The notes under the pieces were generated by a model. That model saw nothing but the letters and a program-made list of their open reading frames with translations, was not told the DNA's origin and made no database searches. DNA of 64,000 nucleotides, from assembly GCA_947034885.2 (NCBI GenBank), contig OX344753.2, positions 9,734,001 to 9,798,000 on the forward strand. The letters are read 5' to 3'. Positions 1-64,000 of this stretch are shown piece by piece. Made by a program: the position numbers and the translations under genes. This stretch comes from Thuidium tamariscinum. Taxonomy: Eukaryota > Streptophyta > Bryopsida > Hypnales > Thuidiaceae. Numbering within the stretch: the first letter of the stretch is position 1; every line of letters begins with the position of its first letter.

Positions 1-1700
1 TTCAATTCCAATCTTGTAATTCTAGGTTCATAAGATTGTGTATACATAAACTTTTCATTGACAATGCCAACATGTTTTAGTTTAAAGATTGAAGTACTTT
101 GGTGAATTATTGATCATGTTGCCAGTGATTTTCAATTCCTCCACATAAAAATTCACATACACCATTATTGAAGAGTTCGTTCTCTCATGAATTTCATGCA
201 TTGTTCAATTGAATTACATCACCTAAGTATTAACACCCTAAACAACAAAGACATTTCAAATTTCAAATTAATTGGAGTAGATTTTTTTGATGTACATATA
301 CTAGCTTTGCAAGACTCTGGTGACAAAAACCTAGATGCATGATGTCACCACAACAATGCAACAACGACGCTCTGAGAGGTGAGAAGCGATTTATGGTTAG
401 AAGAAGAAATTCTAAGCAAATTCATTGACAAGCCAAAACATCACGCACACCCTAGAATTAGCATTGCAAGAAGAAGCATGAAAAATACAAAGTCTAGTTG
501 CAATGAATTACAACGCCACCTCAAAGAAGGTACGAAGATCTAAGCATTCCCCTTTTTTCTTTTTTCCTTCTACCGTCAGCCAAGTAATTCAAGAAACAAC
601 TCTCCATACCTACGCATACAATTAAGTAGGGGTTTCTAAAAGTACAAAGACTGCCAATAAGTTAGATCCTCTTTCCGCTTCTGTGCCACATGTCATTCCG
701 TCTCCTCTTCCTGTCAAATGCAGTCATTCACTATGAATACAATAGATGAAGAATCCAAGAACAAAAAAAAACTACTAGATAGGAGACTATTGCAGACATT
801 ATATCAACTAGGGGCCAGTTTCATCATGCTCTCACAATGCCATTGAATTTAGCTCAAACTCCGTGAAGATTATGTTATAGAACAATCAACGAGAGCAATT
901 TTGGATTTATGGTTCTCTGGCAACACCACAGCATCTCCAGCTACTTGTAACAACAACAGCAAGGGAACAAACAGTTCCTAAAGAAGTAGAGTTGATTGGG
1001 TTTAGTGGAGTTGACTGGGTTGATTGGGTTTAGTGGGTTCAATATTCGTTTTGAGCATGTTCTCCTTGACGGTGTGAAGTGTTCACAAACCGATTTAGTT
1101 CTTTTTGTGTTCCATGTTATCATTTTCTCTTCGCAAGACCTCGTGGCACGTAAATGTGTACCTGTACAAGCAACAATTTCATAGCATGCTGTGGGTCCAG
1201 GGTTTTCAGAATCTGCTTATAACTCCGTATCACCGATGGTTATCTACTGCGTAGGCTGCTAGGTAGACCAGGATTTCAGAGCAGTCTTTTATGTAGTTTA
1301 ATCGGTATATACTCTTGTTTGGCGAATGGAGTTGAAAACCTTGTTTGGCGAATGGAGCTCCAAACCTTGCTTCGTGAACGGAGCTCCAAACTTGAAGTTT
1401 CGACGCCTCCGAGGCCACTACCGATTCAACCCTCGCCACTGAAGCTGCCCACCACCCAGTTTTCCTCCTATCTCAACCATACAGTTTGATTTCCATGACA
1501 TTGAAGACAATCCTCTTCATTCAGAAGTGACACCACCGAGCCAAGAAGAAAGGAGCACAACAGAACAAAGTTCGCCTATGACACAAGGGTCTAGAGGTAG
1601 CACTCCTGATGTTGGAACCATCGATGGAATGCCTATTGGATTGGGAAAAGGGAGATATTCAATGACAAATCGAAGGGCTTGGGAGAGAGGTCCAAGGGAG
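1..1700. other. Intergenic, no supported gene
   Basis: Mostly AT-rich DNA with only short open frames that lack family resemblance. Around 985-1040 the words GTTGA(C/T)TGGGTT and TTTAGTGG recur as a very short local duplication. Around 1310-1390 the phrase 'TTTGGCGAATGGAG' appears twice, followed by a related 'GAACGGAGCTCCAAAC'. I see no exon pairs with coherent phase here. The last part (about 1500-1700) may be the degraded 5' part of the transposon gene that follows. Confidence 0.5.
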
Positions 1701-1718
1701 CGTGGAGAATCAATGAGT

Positions 1719-3975
1719 TAGAAAGTTATTCTTGACAGTGTTTTACGCGCAAAGGAGAAAGGGGGATGCAAACAAAATTGTTTAGGAGGCATCAATGCAA
1801 AATGTATATTGGACCAATGGTACATGGCTTGGGGTCAAAAGTATGAAGCAAGAGCTACATGGATAATGCAAATGTTGAATGCTTTCTACACTCGTATTGA
1901 GGGACCAACAAGAGACAAGTATGTCACGAAATTGGATGGCAGAGTTGTTTGCAATGCATGCTATGCTACAGTATTGGGGTACTCTCAGAGATGTTTTAAG
2001 CAATTGAAGACATCACATGCAGAATATGGTAGAGTGGCAGCTTCACATGGAAACACATTGCAAGGAAGGGAAAGTGCAAAGATGTCAGCTGCTAGGGAGA
2101 GGCTTACTGTATTTGTGAATGAAGCTGGCTGTCAACAACCCCATCAATCGGTACAACGGAAAATGGACAGTGCAGTGCTACCACTCATCTTGTTGCCTAT
2201 GAACACAACCAAATTGGATGTATTTCAATATGTGAATGAAGAAGTGAAGAAACTAGTGGATAGATCTGCACTATCAGAAAGTTCATTTCGTCGCTTGTGG
2301 CGGAAGGAGTTTCCTCATGTACAAATTCCACCGTTCTCTAGATTTTCAAAGTGCTATCATTGTTGGGAGTATAAGTGTAGAATGGAATCAACAACAAATA
2401 CAATAGCAAAGGAAAAGATTAAGGAGTAGTACATTCTTCACATCCAAATTCAAATGGACGAGAGGCGAGATTATTGGTTGTTCAAGAGATCAGCTATGAT
2501 CACTCCAGATTTTTTTATGTGTTTGATAGTGAATGGTATGGATCAGAACACAACCATGATATAGAAGATGAGGCAATCTGTGAAGAGTATTGAATCTCGA
2601 TTTGTGAAGACTCATCTTTGTGGAGTATTGGTACATGGAATTGGCTTCTACGCAGACTTATGGATAGATGCTCACCACAAATATGATAGCAATCAAGTGA
2701 TAACATCACTAATGAACGTTATAAGTGACGTGAAGCGAAGGAAAGGATCATTGCCACCAACATTGAGGATTCAAGCAAATAACACCACTAGAGAGAACAA
2801 AAACATCTACATTTGCCATGTGCACTACGATGGTGGGGCTTGGATTTTTCAAAGAAGTGCATTTTTGTTTCTTCATTGTAGGCCACACACATGAAGACAT
2901 AGATCAAAGACTCAGTGTGATTTCAAATGTCTTGAAGAGAAAGAACATAGATACCTTGGAAGAGATGCTACATTTGGTGGAGAAGGGGACATCATATACG
3001 GAGGCGCTTGTAAGCGCACGCAAACTTGAGCACGTTCGTGATTGGAAGGCGTTCATTACTCCTCATTTGCTTCAAGGTGGGGAACAACTCACAAGTATAA
3101 CACTTCCTCACCATATGAAGTTTTATATGAAAAATGGAATGGTTTGAGTGCAGTACAAACATTTCAGCTCGGATGAATGGGGCCCAGCAAGAGGACATTT
3201 GTGTTTGCACTCTTTATTGAGCACATCAGAGAAACCGGAGCTTGCACCGGTGTTCGCAGCTGATGAGAGGGAGTTGAAATCACTAGATGAATTCATCGCA
3301 TATAAGGACAAGTTAATTTTGAGAGGTTCTGATCCAATAAAGAATATGGAGGTTGTGGAGAAAATTCAACTATTCAAGAAGTATCTGAAGGAGTTTCCCC
3401 AAGAAAATTGCGAGGGCATCAGGAACTCACCGTTTTGGCCGAGCGAAATTGTGAACGACTGTGAAGAGGGACCAACTCTTCCAAACGTTGAAGATGAAGA
3501 TACAAATGTAGGTCAAACATTGGATGTAGATGATAATACAACAGGAAGTGTAGGTGTTGATTTGATCATGTCAACAATGCCTAATCCAGAGAGGAGGAAG
3601 GATTTCGGACCTCGAAAAGGCCAACCTCGTCAAGCAAAATCCAGAAGAGTGATTGGAAGAAAGAATAGAGATTCAAGTATTTAATTAGCACGTGAAGTAG
3701 TAGGACACGGAAGTGCTGATCCTTTCCCACCGTTCAATCCAGAGATTGATGTTGTTGTAGGACAGTTTGTAGCTCTTCAAGTTGAATTGACAGAAGTAAG
3801 AGGAGGAGTACCTTACTATGTGGCAAAGGTACTAGAGGTAGGTCAAGGGAATTGGGCCAATGAGATGAAAGTCTTGTGGTACTGGCCTAGTATGAAACCT
3901 GGAGCATGAGATGAAGCAAGAAGTCACAGAGTGAGGTACACTAATTGCATGGAATCATCATGGGAACCTGTGAGT
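1719..3975 (+). pseudogene. Decayed DUF7869-type transposon-associated gene
   Basis: Reading along one frame gives a Cys-bearing N-terminal stretch (about 1760-1830), then an open frame from 1809 to a TAG at 2427-2429. The same frame continues through a second stop near 2560 to about 2815. A one-base shift then moves the reading to another frame, which carries the best landmark: 'RENKN' followed about 30 residues later by 'VGHTHEDIDQ'. From memory this pair is the hallmark of the DUF7869 family, found in multicopy transposon-like genes of mosses, oomycetes and animals. That frame is interrupted again by TGA at 3145-3147 and TAA at 3682-3684. A final conserved-looking segment ('PFPPFNPEIDVVVGQFVAL', about 3720-3780) follows. 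Four or more stops and a frameshift make this a dead copy. The biochemical role of the family is unknown to me. Confidence 0.6.
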
Positions 3976-4003
3976 CCCCGATTCGTCACCGGGGACTCAC
4001 GGG
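3969..4003. repeat. 11-bp perfect hairpin after the DUF7869 pseudogene
   Basis: GTGAGTCCCCG is followed, after a 9-base loop, by its exact reverse complement CGGGGACTCAC and then a short T-rich run. It lies just past the end of the DUF7869 coding remnant. It may mark an element boundary or a transcription or processing signal of that element. No flanking duplication was identified. Confidence 0.6.
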
Positions 4004-4499
4004 TTCTTTTTTCGAATTTATACATAAACTAAGGCGTATTTAGGCTCATAACACCCACAAAAGGGCATTAAACCTGTATTGGCACTACACATATCAATGT
4101 GCCATTTGGTTATTAGGTGGGATTTAGGATAGTTTACATCCAAAACGGGCCTAATCTTAGCTAAATAGACGCCAAATTGATAGAGACATGCAGGATTAGG
4201 GTAAGAAGCCTAAAAAGGCCCTGTCTAGGCTAGGAAGTCCTCATAGGGGGATCTAGGAGGAATCCCCCACTCCCCATAGCATCGAAGAGAATACGGATAA
4301 AATACTAACCTTGAAATGCAGGTACCGGGCAATTTCCTAATTCTAGGAGCACACAGTGGGGATGCAGATTTGCATCCGAGTGGGGGGATCCCATGGGTGG
4401 TCCCCTCTGAAGTTTGGGAATTTTCCGACATTGTTTGGATATTTTCCTAGACGGTCAACCGCGGTGGACAGGGTTGACGAATTGCAACGTCCAGGGCAA

Positions 4500-5860
4500 A
4501 ATTACGTCCAAAATCCGGACGTCCGGACGTCCAGACGTCCGGACGCAGTGGACGCAGTGGACGTAGTCCTCGGCGACCAACGGACGGCATCCGTCGGAAG
4601 TAGACGTGCGGACGGGCGGTCGGAGACTGCGGCTGGACTCCGGACGGCACCGTCCGACCTCCCGTCCGTAGTCTCCGACCTCCCGACCGCACTCCCCGAC
4701 CTCCCGTCCGCAGTCTCCGACCCCCCGTCCGCACTCCCCGACCCCCCGTCCGCACTCCCCGACCCCCTGTCCGCACTCCCCGACCCCCCGTCCGCAGTCT
4801 CCGACCCCCCGTCCGCAGTCTCCGACCTCCCGTCCGCAGTCTCCAACCTCCCATCCGCAGTCTCCGACCCCCCGTCCGTAGTCTCCGACCTCCCGTCCGC
4901 AGTCTCCGACCCCCCGTCCGCACTCCCCGACCTCCCGTCCGCAGTCTCCGACCCCCCGTCCGCACTCCCCGACCCCCCGTCCGTAGTCTCCGACCCCCCG
5001 TCCGCACTCCCCAACCCCCCGTCCGCAGTCTCCGACCTCCCGTCCGCACTCCCCGACCCCCCGTCCGCAGTCTCCGACGGCGGTCGGAGAGTGCGGACGG
5101 GAGGTCGGAGACTGCGGACGGGAGGTCGGAGACTGCGGACGGGGGGTCGGGGAGTGCGGACGGGGGGTCGGAGACTGCGGACGGGAGGTCGGAGACTGCG
5201 GACGGGGGGTCGGGGAGTGCGGCGGGGGGTCGGAGACTGCGGACGGGGGGTCGGAGACTGCGGACGGGAGGTCGGGGAGTGCGGACGGGAGGTCGGAGAG
5301 TGCGGACGGGAGGTCGGGGAGTGCGGACGGGAGGTCGGAGACTACGGACGGGAGGTCGGAGACTGCGGACGGGAGGTCGGAGACTGCGGACGGGAGGTCG
5401 GAGACTGCGGACGGGGGGTCGGGGAGTGCGAACGGGGGGTCGGGGAGTGCGAACGGGGGGTCGGGGAGTGCGGACGGGGGGTCGGGGAGTGCGGACGGGG
5501 GGTCGGAGACTGCGGACGGGAGGTCGGGGAGTGCGGACGGGAGGTCGGAGACTGCGGACGGGCGGTCGGAGACTGCGGACGGGAGGTCGGAGACTGCGGA
5601 CGGGGGGTCGGGGAGTGCGAACGGGGGGTCGGGGAGTGCGAACGGGGGGTCGGGGAGTGCGGACGGGGGGTCGGATGGTGCCGTCCGCTGCTCCGTCCGT
5701 AGTCCGACCGACCACCCGTCCGCCTTCTGTCTTATTGAAAGGCCGTCCGCATGGCTGTCCGGTCGCCCGTCCGCTGGACGTATGTCAAAAAAATTTCAAA
5801 TGTCACAGGACGTCCGAGGGGTAGCGTCTACGTCCCATGGACGTCCGGACGTCCCGTCAT
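4500..5860. repeat. GC-rich inverted array of 21-bp tandem repeats
   Basis: From about 4650 to 5078 a 21-bp unit (CTCCGACC-Y-CCCGTCCGCA-S-T type) repeats about 20 times. At 5071-5090 the sequence turns round through TCTCCGAC-GGCG-GTCGGAGA, and the reverse-complement unit continues about 28 times to roughly 5672. The flanks also match each other inverted: GGACGTCCGGACG-type runs near 4510-4550 and 5840-5860, and 'GGACGGCACC(G/A)TCCGACC' near both array ends. The whole block is therefore one giant hairpin in otherwise AT-rich DNA. Because 21 is a multiple of three, every frame stays open on both strands. The resulting long frames translate as heptapeptide repeats such as SDLPSAV, which I regard as accidental. 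It is probably part of a foldback or other repetitive element. Confidence 0.85.
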
Positions 5861-6768
5861 CCCTAGCGGTGGACTTTGGATGGGAATTCGAAAAAATATC
5901 CCAAAGTGCGGTAAAATCCCACTAAAAATCCGGCGAGGCGGTCTCACACCAACGGAGCGCTTCCCCAAGTTTCAAGGCAAAACGATAGTTAGAGGATCCC
6001 GAATCGGCGACATCCCTCCCCAACTGACAAATTCAAAGACGAAAGCGGCGGTTGACCGGCGTACCGGGGCCATACGACATCGGAACGGAGCCTATTTTGG
6101 GTCTATTCCTACCCCCTCCCATCTACTTGGAAGATTGGTGAAGGTTTGGGGTCCAAAATTGCTAAACTCCAAAAGTTGGGAATTTATCCCAACTTGGATC
6201 CCAGCTTACGCTAAGATTCCTCGAGAATTTGGACATAGTTTAAGGGGTGAGGGGTTTCCCTTAGGCTAATTATGGCCTTCCGGAGCCAATGGCGCAATCC
6301 GTTTGCCGTTTGGAGCTAAACTCCAAAAGTTAGCCTTTTGGGGACAGCACATGGAGAAGAAATGGGGGTTTTAGGCCCCCCAATGCATTTTTGGGGAGTT
6401 TGGGCCCCATTAGCCGTGGGGAATGCGTAGGGAACGTGTGGGGAACTTCGGGCACATGTGGGAGCAAGTACCACCTCAAAAAGTTAGTGGAGGTGGCTCA
6501 TGTGCTTTGGTGTAAGTAATTTCAAATTAAGTAGGTGGGAACACATGGGAACTTCTCCCATGTGAGAACTTGTAGATTTTGGGGAAGGTAAATTAGACGG
6601 TTTTGCAAGTTCTTGTAAGGTTAGGTAAGATTTGAATTTTTCAATTCAAATTGTGTAGATTTTAGGTGGATAATTAGATTTGGGAGGGGTAAACATGTAC
6701 GGAGCTCCTGATTTCCCTCATCTAGTTATTCTTAGTAGATTGAGGGGGGGGTGTTGCTCCCTTTTGGG

Positions 6769-6816
6769 TATAAAAGGGGTGGCATTCTCCTCTCATTCTC
6801 TCTCTCTCTCAACTCC
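6769..6816 (+). promoter_or_regulatory. TATA box followed by CT-rich initiator-like tract
   Basis: TATAAAAG at 6769-6776 is followed about 20 bases later by a CTCTCATTCTCTCTCTCTCTC tract, a common plant core-promoter layout in which transcription begins in the pyrimidine tract. No downstream gene is evident. The spacing is also typical of retrotransposon LTR promoters, but I found no matching second LTR, primer-binding site or polymerase domains in the window, so the element type is unresolved. Confidence 0.35.
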
Positions 6817-7129
6817 TACCCATTTAAGGGAGGAGGACTATTGGGCCCGGGTTATGCCGGATTTCCTTTGGCTTTTGATGCCAAGGGAGCCTTTGATGGT
6901 CTTTTGGGGATTTTTCACCCTTTGGTAAGTATTGTTTGCACTTGGGGACTTGAGACCCCTCCAAGTTGTTGAAACTTATTGCAATCCAAGCTTGGTTTAC
7001 TCATTGTGTTGTATTACTATTGAAAGTTGTTGTGGGAGAGACTAGTAAGGAACCGAGGGGTGATTTGGGAGGTGACTTAGAGAGTATGCTTGCAATTTGT
7101 GCCTACCTCCTCCCCCCTTCTTCTTGTAT

Positions 7130-7345
7130 GTAATGCTAAGCTAGTCCCATGAGGGACGGCGGAGCTTTGACCCTCCTCTAAATACTTAGCTTTGATGCAT
7201 AGGAGGTCCCTCTCTTCTCCCCCTTCTCTTGTCCACGGTAATAGATTAGTCCCATGAGGGACGGCGGAGCTATGGCCCTCCCAAGTCTCTAGGCCATTAA
7301 AAGTCTTAGTCAAGTGTCAAAAATACATCCTCACGGCGAAGCTTT
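7130..7345 (+). repeat. Short repeated block ('CCCATGAGGGACGGCGGAGC')
   Basis: The phrase TAGTCCCATGAGGGACGG followed by CGGAGCT and a CCCTCC run occurs at about 7143 and again at about 7243, and a shortened version (CACGGCGAAGCTTTGA) at about 7333. Each is followed by a 'TCTAGGCC/AATACTTAG/AAGTCTTAG' type phrase. It is a roughly 100-bp degenerate tandem repeat without coding features. Confidence 0.5.
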
Positions 7346-7519
7346 GAACCCCCTAAGTCTTAGCGGGGTGTCAAATGCAAGTCCCTTCACAATAGCAACA
7401 ACGTTTAGTTTCCAACACCTTGGAAATTAACCCAACATTTAGCTTCCAACAACTTAGTAAGCAAGTCCTCACCTAAACTAGGAGCAGTTAGTGCCCACTC
7501 AACCAATTAGCATTGTATG

Positions 7520-7650
7520 AGGAGTCAAAAACCAAGGTCCAGTCCAAGTCCAGAGCCAGCCCCAAACCAGAGCCAGCCCCAGTTCAGGCCAGCCCCGAAG
7601 CCAGCCCCGCAGAGCCAGCCCCGCAGAGCCAATCCCGCGTGGGTATTGGG
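7520..7650 (+). repeat. CCAGCCCC/CAGAGCCAGC simple repeat
   Basis: A GC-rich low-complexity stretch built from AGCCAGCCCC and CAGAGCCAGCC words. The small open frame over it reads as a Pro/Gln/Ser-rich low-complexity peptide and is not considered a gene. It is followed (about 7690-7800) by four copies of a TAGGGG(A)AAATATAGAAATTAGATAG-like phrase. Confidence 0.6.
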
Positions 7651-8152
7651 GGGGCTGGGTATTTGGGGGGGAAGGGCCGCAGCAGTTAGGGGAAAAATAT
7701 AGAAAATAGGGGGTTTAGGGGAAATATAGAAATTAGATAGCTTAGGGGGAAATATAGAAATTAGATAGCTTAGGGGAAAACATAGAAACTAGGTAGTTAA
7801 GGGGATAGACTAGAAATTAGTGGAACTAGGGGCTATCGCAAAAAAGACTTGATTGTAAAAAGCACTTGGAAAGGGATAACTAAAAGAGCCGGGTCCAAGA
7901 AATGGCAACGATGGACGTGGCGTGGAGTAAAGAGGACCGGATCCACGGAACGGAGGTGGGCCTCTACAACTCTCCTTTGATTTAATTTGTTAATGCAATT
8001 AGGAATTAATTAGTAGGAAAAGGTTACCATCCCAAGTGGGATTAAGGTCCGGCAATTAGCAAACACAAATAGGAAGATAACCACTACTAGAATAGAAAGA
8101 GGAAGAAGGAATACACAAACATAGAGAAGAAAACGTAGAGTAGAATGAAGTG

Positions 8153-8470
8153 AAGACAAATACGTAGAGTAGAGGTACTCCATTAAAATATATAAAGTAG
8201 AGGTAGAGCAAGACAAATACGTAGAGTAGAGGTACTCCATTAAAATACGTAAAGTAGAGGTAGAGCAAGACAAATACGTAGGGTAGAGGTACTCCATTAA
8301 AATACGTAAAGTAGAGGTAGAGCAAGGCAAATACATAGAGTAGAGGTACTCCATTAAAATACGTAAAGTAGAGGTAGAGCAAGACAAATACATAGGGTAG
8401 AGGTACTCAAGTAAAATATGTAAAGTAGAAGTAGAACGATACCAATACGTAGAGTAGAGGTATTCAATTA
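8153..8470. repeat. 57-bp minisatellite, about five and a half copies
   Basis: A unit starting AAGACAAATACGTAGAGTAG begins at 8153, 8210, 8267, 8324 and 8381, exactly 57 bp apart, with a degraded partial copy to about 8470. Divergence is low inside the array and rises at its 3' edge, where isolated 'TACGTAGAGTA' words continue to about 8570. The period is a multiple of three, so both overlapping minus-strand open frames across it (19-residue repeats rich in Tyr, Leu and Phe) are probably accidental. Confidence 0.85.
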
Positions 8471-8699
8471 GAGTACGTAGAGTAGACTAAACCAAGACAA
8501 TTACGTAGAGTAAAGGAAAACCAAGATAAATACATAAAATAGGATAACAGTACAAAAACGTAGAGACGGGGTAGGAAATACCATAAGAAAAGCGGGCCAA
8601 ACAAACCCAAACACGTATAAGTAGGATTAACGAGAACAAAGCATAAAAGTGGGACAAGAGAACGAAACACATAAGAAGTAAGCAGCAATTAGAAGTAGG

Positions 8700-10470
8700 A
8701 CAAAGGAACGAAACAAACCTTAGTTAGGATAGTAAAAAAGATCCATTGCTTGGAAGGCACAATGAATTGACGCTTAGACACCCGTAGGTAGTAGAATTGT
8801 TAAGAGCCTGGTTGTGATCGCTTAATTCCAAGGGTGGGAATGAAGCGCCCACAGAACCATCCGGTGAAAGTATAGATTGGGTTGAAAAAGAAAGTGCCAT
8901 ATATTCATAGGTGGATGTCCCTTGTTGAGGTCAAAGTGGTAATATAGTACGGTCGAACATCACAGTGTATGGAGTACAAACATAGAAGACAATGATCATT
9001 CTAGCTGAAGCTAAACCGCATCTTCTAGAGTATTTGGCACAACAAATGGAAGACTTGGACGATGACCATCTTGAAAATGATTTGAATGCATAGTGGAGAA
9101 GTATTATTCCACCATAGTATTGTTGATTAAGTAGTTCTTTGTATTCAAATGTAAATGAGTACCAAATATAGAGTGAAATTGCTTATAAGTAGTATGGAGT
9201 AAAAAATGTACAAGGTTTCTTCCAATTAATAGTAGGTGTGGATGAATATTACAAGTTCTTATTGAACTATTTCTAATACAAAGACTCCATAATTTTTTTT
9301 ACATTATGCCCCCTCCCCCCATTTGAAATTGTTCATTTCGGATGGCAGGAAAGCCAAGTACAATGTCGCCCCCCCCCCAAGTGCAAGAATGTCTAATTGG
9401 ATGTTTAGAGTAGAAAAATGCATCAGTATGTCCTGCGATGACTACATTCCACTGTAAAATAAAACTCATCCAATCAAACCTTTCCAAGCAATACTGAAAC
9501 TAGACCCTTCTTCTCCAATTAACACGTGGTTGCACCAACGACACTCCCACACTCTAGATCAATTCACAAAATCTTAAATAGCCATATGGAAAACATAGAA
9601 AAACCCTATCAGTCAAACCCACTCCATACAAACTAGCAAAATCCACCCCATACAAACAAAAGTAATCCAATAAATAAAGCTACCCAAACAAAACAAAAAA
9701 CATTCAGGTGGTGCAAATGTCTCCACTAGTAGAGTACCGGACACAACCTTGGGGTTTGAGGTGCAATCTGACACCATAGTGGTCATATATTCTGAGACCA
9801 TTTCAGTGTCATCAGATTCATAGGTCCTCACACCGGTCTCAGCGGTGAGTTCAAAGTCTATTATGTTTGCATTACTATCACTCTAAGGATGATGCAGACT
9901 TAACCTTGGAGCGCCGGAGGCGCCATTTTGTGGTGTTTGGATGAATTTGCAACAATGTACATGGAGATTGCTAGCAAATTTTCATCCATTTCTTGTTGCT
10001 TGACCTTTCACCAAGGATTATGAAGAGTACCTAATTCATTTTGTAGTCTTGTGAGTATTTCTCTTTACATGAATTAGAAATTACAGAAAAAAAACAGATC
10101 ACAAAATATATTATTTTTAGTGTATTTTGGGAAGTTGTTGCTCCTTGCTCTAAATCTCAAATTTCTCCAAAAAAATGATATTTTTGGAGTTTGATTCCAA
10201 CTAACAAAATGAAGGTAATCTATTCTAGTTTCTTCTCTAATTGGAATTTTGAAAAAAAAACATAATTTTGAATATTTTATTGCAATTTGAACTTTGGATG
10301 TATTTTCAAAGTCTTCCAAATTGTAATTATAGAATGACTATCCTCTCAAAAGATGGCTGTCATGCCTTCCCTTGCAAATCCCCCCCCCTTGCCAAAAAAT
10401 TGTGAGCCATTGGATTGGGGTTAAGAAATTGCACCCCCCCCTCAAAGAAATTTTTACAGCCGTTGGATCA
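8700..10470. other. Intergenic, no supported gene
   Basis: No exon or family signature was found. Two homopolymer runs are notable: C-runs near 9308 and 9370, of the same kind as the C-runs near 10380 and 10430. A short inverted repeat, CACCGGTCTCAGCGGTG, lies near 9830. Confidence 0.4.
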
Positions 10471-10479
10471 TATATGGTA

Positions 10480-10670
10480 CGAATACAAATACGGCTGAAT
10501 ACGAATACGAATATAGTTGAATATATATGGCAGAATATGAATACGTCAAAATACAAATACAAATATGGTTGAATACAAATACAAATATGAATATGGCTGA
10601 ATGTATATATGACTGAATACAAATATGAATACATATGAATGTGTATACGGCTGAATACAAATATGTTTGT
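10480..10670 (+). repeat. Degenerate GAATAC/AAATAC hexanucleotide array
   Basis: About 190 bp consist of imperfect repeats of GAATAC, AAATAC and GGCTGAATA(C/T). Open frames on either strand (Tyr/Ile-rich) arise from the repeat and are not counted as genes. Confidence 0.75.
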
Positions 10671-10684
10671 CCCATATTGTTTGG

Positions 10685-10890
10685 AGTCCTCCCCCCCTCC
10701 GAAAATTACAAGAGGGGAAGGAAGGGGGGCGGGGTTCTGAATTTAAAAATTTTAATTAAATTTTTTTTAATTTAGCACCCCCTTCTCCCTTCCAAAAAAT
10801 TTTAAAATTTAATTTAAGATTTTTTGGGAGGGAGGAAGGGGGTGCTGAATTAAGAAATTTTAAATTAAATTTTTTTTACAGATTTCAGAA
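10685..10890. repeat. AT/G-rich inverted repeats
   Basis: Alternating blocks such as 'GAAGGGGGTGCTGAATT' (about 10835) and its inverse 'AATTTAGCACCCCCTTC' (about 10770), with 'TTTTAAATTAAATTTTTTTT' between them, form overlapping hairpins. This looks like a small foldback or MITE-type remnant. No target duplication was recognised. Confidence 0.5.
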
Positions 10891-10899
10891 CTTGTATTA

Positions 10900-12260
10900 C
10901 ACTATCCTCTCACTATACTCTCACTATACATGGAAATTGAATTTACACCATGATGTTTGCCACTAAAATATGCACACATGGTGAAATTTTCAAATTTTCA
11001 GGGATAATTTTCTGTTTGATATGATTTTTTCTTCACTTTCTCTTCAAAAAAATTTAGAAAAATCTATTTTCTTCAAAAAAATCTAAAATTTTCGAGAAGT
11101 ACAGAAAAAATGTAACTTCATCTCTAAAAAATAAATGAAAAAAATTTCATTCACATCTAGTCCCAAAATGGTAACAAATTGAGTGTTGGACATAAGGGCA
11201 CGAAAATAGTGATTATAGGCCTAGCATTTAAGGGTTAAGGTGAGAGGCTTAGAAATGAAGCATTTAAGAAGAAATGAAGGTCTATACAAAAATGTAAGGA
11301 ATGAAAAAAGATGAGAATAATTTTCAAAGGAAGGCAAATGGGGAACTCTAGTAGGATTTGTTTTTCCAAATTTTTATGTTGTTTCAATTACTTATGATTT
11401 TCTAAAGTGAGGGTGCAATAAGGAGGCAAAGTTGCTTAGAAGGTGCATCAGTAATGGCACCTCATAAGCCTTTAAACCAAGCAAGTTAGTGCAAGGAATG
11501 TTTAATAGTGATGCTAGAAATGTTGGAAGTTATATAGAATGAGCATGTATGTGAATTAAAAAATAATCCATGCACATGGCCAATAAAGAGTGCTACTTTC
11601 TAAGAAGCAAATTGTACAAAAGTGCTCATTGAATTCTTTAATCATTCTCTCTTATGATAATTCAAAAAGTTACTTAAGGTATAAGAAGGGATAATACAAC
11701 TTCATCTTTCACTTCCTGGGAATTGTTAAACCGTGCACATATTACCATCAATTATCACCATTTTCACAATGTTCCATATTAAGAATGTTGTGCTCAATTT
11801 TAAATGCTTCTATAAGAATGATTCTTAATGCCCATATTGTTTTTGAGCCCTCTCCTATAAGTATCAGTCATTGGTCAAGAATAGCCATGGTTCTATTTTA
11901 CTTTGATTCATGCATTGACAACAAGGAAGCTTAATGAGGAGTTTAGCTCAACTTGCTACTTCAGGAAGGTTTTCTATTCCAATAGTTTCCACTCTCCAAA
12001 GTACAAGTGAATTTGATGGTTACTTTTCTTCCAGAAAAAAGAAAGGAAAGACATTGCCAAGGCACCAACCAACACATATATTAAAACTCTCTGGACTTAA
12101 GATTGGTATATTATAATTTTGAAGCTGCAATTCAAACATCCAGAATTATTCACTTCATATGCTCTGGCTGACTTGTAAGAGAAATGTTCACAAAACCCAA
12201 CTGAATGTTAGTGTTTTTTTGGGGTTTTTTTTCCTTCCATCACTCTAATTCAAGAGTGAA
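10900..12260. other. Intergenic, no supported gene
   Basis: AT-rich DNA with poly-A/T runs and no coherent exons. It lies downstream of the 3' end of the FSD pseudogene (minus strand), so it includes whatever 3' flank that gene had. Confidence 0.4.
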
Positions 12261-12264
12261 ATCT

Positions 12265-15178
12265 CTAACTCTCATCTTGCAGTGCAAGCTGCAGACGCTT
12301 CGCCACAGCATCCCATGACACCAATTCGTTCATGAAGGTGGTCAGGTAATCAGGTCGTCGGTTCTGTCACACTTTTCAGATCATTCACCAAATTAATTCT
12401 GTAAATTGGTGCAAATGAATTCTGGCCAGGTGCCAAAATTTGGGAGTGAAATCTAACTTACATAAATCTCTAAAAACAAGCACAAGAATTCCTAAAAGTG
12501 CCAGTTGTAAAATACCTGACCAGTTCAACATAATTGACGATGTCAGATTGTTTCCCAATTTAATTAATTAATTAATTCATATTTTTTAGATGATCGAGTT
12601 GTTTTCCAATTTAATTAATTAATTAATCAATATTTTTTTAAATGAATTGTTTCCCAACTTTCAACACTTCTACACAAACCTCCACACATGAGGTGATGAG
12701 GAGCTAAGCTTATATACTGGTATTCATTGAGTACAGAGCAAATTCTGTTGGATTTAGGTGAAGAGCTGGTTAGTTAGATTTCAAGCACTAATTTGTTATT
12801 TTAGAAAATGCAATTACTATGTTTCATATTTCATCATCATGACATGGTAGACATATTGAAAGAATGATGAGGTCCATTTGCTCATCTGATAGTCAAGGTA
12901 ATATGCATGCTGCATTTGGAAATCCATCACCCCCACCCCAGCCGCCCCAACATTCCATCGATCAGTAAAAAGCCAATTAATCATGACATATATCTTTCCA
13001 ACAGTGTAATGTTAGGCCACAAACTAGGACATGTATAGATTTGGGGTTTACACCAAACATTCAGACCTACATTATAGCAATGAAACATTGTCAATTTAAA
13101 AAAATTAATAATGATGTTTTAAGTTATGTTTCCCCAAATACTAAAGCATTAAATATCATGTAAGCTTCTAGCTACACATTTGTGAATTGTGAAATGAATT
13201 GCTATTTTTTTCTTTGCTCAAGGTTCATTGCATTAATCCCGTCATCAGTATATATTAACTATTATTTATTTGTAACACACAAAGGGCTCATGCCCACACT
13301 ATCAAGCTAGCAACATGCAAGTGCAGTTCTACTAATTAATGTTTTTTTGAATCTCCATCAACAAAAAATGAAAGTGTATAAATGGAATATGTGACAATTT
13401 AATCTTTCTTCAAATGTGTGAAAGTAAGAAAAGTACCTCCCAAACATCGGCCACTAGAATCGACTGTAAATTCACAGTAATTACTACCCTTGATCAGTAT
13501 CACACACATTAGTGAATCATACAATCATATACTTGCTACACGGGATGCTATTTTCAAGGCAAATTTCATCTTTCGCATCATTGCACATAACCTCAACAAT
13601 TGAATCTGTTCAATCATGTTGAATTAAGGGTCTAATTAGAAGTATTTTCAAAGTTCGAACGCTTAATCAAGCTTTGTTTGTAGACATGGATAGACATTTC
13701 AAGTGTCTACAGTGAAGTATTGTACACTGTGTACAGCTTAGTCATGGAAATAATCCCCCAATCGAGAGAGAGACTTGAAGTGCATGCACTTCTTCAACAA
13801 GAATAGTTTCAGAATTCGGCAACCACGAGCTGATCTGTCATGAGGTCCGCTGTGGGCACCACATGTAAAAATTGGCAAGCCAAATTGATTTTTAGAGCCC
13901 AAAATTTTTGAAATATTCGATCATGGCGAGACAAATGAAGGAAGGAAGTGCTGAAGGAACTCACAATGTGGCCCCAAACGAGAGGATTGATAGCATTGGG
14001 CGACTTTTCCACCACCAGTTTGCCGTCCGCCACCGACAACCACGCCCACCCCGACCCAAACTACGTGGCTCCCGCTTGCTTGAACTCCGTGACGAAATTC
14101 TCGAATGACCCGAAGTCCCGTTTGAGCAGGTTGAGCAGCTCCCCTTCGTCGGGTTTCTTCCCTCCTCCCGCGGGCGTCATGGACAACCAAAAGAACTCGT
14201 GGTTCCATGCCTGCGTCGCGTTGTTGAAGGGCACCGTGGGCTGTCCGTTGTTGTACGTCGTCTTCACGATGTCCGACAGAGATTGGGTGGCCAGCGGCGT
14301 GCCCTTGATCTACTTCTTCAGGTTGTCCACGTACACTCAGTGGTGTTTCCCCCAGTGGAACTCCAAGGTCTCTTTGCTCATGTGGGGTTCCAGGGCGTCC
14401 TGCATAAAAACAACACATAGGTCACATACTCACATCCAATCTCATCTCAGTGAGTACGCGTGACGTCAGTCAGGAGCTCACAATGGAACATCAATTGATA
14501 TTCTGGACACCTGTAGCGGCGGCGACCTTGGTCATTGCTGGAAGAAAAAGAACAGCCTTATTTTCCTTTGGAAAATATCAGAAGTTTAATTTCAGATGAT
14601 TGTGCACTATGAGCTGGTTGGGAAAATCAGGTAAAAACGGCAAAGTAATAGAAAAAACTAGTGACACAAATTTCACCCATCAGCTGGTTATTTGTCAAAG
14701 TCTGGGAATGGCAATCTAGCCCAAAGCATGCATAGATTAAGTTACATAGACAAATGCTCATCAGTGCAATTTGTGAAGGATTTCATATGGTTGTCAATGC
14801 TCAGTGGTGATCGAATAGGATACTAACAATAGAATACTCTACGGATGGAATTTGGACACAAAAGAACATTTATCGGCTCTTTTGCATAGAAACAAAAAGA
14901 CAATTATCCCCACTTGGAATTCTCCCTTAACATTTTTCCTTTTTCAACTCCTGGCAATTAAACCGTACGTCAACCCGGGAAGCAGAGATCGATAGAGAAT
15001 CTCCCTACAAGTGTGACCAGACAACTGAACAAATTTGCTTGTGTATTGATAATTGTCACACTAGCCAGATCGAAATAGATCCCCTGTTTCCCAGAGATAT
15101 CTGAAGCTTTGCACTCACCAATGCGTAAGGCGGGGGCCTCAACTCCATCATGCTCAAAGGAAACGGAATGGCTGCCAT
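12265..15178 (-). pseudogene. FSD: Iron superoxide dismutase, recently disabled (FSD)
   Basis: Chloroplast-type iron superoxide dismutase, which converts superoxide to peroxide and oxygen. Exons on the minus strand: to 15119 (ends ELRPPPYAL), 14399-13965, 13463-13437, 12909-12886 and 12363-12265, all joining in phase 0. Landmarks in order are [53 protein letters not shown] and [11 protein letters not shown], so all four metal ligands (His, His, Asp, His) are still encoded. Three in-frame stops interrupt the second exon: TGA 14339-14337, TAG 14312-14310 and TAG 14063-14061. The fourth exon has ATGAGC where a GT donor is expected. The upstream frame to about 15550 may hold a transit peptide; ATG 15178 is only a candidate start. 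Similarity is otherwise high, so loss looks recent. It sits head-to-head with CCS. Confidence 0.85.
12548..12655 (+). repeat. Tandem duplication with TTAATTAATTAATTAAT core
   Basis: Two copies of a unit of about 65 bp, running 'GTTGTTTYCCAATTTAATTAATTAATTAAT..ATATTTTTT', lie in the intron between the last two FSD exons. A third partial 'TTGTTTCCCAAC' follows. This is local slippage or duplication in intronic DNA. Confidence 0.6.
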
Positions 15179-15738
15179 GCTGACGACGTCGACGTAGAGG
15201 TGACTTGATCTAATTTTCGCCTCACAAGTACAGTATGGAGGGCTCAAGATTCGGTTGGTTTGGGTGAAGCACGCGCGCAGCACAGGCCTGGCAATGCGAA
15301 GACGAAAAATGGGGGAGGCTGGGAGGAGAGGCTGAAGACGATGAGCACATGCCCATGGCTCTTTGGCTAAACCGGCCTTAACTGAGAGCATCCCCACAGC
15401 TGTCAGGACAGAGGCGCAAACTGGGTATTTGGCTAGGCCACTGCACGCAAAATATGGCTCAAAATTTGACCGGCCATGGTCAAATTTATTGAGTACATAG
15501 TGAAATGCAGGGTGGCCAGCCTCACCCGGGAAGGGGTTGACTGTATTTTGCACCCCAAAATTGAGATTGACACCCCCAGCTATCCCTCCAATTAAATTTT
15601 TTTTTTTAAAATGAAATGCTTGAAAGCAATTTCACTTACAGAAAATGAGACTTTGCTAGTCCCCAAAAAGATGAATCAAAATGAAATTCATCTAAGTTTG
15701 AATTTATATGTGAGAAATAGAGCTATGGGGATGCTCTA

Positions 15739-15809
15739 AGTACAACTTACGATATGCCCATCCTATGACAACACTGGAGAGATCTGTACTATTGAGCTTT
15801 CTGTAGTAC
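15739..15809. promoter_or_regulatory. Three further GTAC-core sites upstream of FSD
   Basis: AGTAC at 15739-15743, GTACT at 15786-15790 and AGTAC at 15805-15809 lie about 0.6 kb upstream of the candidate FSD start. They carry the same core as the dense cluster at 16483-16581. Single GTAC sites are expected by chance about every 256 bp, so this group on its own is weak evidence. Confidence 0.3.
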
Positions 15810-16482
15810 ACTCAACCCTCCCTCTCTAATGACACACTAGCTCTGTAATTGCACATGCCCTATCCGCTCATATAACATTAGATAACTTGTACATGTAAAG
15901 TTGTGGACATTTTGAAGAGTGTAGCCAATTTTAGAGACCCATTTATTAGCTTTTGACCAAAAGAGGAGAGGGTTTGCATTGAGAGAAGTTACACATGAGG
16001 GCATTTGAGATTTTGAGTAGAACTTTACTCTATGAAGGGGACATACCTCTTGTAATATTAAAAGCTCTTTTTTTTCCAAAAAGTAGTGTCATTAATACAC
16101 ATATCTTAAACCAACAAAATAATGAAAATGACAATATACATCTAAAGATTTACATAGGGACAATGAATTTTAACAAGAATACATATTCATTTGTTGGCTT
16201 TGTGAATGTACTATTGGTTTTGGGTATATTGACCTTAGATAGGATTGGCACTCTCATTCCTTTACATCTTAACCTTACATTACATGAGGTAAATTATCCT
16301 ATATTTAAGTGTGACCCCAACAAAAATCTAGCCCCAAATGAACATTTAGAGTGCCACGAGTTGATTTTAGATATTCACAAATGCTCCCTACTTTATCATA
16401 ACAAGGAACATTAAGAAACACATGAATACACTACAAGAGAATGGAGTGCTTTAAATATAGTCATCAGGCTTAAGTAGGGCGT

Positions 16483-16581
16483 AGTACATTTTCCATCCTG
16501 CCTAGTACAATGTCGTATAAGCTAGTACGCCAGCGTAGTAAAACGGCAGTACACTATTCTTCAGTAGTACCAATGCAGTAC
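16483..16581 (-). promoter_or_regulatory. Cluster of six GTACT copper-response-like elements
   Basis: AGTAC on the plus strand (GTACT on the minus strand) occurs at 16483, 16504, 16524, 16548, 16566 and 16577. All are in the same orientation, spaced 21, 20, 24, 18 and 11 bp, mostly close to one or two helical turns. About 0.4 GTAC sites would be expected by chance in this length. GTAC is the core of copper-response elements bound by SPL7/CRR1-type SBP factors, and GTACT has been reported as the copper-responsive element of a moss FSD promoter. The cluster lies between the divergent FSD and CCS genes, about 0.4-0.5 kb from the first CCS exon I can place, with the motif reading GTACT in the FSD direction. 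The function is inferred from motif and position only. Confidence 0.6.
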
Positions 16582-16587
16582 CAAATA

Positions 16588-16954
16588 TCAATGACCAGTT
16601 AGATTTCGATCCCGCCCGTCCAAAGTTTGATGACAACATTGTGACAACATTGTGAGTCCATCTGATCCATGGATACCTTTCCTAGCTGAATGCGAACATT
16701 TAAGCCCATGTCCCAGGACATATTTCGAAGAGTTGATGTCGATTCCGCCTTGCGGTGTATTTACAAACTTTCTCAATGCTTGCAATTTTGGAACGGAGTT
16801 CGTCGTCATGCCATTTGCAACCGTTGCGAACGTCTCCACTTCGACTCTGAGTTCCAGCAACTTGACAGTGAGATTCATTCATTCGGTCCTGCTTTGGAAA
16901 CATATACTGCCGAATTCGGTCACATTGCATTCTAGGGGTGAAATTCGATCTTGA
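16588..16954. other. Multi-frame open stretch upstream of CCS
   Basis: Several frames on both strands stay open for 75-100 codons between the GTAC cluster and the first placed CCS exon. One plus frame contains 'HAICNRCERLHFD', faintly like the zinc-binding segment of Fur-type proteins, but nothing else supports that. The stretch may include the CCS 5' leader or first exon, or a small old insertion. I assign no product. Confidence 0.25.
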
Positions 16955-17014
16955 ATTGGCAGATGCTGGACTAAGTTATCTCGCAAGTAATGCTCACCGG
17001 TGCTGGTTGTGTAG

Positions 17015-18762
17015 GGAAGAATCTTTGGGGAGAATAACAGGACGACGACGTCTTCGGCTTCTTCGTTTCAGAGAGCTTCTGCAATGGGAGTGATAAAGAA
17101 TGCGGCAACCGGTAAGCTAGAACATCACATTGACCATGAGTTGCGATTGCGAATATTGGGACGTGACCAGTGATTGATCTGATTTGAATGGTTTTATTGT
17201 GCATCAGAAGATGTAGAAAGCTTCTCGAAGCAGCCGAACCTTCGGATTCTGGAGGTTTTGGGCGCCTCGCAACCTAGTAAACTGTATCTGGAGCCCGTCG
17301 GTGCCGAGAAGCAATTCCAAAATTCGTCTACTTGTAAGATCGATCGATCGAAACCCTCGCCGTTTTCAGTTTGTGAATTAATATGGGTTCTTCAAATTCC
17401 ATCGTTGCTTGTAGAATCGAAGATTTTCAAGGAACTTCTCAACTTAATTGGAATGCATGCTTTTAATCGATAATGGTGGGAATGTGTGCACTTCAGGTGT
17501 GCCGATGACAGTGGCAGTGGCGGAATTCAAAGGTCCAGTGGTACACGGAGTGGTGCGATTCGCGCAAGCGAGCGACGCACAGCAAGAATGCGTCATTGAA
17601 GTGGAAATCGACGGCCTGGCTCCCGGTGCACATGGCTGGAGCGTTCATGAGTTCGGCGACCTCACGCAAGGCCCTTTGAGCACCGGCACAGCTTACGACT
17701 TCCCTCTTACCTACCCCAGCTCCGTCGCCCCCGTACGTACTCTTTTTCTACAACCACCCTCGAAATTTGAGTTTCTTAGCCACACTAGCTCAGTGTCGGT
17801 GTTATGGGTTTTGGTGGTCTACTGGTGTAGAGAGCACATCTTCGGCAACTAGGTGTCAAATAGAAACTGGAGAGAATCTTCAGAGTTCTTAACACTTGCT
17901 TGTAACTCATCGCCTCTTCCGAAATGGCTATGTCCTGCTTGTGAATTTAGGGGCCTGGTTGTGTGAATTAACATGCCGTCAGTGGCGAGGAATGTTCCTT
18001 TCGTAACGAAGATCTCTATGAATCGTGGCATCGGACATAACCTCTGCTGGTTGGATCTTGCTTAATCAAAGGTCAAAAAGAAGGGCACCATAGGAAGAGC
18101 TGGACTGGTGAAGACCTGGCCATGCCCTCATCTCTCACGCTTGGTGGCAACCTCTACAGAAATGAGAGCTCTCCATTGAGCAGTATTCACAGATGCATGT
18201 GACCATGATTAGCAAAACTTCTACCCTGATTTTTATAGCTAAAAAATTGCAAGTGTCGTAGGGTCGAATTTGAACCTGAAGTACATTGAGCATCGTCTTT
18301 AGCAACTTGAGCTACTCATGACAATTGCATTTGGGTCTACTAGCTGCCTTGCATTGAGAGTATGCGCGCATCCTTGAGATGAATTAAGTTTCGTTTAGAA
18401 TTGCAGCGACGTACATTACTTTCTCAAGGGTAGCTATTGCTGTACACAATTAAGAGGTTGCCATAGGGTTTGTGCAGGTGCAGGAGGAGGCAAATTCGAA
18501 TCAGGTGGAGGTGGGCAACTTGGGGTCGTTGTGGGTAAACCAAGAGGGTCATGTGCAAAGCAGCGCAAGCAACGACAGGATTGCCGTGGCGGACATCATT
18601 GGTCGCTCGGTGGTGTTGTACGGCCATGGCGACGGAAATGGGGATGCAAGCTTGACGAGAGTGGCGGCCGCGGTGATCGCACGCAGTGCTCGAGCTAGCA
18701 GCCTCACTCCGCAGCTCTGCAATTGCGATGGCTCGCTGCTTTGGCAGGGCAACGCCAACTGA
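17015..18762 (+). CDS. CCS: Copper chaperone for superoxide dismutase (CCS)
   Basis: CCS docks onto Cu/Zn superoxide dismutase and delivers copper and the disulfide. Exons: 17015-17111 (ATG candidate 17084), 17209-17334, 17494-17732 and 18478-18762, with phases 1, 1, 0 agreeing across all junctions. Exon 3 carries the SOD-like domain ('AVAEFKGPVVHGVVRFAQ', 'HGWSVHEFGDLTQG'). Exon 4 continues it ('VGNLGSLWVN', 'VADIIGRSVVLYG', 'AAVIARSA') and ends with the C-terminal CxC motif in LCNCDGSLLW. Exon 2 resembles only the second half of the usual N-terminal heavy-metal domain ('LEVLGAS'); I could not find an MxCxxC motif. The splice site at 17014 follows an in-frame stop, so an unseen upstream exon may supply a transit peptide and that motif. 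The gene is divergent from FSD. Confidence 0.8.
18248..18325 (-). mobile_element. Possible tRNA-derived SINE in CCS intron 3
   Basis: On the minus strand TAGCTCAAGTTGC resembles a polymerase III A box. About 40 nt later, GGTTCAAATTC resembles a B box and is followed by GACCC. Loosely pairing ends (GTCATGA with TACGAC) surround them, and a TTTTTT run follows within about 20 nt. The D and anticodon arms do not fold cleanly, so it is not a functional tRNA gene. A SINE head or tRNA fossil is the best reading. Confidence 0.3.
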
Positions 18763-20685
18763 CTTGCCCATCGACTTAATTGATGGATCATGGGTGCTCA
18801 GTTAATTTCCACACTTTTCTTTAAGAGAAGTTAGTTACGAAGCTCATGATTGTTCAGTACTCTATTGGTTTAGTTGGTGTACATATAATAATGATCTTCA
18901 ATTTGCATGCTTTCTTCATAGTCTACCGTAACATTCTTGAATTTGAATTTCAAGGAGGAAGTCAAGCTCCTTTCACTGTAACTTTGAAATCTTCAATGCA
19001 AGTTTTACCGGTTCCATGTATTGTGGACCACTGGAACTCGAATATATTCTTCTTATAATGTTAATGTTTTTTGCGTCTTTGTGTCTTCCCTTTTAGCACT
19101 GTCTAAAGATGAACCTCATTCACTACCCACTATCTCTTGAAAAGATGTCAACACCCTTGCCAAACAACCCCTCTTGAAAATTCTTGACCCTCTGTTGCGG
19201 GAAGTAATAAACAAAAGTCCCCCGTGTCATCCATTTCTTTTTGGTAAAGTTTGATGTTGTTCAAGGAGGGTCAATGGATCTTAAAAACAAGACCCCCTCC
19301 ACTAATGTCAATTGGAATATGGAACAATATGGATATTGAATACCAAATATTGGATATGGATACTAAATATTGAAAGTGAAATATAGATATGACACAAAAT
19401 ATGGAATATGAGCATATGGTATGGGATATGGGATATATATAGGGAATATAGATACATATATATGATTACATATAAAAATTACATATTCACATATCAATTG
19501 CAAAGGTTATTGTCTCAAAAAAAAATACAAGGAAGGGTAGGTGAGGTAGAAAAAATAATTAATTTGAAAATTATTCTCAAGGATTATTCAAATTGAATAC
19601 CCATAAGTGACTATTTGTTCAAAAGACAATGTATAGTTCCATAAAGCCCACAAGATATGAGTGGTGGAATTCTCCTCAAAGAGACCTTGAAAGAGACTAA
19701 TTAGTCTAGCATGGGGATTCTTTGTGCTTGCACATGAGGAGGGGGTTTGTTCCTCTACTTGTTCTTGATGGGGATACCCAAAGCATTTGATCCCTCAACT
19801 CTTATATTAGGTTGCCTTGGATGTTGTGTCTTATCACCCTAGTTGTCACCCTTAAAAGTCATATACTTCTAAAAAAAAGGGGAGAAACTAATCAATTCAA
19901 ATGGTCTTCGTAATAAAATTATTATCATTATTATTAATTGATAAGTTCTTCAATTTGGAATTGAGACAATTGAAGTATGCCGAAAATGGTTCATTGCTAT
20001 TTGCATTGCACTAGCCAAGGTGCTTGTCAAACATGTTTTGATGCAAGAGTTTCTTATCTAGGATGGTTACTAAATGGTCAATTTATAGTCAATTTTAGAA
20101 GTAATTCCCAATTTTGAGTGTCAAATTTCATTAAGAATAATTCATTAGAGTTTGATTTTATCATATAGACACAATCTATATAGGCAATTGTAAGAAACAA
20201 TTATACTCCTTTCTATCATTTATTGTTTGGTAATTTTTTTTGGCAATAAATTGTGTTGTGGCACTAATTGAGATTCAAGATTTAAAGGTAAGGTATTCAT
20301 GACTACAATACACCATTGCTAATATTCTTATATTTAAAATACATTTTATAGTCTAAAAATATCTCTTGATTTTATATCACACTTGCCAATTTTTAAAGAT
20401 AGCATTATTTGGAGTTGGAATTTAGAGGAAATGGTCTTATATTCAAGGCTTTTTTGTCTTTTTGATACCAAATTGCACGAGAAGAAAATAATTTGGCTAA
20501 AAAGTGGAAATAAATTGTGAAATAAATTGGAATTTTGGCACATTTTTTGCCCATCTTTTATGATAGATTTTAGATGACATCAATGTTGATCCATATTCAC
20601 TAAACACAACATCAACAATTTAGGAATAGCTTAGTTTAGACTTATGGGCCAAAGTGTACCCCCTTATGGACATATGATATATATT

Positions 20686-20795
20686 AATGTGATATTTTCT
20701 ATTCAATGTATAGATGAATGTTGAAATTTGGAGCACCACTATACAATTTTATATTGCCACTATGGGAGTTCATGAAAGAAAAAAGCCTTACTTCA
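20686..20795 (+). repeat. Dispersed repeat, copy 1 of 2
   Basis: The block beginning 'AATGTGATATTTTCTAT' and containing 'GAATGTTGAAATTTGGAGCACCACTAT' (split here as GAATGTTGAAATTTGG and AGCACCACTAT) is repeated in direct orientation at 60366-60480 with roughly 85% identity by eye. No coding content and no obvious terminal repeats were seen. Confidence 0.65.
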
Positions 20796-22103
20796 AGTAG
20801 ATTAGCATCTATTGCTCTCAAAATCCTTATTTTGGTGTAACTAGAATTGTGCTTTGATGGGCTCTTTTGGACTCATAACATTGTATAAAATTGGCATTTT
20901 ATGCTCATTTTCAAGGTAACTAAACTCCACATCATGTATGAAAACAAGTCTTATATTTTTAGGACCAAAAATGAGTGAATGGTCTTACAATAGTGATCAC
21001 TTCATTGTTAAATTTCAAAAATTATGAGATAAATGAAACTAATTTGTTACAAATTTGAAGCCAAAATTCAAAATCAAACATGGTAGAGTGAAAGAACACA
21101 GGACTGAAAGACACATAATAGGAAAAAATTTGAAAAATGATTCAAATTCAAGTGCAAGACATGTATTTTAGCAATTGATGCTAGATACATATTGAAAAGA
21201 GGTAAAAAAACAAATGCTTTGACCTCATTGGCCAGAATGTATTACCCAATGACTCTTTTACTCTTTACTTTTAGACCACCCATGCTTAGAAATTTTTTAT
21301 AAATTTAATAATGAATCTTCTTCTAAATTTGAATATACCACTTTATAGATAACCTTATTTTCTTGAGAATAAGCCAAAGAATAAGTTATTTTTCACATTC
21401 CTAATTCTAGAAATGGCCCCCCTAAAAATGGATCAACCTTTATTACGGTTGATGGAAATTTAAGGGTTAAGATTAATTGTAGATCGAATAATTTTTTCTT
21501 TAAATTAATTCAAAATGTTAAATTTGAACCATAATTATTTTTAAAGATTTGTATTTTATTTTTTTACTTAAGTCATTTTTAAATGGCCATGTATGAACTA
21601 AAAAGCTTAGTTTTTGAGCTTTAGAAGAAACTTTTGTTTTTTAATATGCATTTTTTGTGATGTCCACTTGTTTTTTTATTTTATTTGATGTTATAAAAAA
21701 CATCTTACTGTTAAATTTGATATCATTGTTAATATAAAAATAGGTGGACTCATCACAAAAGAATGTAAAAAAATGACAAATTTCTTGTAGGCAAGGCTTG
21801 ATTCTATAGTATCTATTAAATAATAGAATATTTTCTAAGAAAATTCTTCAAAATCTATACTATGCAAATGTTTATAAAACTACCAAAAGAATCTTCCAAA
21901 AAATGAATGAATGAAAAAATACATTGCTCTATACTTGGGATGTGTTTGTATTTACCCATTGATCAAAATTTGAATGCATGGTTGTTAGGAATTAAGGGAT
22001 TAAACTAGATGCCAATCTTGAATAACAAACATTATCCATATTCCTTAGGCTTCTATAAAATAAAGTAGAACAACTTGTTATAAACAAAAGATCCATTTTG
22101 GAC

Positions 22104-22190
22104 ATGCAACGACGCTAGCGCTTGAGCGTGGAGCGGTGAGCTTGTGAGCTGCGAGCGTGAAGGTTGCAAGCGGTGAGCCTGAAGCACCTT
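22104..22190. repeat. GC-rich GAGCG/GTGAGC island
   Basis: About 85 bp of interspersed GAGCGTG, GGTGAGC and TGAGCTGCGAGCG words stand out sharply from the AT-rich surroundings and end in TTTTTTTT. A related GC-rich patch preceded by 'ACGGTCATA' words occurs in inverse sense near 33990-34130, which suggests a dispersed element. The type is unknown. Confidence 0.35.
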
Positions 22191-22999
22191 TTTTTTGAGA
22201 AATTTTAGTTGAGTTTTGTTTTTGGTTGACTTTTTCAAAAATTAGAACAATTTTTTTATTATTTATAGTAAATTTTGGTACCTATAACCGTGCGTCCTAT
22301 AACCGTGGATTGTCACAGAATCCTCTACTTTTGGGCAATTATTGTTTAGTGCTATGTATTTAGAGTTTAGGAAATTTGTTTCTGAACTATAGCAAAGAAT
22401 ATGCCAACCACTTTAAATACAAAGACTTGTATCACATTCCAATAGTAAATTGTATTTTTTTCACTACCCGGAATGTATATGGACAATTCCAAAAGTGAGT
22501 GAATTAAAAAAAGGTCAAAAAATAGAAACACATGCCAAAAAAGATGCCTTCAAAATTAGAATATATCATTTCAATTGCACTATATGTAAAGAAATACAAT
22601 ATGAATGTAATACACACCAAAAACTAACCATACCTACTTAGAAATAATGATGATCTTTGCTTGAACTAGAAATAGCTTCAAGTCATTGAAGCTATATCTA
22701 AGTGCATAAATGAATTTGTCATCATGAATATCCATCCTGCAAAATTATCTATATAAATAGTATAAGTGCTTACAATTTATACATTGCACTTTTCTTTTGA
22801 CAAGGGACACCACTATATTGATAAAATTAGAGCTTATACATATAGGATATAAGGAAATATACCAATTGTCACTTGATATACATTTTTATTTGACTCCACC
22901 CTAGTCTCCAACACCACTATTGCACCAAGTCCTAGAAGAGGTATAAAGATTACTTCCAGAATTTGTCCTCTAATATTTCCAACACTTTTCCATTTGTTT

Positions 23000-25900
23000 T
23001 ATTGTTCTTTAGTTGGATCATTTGCAAGTCTTTTAATTGTTTGGTTGTTCTTTACTATTGGATGTGCATTTAGATTTGGTGGATATGATTGGTTGAAAAA
23101 GACAAGCTCAAAAATTTTAGCCATTGTAAAGAATTTAGTTGGCAATAATGTGGGCCAGTTGTGGGGGCAAAAACTTGCATCCTATAAGAGTAAAGTCTTC
23201 TCTTGATTGAGATTGGTCCATATTAGTATAGGCTAAATTTCAAGTAGCTCTAGCTAATCAATGACTCACTTCTTCTTTGTGCCTTCTACACATCATTCAA
23301 TGTCATTCTAACAGAATGAGAAATCCACCACCTCTCACTTAGTTCAAAACTCTTATTTTCTACCATGATATGTTGGAGCTTGGGTTTCCTTTCTATCCTT
23401 TGCAATCCTTGAAGTACACTTGATGTTTGATGTATGTTGTTGAGCAAAGCATCTTGCACTCAATTTGTATTTGATCCTTGCAATATGCCACTTCAATGTG
23501 TTACAATCACATTTGCATACTACCAAACGTCACATAGTAGAGAGGATTGACATCATTGCAATTTCGAGTACCTTTTATTAAATCTTCTATAACCTTTTTA
23601 GACCATATTTGAAGTTTTGAACGTCCAGCTACAAAAAGTTGACTTTGTTTGGTCTATATTAATCTCTTACATCACCAATAGGTACATCAAGTGTCTTCTT
23701 TGTGCTTCCAAAAATTCTTCTCCTTCCAAGTGTGGTACTCAAGTTCCCACACCATGTGCTTTTGGCAATGTATTCAATACTTTTCGAATTTTTTTGAGGC
23801 ATCCGCTACATCTTGCACCTCTCAACTTCAATTCCTCCCTTTGATGATCTTGACCCTAATGCATATTTGCTTAGGTATGTTCGGTAGTTTGTCATTTGTA
23901 TCCAGGTGCAAATATTGTCAAAACAAGATGCATCAAACAAATTGTTTTTTCTTCTTCCTAACATTTATAGCCACTTATTATATATATACCATTTTAGACA
24001 AATTATAGAAAATCATATACGTCATCTTTTCTAAAGTGAGACCCTACAAATCCAATTATAGCAAAAAATGAGTACAAAATGGAAACACTATTGTCATGCC
24101 AATTATATTTCAAATTGCTTTGCATAGTTGCAAGCATTTTAGTACAAGGTTTTAGGTCTAAATGAGTATAATTTGAAAAGAATAAATAAATAGAATTTAA
24201 GAAATTTGTAGTATCCTAATTTTTTATATGAGATTAAAAATCTAATAAGATTGTACCTTGAAGTAGGTTGTCAAAGTTGCTCTAAACTCCAAGGTACCAC
24301 TTATAGAATGCAATGATTAGAGATATTTAGAACCATCAAATCCAATGGATTCTAAATACAATTCTTTTTTATATAAGAATAAAAATAGTGAAGGATTATA
24401 TCTTCAACTAGAATGTGATTCAAAATGGTCGTTACTAGAAGCTATTTGAAGGGGGAGTTGAAAATGAAGGTATACTTAAAGCCGTCAGATCCGACGGATG
24501 TCAAAGTGATGGCCCATACTAGTCCCATTTTGGAACCTTTCAAATTCTTATTACGATAAATTTTCAATCACTTGCACTAAAATATTTCACTACTTAGATC
24601 TAGTTATGAAAAAAATTCTTCTACTATCAAATTCAAATCTCTAGTCTTCAATTTCTAATAGAATAAAAAAATATTTTCAATACCAAAAGAAGATTCAATT
24701 ACCATTGTCATGAAGCCTCTCCATTGTAAATATTGGATATGCCAAAATGCAAACCAGTGGTCTAAGTAATGAAGTGAATCTTCACTTACAACTCTACATG
24801 AGAACCACTATGACCTAATTGCAAGAGAGCATGTCTTTGCTTCATTCGAAGTCTTTGATTCTTTGTATTGTTTACATACTGTAATGTACTATTGTTGGAA
24901 TGTTTATTTGATGTGTTTCTATATAAGTTTGTAAATGAATTATTCCTATGTAGTAAACAAGCCCTCTCATGATTTTTTAAGACCTCATTTGCAGAACCAC
25001 TACCATAAACAATGCAAACCACATTCCAATTGACCATAGTACTATCTACCATGAACTCCTTAAAATTTGGCATATGTACTCCTTTTTTTTCCACTTTAGC
25101 GTTCAACAACCTTCGAAACTACACTTGAATCTCCGTATCTTTTGATTGCGTGCCACAAATTGCAATAGTCATTTCTTTCTTGTACTGAAAGTTGTACATG
25201 TGGCAAGCCATGGTGGTCAATTGTTCATGTGCTTTGCATGGTTACACATTATCTATGCATTCTGTAGATCACTTCCAAGTTGCATGTGCCTCATCAAGTC
25301 GACTCTACTTCTAGGTCCTTCAATGAGCATTTTGAAGATGTAAACCTTTTCTTTGCTATGGCTTGGGAAGATATTATAGTGTATGAATTCAAACTTGGAT
25401 TCCCTCTTCATAGTCATAATGATGTCAATGAACCATTTTTGGTTGTTTGAACATATAGAGAAGATGATATTCCATATAATACTATTTAGAAACTTGAAGC
25501 AATCTATAACCCCTTCTATTTCCTCTCCTTTCAAGATCTACTTCACTCCCTTTCTGTGGTGAAATGAGTGGTTCATGAAATCTATACTAGTAGACAAGGC
25601 AATGGTGGAATTTGTGGCTATAGAAGTTTTGGCAACTTCATCTGCAATGAGTATAGTAATTTCTTTTGTAGAGTCTATATACATGATTTTTCTATTGAGT
25701 GACTATGATTTCCTAAAAGAATTACAACCCTACTCAAATTAAGGTTGTCACTACAACAATAGTAAATCTTTGCGTCACAAGTGTCATTTTAGGAATCAAT
25801 TCAAGAACCTTCTCCAATGTCATTTCAAGAGTCTCGTTCATACTCTAATGCCTTTCCATCTACACTAGCAATACATCCATTTTTTTTTGTCAAACTTAAA

Positions 25901-26410
25901 ATGAAAAACAAGCAAAAGCAAAGGCATGCAATATCTTGAAATTTAACTCACCTCTTTAAGGAAGCCAAGCCTATTAGAGGGATGAGCCACTACTAATAGT
26001 AGTTTGTCCATTTTTATCATCAAAGTATTAGTTCTCTCTTTCGCTCTTGTCCTTACTGCACGAATGACCTCTTTTAGCCTTTTGTTGCTTTTTGGTGTGG
26101 CATTAATATACTTTCTCATTGCAACATGTGCTACTTGAAAAATATCTTCGTGCATGATTAAACCATTTTTTCACTTAGTTATCAAAAAAGTTTCAAAAGC
26201 ATGCCAAGCAAAAGGATTTGAATTTCTTGAAGAACAACGTATTTTTCTTTAAATAAATGATGTAAAAACCTCCATAAGTACGATGTACCATTTTTGAAAA
26301 CCATGCTTTCATACCACCTTTTCTTCTTTGTGAGGCTTAGTAAGTAGATTTGTGAATCATTCACCAGCAAAAGTCTATACTTTTGCACTTGGTACAAAGT
26401 GAATGTCATA
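23000..26410 (-). pseudogene. Decayed transposon-type coding remnant
   Basis: Successive minus-strand frames look like one broken protein. They run from 26409 down through 26155-25943, 25534-25253 and 25109-24786. Parts include 'WFIDIIMTMKRESKFEFIH' and 'RSRVDLMRHMQLG', then 'MVNWNVVCIVYGSGSANEV' with 'ERACLLHR' close behind. From memory the last pair typifies a high-copy transposon protein family of mosses. Stops and frame changes separate the pieces, so the copy is dead. I cannot name the transposase superfamily from this sequence alone. The region below 24786 is too decayed to follow. Confidence 0.45.
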
Positions 26411-26429
26411 TTCTATTCAATTTCAAAGC

Positions 26430-27565
26430 TAAGTATCTTTTTAGTCATGGTTTCAAAAAATTTGAAAATTAAACCTTTGAAAAAATCAATGGTATCAAAA
26501 CTAGAAGTATCTTTCAACATCCTATAAAGTTCAATTGGATTCAATAGACCTTTATGGAGTGCTTGGAGGTGCCCTTCTTTTAGGTACCCTGTTGAATTTC
26601 AAAACTATCTTTTTAGTCATGGTTTCAAAAAATTAAAAAAATACTTTCTAAAAAGTCAATGGTATCAAAATTAGAATTAATTGTAAGAGTACTATAAAGT
26701 TTAGTTGTATCCAAGAGAAATTGGGGGATGCTTGGAACTACCTCTCTTTTTAGATACCCTACTGAATTTCAAAACTATCTTTTTGGTTATGATTTAAAAC
26801 ACTTAGGAAATTTTTTTAAGAAAAAAATTAAAGAATACCAAATTATTAGTATTATGAGGCACTTCCAAGTTCCAAAAGGGCCGTCGGATCCGATGGACCT
26901 TTTTGAGGTGCCTCATGGTACCCCTAGTTTAGGTACCCTACTAACAGTGCTAAGTCCAAAATCAAATTTTTGGTCATAGTCTAAATTTTTTTAATTTTTT
27001 TCCTATATTAATAATTAATCAAAAAAATTATATGCTAAATTAATAAATAAAAATTCAAATTTTTTAAAACTATGACCAAAAAATTGATTTTGGACTTAGA
27101 AAGGTACCTAAATTGGGGGTACCATGAGGCACCCCAAATTTGGGCTCCTTGAATTTTTCAAAAAGAAAATTTCCTAAATTTTTTAAACCATGACCAAAAA
27201 GATAGTTTTGAAATTCAGCAGGGTATCTAAAAGAGAGGTAGTTCCAAGCATCCTCCAATTTCTTTTGGATCCAAATAAAATTTATAGGATTCTAAGAATT
27301 AATTCTAGTTTTTATACCATTGACTTTTTCAAAAATATTTTTTCAATGTTTTGAAACCATGAGTAAAAAGATAGTTTTGAAATTCAACAGGGTACCTAAA
27401 AGAGGGGCACCTCCAAGCACCCCATAAAGGTCTATTGAATCCAATTGAACTTTATGGGATGTTGAAAGATACTTCTAGTTTTCATACCACTAACTTTTTC
27501 AAAGGTAATTTTTTCAAAATATTTGAAACTACGACCAAAACCTTAATTTTGAATTCAATTGGGTA
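26430..27565. mobile_element. Foldback element with arms of about 550 bp
   Basis: The sequence from about 26430 to 27000 reappears in reverse complement from about 27565 back to 27030. Examples are 'GGTACCCTGTTGAATTTC' at about 26586 against 'GAAATTCAACAGGGTACC' at about 27379, and 'AGGTGCCTCATGGTACC' at about 26913 against 'GGTACCATGAGGCACC' at about 27117. The spacer is an AT-rich 30-50 bp. Within each arm a sub-block ('CTACTGAATTTCAAAACTAT') is itself duplicated. The only open frames are echoes of the repeat. This is typical of a non-autonomous foldback transposon. Confidence 0.75.
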
Positions 27566-28516
27566 CATAAAAGAGGGGAGCACTAAGTACCTTAAATGGT
27601 CTGTTGGATCCTATGGAACTTTATGGGTTGGTTGGATACTTAGAATTAGAGTACTATGAGATACCTAAAAAAAATCCGCTTCTTTTTGGAGTATCTCATG
27701 GTATCCCAATTTTGGATACCATTGTAATATTTTTGTAGAAATCTTGAACTTTCAAAGGATTCTCTTTTGATGAACATTGATCATTTTAGTTATTCTTTCT
27801 ATAAGCTAAGTAATCATTCAAGTGAAATTTTTGAACAATAAGAGATCTCAAAAATACTGCTCATGTTTTAGAATCAAAGGTCAAATTCAATACACTAAAA
27901 CTCTAGCTACAAAGTGAATACTTGCCATTTTCTATTTCCGGACTTTGTGCACTCACGCTTCAATGATTCCATCTTGCCAATGACAAAAGACTGTAGATAC
28001 CTAAAAAACAAGAATCATTTTTTTTCAAAATATTTGGGTCTACTCAATTGTTCCAATTTCAGATTTTAGAACCTTTGAAGAAGTTCCTAATGAGATACTT
28101 ATAGCTATGAGAGGGAATTAAGGAATTGAAATTTTACATTTGATTAAGCCTACCAAGGACAATAAATTTGAGCTTAGTAAAGCTTTGAAATTTCAATTGA
28201 TTTTTGATTCTACATACATTATTCTTTTGTAGAATTCTTGGATAGCCTTTCTTGGATCAGGGCTTTATACCTTTGATAATTGTATCCAAAAGAATTTGCT
28301 TTAGTTTTTAGCTGAGTTTCTAATTACATATAAATTTTTTATTTTAGACATGCTAGAGTCAAATAAGCTTGTTTGAGGGCATTTTTCTCTTACTTGTGAC
28401 CCTCAATTCAATTTTCTATCGAAACTAACTAGAAGTGTTGTACTTCAGCGCATAAACGCACTTTTTTGGTGGTTTTGCTTTCTTTTTTTCAAAAACGGCT
28501 TGTTTAAACTGCTCAG

Positions 28517-28880
28517 TGTGCCAAAACTGGGGGTACCACGAGATACTCTAGGAAACACCGTCGGATCCGACGGTGTTTCCTAGAGTATCTTGTGGTACCC
28601 CTAGTTTTGGCACATTGAGAAGTATGTTTAAAAAATTATGTGAAATCATTTTTTGTTTAGGGTTTTTAGTTCAAATCTCAAGGCTTTTGCAAGCCAAAAA
28701 ACCTAGGGATTTGAACTAAAATCCCTAAACTAAAAATGGTTTTAGAGATTTTTTTAAAACATACTTCTCAATGTACCAAAACTAGAGGTACTACGAGATA
28801 CTCTAGGAAACACCGTCGGATCCGACGGTGTTTCCTAGAGTATCTTGTGGTACCCCTAGTTTTGGCACATTGAGAAGTAT
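28517..28880. mobile_element. Triple palindrome (two near-perfect, one central)
   Basis: 28517-28614 is a 98-bp palindrome centred on GGATCC at 28563-28568, with 47 of 49 arm positions pairing. An almost identical palindrome is centred at 28820/28821 (about 28764-28877). The interval between them is itself inverted around about 28693, so that 'CATTGAGAAGTATGTTT' at 28613 faces 'AAAACATACTTCTCAATG' at 28757. The whole is a nested foldback structure with no coding content and would transcribe into very stable hairpins. Confidence 0.85.
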
Positions 28881-29119
28881 GTTTAAGAAATTATGTGAAA
28901 TCATTTTTTGGTCAGGGTTTTTAGTTCAAATCCTTGGATTTTTTTGGCTTGCAAAAGCCTTGATCTAAACTCAATGCCATATATTAGATCTTCCATGATT
29001 AAGTTCTTTGGCACTTCATTTTTGAAAATCAATGGCCATGTAAGCAGATTCTTCATAAATGATGTTTTCTTAAGAAATTTCATTCTTTGCAAATTTCTAA
29101 TTTTCTTTGAAATCTCAAC

Positions 29120-29222
29120 CAGGTACCCCAAATTGGGGTACCATGGGATACTAGAGAAAGTTTCGTCAGATCCGATTGTACATTCTTGGATCTCTCATGG
29201 TACCCTAGTTTGGGGTACCCTT
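29120..29222. repeat. Related degenerate palindrome
   Basis: 'CCAAATTGGGGTACCATGGG' faces 'CATGGTACCCTAGTTTGGGG' around a central CGTCAGATCCGATTG. It is a decayed member of the same palindrome family as 28517-28880, and similar cores occur near 24483 and 26881. Confidence 0.6.
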
Positions 29223-29572
29223 GTGAATTCCATTATTACTATTTTTATTAATTCTTTTATTTGTGTGAAATTTTTCAGGTTCCTAACGCTATTTTAGGGC
29301 CAACATAAGGTTTTCAATTGATTTCTTAGCAAGTATAGAGCATTGAAGTCCAACTTTGTGCGTGCCATCCCCACGTGCGCGTTGCGCGCTGCCTTGTGCG
29401 GGGGGACCCCATTTGTGTATTTATATTTTGAACTTGTAGTATTAAGCCAAACTTGCTGACCCTCACTCGGTGTTTTAGAAATTAGCCCAAAGTTGGCACC
29501 CAATTGTTTCAAATTTCTTTCATCTCTTGTAGTCAAACCTCTTCATTTTTCTATTTCTAATTTTCTCCATGG

Positions 29573-32500
29573 TTGGAATGTCAGAGTGAGGGCATTCATG
29601 CTCGTGAAGGCGTTGCCGGTGCCAATGGCCAAGTTTTATCCATTCAAGCCTTATATGAAGGAGGTCCATCCGAGGCAAAGACTCCAAAAGATGCTGAAGA
29701 GGTGGTTGGAGAATCCAAAGATGAAGAGGAGGAGGAAGAGGATCTGCCGCTCTGGTAAGATTTGAAGACATCATGAGTGTAGCAAGTTGTATTGTAGATG
29801 CCTTGGATGTCTCTATGCACACCCGCAATACTAATTGGTCAGGTCACCTTGTCGCAGGCTTCAATCGCAAGCACAAGAAGGTTGAGTTTTCTCCCGAGAG
29901 TTTAGAGACCGAGTATAGTTTAGAGCCATAGACATGCATGTCCATTATAAGTCTAGAGTTGTACGAGTTGAGTGACTCAAATGATAGTGGTAGACTGCAT
30001 TTTGAGGGAGAATTCATCATTATTCTCAACTCAGACTTAAACACTGACAATAAGGTTGATGTTGTTAGTATTTGAATGGCACTAGAGATTGCCCATGTAG
30101 TTCTGAGAGTTCCTTGAGCCTACTACTTAGTGAACTTTTTTTGCAATCAAAATTGCAATCATTTTGGACTTCCAATTTGATGTAAAGGGTTCACTATTTT
30201 GGCTCATCAATGATCAATGATGTCCTGTGTATTCATTCAATGTCCCTTTTTATTTTAAGTGATGGAATTGGATTTGCAAATGGATGTCACACCGGTAGTT
30301 AAAAGGCAAGAAGATAGAATCATGGAGACTGTTGGAAGAGAAGATAACCTTCAACCAGACATTAAGGGGGATGAAGACTTCAATCAACCTAGAGTGGGGG
30401 GTGAAGAAGACATAGAGATGTTAAAGGGTGATGACATGGGTGACGATGAAGAAAAGGACCTCTTTGAAGACAACCTCCAAAGGCTGGAGAAGGTGGACTC
30501 CATCACCACCATCAATGCCTCGAGGATAAGCCCGAGAAGACCTTCCACCTCACTATTTCTCTTTGTAGGATGTTTGCTATGCCAATGCTTTTGCCCACCC
30601 TCTCATGCGACATCCAGTTCCTAGAGAGGGAATTCACAAGTGGATATTGGGATGATGTAGTTGTCTTCTATGTGTCTACCACCAATGAGGTATTGAGGTG
30701 AGAGAGTCTTCACAGTTCACCAAGGAGGAAATGGATGAGTAGGACCCTCTGTGGAAACACAAAAATGTAGAGTTTGAAAGCCAATTGGATGCCAATCCAA
30801 CTCTCAAGTGCCTCAAGAACTCTAAGTTCTTCGTCTATCACGGAAACCATCGACTCCTTGTATGGATGAATGTCATTTCCAGGATGTATGCCATTTCCAG
30901 GATGTATGCCACCAATTGTGATTGGTACTATGCCGTGGATAACATTATCTTAAACACGAAGGAGAAAATTGAGCTTGTTATGTAGGTCATGCACAACATC
31001 AATAAGTAGGTGCATGAAAACAACTCTACTCTCTCTTGTTTGTCTTGCATACATTGTATTTTCAATTGCATCTTGTTCTACACAATGACAATCAATTCTT
31101 ACCTTATTTAAATTGGATGGAATGTACAAATCCATGGAGGATTCACACATCAAAACCAACGTTATACACACTCTCTAGTGGGTGCAAGAGTATGGCCTAC
31201 TACCTATGGAAAAGTTCAATGAAATGCTCAGGCCTTTGGAGAGAAAGAAATGTATTGCACTGCCAACAAAAAGGACGTAGTACTCCATATCTATAGAGGT
31301 CTTCACTTCCTTCATCTTCAAGGTAAGACTTACAAAAGGCCTCTCCTTTACATCCACTCTCTATTTCTTGTTATTGCCTTGGTTTCTTTCATTTGCTAAG
31401 GTTTGAAAAAAATGTGGAAATAGACAACAAGAGATTGCCATGGCAACTGGTAGATGCAGCGCTTTGAAGGTACACAGAGACGACATCAACTAAGAATTAA
31501 ACCGCAGAAGGGGAAACTCTATCCATGAGGGTGGAAAGCAAGAAAAAGAATGTCAAATTCTATGTCAAGATGATGAAGCTCTTCACCATTACCAATCCCA
31601 CTTATGGAATGCGATTCCTTGAAGAGGTTAGTTGAATTGCTTCACTGATCATATCTTCTCTCACTATCATTCTTCCTTGCATTCAAAATGAAATTCAATG
31701 GCTTTGTGGTTGTCTAGGTGGAGAGGCATTGAAGCTCTAATGAGGTGTCCAAAACGATACTTGAGAAATTGAAGATGCTGGTCACCTGCAACACGATGCC
31801 ATACCACAAAATGAAGCTCTTCAAGTGGTAGAACACATCCATTCTGTCTCATGATGCTAGGAAGTTCCTAGCCAAACCCGTCGCTAAATCACATCTCGAA
31901 CCATTCTTCAACAAGTACGTCTGGTATATAGGGATAAGTTCATTTGTTCATACCATTTTAGATTCATGTTGTTATTTTTTTTGGTGGAAGTGCTTATAGG
32001 TACTTTCTTTGCATCTCATGTTTTTGTACATGAAATGAATTTCTTGTTCTAATCAACATTTTCTACAGATCAAGGATGCTTTGGTCCAATACTTTGATGG
32101 GATGGTCAGACATGACAATCTCAAGATTGACATGATGGTCTCGTAGTAGCTAGAGACATTACCTGACTACATTGAGGGATGGAGGAGGAAGATCTGGGAC
32201 CAAGGATTTGGACCTATCTCCAAAGGTGCTAATTACTTTAAGAAAGAAGATTCATTCATGAATTACAAAGGCTCCAACTTAGTGGTCCAAAGAGTTCTTT
32301 TCCAATATGCTTTAAACATTGGTCAATGTTTTTCTAAAGTCATTTGCCTTATGCTTTGACCTTGTTGCTCACAATTCTATCATGTTTGTTGTTGAAAGAT
32401 ATACCACTTGAAACTCAACAGGATATTGGTTGCTGGAGTTTGTTAATTCTCTCTATTCATTCAATTGATTGGCGTGGTAGGTACTTCAAGTATGAGCTCC

Positions 32501-33570
32501 AAGAAAAGGGCGCAATTGAATGAAGGGACTTGCCACCTTTCTTGTTCTCATGGTTGGACCACAACTCCATCGATTTCATGTTCTCCGCGAGCCAGCTATG
32601 CATATTCACCACTACTCATCTCAATAGAGGGACCTCATATTTGGAATGCTTTGTGGGATTCACCCATGAATCAGAGGCACAACTACGAGAATACTTGAAG
32701 GGCAAAGGGGCCATTGACTTGAAAGTGGATGAGTTCACTGGCTTGACAGATAGGCAGAGGAGGAAATCCATTCAGAGGAGGGATGCTAACGATATGAAGA
32801 AGAAAGCACGAGTCCAAGTTCTACTCAATGCCAAGGAGAAGAAGAAAGTAGAGAGACTTGCCAAGCTCACGGAAAAAGAAAGGGAAAGGAGAAGGAATAG
32901 GCCAACAACAGAGGAAGAAGAAGGCAAAGGCGACCGCCCAAGTCTCAGCATCCTCCACAATTGATCAAGGCTTTTAACTCTAGGTTGGATCTCAGAGTGG
33001 AGTCAAGAGGAAGGCCACTTTATCAGAGCTCTTGGAGGAGGTTATCACTCATGTATCTAAAGGATTTCTTCTCACCAACAAAGAGTTCATCAAGTTCAAA
33101 GACTTGATCCTCAATGTCTCCATCGTGGAACTTGTGGAAGACATGGACTCCAACAAGCCCACTTGTTACAAGTCTTGGCCTTCTTGAGGAAAGTACTCAC
33201 TTCAAAGTTCAAATTGGTCATTGTTCATTTTGTCTCGTCAACATCAATAGTGTACATGCTACTTCTTCATTTGTTGATGTACTTCATGTTGACACTTGGC
33301 AGGTGTCCACGACAAAAAACAAATATTTCTATGGGTAGTGGAATACTTGATTAGGGGTAGACGTTGTCTTCTTCGACTGCCTTGAGAACTTTCCTATCCC
33401 AGGGTTGTCTTTTCCTAAAGATGATGTGCCCAATTGGAATGAAGACGTTGAAGATGAGGCCCTCCAGTCAACCTTCAGCTTTGTGTGCAAGCATCTCTAA
33501 GACGACAGCTACGTCATTGTCTTCTACTCATATGGCATCAAATCGAGGAGCGACATACTGAAGCAAAGTC
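29573..33570 (+). pseudogene. Decayed repetitive gene with ParB-like GNHRL motif
   Basis: A series of plus-strand fragments follows one logical order: an acidic Glu-rich segment (29690-29757), 'RFEDIMSVASCIVDALDV' (about 29758), an Asp/Glu-rich segment (30259-30510), 'LEREFTSGYWDDVVVFYVST' (about 30618-30678), 'FVYHGNHRLLVWMNVI' (about 30830), 'DWYYAVDNIILNT' (about 30920), 'WLDHNSIDFMF' (32550), a Lys/Glu/Arg-rich coiled-coil-like stretch (32790-32930) and 'DVVFFDCLENFPIPG' (about 33362). Stops and intron-like gaps separate them. GNHRL resembles the ParB/sulfiredoxin-fold motif, and the order recalls multicopy moss genes that also carry a methyltransferase-like segment; both points are from memory. 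Codons for ISRMYA are duplicated by an 18-bp tandem repeat at about 30876-30911. Confidence 0.45.
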
Positions 33571-34550
33571 TTTTTTTTGAGTCCTCAAAAAACTTTCGAC
33601 CTTCCCATCCATGCAAAACAAATGGCAAGTGCCTTTGTGACTTTTGGTTCCTCTAAACCAAAACATCATAAAGACACATATGCCCTAAATGTTTTACAGT
33701 TTATAGATGGATCAACATATGAGGGTAGAGACTCTTCCAAGTCATCAAAGAGTTTTAATTCTGAGATTGAGTCCTCAACAATTTAGACTCACGGAATTGA
33801 CATATTCTGTGAGTCAAACTATTGTATGTTGCCTTCTATTCTGATTGGATTTGTGTGTTTTATAGCTACATCTTGGTACTTTATGGTATTCATTTTCATT
33901 TTTCATTGTATGAATTATCCTTTAACCAACAACATTCCAACGTTCTCCCCTAAACACCAAATTCTAACTTGAAAAGATTGATAAACTTCACCCTAAAACA
34001 CTAAACCACGGTCATGAGACCCCCTTCACTTATCCACGGTCATAGGTCCAAAATGAAATTTTTCCTTAAAAAAAATTCCCGCTCCTAGGCTCGCCTGCTA
34101 GCAACCCTGTTTGGACATGCAGGAAGTAACTCATTAAAGTTTTCAATAAATGAGATTTGGGCCACAAATCAATGTCTTTGGTGAAGGTAATAAAGTGATT
34201 ATGGATTATAATAGAAATTTCTACCTTTTCAGTATATATTCATTGGAAGATATGACTTTTTAGACCTTCATGCTAAGTCCATGCTAGAAAATATTATGAT
34301 TGTTGTAGGTGAGTAAGGTGACCATCATGAATACACATTTTCTTAGTTTTAGAATAATCTAGAGACTTTTAGGTGGGTATAGCTATAGACTTCGAAATTT
34401 CATAAAAAATTCATACTTTGTCTAAAAAGAATATACTTGCACTTGCTCTCTCAATTTCTCACATTTGTTTTTGTATGGGGTATTGTTTTTTAAAAATTCA
34501 GAGGGTTTTAGGGTTTGCGCTAATTCTGTTCATGATGGGTAGTTCTACAT
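33570..34550. other. Intergenic, no supported gene
   Basis: A short open frame at 33577-33786 has no recognisable features and may be the tail of the preceding pseudogene. The patch at 33985-34130 holds 'CCACGGTCATRRG' twice and a GC-rich 'TAGGCTCGCCTGCTAGC' phrase, resembling in inverse sense the block at 22104-22320. Confidence 0.35.
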
Positions 34551-34554
34551 TACT

Positions 34555-34937
34555 AACAGTGGAAACACCCAAAACCATCCAAATAAGGAATTTAGCATAG
34601 TTGGAGGCAATGTTTTCTAAAAATGATATTTTTCTAGTATTAGCAAGTGAAAATCATGAATATTAAAAAAAAATTAGATTTTTTGGATACAGTATGTCAT
34701 TTCTACAAATTTTCAAAGTGTTGACTCCCTAGACCTGTGGAACTATCCTGTAGGTGCCCTCCAAATTGAACCCTGCGAAAATCAGCACTCAGCCAACCAA
34801 ATTTTCATATGTGTCCTTCAGTTGTGTCAGCAAATTACAATCATACATGTAGTGAACACATTAACGGAAGTCTATTGACGCATTTGGGTGAATCTATAGT
34901 CCATTGTAAGGAATAGGTGTGAGAAGGGAGACATTAA
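34555..34937 (+). repeat. Dispersed repeat of about 385 bp, copy 1
   Basis: The block starting ACAGTGGAAACACCCAAAACC aligns along its length with 57169-57555 in direct orientation. Shared landmarks include 'TTTTCCTAGTATTAGCAAG'-type text and 'CTCCCTAGACC', and both copies end in a GGAATAGGT..G..TGGGA-like phrase. Each copy is immediately followed by an inverted-repeat element. No coding content was found. Confidence 0.7.
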
Positions 34938-37500
34938 GTACCCCCTCAAGCTTTTCGGGGGGCTTGCGTGGTAGTCGCAGTGGACCCTTCGTGGCAGGAG
35001 TCGGGCAGGGTGGCACTCAAAAATTCTTGTGAGGACAAGTCTCCTACCAGTCAGCCAGGCCTTAAAGAACCGAAGGCATTCCTCCCTCTCCCGCCTACGT
35101 GCTGTAGATCTAATTTTCTCGCGTCAACTTCCTCGTCGCCTTTGTGCTCGTCGTCTCCCTCGTCTCCCTCGTCGTTGTGTGCAAAGCTTCTTGTGTTAAA
35201 CAGTTTTGTCTTTGTCCGTGCTAGGACGTTGTTCATTTGATTTCCTTTTCCAGCCTTGAGGACTTCATACTTCTTATTATTGTAAAGTAACTACATGCGC
35301 AAAGTCTCACTCATACCCACAATTATTGAGATTTATGGAATTCATGATCCATCATGCTAAATCCTAATAGGTGCTCTTAACCCCTGAAGGTTTTTGACTA
35401 TGTTTTCACCAAAAATGCTCCAAAACTGCCATTTCTAATACAAGTGCAATTGTTTTCTTAAAACACATTTTTGACTCATGTAACTGTAGGATCTTGTATT
35501 AAGGTGGTTTGTAAACATGTGGAAAAAATTTCAGAAATTTCCACTGTGTAGATTGCAAGATATAAGCATTTGAATTGACAAAAATTGTTTTTTTATCCTT
35601 GCAAAAATTCGGGCAGCTGCACTTCACAAGGTCACATTTGTGTGAAAAAAAATTCAAAATGGTGGTTACTCATTGAATTCATATTTCAATGCAAGTTGGC
35701 TACATTCTCAAAAAATTTCAAACCATTTGGAATTGTACAACATATAGGAAAAAATAAGTAAGTAGAAAGAAGTAAAAAATGAGCCAAAATACCAAATTGT
35801 GAACATTTTATTTATGGAATTGAAAATTTTCAATCCCAATGGTTAAAATGTTGTAATAAACAATCTACACCTTCTGTTTTTTATTTTTTTCCAAAAATAT
35901 GAAAAATTGAATTAAATGAAGAATTTCAAACTTTTTTTGTACTGTAGAGATTCAATAACTGGCCTCAAACTACCCCAAACTCAAAATCTTTATGACTTTT
36001 GACTCATTGATCGGAATGGATTGATTCAAAGCTTCCCTTGTCTGTATAAACCTAAAGAACCAATTTGAAATTTCACTTTTTAAAAAAAAGTTTTTTTTGA
36101 AGAAGTTTTTTCAGCTGCCCGGGCTGCCCGCCAAGTAAAGAAAACAACATATCCTGCCATAACTTTTAAACCGTGAAGCCAGAAGTTATGAAAATTGTCG
36201 GGCCTTAAAGCTACTCCTTGGGCACACATTGTATCAAAATTTCAAAGAAAAAACAAAAAACAAAACTCCATCTGTAGTGAGCTGCCCAAAAAATTTATAA
36301 TCTCAAAAAACATTGTTCAGGGCTTTAGGGGTTAAATTGGGTCACTACAGAAACAAAAAGATGGAGGTTATGAAATTCTCTCTTCACAATGATCATAATG
36401 TTCTTTAATATAAACGGGAGCATCTATCTCGTCACTGAGGAGAAGATTTTAAGAATGGAAAGTCTCTACTCATGATCAATGTCGATGAACTAACTTGTGA
36501 TCTCCAGTTCTCCATTGTTGGAGTTACAATGCATATTGTAGCTTTGGAATCTCCATTCTTGAAATGACGATGTGTATCATAGCACTGGGATCTCCATGCT
36601 TGAAATCACAAATTTTATTATAGCTCATCAGAAGCACATTTCTAACACTTTCTGATGAGATCAATGACACGCAACATTTGTTTAAGAATTGAGTGTGAAC
36701 TTCAATTTGAAAATCGGAGTGCAAAATGTTCTCAGTTTAAATACACTCAGAAGTCGTCTAGATAGCTGTGAATAATTTCAGAGCTAACAATTAATTGAGT
36801 GGCAAGCCTTAGCTAGCGATAACTCGATCGACCGGCCTCCTCCGATCCGTCTCCGATCTAGAATTCTTGGGCATGCAGATGCTTGGTAGCTACCTCAAAT
36901 CGGAGATTATATTTGCTTCGATCTGATTGATGAAATTATATTCTACACGGTTCTGAGCGAGCAAGGATGATTGCAATCGATGTGATCGATGAAGCTAACT
37001 TCGTCGTAATGTCGATCAAAGAAAAGCTCTGCCACCCGCTTGGATTCACGAATTGAAGCTGGACTGATTTTGGAAATGGTCGGGGCTTGCCTGTTAATTG
37101 GGGTGCGGCAGGGACGGACTAAGGTTAGACTGGCGCTGCAGGGGTAACATTTGCTTAAGAATTGATTTTTCTGCTCTGTGTCTACCTCTTGCAAAAATTG
37201 CAAGACAGAGTTACACAAACAACGACCCAGCACGGACAAAAACAAGAAGCTTTGCACACAACGACGAGGGAGACGAGGGAGATGACAAGCACAAAGGCGA
37301 CGAGGAAGTTGACGCGAGAAAATTGGATCTGCAACACGCAGGCGGGATAGGGAGGAATGCCTTCGGTTCTGTAGGGCCTGGCTGACTGGTGGGAGACTTG
37401 CCCTCGCAAGAATTTTTGAGTGCCACCCTGCCCGACTCCTGCACGAAGGGCCCACTGCGACTGCCACGCAAGCCCCCCGAAAAGCTCGAGGGGTAGATGC
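34938..37500. mobile_element. Long-TIR element (about 290-bp inverted ends) abutting TAF1C
   Basis: 'ACCCCCTCAAGCTTTTCGGG' at 34938 and the following roughly 290 bp reappear inverted at 37500-37205 ('CCCGAAAAGCTCGAGGGGTA'). The arms stay nearly identical through 'GGCAGGGTGGCACTCAAAAA', 'GAAGGCATTCCTCCCT', 'CGCGTCAACTTCCTCGTCGCC' (split at CGCGTCAACTTCC/TCGTCGCC) and the GACGAGGGA repeats. The interior, about 2 kb, holds a separate TTAA-flanked element and no transposase. Long near-identical TIRs suggest a Mutator-like or other long-TIR DNA element. I could not find a convincing target duplication. The right end lies about 90 bp from the telo-boxes of the TAF1C leader. Confidence 0.7.
35377..36335. 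mobile_element. TTAA-flanked piggyBac-like non-autonomous element
   Basis: TTAA at 35377-35380 is followed by CCCCTGAAGG, and CTTTAGGGG precedes TTAA at 36332-36335. The body aligns, inverted, with the element at 45705-47295 (for example 'TTCGGGCAGCTGCACTTC' against 'GAAGTGCAGCTGCCCGGA'). TTAA target duplications with CCC/GGG termini are the signature of piggyBac-type transposons. No transposase is present, so it would need one supplied elsewhere. Confidence 0.65.
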
Positions 37501-37589
37501 CGGAAGCCGCAAAAGCAAATTTTCATTCAGTGAGAGCTGGCGGGGTTCAATGGACAACCCCCGTTCACACGGAGCGCTTTAGGTTTTGC

Positions 37590-37604
37590 TAGGGTTTAGG
37601 GTTT
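37590..37604 (+). promoter_or_regulatory. Double telo-box in the TAF1C leader
   Basis: TAGGGTTTAGGGTTT gives two overlapping telo-boxes (AAACCCTA on the other strand) about 240 bp upstream of the candidate TAF1C start codon. In plants telo-boxes near the transcription start are common on ribosomal-protein and ribosome-biogenesis genes. That suits a polymerase I factor. The role here is inferred. Confidence 0.5.
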
Positions 37605-37840
37605 ATGGACGCTTCGTGGTTTACGTCACTGTCTTGGTTTCTGGACAATCTGATTCATTACTATGTCGTTTTGATTTCCTTTTCGTTTTGATTTCCACAT
37701 CCTGGCGTGTACTATCGGAGATCCTGAAACGAATCGATGCAGAACAGTCCTGGCATCATTCGGCCAAGGACGGAGATGGATTGGCTTTGTATTGTGGAGG
37801 ATTTTCGGGACTTGTGGATCACCTTGTAGAGTTCACAGAG

Positions 37841-40800
37841 ATGGAGCCGTGGCCGGGCGGAGGAGGAGCGCCCTGGTGTATTGGCTCCGTGTTTCCGACT
37901 CCGCAGCTTCTCACTGGTGCCGCTGCAATTCCATGTGAGCGAACCCCTTTTTGGGTAAATTTTGATCATTCTAGCTTTGCGATCATGAAGTGTTGTTTTT
38001 TGAGCATTTTTGACCTCTTCAATGTGCTGCAGTGGGACCGCTGATGTTCGATGGAAATGGAATGCCGCAGCGCCTTCTCTCTACGGGTAGCCCTCTCCCG
38101 CCGTTTGAAAGCTTCATGCCAAGCGTTTCTGAGGTGAATTGTATGCCGTGTTTTAAAGCAAACTCTTTGAACTCTATGCATCGATGGTTTTTTATTGAAG
38201 CGGCATATTCCAATGCTCAGCTAGCGTTTCAATGCAATATTGAATTCACTTCACAAAGAAACTCTTTACAGCATCAAATAGAGGAGGTTCTGTTGCTCTT
38301 AGGAGGTGCTTACGTTCTTGTAGTTTCTTAAGAGGAGCGCCTGCAAGAGGACACTGTATCAATTTAGAGGCTACATATTCTGATGCTTAGCTAGTGCTTG
38401 AAATTATTCTCTCCTCTTTTGGAATTCAGTTTGAAACGTGATTGATTGCAGCAAAAAGAAGAGTTTCTGTCATTTCCAGGGGATGCGTACGTTCCTGAAG
38501 ACTTGTTGGAAGAGCACCTTCAAGAGGACACTGTATTAAGGAAGGCCTTCAGTGCCTACAGTTCTCAAATTCTTGGCAACCGCTTGCAGATTGTGGAGGT
38601 ATTTATTGTTTGCCTTCAGAATTAGCTGTCGCCCTATGTCTCTGGCGGTGAGGTGCATCTGGCTTGTGACTTGAAGTGATCATATCTTGATCACTTTTAG
38701 TTTCTGAAGTTCTTCATGCGGGGTGCGTGTATTGCCAGTGCAGAGATGGAGATTATGCGTTATTTTTTCCTACAGGTAATAACGTGGACCACATAGGCGG
38801 TGCGCTCTGCTCTAGGGACACAGTCAAAAAGTGGCATGTGTCTACCAATGCTGCCTGTCATCATTCCCTACAGAACACTTCTATTCCTCTGCGGCAAACT
38901 ATATTTCAGGTATTCATGCTAGTCGCTACACGAATACACGCTGCAAGCAATACATGTTAAGATGCTAACGGGCAGTATCTAGGTGGTTGTATCTGTTGGT
39001 AAGATCGTGGCTATTGTCGCACACCTGGGGCTCTTTGGCCGTATATGTTCCTTGAATCATGAAATATGCTGCAGGAAGCATGCACAATAATCCGTTGATA
39101 CAGAATTGAGGCATGCTTAACAGGGAAATTATTTGCACGAGACCGCTCTCTATAGCAAGTAGATAGCCGACTCAATTCTGACTATCTGGATCTTTCCTAC
39201 TCTTGAATTTTGAGGTGGTGTTATTATATAGCTTCCCTTGACAGCCATTCAAACTTATTTACTTACGTTTGCAGCTCTCAGCAGTCAGAAAAGATTCGTG
39301 GGATCCTGATGGTGGTTTTCTGGTAGCGGCGCGCTCATGGTACAAGGTGCAATTTCTTCAAGCAAATCAAGAGGTACTCTTAGTGAAATCCCTTGGCTAT
39401 ACTAATGACTAGTGTAGGCTTAAGTGTTGTAGGAAGGATTTTATCTACCTACATGATTTCAACGTTGCTTTCAATCAGACAACCGTATTATAACTGGATT
39501 TAGCTTTTCAACGTAAGCGTGAATTCGATAGGGTTTATTCTAGCGTTGAGATATCCTTCAGAGGTTCTAGCAAGGTGAGATGTCGCCTTGTTATCACACG
39601 GCCATACTGGTCAGGCGTATGCACTTACGGTTTTATTCAACAAGAGAAAGTTCGACACTACCATGCATGCTTGCTTTAGGATTTCTATTATGGTGAATTC
39701 TGATGAATGAGGAGTGTCACTGTTATTACAAACACATCCCTATTTAGGGTTTCTAAATTTTTTAAATCTTGTTACAGGGATCAGAGATCAAATTTGCACT
39801 TCCCACGGCAGCCAGTTTTGGAAAATATGTGTCACATGTAATCCTTCCAACCTGCCCGTTCTGCAACATGTTTATTGCTTGTGACGTTTGCTGTCAGTGT
39901 TACAGGATCGCTATGAGCTGAGTCAGACGCTTTCGGTTACCTCACCACTGCAAGCCTAGTTGACCTCTCCATCTCATTTGAAGGTCCTTAGTGTTTGAGC
40001 TAGAAATGTGCCCCTCTTAACAACAAGTTTGCAGTGTCCTCCTGGAACTGGAGGATTATCGAGTGTCTTGTCACTCAAACCTAGAATCACATCGAGTATC
40101 CTAACACTCATGTAATTTTTTTTGGTAGGTAGCTTGGAATCAACATATTCAAGGTGAAGCAGCTGTGGTTCTGGAATCCGGAGAAGTTCTTTTATTTGAC
40201 CTCCAGCGTGGTTGGTCTACCAATAATCTGAATGCTGAAGCATCATATAATATTCCCCAACCATTAAACTCGTCGACTTCATTTTCTGTTCAGACGAGAC
40301 GGATCAGCAAACTGAGACCCAAAATAGCAATGCAAAAGAAAAGAATGAAACCTCATCCAGTCAGTAATCCATTTGAGTGGCGGCAGTGCGAGTATGCATG
40401 GCATCCAAAGATACTTCTATTGGCTGGGACGAGAGAAGTATCTCTCCTGGACTTCAGGGTCAAGAATGGGACTCCAGCAGATCAGTCCGGGGGTTCGTCT
40501 ACAAGTACAGAACATCTAATCCAAAACTTTAATACGTCTGTTGTAGCAAGAATTCCAGGGCTTGGTCGCACAGCAGGCTACTTGAATCGTGCAGGTGCCG
40601 ATGAAGTTGTTTTATCATTCGCACGAGCTGTTTACGATGGTTCGTACGAGTTTTGTATCTCAACAAAAAAGCATGTGATATTGTTTGATACCCGTCAACC
40701 GCAGACCCCACTCTTGCAGGTACTCAAGTATCCCTGGAACATCTGTTGAAATTCGCGGAACACTTATTTTCATTTTCATCAAAGCGGATATATTTGATTC

Positions 40801-43711
40801 TGACCCTAGGGTTTTGGTGGGATGATGTGTTCTGTATTTCAGTGGCTTCATGGTATGGAAGCCGAACCTCCTAGTGTTCTTACTATGTGTCCTATTCCTT
40901 CAACAAGCCAAGAGGATTCAGTAACACCTTCTGATAAAGGTAGCTTTTTAAGTCTTTTGTCTCAGCATACGTCCTACTCTTTTTTCCCTTTAAGGTTTTC
41001 GTTCTACAAGAACGTATTTTGCTTTCCTTATATTTTCTAGTACTCTGTTTGAAGGACTCATGGATTTATATACTCTCCCTGTGGATAGTATAGCAAAATG
41101 AAGATTTAACCCTATTCGTCACTTGTAAGTTTACTGCGTTGTTGTTTGAATTTAGTACTCATTCTTTTGTCCTCGCTTGTTGCTCAGGAAAGGTCATACT
41201 GGCGGCCTCCTTTCATTCTGGTAATATACAGGCTTTCTGCTACGGCCCTCACCCGACACCCAGCTTACCCCCTCCAACCAGTCTGGTATCAACATCAAAG
41301 CCTTCTCACCTAGATGACAGGATTTATGCCTGGGGCCTTCCATCCAAAGTTGTAGCCCCTCAAGGAAGCCGGAACAGTTGGGCTACTATTTTAGACTCTA
41401 GTATGAATTTTTTCCAACAAGACACCAGCAAAGCATATTCCTCAAAGAAAATGTGGGACCGCCTTTCTGGTCTCGTGCTCCTTCCCCAGAGTTGTCAAAA
41501 TACGTGTAGAGTGGAGGCAGAAGACCTTCGGCGTAATTGCCGCGGGTTTTCTCTAATGCAGCTGACTGGTGAGGGTGATATCCTCGCACAGCAGTTCCAA
41601 GCAGCAGACAGGCTTCGTAGTGCCGGTTCGCAACCATCTCCGATGCGAAGCTCCAATGCAGATCCAACTGGTACATGTTACAGTATGTGACAAGATCAAT
41701 AGAAATAATGAAGGTTTTATTTGCAGGTTCCAAGGTCAAACTTCTGTAATCGTTGTTTCTGTTTCAGTTTTGTTTTTTCTAAGGCATCCCTGATTTGATG
41801 AAACAGGCATCAAGAAAAAATCCAAGAGATACAAAATCACCAAGCTTGAATGCTTTCTCAACTGTATCCTTAAATTTACAGTCTACAAGTGGGACAAGGT
41901 GTTTTGAAAAGTCCTTCGACTGTTCAGTGCTGTTCTTCATTGTCGCTTCCACTTTCCTTCATTGAGGTGGATGACGGAATAGCTGTGAACCTGACCAGGA
42001 TTCTAGGGCTGGATATCGTGTTTGAATTCTGTCTTTCTCATTCTTAAGCTTTGGTGTCTGTGTACTAATGGCTAGTGACGCATCAGATCCTATGTCGGCA
42101 AAGTATTCTCTTAGGTTCAGTGGAGATGTGAATCATATCTAGTTGATCTGCAATATTCCACCTCCTTGTCCGATTTGCTATGTTTCAAACATCATGGGTT
42201 TTACCTTCTATCTGTTGAGCAGATATCAGGAATGGGTCCGGGCTTCCTCGGTCCAGTGACCCAAAAGCTTCCAAGAACAACCATGAGCCTGATGATGTAA
42301 CCATGGAGTCTGGTCTTGCGTCGGAAGACCAATGTGCCCTTGTACCATGGAGTCCCCTCAACCAACGATTATCCAAGGCTGGGAAGCCAGGTTTTCTCCT
42401 CAAGTTGCATGAGGATTCTAACCAAGAGAAAGTCATGGCACTGGTGGCGGAAGCTCTGCAGCAAATGAATGTTCCTCTTAGTGAGTATCCTTTTTTAAGT
42501 GACTGGCAAGGCAAAGCATAAGCTTCTAGTGAAAATTGTAGTGGGAGTTCATTTATCTTACTATTGCTTCAATCGATTGTTTGCAATACTGCTGATTTAA
42601 ACAATGGTTTATACGGAGTTTTTGGTTAGCACTTAACCACCGGCCAGATACGAAATTGCCCATATCGTGCTGCGAAGATATTTACCAGCTGGTCTGGGGA
42701 AGCTGGCTGCGGGCATGCCGGCAGATGTTCGATTGCATCATCAGCGGAAGTATTTATCGATGTTGCTTACTTCCCAGGCACTCGAGGGTTCTCTTGTTGA
42801 GAATATTAGTCACGAGGAGGATGTACGGTCATCTGAGGGATTAACTGTGCCCCTTCCAGTTTTGCTGGATGGTTTATCATCGGAAGGCAGAAGCAGAATC
42901 CAGCAGGCTAATTTTGGCATGGAAGATACAGAGTTGTTGGTCGTCGCACAAGAATCTTCATCAGCTCGTCGCAGTATAATTCAGGAGGGTTGTGATCATG
43001 TGCGACACGCTTTATGTACTCTTACAACAGAGATGAAGTGCAGAGAACCGGTACTGGATTTATCTTTGGCTGACAGCGTAGAGGCATGGAATAACATCTC
43101 CGTAGGCTCTGGAGGATTTGACACGAGTCATCTTGTTCAGTTCCAAATTTCTGATAGGGAATTGATTCTGCCAGGCTTTCCTGGAAAGCCCATTAGAGGA
43201 CAAGCTTTGAATATGGCCTTTCCAATGATAATTGACGAGATGAATGATGATCTTGGAGGGGGCTTACCTCAAGCTGAAGGAAGACAAACCTCTGTTCTAG
43301 ACAAACATGCTCTCGGCAACTTTTTTGGAACGTTTGCAGATGGTTACCATGGTACTTCTGCACAGAATGTTTTGAAGGATTCACATCTCTGTCCAATCCA
43401 GCTACCCTTCCTTGCATCAAGTGAGCAACATTCTTGCGCTTTCTTTCTGCCTTGGTTGTTTTCCAATCACTCGGGGCACATTTTTGTTCTGTAGTTTTCT
43501 TCTGCCGTTCCTAGCTAATCCCGAAATACGTCCCAAGAAAACAGTGTTCCGGATTGTACACTCTAAAGTTTGCAAATGGCATTCTGCAGGTGAAACAGAG
43601 CAACCTGTAATTGCGACTGGTCTGAGTAGCTTACGCGACCAGTTCAAGCAGTGGCAAGAGACTTTTGTACCATATCAAAATTTTTGTCGGACCAGATTGC
43701 CAAGTCAGTGA
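37841..43711 (+). CDS. TAF1C: TAF1C-like RNA polymerase I initiation factor subunit
   Basis: TAF1C-type subunit of the SL1/TIF-IB factor that recruits RNA polymerase I to rDNA in the nucleolus. Exons: 37841-37934, 38033-38133, 38452-38598, 38739-38909, 39275-39373, 39778-39837, 40129-40719, 40843-40939, 41188-41670, (41727-41734), 41807-41898, 42230-42480, 42689-43420 and 43590-43711. All junctions are in phase if the 8-nt micro-exon is used. Family landmarks from memory of plant homologues: 'IGSVFPTPQLL', 'GPLMFDGN', 'YALFFPTGNNVDHIG' (41 residues after LLEEH), 'CEYAWHPKILLLAG', 'VILFDTRQPQTPLLQWLHGM' and the end 'RDQFKQWQETFVPYQNFC'. The middle forms WD-like repeats. ATG 37841 is the only in-frame ATG after the telo-boxes. 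The Ser-rich segment 41807-42300 is poorly conserved and least certain. Confidence 0.75.
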
Positions 43712-44305
43712 CGAATGTCACCATGGCTAGGGGGAGGTACATTTCTCCCTGAGATGATCATTATTTATATTTAACCTCGGTGCTCCCTTGTGCTCTAATT
43801 TTGTGAGTCGCTTGGGGGTCGCCTGAGAGTAGAGTTAGATAACCGGGATCTTGTATATGATTTCCTTGCTGGGGATTCAATAGCTTTCAGCAGGGCTGTA
43901 GAGATTTTTCCCACGGATACAGAGGTCAGAGCTCCAATGTGCTCTACACATGTCATATTTTTAACTTAGTTGTTAGTTAAGACTAGGGACTTGTTCATGC
44001 CAAATTCATTATCTTTGAGACCCTCTCATGCATTTGTTCCCTTGCATAGCGAATTTACATCATTCTGGAGGTGTCTTCTAAGAACAGGGCCTTCAGGTGT
44101 AATGAGTCTGGTCAGTCCTGTAGTAATTTCTAATTACTAAAAATAATCCCAATTTTGCAACGTGGTCTATATTTTTTCCGAGTGGTTACTGCAGGAAGTA
44201 GGGGGCAACTTCGAAGTACTAACATTGATATGGTCTTGGACAATATGTTTCTATCAATCAGTCGCTTCATGATTGGCAATTGTGTGATGACATGAACTCG
44301 CTTGA

Positions 44306-44539
44306 ATTTAACCCTGAAACGTCTCAATCCTTTTTTGAATTTATGCACATTTTCGCTTATAGCTTTGGACAGATATATCATTTTCTAGAATTTAATGAAT
44401 TTGGTCATTAAGGAAGGTTGTCTTCTCCTCTAGATTCAAGTGTTACATTTGATAAATGAAAAGTTAATTGGATGAAAGAGTGCCTTGAAGGCCTCTGTTC
44501 ATCGTCTAGAATATGGACATCGGAATGCTTCAGGGTTAA
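44306..44539. mobile_element. TTAA-flanked MITE (CCCTGAAACG ends)
   Basis: TTAA 44306-44309 is followed by CCCTGAAACGTC, and GCTTCAGGG precedes TTAA at 44536-44539, giving 234 bp in all. The interior ('AAGGAAGGTTGTCTT', 'ATTTTCGCTTATAGCTTTG') matches 58410-58623 in inverse orientation. It is a small non-autonomous element of the same terminal type as the larger TTAA elements here. It lies just downstream of TAF1C. Confidence 0.7.
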
Positions 44540-45700
44540 GGGATTCTTCTGTACTCGTTCAGTTCAGTGGAAGGTTTGTTGAAGCTTTTAATTCTTCTCT
44601 TACAGAATAAGCTTAGTGGCATACAAAGGAGTTTTACTCCTGAGAATAGAAGATTCATGTCATGGATATGTTTGATGGTAAAAGAATCAGGAAAGGTTTA
44701 TATCTTTGTATCTATGCATTATTTCAGTGAGCGTAGTCCTTACATAAATCTTGTTTGTATTAACCCTTGAAAGACCATTGGGATCCATATTTATATGACT
44801 TGTATTTTGCCTTACAACTCTTTAATTGTGGATTAACCCTAGAGTTTTGAAAATAACTGTATGCTATCTCTGTATATGAAAACAACTTGTGTTTCTTTTG
44901 TAAAATCTATTATATTAAATACACATTGTCACATCTGAACCCATTATCACACATATGGTCATGTTTTCATCCCAAATATTTCATCTAAAATATTTTTCAT
45001 CCAATCCATTTTCTCCTAAGTTTAGTCAATGTTACACTGCAACAAGTTTGTACTAACTTAAGTACAGAGTAAACACACGTCTTTTCTTGAATCAGAGGGA
45101 ATATAATTTTCAAAGTCATGAACCCAAACAAAACGAGATTAGCCAATAAGTAAGTTACATGTAGATAGCTGCACTATTCACAAAAGGCATAAATATACTC
45201 TTTTATGATTGTCTGTCACAATCTGTACAACAAATTTTTTCCTTGATTTTTTCCACAGAAAGTCCACTGACTGGCCTGCAATAATCAGATTACAACACAT
45301 TCCATCTCATAATTTGATGGACATGGAAATATCCTCTTGAGGCAGTGTTTTTGTGGACTTGAAATAAGTCACATCAAAATGTGGACAAAAAGTCCATTTG
45401 TCACATGGATCTTTTTCATGGAGTCAACTTTTCACCAAATTTAAAACTAATTTCCTCATCTGTAAGTTGAAAAAAGAGAGAAAAAATGTATTCCGGAGTA
45501 TTAAAATTCAAGGTGTAGGCAATTTGGCCCTACTATTGTTGTAACCCCTAATGACCCAAGTGCATGTTTATGATTGTAAACAGTTGTCCTTCTTTTTTGA
45601 TTTGCCCATCCTCAAAAAATATATTTCTTAAAAAAAATTAAGCCCATTGTTAGAAAATACACTACATTTTGAATTCATTGGTGGTAGTTTCATCAATTTT
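44540..45700. other. Intergenic, no supported gene
   Basis: AT-rich sequence without exons. A lone TTAA-CCCTTGAAAGACC end-like phrase lies at about 44760-44775 with no matching partner. Confidence 0.4.
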
Positions 45701-46512
45701 TGAATTAACCCCTAAAGGACCAATGTGCCTTTTTTGGCAACATAGCGATTTTGGGAAGATATGTGTGGCTAGAGATTTCCATATTTTGGAACCAAACTTT
45801 AACAGAAGGTGTGGATGAGGAGTATCTTCAAAGCCCAACAATTTTCGTGACTTTTGACTACATGGTTGAAAAGTTATCGCATAAAATGTTGTTTGTTTCT
45901 CAACTCGGGCAGTTCGGGCAGACCAAAAAAAATCATATTTTTTGGAAACAAAAATTTGAAATTGGTTTTTTAGATTTATATATACATGGAAAGCTTTGAA
46001 TCACTTCATTTGGATTAATGAGTCAAAAGTTATGAAGAATTTTAGTTTGTGGGTAGTTATGGACTCTCTTCTCTAAAATAAACTTTGAAGTCCTTTATTT
46101 TACTCAATTTTCAATATTTTTGAAAAAAATTAAAAAAACATTGGGTGTAGGTTGTTTATTACAACATTTGAACCATTGGAATTGGCATTTTCCAATTCAA
46201 TAAATAAATTGTTACCATTTTTGTATTTTCAATCATTCTCTACTTCGTTCTACTTACTATTTTTTTTGTACATGTTGTACAATTCCAAATGATATGAAAA
46301 TTTTCAAGCATATAGACAACTTGAATTGGAGAATGAATCCTAAGAGTTGCAACCATTTTGGACATTTTTTCATACAAATGTGGCCTTCTGAAGTGCAGCT
46401 GCCCGGATTTTCGCAGTGGAATTAAAAGAAATGATTTTTGTAACTTCAAACACTAATATCTTGCAATCTACATGGTGGAAATTTCTGAAATTTTTTCTAC
46501 ATGTTTCCAAAC

Positions 46513-47171
46513 TACACTAAATAGGGTATTTAGTGTTGGCAACACTATTTGCGAACCATGACACTAAATATCATTTACCCTACTAAAGTAAGTAACACTA
46601 AATGTAATTTCTAACACTAAAAGTACTCTAAAGCAAATCTGAAATATGAAGAGGTTTACATTTAGTGTTAGAAGGTAAAAAGTGACATAAGAGGATTTTC
46701 AGCTGGTTTACAAGATTGCGAGTTCCCAAATGTTGGGAACGCATTGGGAACTCTAGGAACACAGTGCTGATGTGGTAGAGCGACTGCCACATCAGAAAAT
46801 AATAATTATTTTAATTAATTAATATTTTAAAAATATTTTCTTGAAAAATTTATTTATTTTAAAATCATTTTCTTTATTTCTTAAACATTCTGAAATTTTT
46901 TTTTTTTTTTTTTTTAATTTTTTTTTTCAAAATTCAAAAATCCAGACCAGCAGGGGGCTGGTCTGCAGCAATGGGAACAGTTTTTGGGAGCACCCCTGAA
47001 ACAGTCTTCTTCAGGGCCAGAAATCCTCTTATGAGATAACACGAAGGCGGCGCATTGAAGTTTAGCACTACGCTAATCATCCTAAAATTGACATTTAGTG
47101 TAGGATCAAGTAGGGTGGTAATTACACTAAATGTAATCCAACACTAAATACCCTATTTAGTGTAGTGCACT
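46513..47171. mobile_element. Nested inverted-repeat element with CACTA-like ends
   Basis: 'TACACTAAATAGGGTATTTA' at 46512 faces 'TAAATACCCTATTTAGTGTA' ending at about 47164. Many internal CACTAAA/TTTAGTG words form sub-terminal repeats. The equivalent position in the copy at 35 kb (about 35511) lacks it, so that copy serves as an empty site. Ends in CACTA..TAGTG recall CACTA elements. The flanks look like TA..TA rather than a clear 3-bp duplication, so the family is uncertain. Confidence 0.65.
46686..47034. mobile_element. Innermost nested inverted-repeat insertion
   Basis: CATAAGAGGATTTTCAGCTGG at the left (about 46686) faces CCAGAAATCCTCTTATG at the right (ending about 47034), inside the CACTA-like element. 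The interior contains 'GGGAACGCATTGGGAACTC' and a run of about 20 T. It may be a third insertion level or simply inner inverted repeats of the enclosing element. No target duplication was recognised. Confidence 0.45.
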
Positions 47172-48499
47172 AAAAGATCCAACGGTTATATATGTCAAAA
47201 AATGTTGTTTTTTTTAAAAATTTGGTAGCTGTCCTAGAAATGACAGTTTTGGAGTAGTTTTGGTGGAAACATAGTTGTGGTCCTTTAGGGGTTAAACTCC
47301 ACCTTCGAGAACTTTTTTTAATTGAGTGATGTTTACATCTCATTTTGGGGGATTCATTTTGGATATGGACTCAAAAGTTTGTTGAACAATGCAATTGTTG
47401 TGCACCTCAAAAAAAATCTATGTCCTTGAAAAGGGCAAATTACAAAGAGTCCAAAGAACCAAGATAAGTATTCCATTCTTTTTTTTCTTTCAACTGATAC
47501 AAATTTCTTTGTTTTCAACAATGAAGTCAATAGAAGCAACCCAACATTGTTTTGTTTACTACAACATACTTTTCTTCTAGTGACTACTCTTATTTTAGTG
47601 GCTACTACATTGCAAGCTCCATCATGAATTGAAAAATGCTCGGAATGTTGTGAAATACTAAAATGAGCATTAACTCTCTTATCTTTCACTAGGCACAAAA
47701 GGTCATCTTTTTGAAATATTATCACTAGCCTTTTTTACATTGACCAAAATAAAACCTCAAATACAAATATTTACTAAAGTGTGTGGTCAAATAATTTGAA
47801 ATTTGTTGAGGAGCTTACTCTCAATGCAAACCTCAAGATCCTATGATTAAATTTTATTTAATCTCAAGAAAACATGAGCAAAGAAACTGCTCAAGTTCTT
47901 GGCAATTTTGGCCCATTTTGAAAGTACCCCCTTTGGATCACTAGGAGTTACAGTACAAAAGAATTCGACCCTCTGGAGGGCCCTGAGTTTTCTCACTAAT
48001 GTTCTTACTATTAGCTACTGTCCATCCGGAAAAAAAAACATGTACAACTCGTCATTACAATGACCACATCAATCAAACAACGAGGATGTTTGCCTGAAGA
48101 CCATCAAGACAAGTGAAGGTTGACAAGACGTTTCTCGCGAGGTTCTACTATTTCCATTGAAGTTGCGGAAACTACGGAAACTACGGAAATTGTTTTCTAA
48201 ATGCAAGGCAAGCTCTTGGCAAATGTTTCTGAATGTTCCCTAGTGAATCTTTTTGAATGTTTTTGAATGTTTTTTGGCATCGACATCAATGTGGACCGGG
48301 TGCAGTAGAGCAAAAAGTTCACTCATTAGAAGAAATTTGAGCCCTCTAAAGGGCCGTTTCGGGGCTGTTCCGCGAAACTGTTCCCTAACTGTTGGGCGTT
48401 GTCAGGGTGGCATTTACCAAAAATAAAAAATAAAAAATTGGGGTCCTGAAATATGAAAAAAATCCCAAATTTTTTTTCAAAAAATAAATAAATTAATGA

Positions 48500-50070
48500 C
48501 ATGGCACTCTCTCGACCATGTCGGATTTCAGTTCACGCGGTAGAAACTGCATTCCCATAGTCCGGGAACCCGCAGTCTTCTATTGCCCTCAAATTTCTTC
48601 TAATGCTTGCGAGTGCAATGAGCTATGGCGTGGATCAGTTGCCGGCCATGAACGCCTCCTACTCCGGCTCAATTTAGGAAGAACTCAAGGCGTTACGTCA
48701 ATTTGGGTCACAAGTGTTTCGTTGCAGTTCCATTTAGAATTGTGATGCTCATTTATGATAGATAGTATTCAAATTGAGTGTGTTGTACTACCGATTGCAA
48801 AATGAGGCCATTGCAGTCTAGGGTTCAAGCTATGACATTATGTAATGAGATTGATGAGGATGGTGCCTACATTCTTCAAAGATACGATGTGAATTCATGG
48901 GTTTCATTAAGACCTAAGCGTAGAGGTGAACACGCCAAAGATGCAGTGAAACATAGAGGGGATTCTATTCAAAGATCATACAAAGCACAAATTACAGAAT
49001 TTCGTTTGAGCTGTGGGTCTACAATAATTTTAAGTGTACGGGTTCAACACACATACATATTTAGACAATTGGAGTTGGATCCCACTGTTCAATTTTCAAT
49101 GTCAAGTAGTTCAAACTATAAGTCTATACCAACTCTTATTCATCAATTTTTTTGCTTCTTTAATCTCACAAAACTCCAATAACACTAGTTTTTGTTCAAG
49201 TTTCTATTTCAAGTTCTTGATTTCAGCTCTTGCTAAATTACAATACTTTCATTTCATAGATTTATACCCTTCAATATATGAAGACTAGATTCATCCTCAG
49301 AGCATCATCGGCGTTTGTATGTCTTACATGCAAAAATAGGGGAACCAAGAAGAGGAAGTAGAACTGATAAAGAGCTTCTGAGTTCTGAATGACAACTTTT
49401 TTTTTACAATGCCAAGTATTTTCCTCGAGAAGGAAATCAACAATTTGGACGTTTAGAGTTAATTCCTTTGCCAAGATTCGATGATCCCACATGGCCATTG
49501 CCGGATATGTCAACCTTTGAAGCATTTTGTGCATGTAGGCGAGCTGATTTCCTAAGCTCTATGAAACCTAGTACATGTAGTAGGTAGACACATCTCTAGT
49601 GGTTCATGCCCGTACCACTGATGGTAGACCTGTTCTCAGAAGCACCTAGTATCCACAAAACAATAATGTTATTTGTTTTTCCAAAAGTATCAAATTTGTT
49701 GTTATTGTCTCTAATGGACAATGGTTGGGACATCAAGGAAACAAACGGAGATGATTTGATAAAGTGCAAAGAAGATCGGAAATCATTGGTTTTTAAGTTC
49801 CATTATATGCAGATTGACATTATATGCCAATTTCCAATTCAACCGCGAACGTTTCAATGGAAAGAAATGGGAGCTAATGGACCAGTGTGGTGTAGTAGAG
49901 GTGATCAAAATACCTTATGAATTCCAAGATTTACAAGGTGAAATTGAAGTAGGACAAGACTGATCACTTACAAATGTTAGGCACGAGCTTTCCATGGCTC
50001 TTGGGTGTAATTGTCCAGATGAATTTTCGATGCAGATAGTTCAAGGTGAAGCTCCAGCATTGAAGGTATG
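48500..50070 (+). pseudogene. Unrecognised, fragmented coding-like stretch
   Basis: Plus-strand frames at 48518-48745, 48778-49182 and 49606-49920 look protein-like, for example 'GAYILQRYDVNSWVSLRPKRR' (split after NSW), 'GWDIKETNGDDLIKCKED' and 'ALGCNCPDEFSMQIVQGEAPALK', the last followed by a GTATGT donor at 50067. Stops intervene and I cannot match the pieces to a family. Because the neighbouring minus-strand unit is transposon-like, this is probably another part of a decayed element. Confidence 0.3.
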
Positions 50071-50194
50071 TACTAAACCATTATGTAGTAAAGTCTTGAA
50101 TTTTATTGTGATTCAAAGTACTAAAATTGTCTCTAACTTTTACATTTTTGATGCATGACTATGTAGATCAACAAACGGCACAAAAAAACGCTTA

Positions 50195-53100
50195 CTACAG
50201 AGGAGTTTCTACCACCCCAAAGTCTCCAAATTTGAGCACTGAATGTCTAGCTAAGCAAACTGGAATCTTCTTGTGAAGACTTAGAAGCATGAGGTATCCA
50301 TTGAGAACCTTGTTGGCTACAGTTATTCTTCCATTCGGCCCAATGTACAGTTGCGCTTGAAGCAAGAGATCGTTTGCGTCAAGCTTGAATAGTTGCTTCA
50401 ATATCATCTTGTTCCTCTACTAATATTTGTTTTTCTACCTCTTCTTCAATGTTTCTAAAAGAATGGGCTATAATATGATACCAATGTTCAAAGGTTTGAT
50501 GCAATGCACTCTTCGTTTATTGTCAACCGCCTGCATGTTGGGTATGACGTTGGTAGGTAGCTTTAGCAGCATGATGAGAATTCTCTACCCCTTGACACGA
50601 CCACATAGAGAGCGATCCATATTCTTCAACAAAAAATGGAGCATGTCTGACGATGATATGCTAGAGCACATATAGTAAACAAGTTTTAATACATGTAGCT
50701 GCAGAAAGAAGAAAAAAAGAATTCAAAGCAGGATGAGAAAGCAAAGATTGTGTCTACCATGTATTGAGTAATGTGATGTTCACCGAAGCAAGTGACAAAA
50801 ACCCGACCCCATTTTTGAGCTTTAGCTCGGTATTTGTGTCTTTGATCATTTGTCAATGTCAATTTTGTGAAGTACTGTTGAAGATCTTGTAGGGTCTTCC
50901 ACATGTCTATCTAACTTTTCTTTGTATCTCCATTGTCTAAAAAATTGTGTATAGTTGCCACTACGTCTTTCCAGACAGTGTTAGATCCTTTAGGCAAGGT
51001 ACTGGCTTAAAGAGTTTAGCGCAGTTGGCTCTAGAGAGACTCGGTTTGTTAGGAATACTATTTGATTTACTTGACAGTTCTGCATCGTTGAAAATTATCA
51101 CGTTACAGCCATGTATTCCGATAGTAGACAAAACCTTTTGCATGTCGTTAATTGCAGCAGCATGTATGGTTTTGTCCCGAATTGTCCAAATGAACATAAA
51201 GTGGAGGTGCAAAATCTTTCCAACTATCCAATTTATAGCATGAAGAGTACATATATGGATTTTGTCTAATGGGATCAGGAAAATTGGTTTCCAATGAGTA
51301 AGAGTCGAAGAACCAACTACCGTTTTTTCATACACACTTGACAAGAAGAGGCCTCTATTCCATGAACTTGATCTATTCGTCATTGATGTAGTCGCTTGAG
51401 TTTGGGTGACAATGGTAGGCTTTGTTCTTTCTTGCAGACAATAAATACATGCATACTTACATTTGGCTCCGTGTTGTAACCTATACATGCATTTTATTGA
51501 CTTCAAGTCAACTGTTAAGTGCCATTGCACTTTGAAGTCTCCTACATCTGATATTGTCAGCAATTGCTCAGATTCTTGAGCTCGGATCAAGTCCAGAAAC
51601 GTTGTTTGCTTGAAGACCTAGTCAAGAACCTGGTCACATTCTTTCGGTACCTGAAAAGAAACTACAGGCCATATCTCTCGTTTAGACTGAATAGAAAAGT
51701 ACTTCAGATCCATAGGAGTAACTGACGGATCCAAGGCACGATTCATTAAGATAATCGACACTCTTTCCAGTTTCTATGCATGGACAATTTCTGCTTCATT
51801 AAGCTTGAATACGAAGACAAGTGGATCTCCCTACACTTCTGCAATGCAATAAAATACGTATCGACAATGAGGTCTAGCTTTCAACCCTAAACCTAATTTA
51901 GGGAATTCAATACGAACCCATTTAAAAATAGAAAAAAAGTGGTATAGTACCTGCTGGAGTAATCTTATAAAGACAGACCATTGTTTGCTGAACTTTCTCT
52001 ATGTCGATAAAGAATGAATTCCGAGAGGACAAGACAACCTTAGTTGGAACTTTGGTTTTGGACTTTGCTAGTTGTGTAATAATGAGCTCATTCTCAATAT
52101 CTGAATATAAACCAATATAGTCCTCCAATCTTGAATTCAAGTCCCTCCGTAATAATGTAACCTCGTGCAAGTTTGCCATGCAGCTAACTTGTAGATTTCT
52201 ATGACCTACAACCTTCATGGCACTACTGAATTTTTTGTGGTAAATAGCATAACCATTTTGTGTAATACTATTTTGGTCGCATATTTCAAGAACATTTTCT
52301 GGACCCATGATCTCTCCAATTTTATCAAAATATTGATTCACAAATTTTTCTCCAACTGGAACCATTTTCGGATCCCGCAGCAACGTACTAACTTCAGTTC
52401 TCAACAATAGGCTAGTAAAGACACGACCTCTCTCTGCTTGGATTGATTCATCGCTATGCAATTGTCCAGTTCTACCCTCGATTATGTTTCGTTCATATCC
52501 TACTCTAGCTGTTTGTGGTCCTACAATTGTACAAGCCAATCTCTTGACAAACTTCTCGTGTCTTCTTTTCTGTGACAATGAAGACAGATCTCTTCGCTGT
52601 CAAATTTGGCTTCGGAAGCTGAATGCAGTATTTTGTAGTCAATTCACCTTCTAAGTAAGGCGACGGAGAGCTTCTTTTGTTTTGTAGAGGTCTAATCTAA
52701 TAGACTACAATTTTGCATTATGAATCTCTATTAGATTATTTTTTTGATTAGATGACCCTCTCTTGTTGCTAATGCAACCACTTTCATATCTTCTCTCACC
52801 ATTGTTTGAGCATCAAGCTCTAATTGCATTTGTTGCATGCGATCCTCAGTTGAAGTCTTCTGTAGTTCTAAATTTGCAATAATTGACTGCAAATTCAGGA
52901 CATTAAGGAGCCTCGATGACTATAAGTCAATCTGACATTGCAGGTTTGACACATGCTCTTTCAGAAATGAAATTTCTACAACATAGTAGTCCATGTCTCT
53001 TTAGTAGCCTCCAACACTATCTGATACTAGACTCTTTATGTATCCAAGCATGCCATTCTCTCCCTCCCCAACGAATTCTAGCAAATCCGAGAGCAAATCC

Positions 53101-53396
53101 TTCAAGTAATTCAACTTTGGACGCTTCCATGTTCTAAGGTCATTTGGATACAGAGACCCAACTGACCTGTCCATCTAAAGATCTAAGGCCGTGAGGCTAG
53201 CCTTTCTCTTCTTTGGGAAGTACGACTTTGACACTTGTTTGTGTAGGAATTTTTCTCTCTGGATTAGTGGCGCATATTTGCCATCAACCATTGTTTGCAC
53301 CTTATAAGGTGGCAGGTTTGTAACATCCCTAAGTGCCATGGATCTAAATGTGAACCACAAACTAACTGTAAACTTCCTCACAAACCACTTCACCAA
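50195..53396 (-). pseudogene. Decayed multi-exon transposon-like gene
   Basis: Reading the minus strand from 53396 down gives several protein-like blocks in order. The first is 53396-53175, ending 'FPKKRKASLTALDL', with a PKKRK patch. Next comes a stop-broken continuation with a coiled-coil-like stretch ('QQMQLELDAQ') to about 52770. 'EEICLHCHRR' (about 52590) leads into the 218-codon frame 52578-51922. The 209-codon frame 51590-50961 follows ('VQWHLTVDLKSIKCMYRLQH', 'KYACIYCLQE', 'HICTLHAINWIVGKI', 'IGIHGCNVIIF'), then 50904-50686 and 50407-50195. Gaps begin and end near plausible splice sites, but in-frame stops show decay. The order recalls multicopy transposon proteins; I cannot name the superfamily. 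Confidence 0.45.
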
Positions 53397-53399
53397 CTA

Positions 53400-55500
53400 A
53401 CCGCAAACTTCCTCATGAACAACATTGCCTCAACAAACAATTACCTTGATAGTATCGGCATTGACAACAGTAATAATATCAACATCGACATCCAACCAAT
53501 GCAAATTGGACAAATTTTGAAGGCAAGAATGAAGAATTTCAAACTACATTTGTAATCAAGATACATGGTGTAAGTTCAACTAAACACAAGATAATCGTTA
53601 GACGGGATAAGTAGACAAGTCATACATCTGGCACCAATTTTACCATGCCTAAATTCCAGCAAGGACGTGACTATGATAGGTGTGAGATCGTCCCTTAGAG
53701 TTGTCCATCCGTCAACCTAATCTCTACCACACGATCACTGAGATCATGGACTGCCCTTTTTATATTGGGAAGCAACCCCTCACAAGGTCCAACTTTTTTG
53801 TAATGACACCACCACCCCACCCTGGCACCCTACCAAGAAATTTTTGCACTTAAGATTCATTAAAAAAATGTGCCACGCTCATTAGGCATTAGCATCCAAC
53901 AACATTATTTTGGCTTGAGTAAACCCTTTGTTTAGGATTTGAAAGAGCCTAAGATTAATTGAGCTTTTTGTAGATTGAAAATGGATAGGTATTAAATTAA
54001 TAAGTGGTAGAATGGTGGGTAGATTAGAAACATCTTCTTAAATTCTTTTGACCATGATTTTAATTTATTATTTATAATATTTTTGACTACTACTTCTCTT
54101 TGTTTGTCATGCCTCAAAATTTAATACATTTTATATTTCTTTAATAGCTTTTAGAATGTATATAGTTAGTTGTAAAATTGGTGGAGTATTAACTATGTTG
54201 AAAAACAACTTAATGAAGAATTAATTTCTTTATCCCTAACTCCATATTATGGAATATATGTCAAATTTCTTATTTATATTTTGTAGAAAATAGTAAAGGC
54301 AAAATGATTGATGCCTTAATAAATCAATTTTATCTTGGAAAGTGCAAAGTATAGGCTAAAATGTCATTTTGAAGGGCATTTTTTTGGCTTGGGACTCATA
54401 GAGAACTCAAGGATATGGAAGTCCTTTAAATTTAAGATTTATTGCATCTTATTACATTTAGAGAAACTTTGGTATAGACCAAAATAGATTCCTCCAAATG
54501 AATGTCTAATTGCTAATTAGTTTCTAGTTAGAACTTGAACTAACTTGAATTATAATTCTTTTTATTGGAAGTGCATTCAAAAGTACTTTACAAAGGAATG
54601 AGGAAACTGAAATTTAGACATTGAATATAGAAAATAAACCAATTAATAAAGACCAAAATTAAAGAAGGGTTGGCAAATCAAAATAATCAATGTGCCTTGC
54701 ACTCTAAATTGAATTTCTTTATCTAATGTCTAGATTTTAGTTTCCTTGTACCGATCCAGAGTACTTTTGAATGTGCTTTCAATGAAAAGAAAAATTCTAA
54801 TTCTAATCCCCAAAATTTTTAAAAAGTAGATCAATATTTAGTTAGCCAAATTATAGATTGCATAGAAGGAGCTTTTAAAGTAGCACTACAAGTTGCATTA
54901 CAATTGAATATGGCAACAACTCATATTGAGGCACTCTTAGTTTTTTGCCGCATGGGATGTCGTAGTACTATGGCCATATATCCCATGCTCCTCACCAACC
55001 ACTTGTAAAAACCAGATCTACTTCCATTGAGATTATAGTCAAAGTTGACCAAATTAGCATGAATATAAAACTACCTTCAATCAAAGTATTTGAAGATGTG
55101 GCAAAATTTGTAGAGTGAAGGATGATGGTGCAGAGCTTGTAGTGTTGGATAAGTATGGCAAGGCTACAATACTATTGCGAAGGCACAATGGTGATGCTCT
55201 TAGCTAGTAATTAAGATAGTATGTTCTTAGAGTGACCATTTAACCCTTTATATAGTAAGAATTCATGATTTTAAGTTGCAAACTTTGATTGATTATTTTG
55301 TAATCAAAAAATATAATTTCAAATGGAAATTTTTTACTATACCATTAACTTGATTGAAGAACTTTACATGCATTGGTTTAAATAAATAGTCATTAAAATA
55401 AATAATAATCCCCTTATGAATACTTCAAAATTGCTTTAGAAAACATGAGGTCCAATTTGGTCTTCTTAGTACATAAAGGATCAAAGAGTTGATTGCCTTT
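53400..55500. other. Intergenic, no supported gene
   Basis: AT-rich DNA. 'ACATCTGGCACCAATTTTACC' near 53624 resembles text seen next to plant retroelements, but no LTR pair or primer-binding site could be confirmed. The rest shows no exons. Confidence 0.4.
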
Positions 55501-55510
55501 TAAGAGAAGC

Positions 55511-55767
55511 TTAACCCCTAAGTGTCCAAAGCAAAATTGTTGAATTTGAGACCTTTCCCAATTCATTCCAATCAAATTGTCTCCTAAATTGAGATCCACA
55601 TGCTTCGACTGTACTGATTGGTAGTAGAGACAAGTCTTGAGGTGTCAAGAAAACTTAGAAAAGGATGTGTCCTTTGACTATACTATTGAAAAGATTATAA
55701 TAGTCAAACATGGAATTTTTTCGAAATGGAGATGCCATATTTGGGTGCTTGGGTGCTCAAGGGTTAA
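55511..55767. mobile_element. Possible TTAA-flanked MITE
   Basis: TTAA 55511-55514 is followed by CCCCTAAGTGTCC, and GGGTGCTCAAGGG precedes TTAA at 55764-55767. The ends pair imperfectly (about 8 of 13). Size and termini resemble the other small TTAA elements, but chance pairing is possible in AT-rich DNA. Confidence 0.35.
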
Positions 55768-56015
55768 CTCTTTGAAACCATTTTCAATAAATTTTTATAG
55801 GAAGAAAAATGGAACTTACATCTCACCTTGGTTGTTTTACATTCTTTGAAACTTTGTGGAATTAGGAGTTACGATGTTTTGAAGTTGAAACCCACTTGTT
55901 ACTAAAAGTGATCACCTGTTGAAATGTGTACTACTAGTACATAGAAGAAAGCAAAATGTACCTCTCTATCATGTTTGCTTTTAGAGCATGGAGTCACCTT
56001 GTAGAGTAGACTGCT

Positions 56016-56245
56016 TTCACCCTTGAAGGACAAATTGGTAGCTGTGGAAATCATAAATTTTGATAGCATGTGACATCATCTATTTTGAATAAGCCAAATA
56101 TATTTGTTGGAAGTCAAAGTCCTCTACAAGATCTTCCCTTTCCACTTCTAATACCGAGGATGAAAAGTTGCAATTCTGTCCTACGAGGAAAGATTCTTTG
56201 TCATTCAAAGGACGCCAAATGTCCACTGCGATGTTCAAGGGTTAA
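56016..56245. mobile_element. Possible TTAA-type MITE with one altered flank
   Basis: TTCA 56016-56019 is followed by CCCTTGAAGGAC, and GATGTTCAAGGG precedes TTAA at 56242-56245. The terminal 8 bp match perfectly in inverse. One TTAA flank would have mutated to TTCA. The interior is non-coding. Confidence 0.4.
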
Positions 56246-57168
56246 GTGAACTAGAGTACAAACTTGGCATATATGATATACAGTGACTGTCGGTAAGTGG
56301 ATTCCATGTTGGAATCTGCAACCCCCTCCAAGTTGAGTGAAGTGGAGCTGCAGCAGCCACTCAGGACTGACAGCTTCCGTTGTTGGTGCGCCTTTCATTA
56401 TTAGGTTAACTTTTAGGTCAAGTTGAGTCAGAAAAACATGGCTTGCACTGCTGCACACTCTGTACTGTGGGGTGCTGGGTCAGAACAACAATAACTTTTT
56501 GAACATCCACGGATCAAGCTTAAGTTAACTTCAATACATTAACTTAATTGGAGTAAAAAAAAACAAAAAAAACTTAACTTAATTTATGATAGAGGGACCC
56601 ATAATTGATAAAATAAGTACATTTGGACATGATCTATGGCAGTAGTACAAGGCATAGCAAATATTTTCAGAGGTGGGTTGACATAAATGATGGGGATTGC
56701 CAAAAAAATTGTAATTTTATCTTTGGAATTGAAATTACTATGAATTTTGAAAGGTAAGAGTTGAGCTTGACCACCAATCAACACCTCAAGTCATCCAATT
56801 CTGATAATTCAAGAACTACTTTTTCGCTCATTGATTCCTACCTTTTTGCTCACTTGTGTGTCATGAATTTATTGGTTCAAACCTTGAAAAGTACATTCTG
56901 ATTTCATTTGTTGTAAGCTTAAAAAAAACTAAAAAAAACTTGAAAAGTACAAAAACACGCAGTCCAAGGAGAAAATGAAAATCCGTTGCAACCTTGGTTG
57001 GAATTACGGTACCCTGTTGATTGCCGATGGAGCACCGAGGTCGGTTAGGAATGGGTGGCCTGACTCTCCTGTCAGTTGCTGTGTTTGTTGTTTGGGAGAC
57101 TCTGAGGTCAGAATCTGAGGATTTTTTTTTCAGAAGTCAGCATAAGCAAGCTCAAGCTTCCTGAACTT

Positions 57169-57555
57169 ACAGTGGAAACACCCAAAACCGTCCGAATAAG
57201 GAATTCAGCATGGTTGGAGGCATCTTTTTCTAAAACTGATATTTTCCTAGTATTAGCAAGAGAAAATCATGAATATTCAAAAAAAAATTAAAATTTTCGG
57301 AATCAGTATGTAATTTCTACAAATTTTCAAAGAGTTGGCTCCCTAGACCACTGGAACCGTCTTATAGATGTACCCTAAACTGAACTCTGCTGAAATCAGT
57401 TGTCAGTGAATGAAAATTATACATGTGTCTTCAAACTGCGTCAGCAAATTAGAGTTAAACACTTGTCAGACACTTTAATGGACGCTCATAGACAGATTTA
57501 GTGACACTCTAGGGACCTGGAATAGGTACACGGATGGGAATGGGTGTTTCTCCCT
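57169..57555 (+). repeat. Dispersed repeat of about 385 bp, copy 2
   Basis: Direct-orientation copy of 34555-34937, starting ACAGTGGAAACACCC. It is followed within 20 bp by the inverted-repeat element at 57574, much as copy 1 abuts the long-TIR element at 34938. Confidence 0.7.
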
Positions 57556-57573
57556 TAAGCTTAGCTTTATCGC

Positions 57574-58384
57574 AGGACACTAAATCTTCCATTCGAACTG
57601 GGCCCCACAGGGTAATTTCTGGGTTCATTTAGGGGTAAAAGTTAAAAATCCCCCTATTTTTGGGTTGTGTCTAGGTATGTTCGCAACTCCCTAACATTCA
57701 ATTTGGGGTCCTTTGTTGCAAATATGACTTCAAAATTTGCAAAAAACATTATTTCCAAAAAATTAAAAATTCCTGCATTTTCCCTAGGTAAATTTGCTTC
57801 TGTGAGGCCCAATTCAAATGGAGGATTTAGTGTCCTCCTAACTTTATCTGATGAGAAGGAAATAAGGTAGAACCACCTATAACCAACCAACACCTTATAG
57901 CCAACCTCTTGATGGACGTATTTCCAACCAAGGCTAAAATGTGTTTTTTTTTTTTTTTTTAAAGTTGGGACTAAAAGTTTGTGGAACATGTCCCAAAATA
58001 GTGTGCAAAAAATTAGGAAGGAGAGAGAGTGAAAAAGTAGTTTTTTGTGTGATCAAAATTAGAAGACTCCACAGATTGGCATTGGGTCTAGTACACTTTT
58101 TGCCTTCCAAAATTTATAGTAATTTCAATTCATGTCATAAAATTACCCATTTTTTTGCAATCCCTATCACTTTTATCTTTACACCTTTGAAAATATTTGT
58201 TTTGCCTTGCTCTACACTAAATCATGTTTAGAATACCAAAATCCAAGAACCCCAAAGAGTATCCAAAGGGCAATCTCAAACATACCTAGACACGATCTAA
58301 AAATATGTTTTTTTTTAACTTTTACCTCTAGTGAATCCAGAAATTACCCTGTGGGGTCCAATTCAAATGGAGGATTTAGCGTCT
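57574..58384. mobile_element. Inverted-repeat element with ends of about 110 bp
   Basis: 'AGGACACTAAATCTTCCATT' at 57574 and the next roughly 110 bp ('CCCACAGGGTAATTTCTGG', 'GTGTCTAGGTATGTT') reappear inverted at 58384-58270. A third copy of the terminal 35 bp lies inside, inverted, ending at 57836. So either a 263-bp or an 811-bp unit could be the element. The interior is non-coding, with a long T run near 57945. The ends contain CACTAAAT, as in the nested element at 46513. Confidence 0.65.
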
Positions 58385-58409
58385 TGCTTCCCACGTGGGT
58401 AATGTAATC

Positions 58410-58623
58410 TTAACCCTGAAGTGTGCCAACGTCCATATTTTGGACGATGAACAGAGGGCTTCAAGGTACTGTTTCATCCAATCAAATGTAACACTTGAAT
58501 CTAGAAAAGACAACCTTCCTTAAGGACCAAATTCATTAAATTCTGGTAAATGATATATCTGTACAAAGCTATAAGCGAAAATGTGCAAAAATTCTAAAAA
58601 GGATTGAGACGCTTCAGGGTTAA
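58410..58623. mobile_element. TTAA-flanked MITE, inverted copy of 44306-44539
   Basis: TTAA 58410-58413 is followed by CCCTGAAGTG, and CGCTTCAGGG precedes TTAA at 58620-58623, for 214 bp. Interior phrases ('GAAAAGACAACCTTCCTTAA', 'AAAGCTATAAGCGAAAATGTG' split at AAGCG) match the 44-kb copy in reverse complement. Confidence 0.7.
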
Positions 58624-58629
58624 CAATTC

Positions 58630-61600
58630 AAGCGCTTCGAGACAAACCGACCTGAGGATTTGGGAGCAGTAAGTATGATACACCAGATTGAACAATTCAG
58701 GGGACCGTTTCCATCAACGTACGGTACTGTCCAGTACAAGCAGTTACGGTGGCTCATACCAATCACAATGGAAGTAGACGATTAGAATAATAATATTTGC
58801 ACATTTCTTTACTGGGTAACCCTTCCAATTTTCATCCCCCATAATAATATGGGTGATCTGTTTGAGAATGACCATTTCGAGAATCAAGATTCAAGAATGT
58901 AAAAAGTCACTTATTCTTGGAATCATTCTCAAGTCAGAGAATAAAGTTAACTATGAAGTGGTGTATTTCGACGAAGAAAAAGATTTGCTATTGGATTTAT
59001 AAACATTTCCAAAGTGTAGGTGTTTTAGAGGTAACGAGCCCACAAGTAAGTGAATAGGGAATTTTGGCCAATGAGGTAAACGCATGTGTTTTTTAGTGGT
59101 TCTTCAGTTGGGCTATATACAATGACAAGTGTTAGAATATACACCATTCTTGCACTTGGATTTGAGTTGTTTTCTCAAATTTTTTTCCCCTATTGTGCAT
59201 CAAATGAAAGATAATAAATACAGTCTTTATCTATTTGGTCCAATTTCTCAGATCCCTTTTGAACTAACGGCTTGGGAGACATTCGAGCATATTAGAAGTC
59301 AAATAGTTACTTTATCAATTGGGACGAGTGTTCTGTATTCAACGCTAATGTGGCAAGTGTACAAGATAATTATTACTCTAAAATGAAGAGAAGACCTGTT
59401 GGATTGAACAACTAAGTTCAAAGTTTCCTTCTCAAATTACAGCTTGTTCCAAACGAAATGACCTAAGAAGCTGCAAATTCCTCATCTTATAAGCTTATAT
59501 ATTCATGCAGATATGCTGATTAAGCCAGTGTGAATAAATAAAAAATCTTTTTCATGCAGAAAGATCTTGTTTTTAATTCCGTCTTGTGATCTTCAGGTAA
59601 GGTCGAACCAATGCCACTCCAGTGAGTGAAGACTTTGTGTGAATGTGTGCTTCCTATTATCTAAGCTTATGCGACCTTCATCTAAGGTAGAAACTATGAA
59701 CCCCATCCTCTTTTCTCGGTTATTGCAGCAGATATTGTTGAGAAGCTTCCTCGGTAATTGAACCTCAGAAAACGAACCCCAATTAAGTTATTTTGCTGCA
59801 CAAATCACAACTGTAAGCTTAAGCTGACTAAGCTCGTCTGGCTTGAGCTAAGGTAGGTAGCTCTCCTGGAGACCAAATGCTACAGTAGTGGATGCTAGCC
59901 ACTCATTGGAGGCTGCTCTTCACATTGACTGAGATTTTGGAGTCGAACTTCGACTCTCTCCTAATTCGATCTTTTCAGTACGGTTTAGCTTCTCCCAAGA
60001 AGACGGAAGAAAGGAAAAGCTGCGGGCACAACTGTCTGTATGATTATCATTGTTAACAATAACCACCACCTGCATTCCTGCTTGTCTGCTTTTGGAACTC
60101 AGTGCTGGCTGCAGATAAGCTGTGTCACAACTTCCAATACACGGAAAAGGGGAATGATCAGCACCCACCCCTATGAACTACTTGACAAATGTCCATACAG
60201 GGCTTTTTCTTGGCTTTCTGGTGCAATCTGGCGAAATGATCTGGCTACAAGAATGGCAAAAAAACAACCTGTGAGGTTTATAGCTAGAAAACTTCAAACT
60301 ACTGTATAAAAGAAATCTTGGATGAAATCATCAAATTGTGGATGAAAACATAATGTGCTGTGTATGAATGTGATATTTTCTATCCAATATGTGAATGAAT
60401 GTTGAAATTTGGAGCACCACTATGACATTTTATATTGCCATTGTGGCACTTCATAAGAAATGAAGAAAAAAACCCTGCTTGACATACAACTGAATAATAC
60501 AGTATAATCCACAACTCATACCATTGTATCTTGTAACCCACCTTCTCCAAACGAGTTTGAAAACACATTCGGAATCAGCATTTTTCAACTGCTTATTCAA
60601 AGTAGTGTGACAAAACATTGGCTCATTGTCATGACGAATAGACACTTTATTCACGCCGGACTACTTTTAGTTGACCGGAGTTTCTATCTATCTACCTAGT
60701 GTGACAAAAAACTAGGAACATGACACACATTCTCTTCAAAGTAATTTTGAATTTTCATTTAAAAAGAAAATTGTAATAGCTGGCCTGCAAAATGCAAAGT
60801 CTAACTTGGACTTCAATCTCATTCATTTAGGGGTGTTTTGTAACTTTCATTTGACATGACAATTTCGAAAATGAAATCAAAGTTTCCAAGTTTCATCATC
60901 CTTGCTTGCTGAATAATGCATTCCTGGCATTTTCTGCAGGGCCGAATTTATTTCCCCCCAGAGCCAGTGCAGACCGCGCTGACCGCAAGTGCACCCATGC
61001 CAGTGAAGGCTCAGCTGCTGCGCGCACAGGCCTCGAAACCGGAAATAAAGAATCCGTTTTCACACGGCGACAGAGAGCGGATCCAACGCTGCACGCAGCA
61101 CGCTAGCTAATGCTGTGTTGAAAAATGGTCCACTTCCTCTCGCCAGATTGGTGGCTACAATCGCTGAGCCTCGCTAGCTCTGCCAAACAATGAATGATAT
61201 GATCGAGGTCCTGAAACAACAACCACCACCTCTGGCGGATCGGACAACCAGGTATACTGCTTATGATATATATCGAAGTCACGACTGTCATCTTGAAGAC
61301 GACGAACGCGCGCTGATCAATGTTAAGGAATTGAAGAGCCAGGAAGGAAAACGCGACAAGACAAGACCGTACCAATTGCAAAGAAGACGACAGAAAGACG
61401 AAGTTTGAATTATACGAAGTAGAATCGAGCTGGCTTGCAACTGCTAAGTTAGCTTCACTTCCTTGCCATCCCTCAATTGACCGGCAGCTCACCCACTGAC
61501 AAACGCGGAGAATTGAGGAGGAGGCCCAACTGCGCGAGAGCACATGCGCGCAGGACGAAATTCATGCAGAAGTATTAGTCGTACGCGGGTATGTCATTCG

Positions 61601-62390
61601 GGATACGGACGTTCTTATGTCGTACGTGGTCTTGGGAGCTAGGTATCCCGACATATTGCACATCGATCGACTGATCGGACCCAGTTTTGGGTTATTTTAG
61701 ATAAGTTAGCTAGCTGCATATTAAGCAACTAACAGCAGCAGCAGCATCGTTCAGGACAACGTAACGTACTCCCAAACTTTCCAAGTCTTGGAGGAGACTG
61801 AGGCATCAACGAACTTCATTATCTGCCTGCACGGTCCGACAGGAAGGATCCCCGGGCCGAAGACGTTGGGTCTGTGGTGGCTCTTTTCATCAGATCTGGA
61901 GCTTTGCAATCAATGCCAAGCGCACAGCTCACTCGATCGCTCGAACGTGGAGAATCAATCTCCGATTCGCGACTTATCTGCGGGATTGCAGAATTAGTGT
62001 ACAAACGTCCTTCGTGTAGTTGGGAGAGCTCGCTTTGGGTTGCCAAAGTCGCCACAAATCCGTGTCGTCGCTGCGTGTGACAGCGACGGTTCACGTACAA
62101 ACAATCAAGCCAGCTAGCGCTCTTGAATGTTTATCAGTCCATGTAGCAGAATTTTATAGTTAGATAGGAATGCTGTCGACAACTTATTGAGAAGAAGAGG
62201 CAACTTTCGGACACGGACGTACCCTCAAAAGCAAACAATCTTTTCAGGACTTGGGAGTTGGAAGGCGTACAAATTGCTGGACGTCGGTTCGGGCGTCTGC
62301 TGGAGCAAGCTGGATAGGCTTCCTGAAGAGGAACAGGAAGGAGTTTTGACGAGAATTCTCGATCGTTGTAGACTAACTGGAGTTGGCTCC
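58630..62390. other. Intergenic, no supported gene
   Basis: No coherent exons. 60366-60480 is the second copy of the dispersed repeat at 20686-20795. From about 60940 onward base composition becomes more GC-rich, and 61100-62390 is presumably the upstream region of the LRR gene. Short open frames there lack family features. Confidence 0.4.
60366..60480 (+). repeat. Dispersed repeat, copy 2 of 2
   Basis: Direct-orientation match to 20686-20795, sharing 'GTTGAAATTTGGAGCACCAC' and 'TTTTATATTGCCA'. Matching may continue weakly to about 60540 ('CAACTCATACCATTGTAT'). Confidence 0.65.
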
Positions 62391-62391
62391 G

Positions 62392-64000
62392 ATGGCGGGG
62401 CTGCAACCTCGTCGTCGGTCACGGTGGCTTCTTCTGGCTTTGTTGATGGCCACTCTGTCTCTTTCAAATGCGGCTCTGAACGCCACCGAAAGTGCGTAAC
62501 GTCGAAGCACAACACCCATCCGACACTAGCTAGCTGTTTAATTTTCCCAAGCCTGTTGTACGTCGTTCAAGGAAGCTTGAATGTTTGCTAGCCAGGGCAA
62601 GCAACTATCAACCATGTCTCGATCATGTTAGCTAGTTTCGTTTCTTAGAATAGTTTCCAGTGTGGCCATGGCCTCGCCATTTGATGCTGACAAGCACCGT
62701 TTGTGCTTGATTGATTCCAGAGGAGGCGCTGTTGACCATAGGGAATAATTGGAAGTTTAACACTACGAATGCTCTCAACTGGACCGCAGCGACGGACCCA
62801 TGTCTGAACTCGTGGCTGGGCATCAAGTGCGACCCGCTCGGCAACCATGTCATTACGCTGTAAATCACGCGAAGCCACGAAGCCTCTTGCTGTTGCAGTT
62901 AGCGGGAGTCCTTGCGAACTGGGTCGTAGATTAGCAGTCCTTTTTTTGCTGGAGGGAGTTTCTTCCTATTTTAGGGTTTCAAGTCACCTAAATGGGTATA
63001 TTCTATCTGGATACTCACGAAAGAGCTGTGGGTTGGAGAACAGGAACTTGTCGACTGTGGGAGTGAATGGGAACATGCCGGAGGCCATCCGAAACCTCTC
63101 CTTCTTGGAAAATCTCGATGCTAGCGGGTCCAAAAACTTGTCGGCACCGTTTATAACAGGAGATTTGACACCGCTTGCTAGTTTGACCTCTCTCAAGTCT
63201 CTGTAAGTGTTGAAGTTACAGCCCAGACCCCAGAATTTTTCTTAATAAATTCACATGTCACAATTGACAGGGCTCCATTAGAAACTGCCTTCGATAGCGT
63301 TAAAATTTGATATTGATTAGGTTTTCTAGGAGGGAAAAGTTTTTGTGAGAGTTTTCTTGCATCTCGTTCATGTTTTCTACGTGTTTCACGTCCATTGGCA
63401 GATGTCCAAGATGAGGATAAACTGGTTTCAACAGGTTTCCATGAGGAGCTGGTTTTGACACCACTAACCTAGTTAATGTGTACGTTGTGAGGTTTGTGCA
63501 GAAATTTTTCATCGAATCTCCGAGGAGGGCCGTTTCCTGAAGTCGTATTTAATTTGACTACCTTAGTTGAGCTGTGAGCACTCCATCTCTCGGATTGTCA
63601 TTTTCCTTAGTATGGAGAATCGAGTAGCCTATTCAATGCAATGTGGGCGGCTTTGTCTTATGACATTCACAAATTTCTCTTTCATGATGCAGGCAAATAG
63701 ACAACTGCTTTTTTAGTCCAAGTCGACTGTCGCCCCGAATCGCCGACCTCAAAAATCTCCAGAGACTGTGAGCTCGATCAAACGGACTTGGATAGAGCAT
63801 TTCAGTGAAGCATGCAGTTCACACGAGAGATATCTTTATGTGAGTGGGTATGTTTAGCTTCTTGAATGACAAGCTACAGCGTTGTCTGGCAGATATCTTG
63901 CGTCAAATAATTTCCAAGGAAGCTTTCCACCCGAGCTTTGGAGTCTGCGAGGTTTGCAGGAGCTGTAAGTATGCTGAACTATTGAGTGCCCTGAAATTGA
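62392..64000 (+). CDS. Leucine-rich-repeat receptor protein, 5' part
   Basis: N-terminal part of a plasma-membrane LRR receptor, truncated by the window edge, so kinase versus receptor-like protein cannot be decided. Exons: 62392-62491, 62721-62859, 63044-63202, 63693-63767 and 63893-63964. Exon 1 gives a signal peptide: MAGLQPRRRSR, a basic n-region, then the hydrophobic WLLLALLMATLSLS. Exon 2 gives the N-terminal cap with the usual 'NWTAATDPCLNSWLGIKCD'. Exons 3-5 give repeats such as 'LSFLENLDAS' and 'NNFQGSFPPELWSLRGLQEL'. All introns after exon 2 interrupt the same Leu codon position (phase 2), and exon 5 is exactly 72 nt, one 24-residue repeat. This is the standard LRR receptor layout. 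The start ATG is chosen because only it gives a signal peptide that splices in phase. Confidence 0.8.

Follow-up and report, generated by a model that had tools for sequence, protein, structure and literature searches.

A dense array of GTACT elements as a candidate copper-response region beside a second copper chaperone gene and an apparently disrupted iron superoxide dismutase gene in Thuidium tamariscinum

The closest described relatives of the array reported here are copper-response promoters that are recognized by SBP-domain proteins. In Arabidopsis, according to PMC9516184, SPL7 activates its targets in low copper, the 7-bp motif GTACTRC is enriched in the promoters of the genes activated in this way, and AGTACA/TGTACT is cited as the variant that SPL7 binds most strongly in vitro; the GTAC core is thought to be common to all SBP proteins. 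According to the same source, the motif is accompanied by several GTAC cores per promoter region, with the FSD1 peak containing eight GTAC cores and two GTACTRC copies. In a moss, GTACT was reported as the FSD promoter element that PpSBP2 recognizes (Nagae et al. 2008, as cited in PMC3617394), and this protein is reported to act as a repressor of FSD when copper is high (PMC3617394). The copper-response elements of CRR1 targets in Chlamydomonas, described in the same article, are also built on GTAC. A CCS-FSD array is not reported in the titles and abstract openings of the literature matches listed, and the literature search returned no paper combining a copper chaperone, an iron superoxide dismutase and a bidirectional promoter.

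The array in Thuidium tamariscinum resembles all three systems and departs from each. It shares with the Arabidopsis promoters the 7-bp motif and the presence of several GTAC cores, but it contains four GTACTRC copies within 101 bp on one strand, and the gene that it may still control is a CCS copy rather than FSD. As in the moss promoter, GTACT precedes a plant gene for an iron SOD, although here that gene looks like a pseudogene whose ATG is 1.3 kb from the array, which is itself near CCS. In comparison with the Chlamydomonas elements, with which it has the GTAC core in common, the flanking motif is longer, the array is larger and the adjacent genes are different.

The window, the whole 64-kb stretch of DNA that was analysed (C5:9734001-9798000, contig OX344753.2), belongs to a genome searched as 363 Mb in 19 contigs. 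Motif scanning, Markov simulations and Fisher tests delineate an array at 16481..16581 on the minus strand, which consists of six GTACT elements. These appear on the plus strand as AGTAC starting at 16483, 16504, 16524, 16548, 16566 and 16577, and GTACT thus reads leftwards. The six positions, within 99 bp, are exactly those listed in the preliminary description, and they form the densest GTAC cluster of the window, in which six GTAC per 100 bp are unique to the array and the runner-up (29119-29222) has five. The tetranucleotide is over-represented in the window as a whole (207 copies compared with a mean of 127 in shuffles; ~3.2 per kb versus 2.1-2.3 per kb at three other loci of the genome), and because of this the chance expectation, derived from the window GTAC frequency, is ~0.3 per 99 bp, close to the ~0.4 sites estimated earlier. 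Across 600 simulated sequences of 64 kb (Markov orders 1, 3 and 4, with 200 sequences per order), AGTAC on the plus strand reached a maximum of four per 100 bp, compared with the six observed, and GYAGTAC a maximum of two, compared with four observed; six GTAC per 100 bp in any context occurred in a single simulated sequence. All six cores of the array are intact, and successive AGTAC elements are 21, 20, 24, 18 and 11 bp apart. The proposal that these spacings approach helical turns holds at a period of 10.5 bp (R=0.83, p=0.023) but not at 10 bp (p=0.41) or 11 bp (p=0.43); with three periods tried, the 10.5-bp phasing is weak evidence and suggestive only.

The bases that follow GTACT are independent of the criterion by which the array was found. 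The full GTACTRC motif is present in four of the six elements (GYAGTAC at 16481, 16546, 16564 and 16575), compared with 9 of the 125 GTACT in the rest of the window (Fisher test, p=0.0008), while the remaining two elements are GTACTAG (16502-16508 and 16522-16528). R follows GTACT in all six array elements versus 50 of the 125 elsewhere (p=0.005) and, read from the flanks, three of the six are also AGTACA/TGTACT. The earlier view that GTACT is here of the copper-element type is strengthened by the fit of these four elements to the longer motif tied to SPL7 targets. A copper-response element is expected to present multiple GTAC cores upstream of its target, the extended motif, and an SPL7/CRR1-type SBP factor encoded in the same genome; in addition to the motif, six cores precede the predicted ATG of the candidate CCS, and such a factor is indicated by SBP exons. 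A search for the SBP family returned 14 matches, which group into nine loci. At C1:899783-900644 the SBP exons, the part of the gene that was read, contain RVCLQCA in a four-cysteine first zinc finger, which we take to be typical of SPL7 and CRR1. Exons of predicted SPL7/CRR1 type are therefore present in the genome.

As stated in the preliminary description, the array is located between FSD and CCS homologues. The FSD homologue extends on the minus strand from an ATG at 15178 to about 12265, with predicted exons at 15119..15178 (exon 1, with the ATG and MAAIPFPLSMMELRPPPYAL), 13965..14399 (exon 2), 13437..13463 (a short exon ending in ADVWE), 12886..12909 (encoding HAYYLDYQ) and 12265..12363 (the last exon with its stop). 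Among solved structures the best SOD chain is 8w9z_L (1.7e-36), followed by 1unf, 8xzv_L, FSD2 (7bjk) and PAP9, with the PAP4/FSD3 chains ranking behind all of these. Exon 2 displays no frameshift and is interrupted by three stops (TGA at 14337-14339, TAG at 14310-14312 and TAG at 14061-14063), and the HAYYLDYQ exon has ATGAGC in place of the expected GT donor. Given these three in-frame stops and the missing splice donor, the gene is an apparent pseudogene, and the sequence as it stands does not allow the full enzyme to be made. Each of the stops could derive from CGA or CAG through a single C-to-T change, which looks like the decay of methylated cytosines; the other FSD of the genome has Arg and Gln at the first and second site and, as a point against, Leu at the third, where three aligned solved chains have Gln. 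Because the remaining protein is well preserved, the death of the gene was probably recent.

These lesions bear directly on the shared, live copper switch that had been envisaged for the two genes. Gene order is divergent, as in a bidirectional promoter, but the second feature of such promoters, a pair of working genes, is lacking since FSD appears disrupted; the array is also remote from the FSD ATG, and the first domain of CCS is damaged (see below). A live switch common to FSD and CCS is thus unlikely, the claim failing on the FSD side because of the in-frame stops and the lost donor, and the locus cautions against deducing merely from the order of two genes that they share a promoter. A whole-genome protein search for FSD, a single search that scores few candidates, returned two matches from three candidates, the window gene and C2:37785839-37786174. 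The latter is a single-exon gene with an uninterrupted 268-aa frame, its best solved relatives are PAP4/FSD3, and no GTACTRC was found in the 5 kb upstream of it.

On the plus strand, a second CCS copy is predicted to comprise exon 1 at 16690..16867 (a candidate with an open frame from the ATG at 16690, containing the CxxC as CNRC at 16816), exon 2 at 17208..17333 (the rest of domain 1, with AG and GT borders), exon 3 at 17497..17732 (the first half of the SOD-like domain) and exon 4 at 18478..18762 (the second half of that domain, a CNC motif and the stop), the last two supported by homology and exon prediction. When joined, the four exons form an open 274-aa frame. The array lies about 110-210 bp upstream of the candidate ATG, with 109 bp between its end and the ATG. 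CCS proteins are characterized by an ATX1/HMA domain with MxCxxC in frame, a SOD-like domain and a C-terminal CxC. The window copy has the SOD-like domain (Pfam 1.4e-18), for which the best solved relatives are CCS, and CNC, but its first domain gives no match to Pfam HMA and its CxxC is frame-offset: TEFVV (16793) and the first Cys codon of CxxC lie 23 nt apart, compared with 24 nt in an apparently intact paralogue, so that TEFVV and CxxC are out of frame by one base. The paralogue, on C2, contains both HMA and SOD-like domains once its exons are joined, and 68 of 170 aligned positions are identical in the two proteins. The window gene is thus an old, divergent second copy that either encodes a chaperone lacking a normal first domain or has begun to decay. 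In the 2.9 kb examined upstream of the apparently intact CCS only two GTACTRC were found, both distant, at −1401 and −1533 relative to the CxxC codon, and regulation of CCS by a copper array is therefore not general in this plant.

The explanation that ranks first, and which we hold to be about evenly balanced between right and wrong, is that the elements form a copper-response array that belongs to the promoter of the second CCS and is bound by an SBP protein, in a region whose genes are being lost. An SBP-domain factor, of the SPL7/CRR1 type or PpSBP2-like, would bind the array upstream of the candidate CCS ATG; the six sites, being near helical register, could place several SBP proteins on one face of the DNA, and the bound proteins would switch the second CCS with copper supply. 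In this scheme we infer SBP binding, the transcription start, the production of a CCS product and the direction of the response. The neighbouring FSD may once have shared the array. The explanation is favoured by a density beyond chance, the RC extension, the position by the CCS start, the SPL7-type SBP exons and the 10.5-bp phasing. It is weakened by the damaged first domain of the adjacent CCS, in which Pfam finds no HMA, by the scarcity of GTACTRC upstream of the apparently intact CCS, by the fit of the array to a loose 11-bp repeat unit (see below), and because GTACTRC triplets are genome-wide hardly more frequent than a control, with no copper gene recognized at the triplet places examined in part. 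If functional, the array amounts to a compact copper switch for a CCS gene, and one that would be simple to test. A more far-reaching proposal, which we regard as doubtful, is that the copper switch has been re-centred at this locus: the iron SOD of copper-regulated type would be dead, with the PAP4/FSD3-type gene the only other FSD found, and the array would drive a second CCS devoid of the usual metal-entry domain, as a form of the chaperone for copper deficiency. If the only FSD that is not of PAP4 type has truly been lost, the textbook copper/iron SOD swap would be arranged differently in this plant.

Three other explanations were weighed, of which the highest ranked is that the array is a fossil, the copper-response region of an FSD-CCS pair that once worked, with both genes recently dead and the elements persisting for lack of time. 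This is a tentative alternative, less probable than an array serving the second CCS promoter. It is favoured by an FSD with three stops and a lost donor whose residues are otherwise recognizable and well kept, by a CCS domain 1 with a one-base frame offset and no HMA match, and by the presence of an apparently intact CCS elsewhere in the genome. In the second CCS, however, the SOD-like domain is open and recognizable despite its limited identity to the paralogue, which suggests long constraint on this copy, and the intactness of every GTAC core also argues against a fossil. Far behind, as a most improbable explanation, comes a site for another SBP factor, a developmental SPL with no tie to copper. 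The GTAC core, thought to be shared by all SBP proteins, and the nine SBP loci of the genome would accommodate such a factor, but GTACTRC is tied to SPL7 targets (PMC9516184), and the neighbouring genes are copper-related.

Between these two in rank, and unlikely in our estimate, is chance or repeat drift, which would make the array an AGTAC-rich stretch without a regulatory role in a genome that is rich in AGTAC repeats. Triplets of GTACTRC (three consecutive GYAGTAC, gaps 3-33) give 63 matches genome-wide, some of them overlapping, compared with 51 for a reversed-pattern control, and are hence not specific on their own. The preliminary description had accepted that similar density in many unrelated regions would count against a copper role, and this was borne out in part, as 62 other triplets were found; a simple self-similarity and copy test classed 56 of the 63 as tandem or multicopy. 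Among the seven that are neither, the array has the lowest self-similarity (0.39), in opposition to a repeat origin. Four of the other six such places (all except C2:7258863 and C4:29213663) were followed up in part through their ORFs, and no copper gene was recognized. Scanning covered ORFs of at least 120 aa at L046 (7 of the 10 listed), L047 (4 of 5) and L050 (7 of 9), where the family matches were Senescence, Ca-ATPase domains, and SET and RING, respectively, and ORFs of at least 100 aa at L068, where 5 of the 10 listed gave no family match; two ORFs at a tandem-labelled place (L051) likewise gave none. As a guide to copper genes the triplets therefore fail, and a GTACTRC cluster on its own does not point to such a gene.

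Many of the tandem triplets are GTAGTACTNT repeats, a minisatellite with a 10-bp period and T after AGTAC, a combination absent from the array, where T follows none of the six AGTAC. Its wraparound score against GTAGTACTNT is 48, far short of the 114 and 142 obtained with two true arrays and matched by 62 of 200 spacer shuffles, so descent from a decayed GTAGTACTNT minisatellite finds no support; for the GTAGTACTTT and GTAGTACTAT forms, 89 and 65 of 200 shuffles, respectively, are as high as the array. With looser units that lack the T, the array score is reached by 18 of 200 shuffles (10 bp) and by 10 of 200 (11 bp, GTAGTACNNNN). A repeat origin is weakened overall, but the 11-bp unit, against which 190 of 200 spacer shuffles score below the array, lends it some weight. 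Drift is also favoured by a nearby dispersed CACTA-like inverted-repeat element, one end of which lies at 16429..16463 on the plus strand. This end was found by a genome homology search and includes a TATA-like stretch seen by eye. Elsewhere in the genome 213-215 bp separate the paired matches of this element. As a carrier of the array it was rejected: the homology stops about 20 bp before the array, a second end scores at no place in 13000-22000 above 9 of 11 bases, and, of the 15 matches of a 501-base genome search, the 14 outside the window cover only query positions 114-165, which do not include the array. The copper-related genes that the array adjoins also speak against drift.

Several minor features accompany these loci. 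Rfam gave nothing at gathering thresholds. Elsewhere in the window, a 57-bp tandem repeat at 8153-8516 contains GTACT in five successive units, and two adjoining 21-bp tandem arrays with G+C-rich units occupy 4638-5675 in opposite orientation. An intron of the other CCS contains a Gag-like frame with a CCHC knuckle, recognized by eye, on the minus strand at 2744-4006 of its locus.
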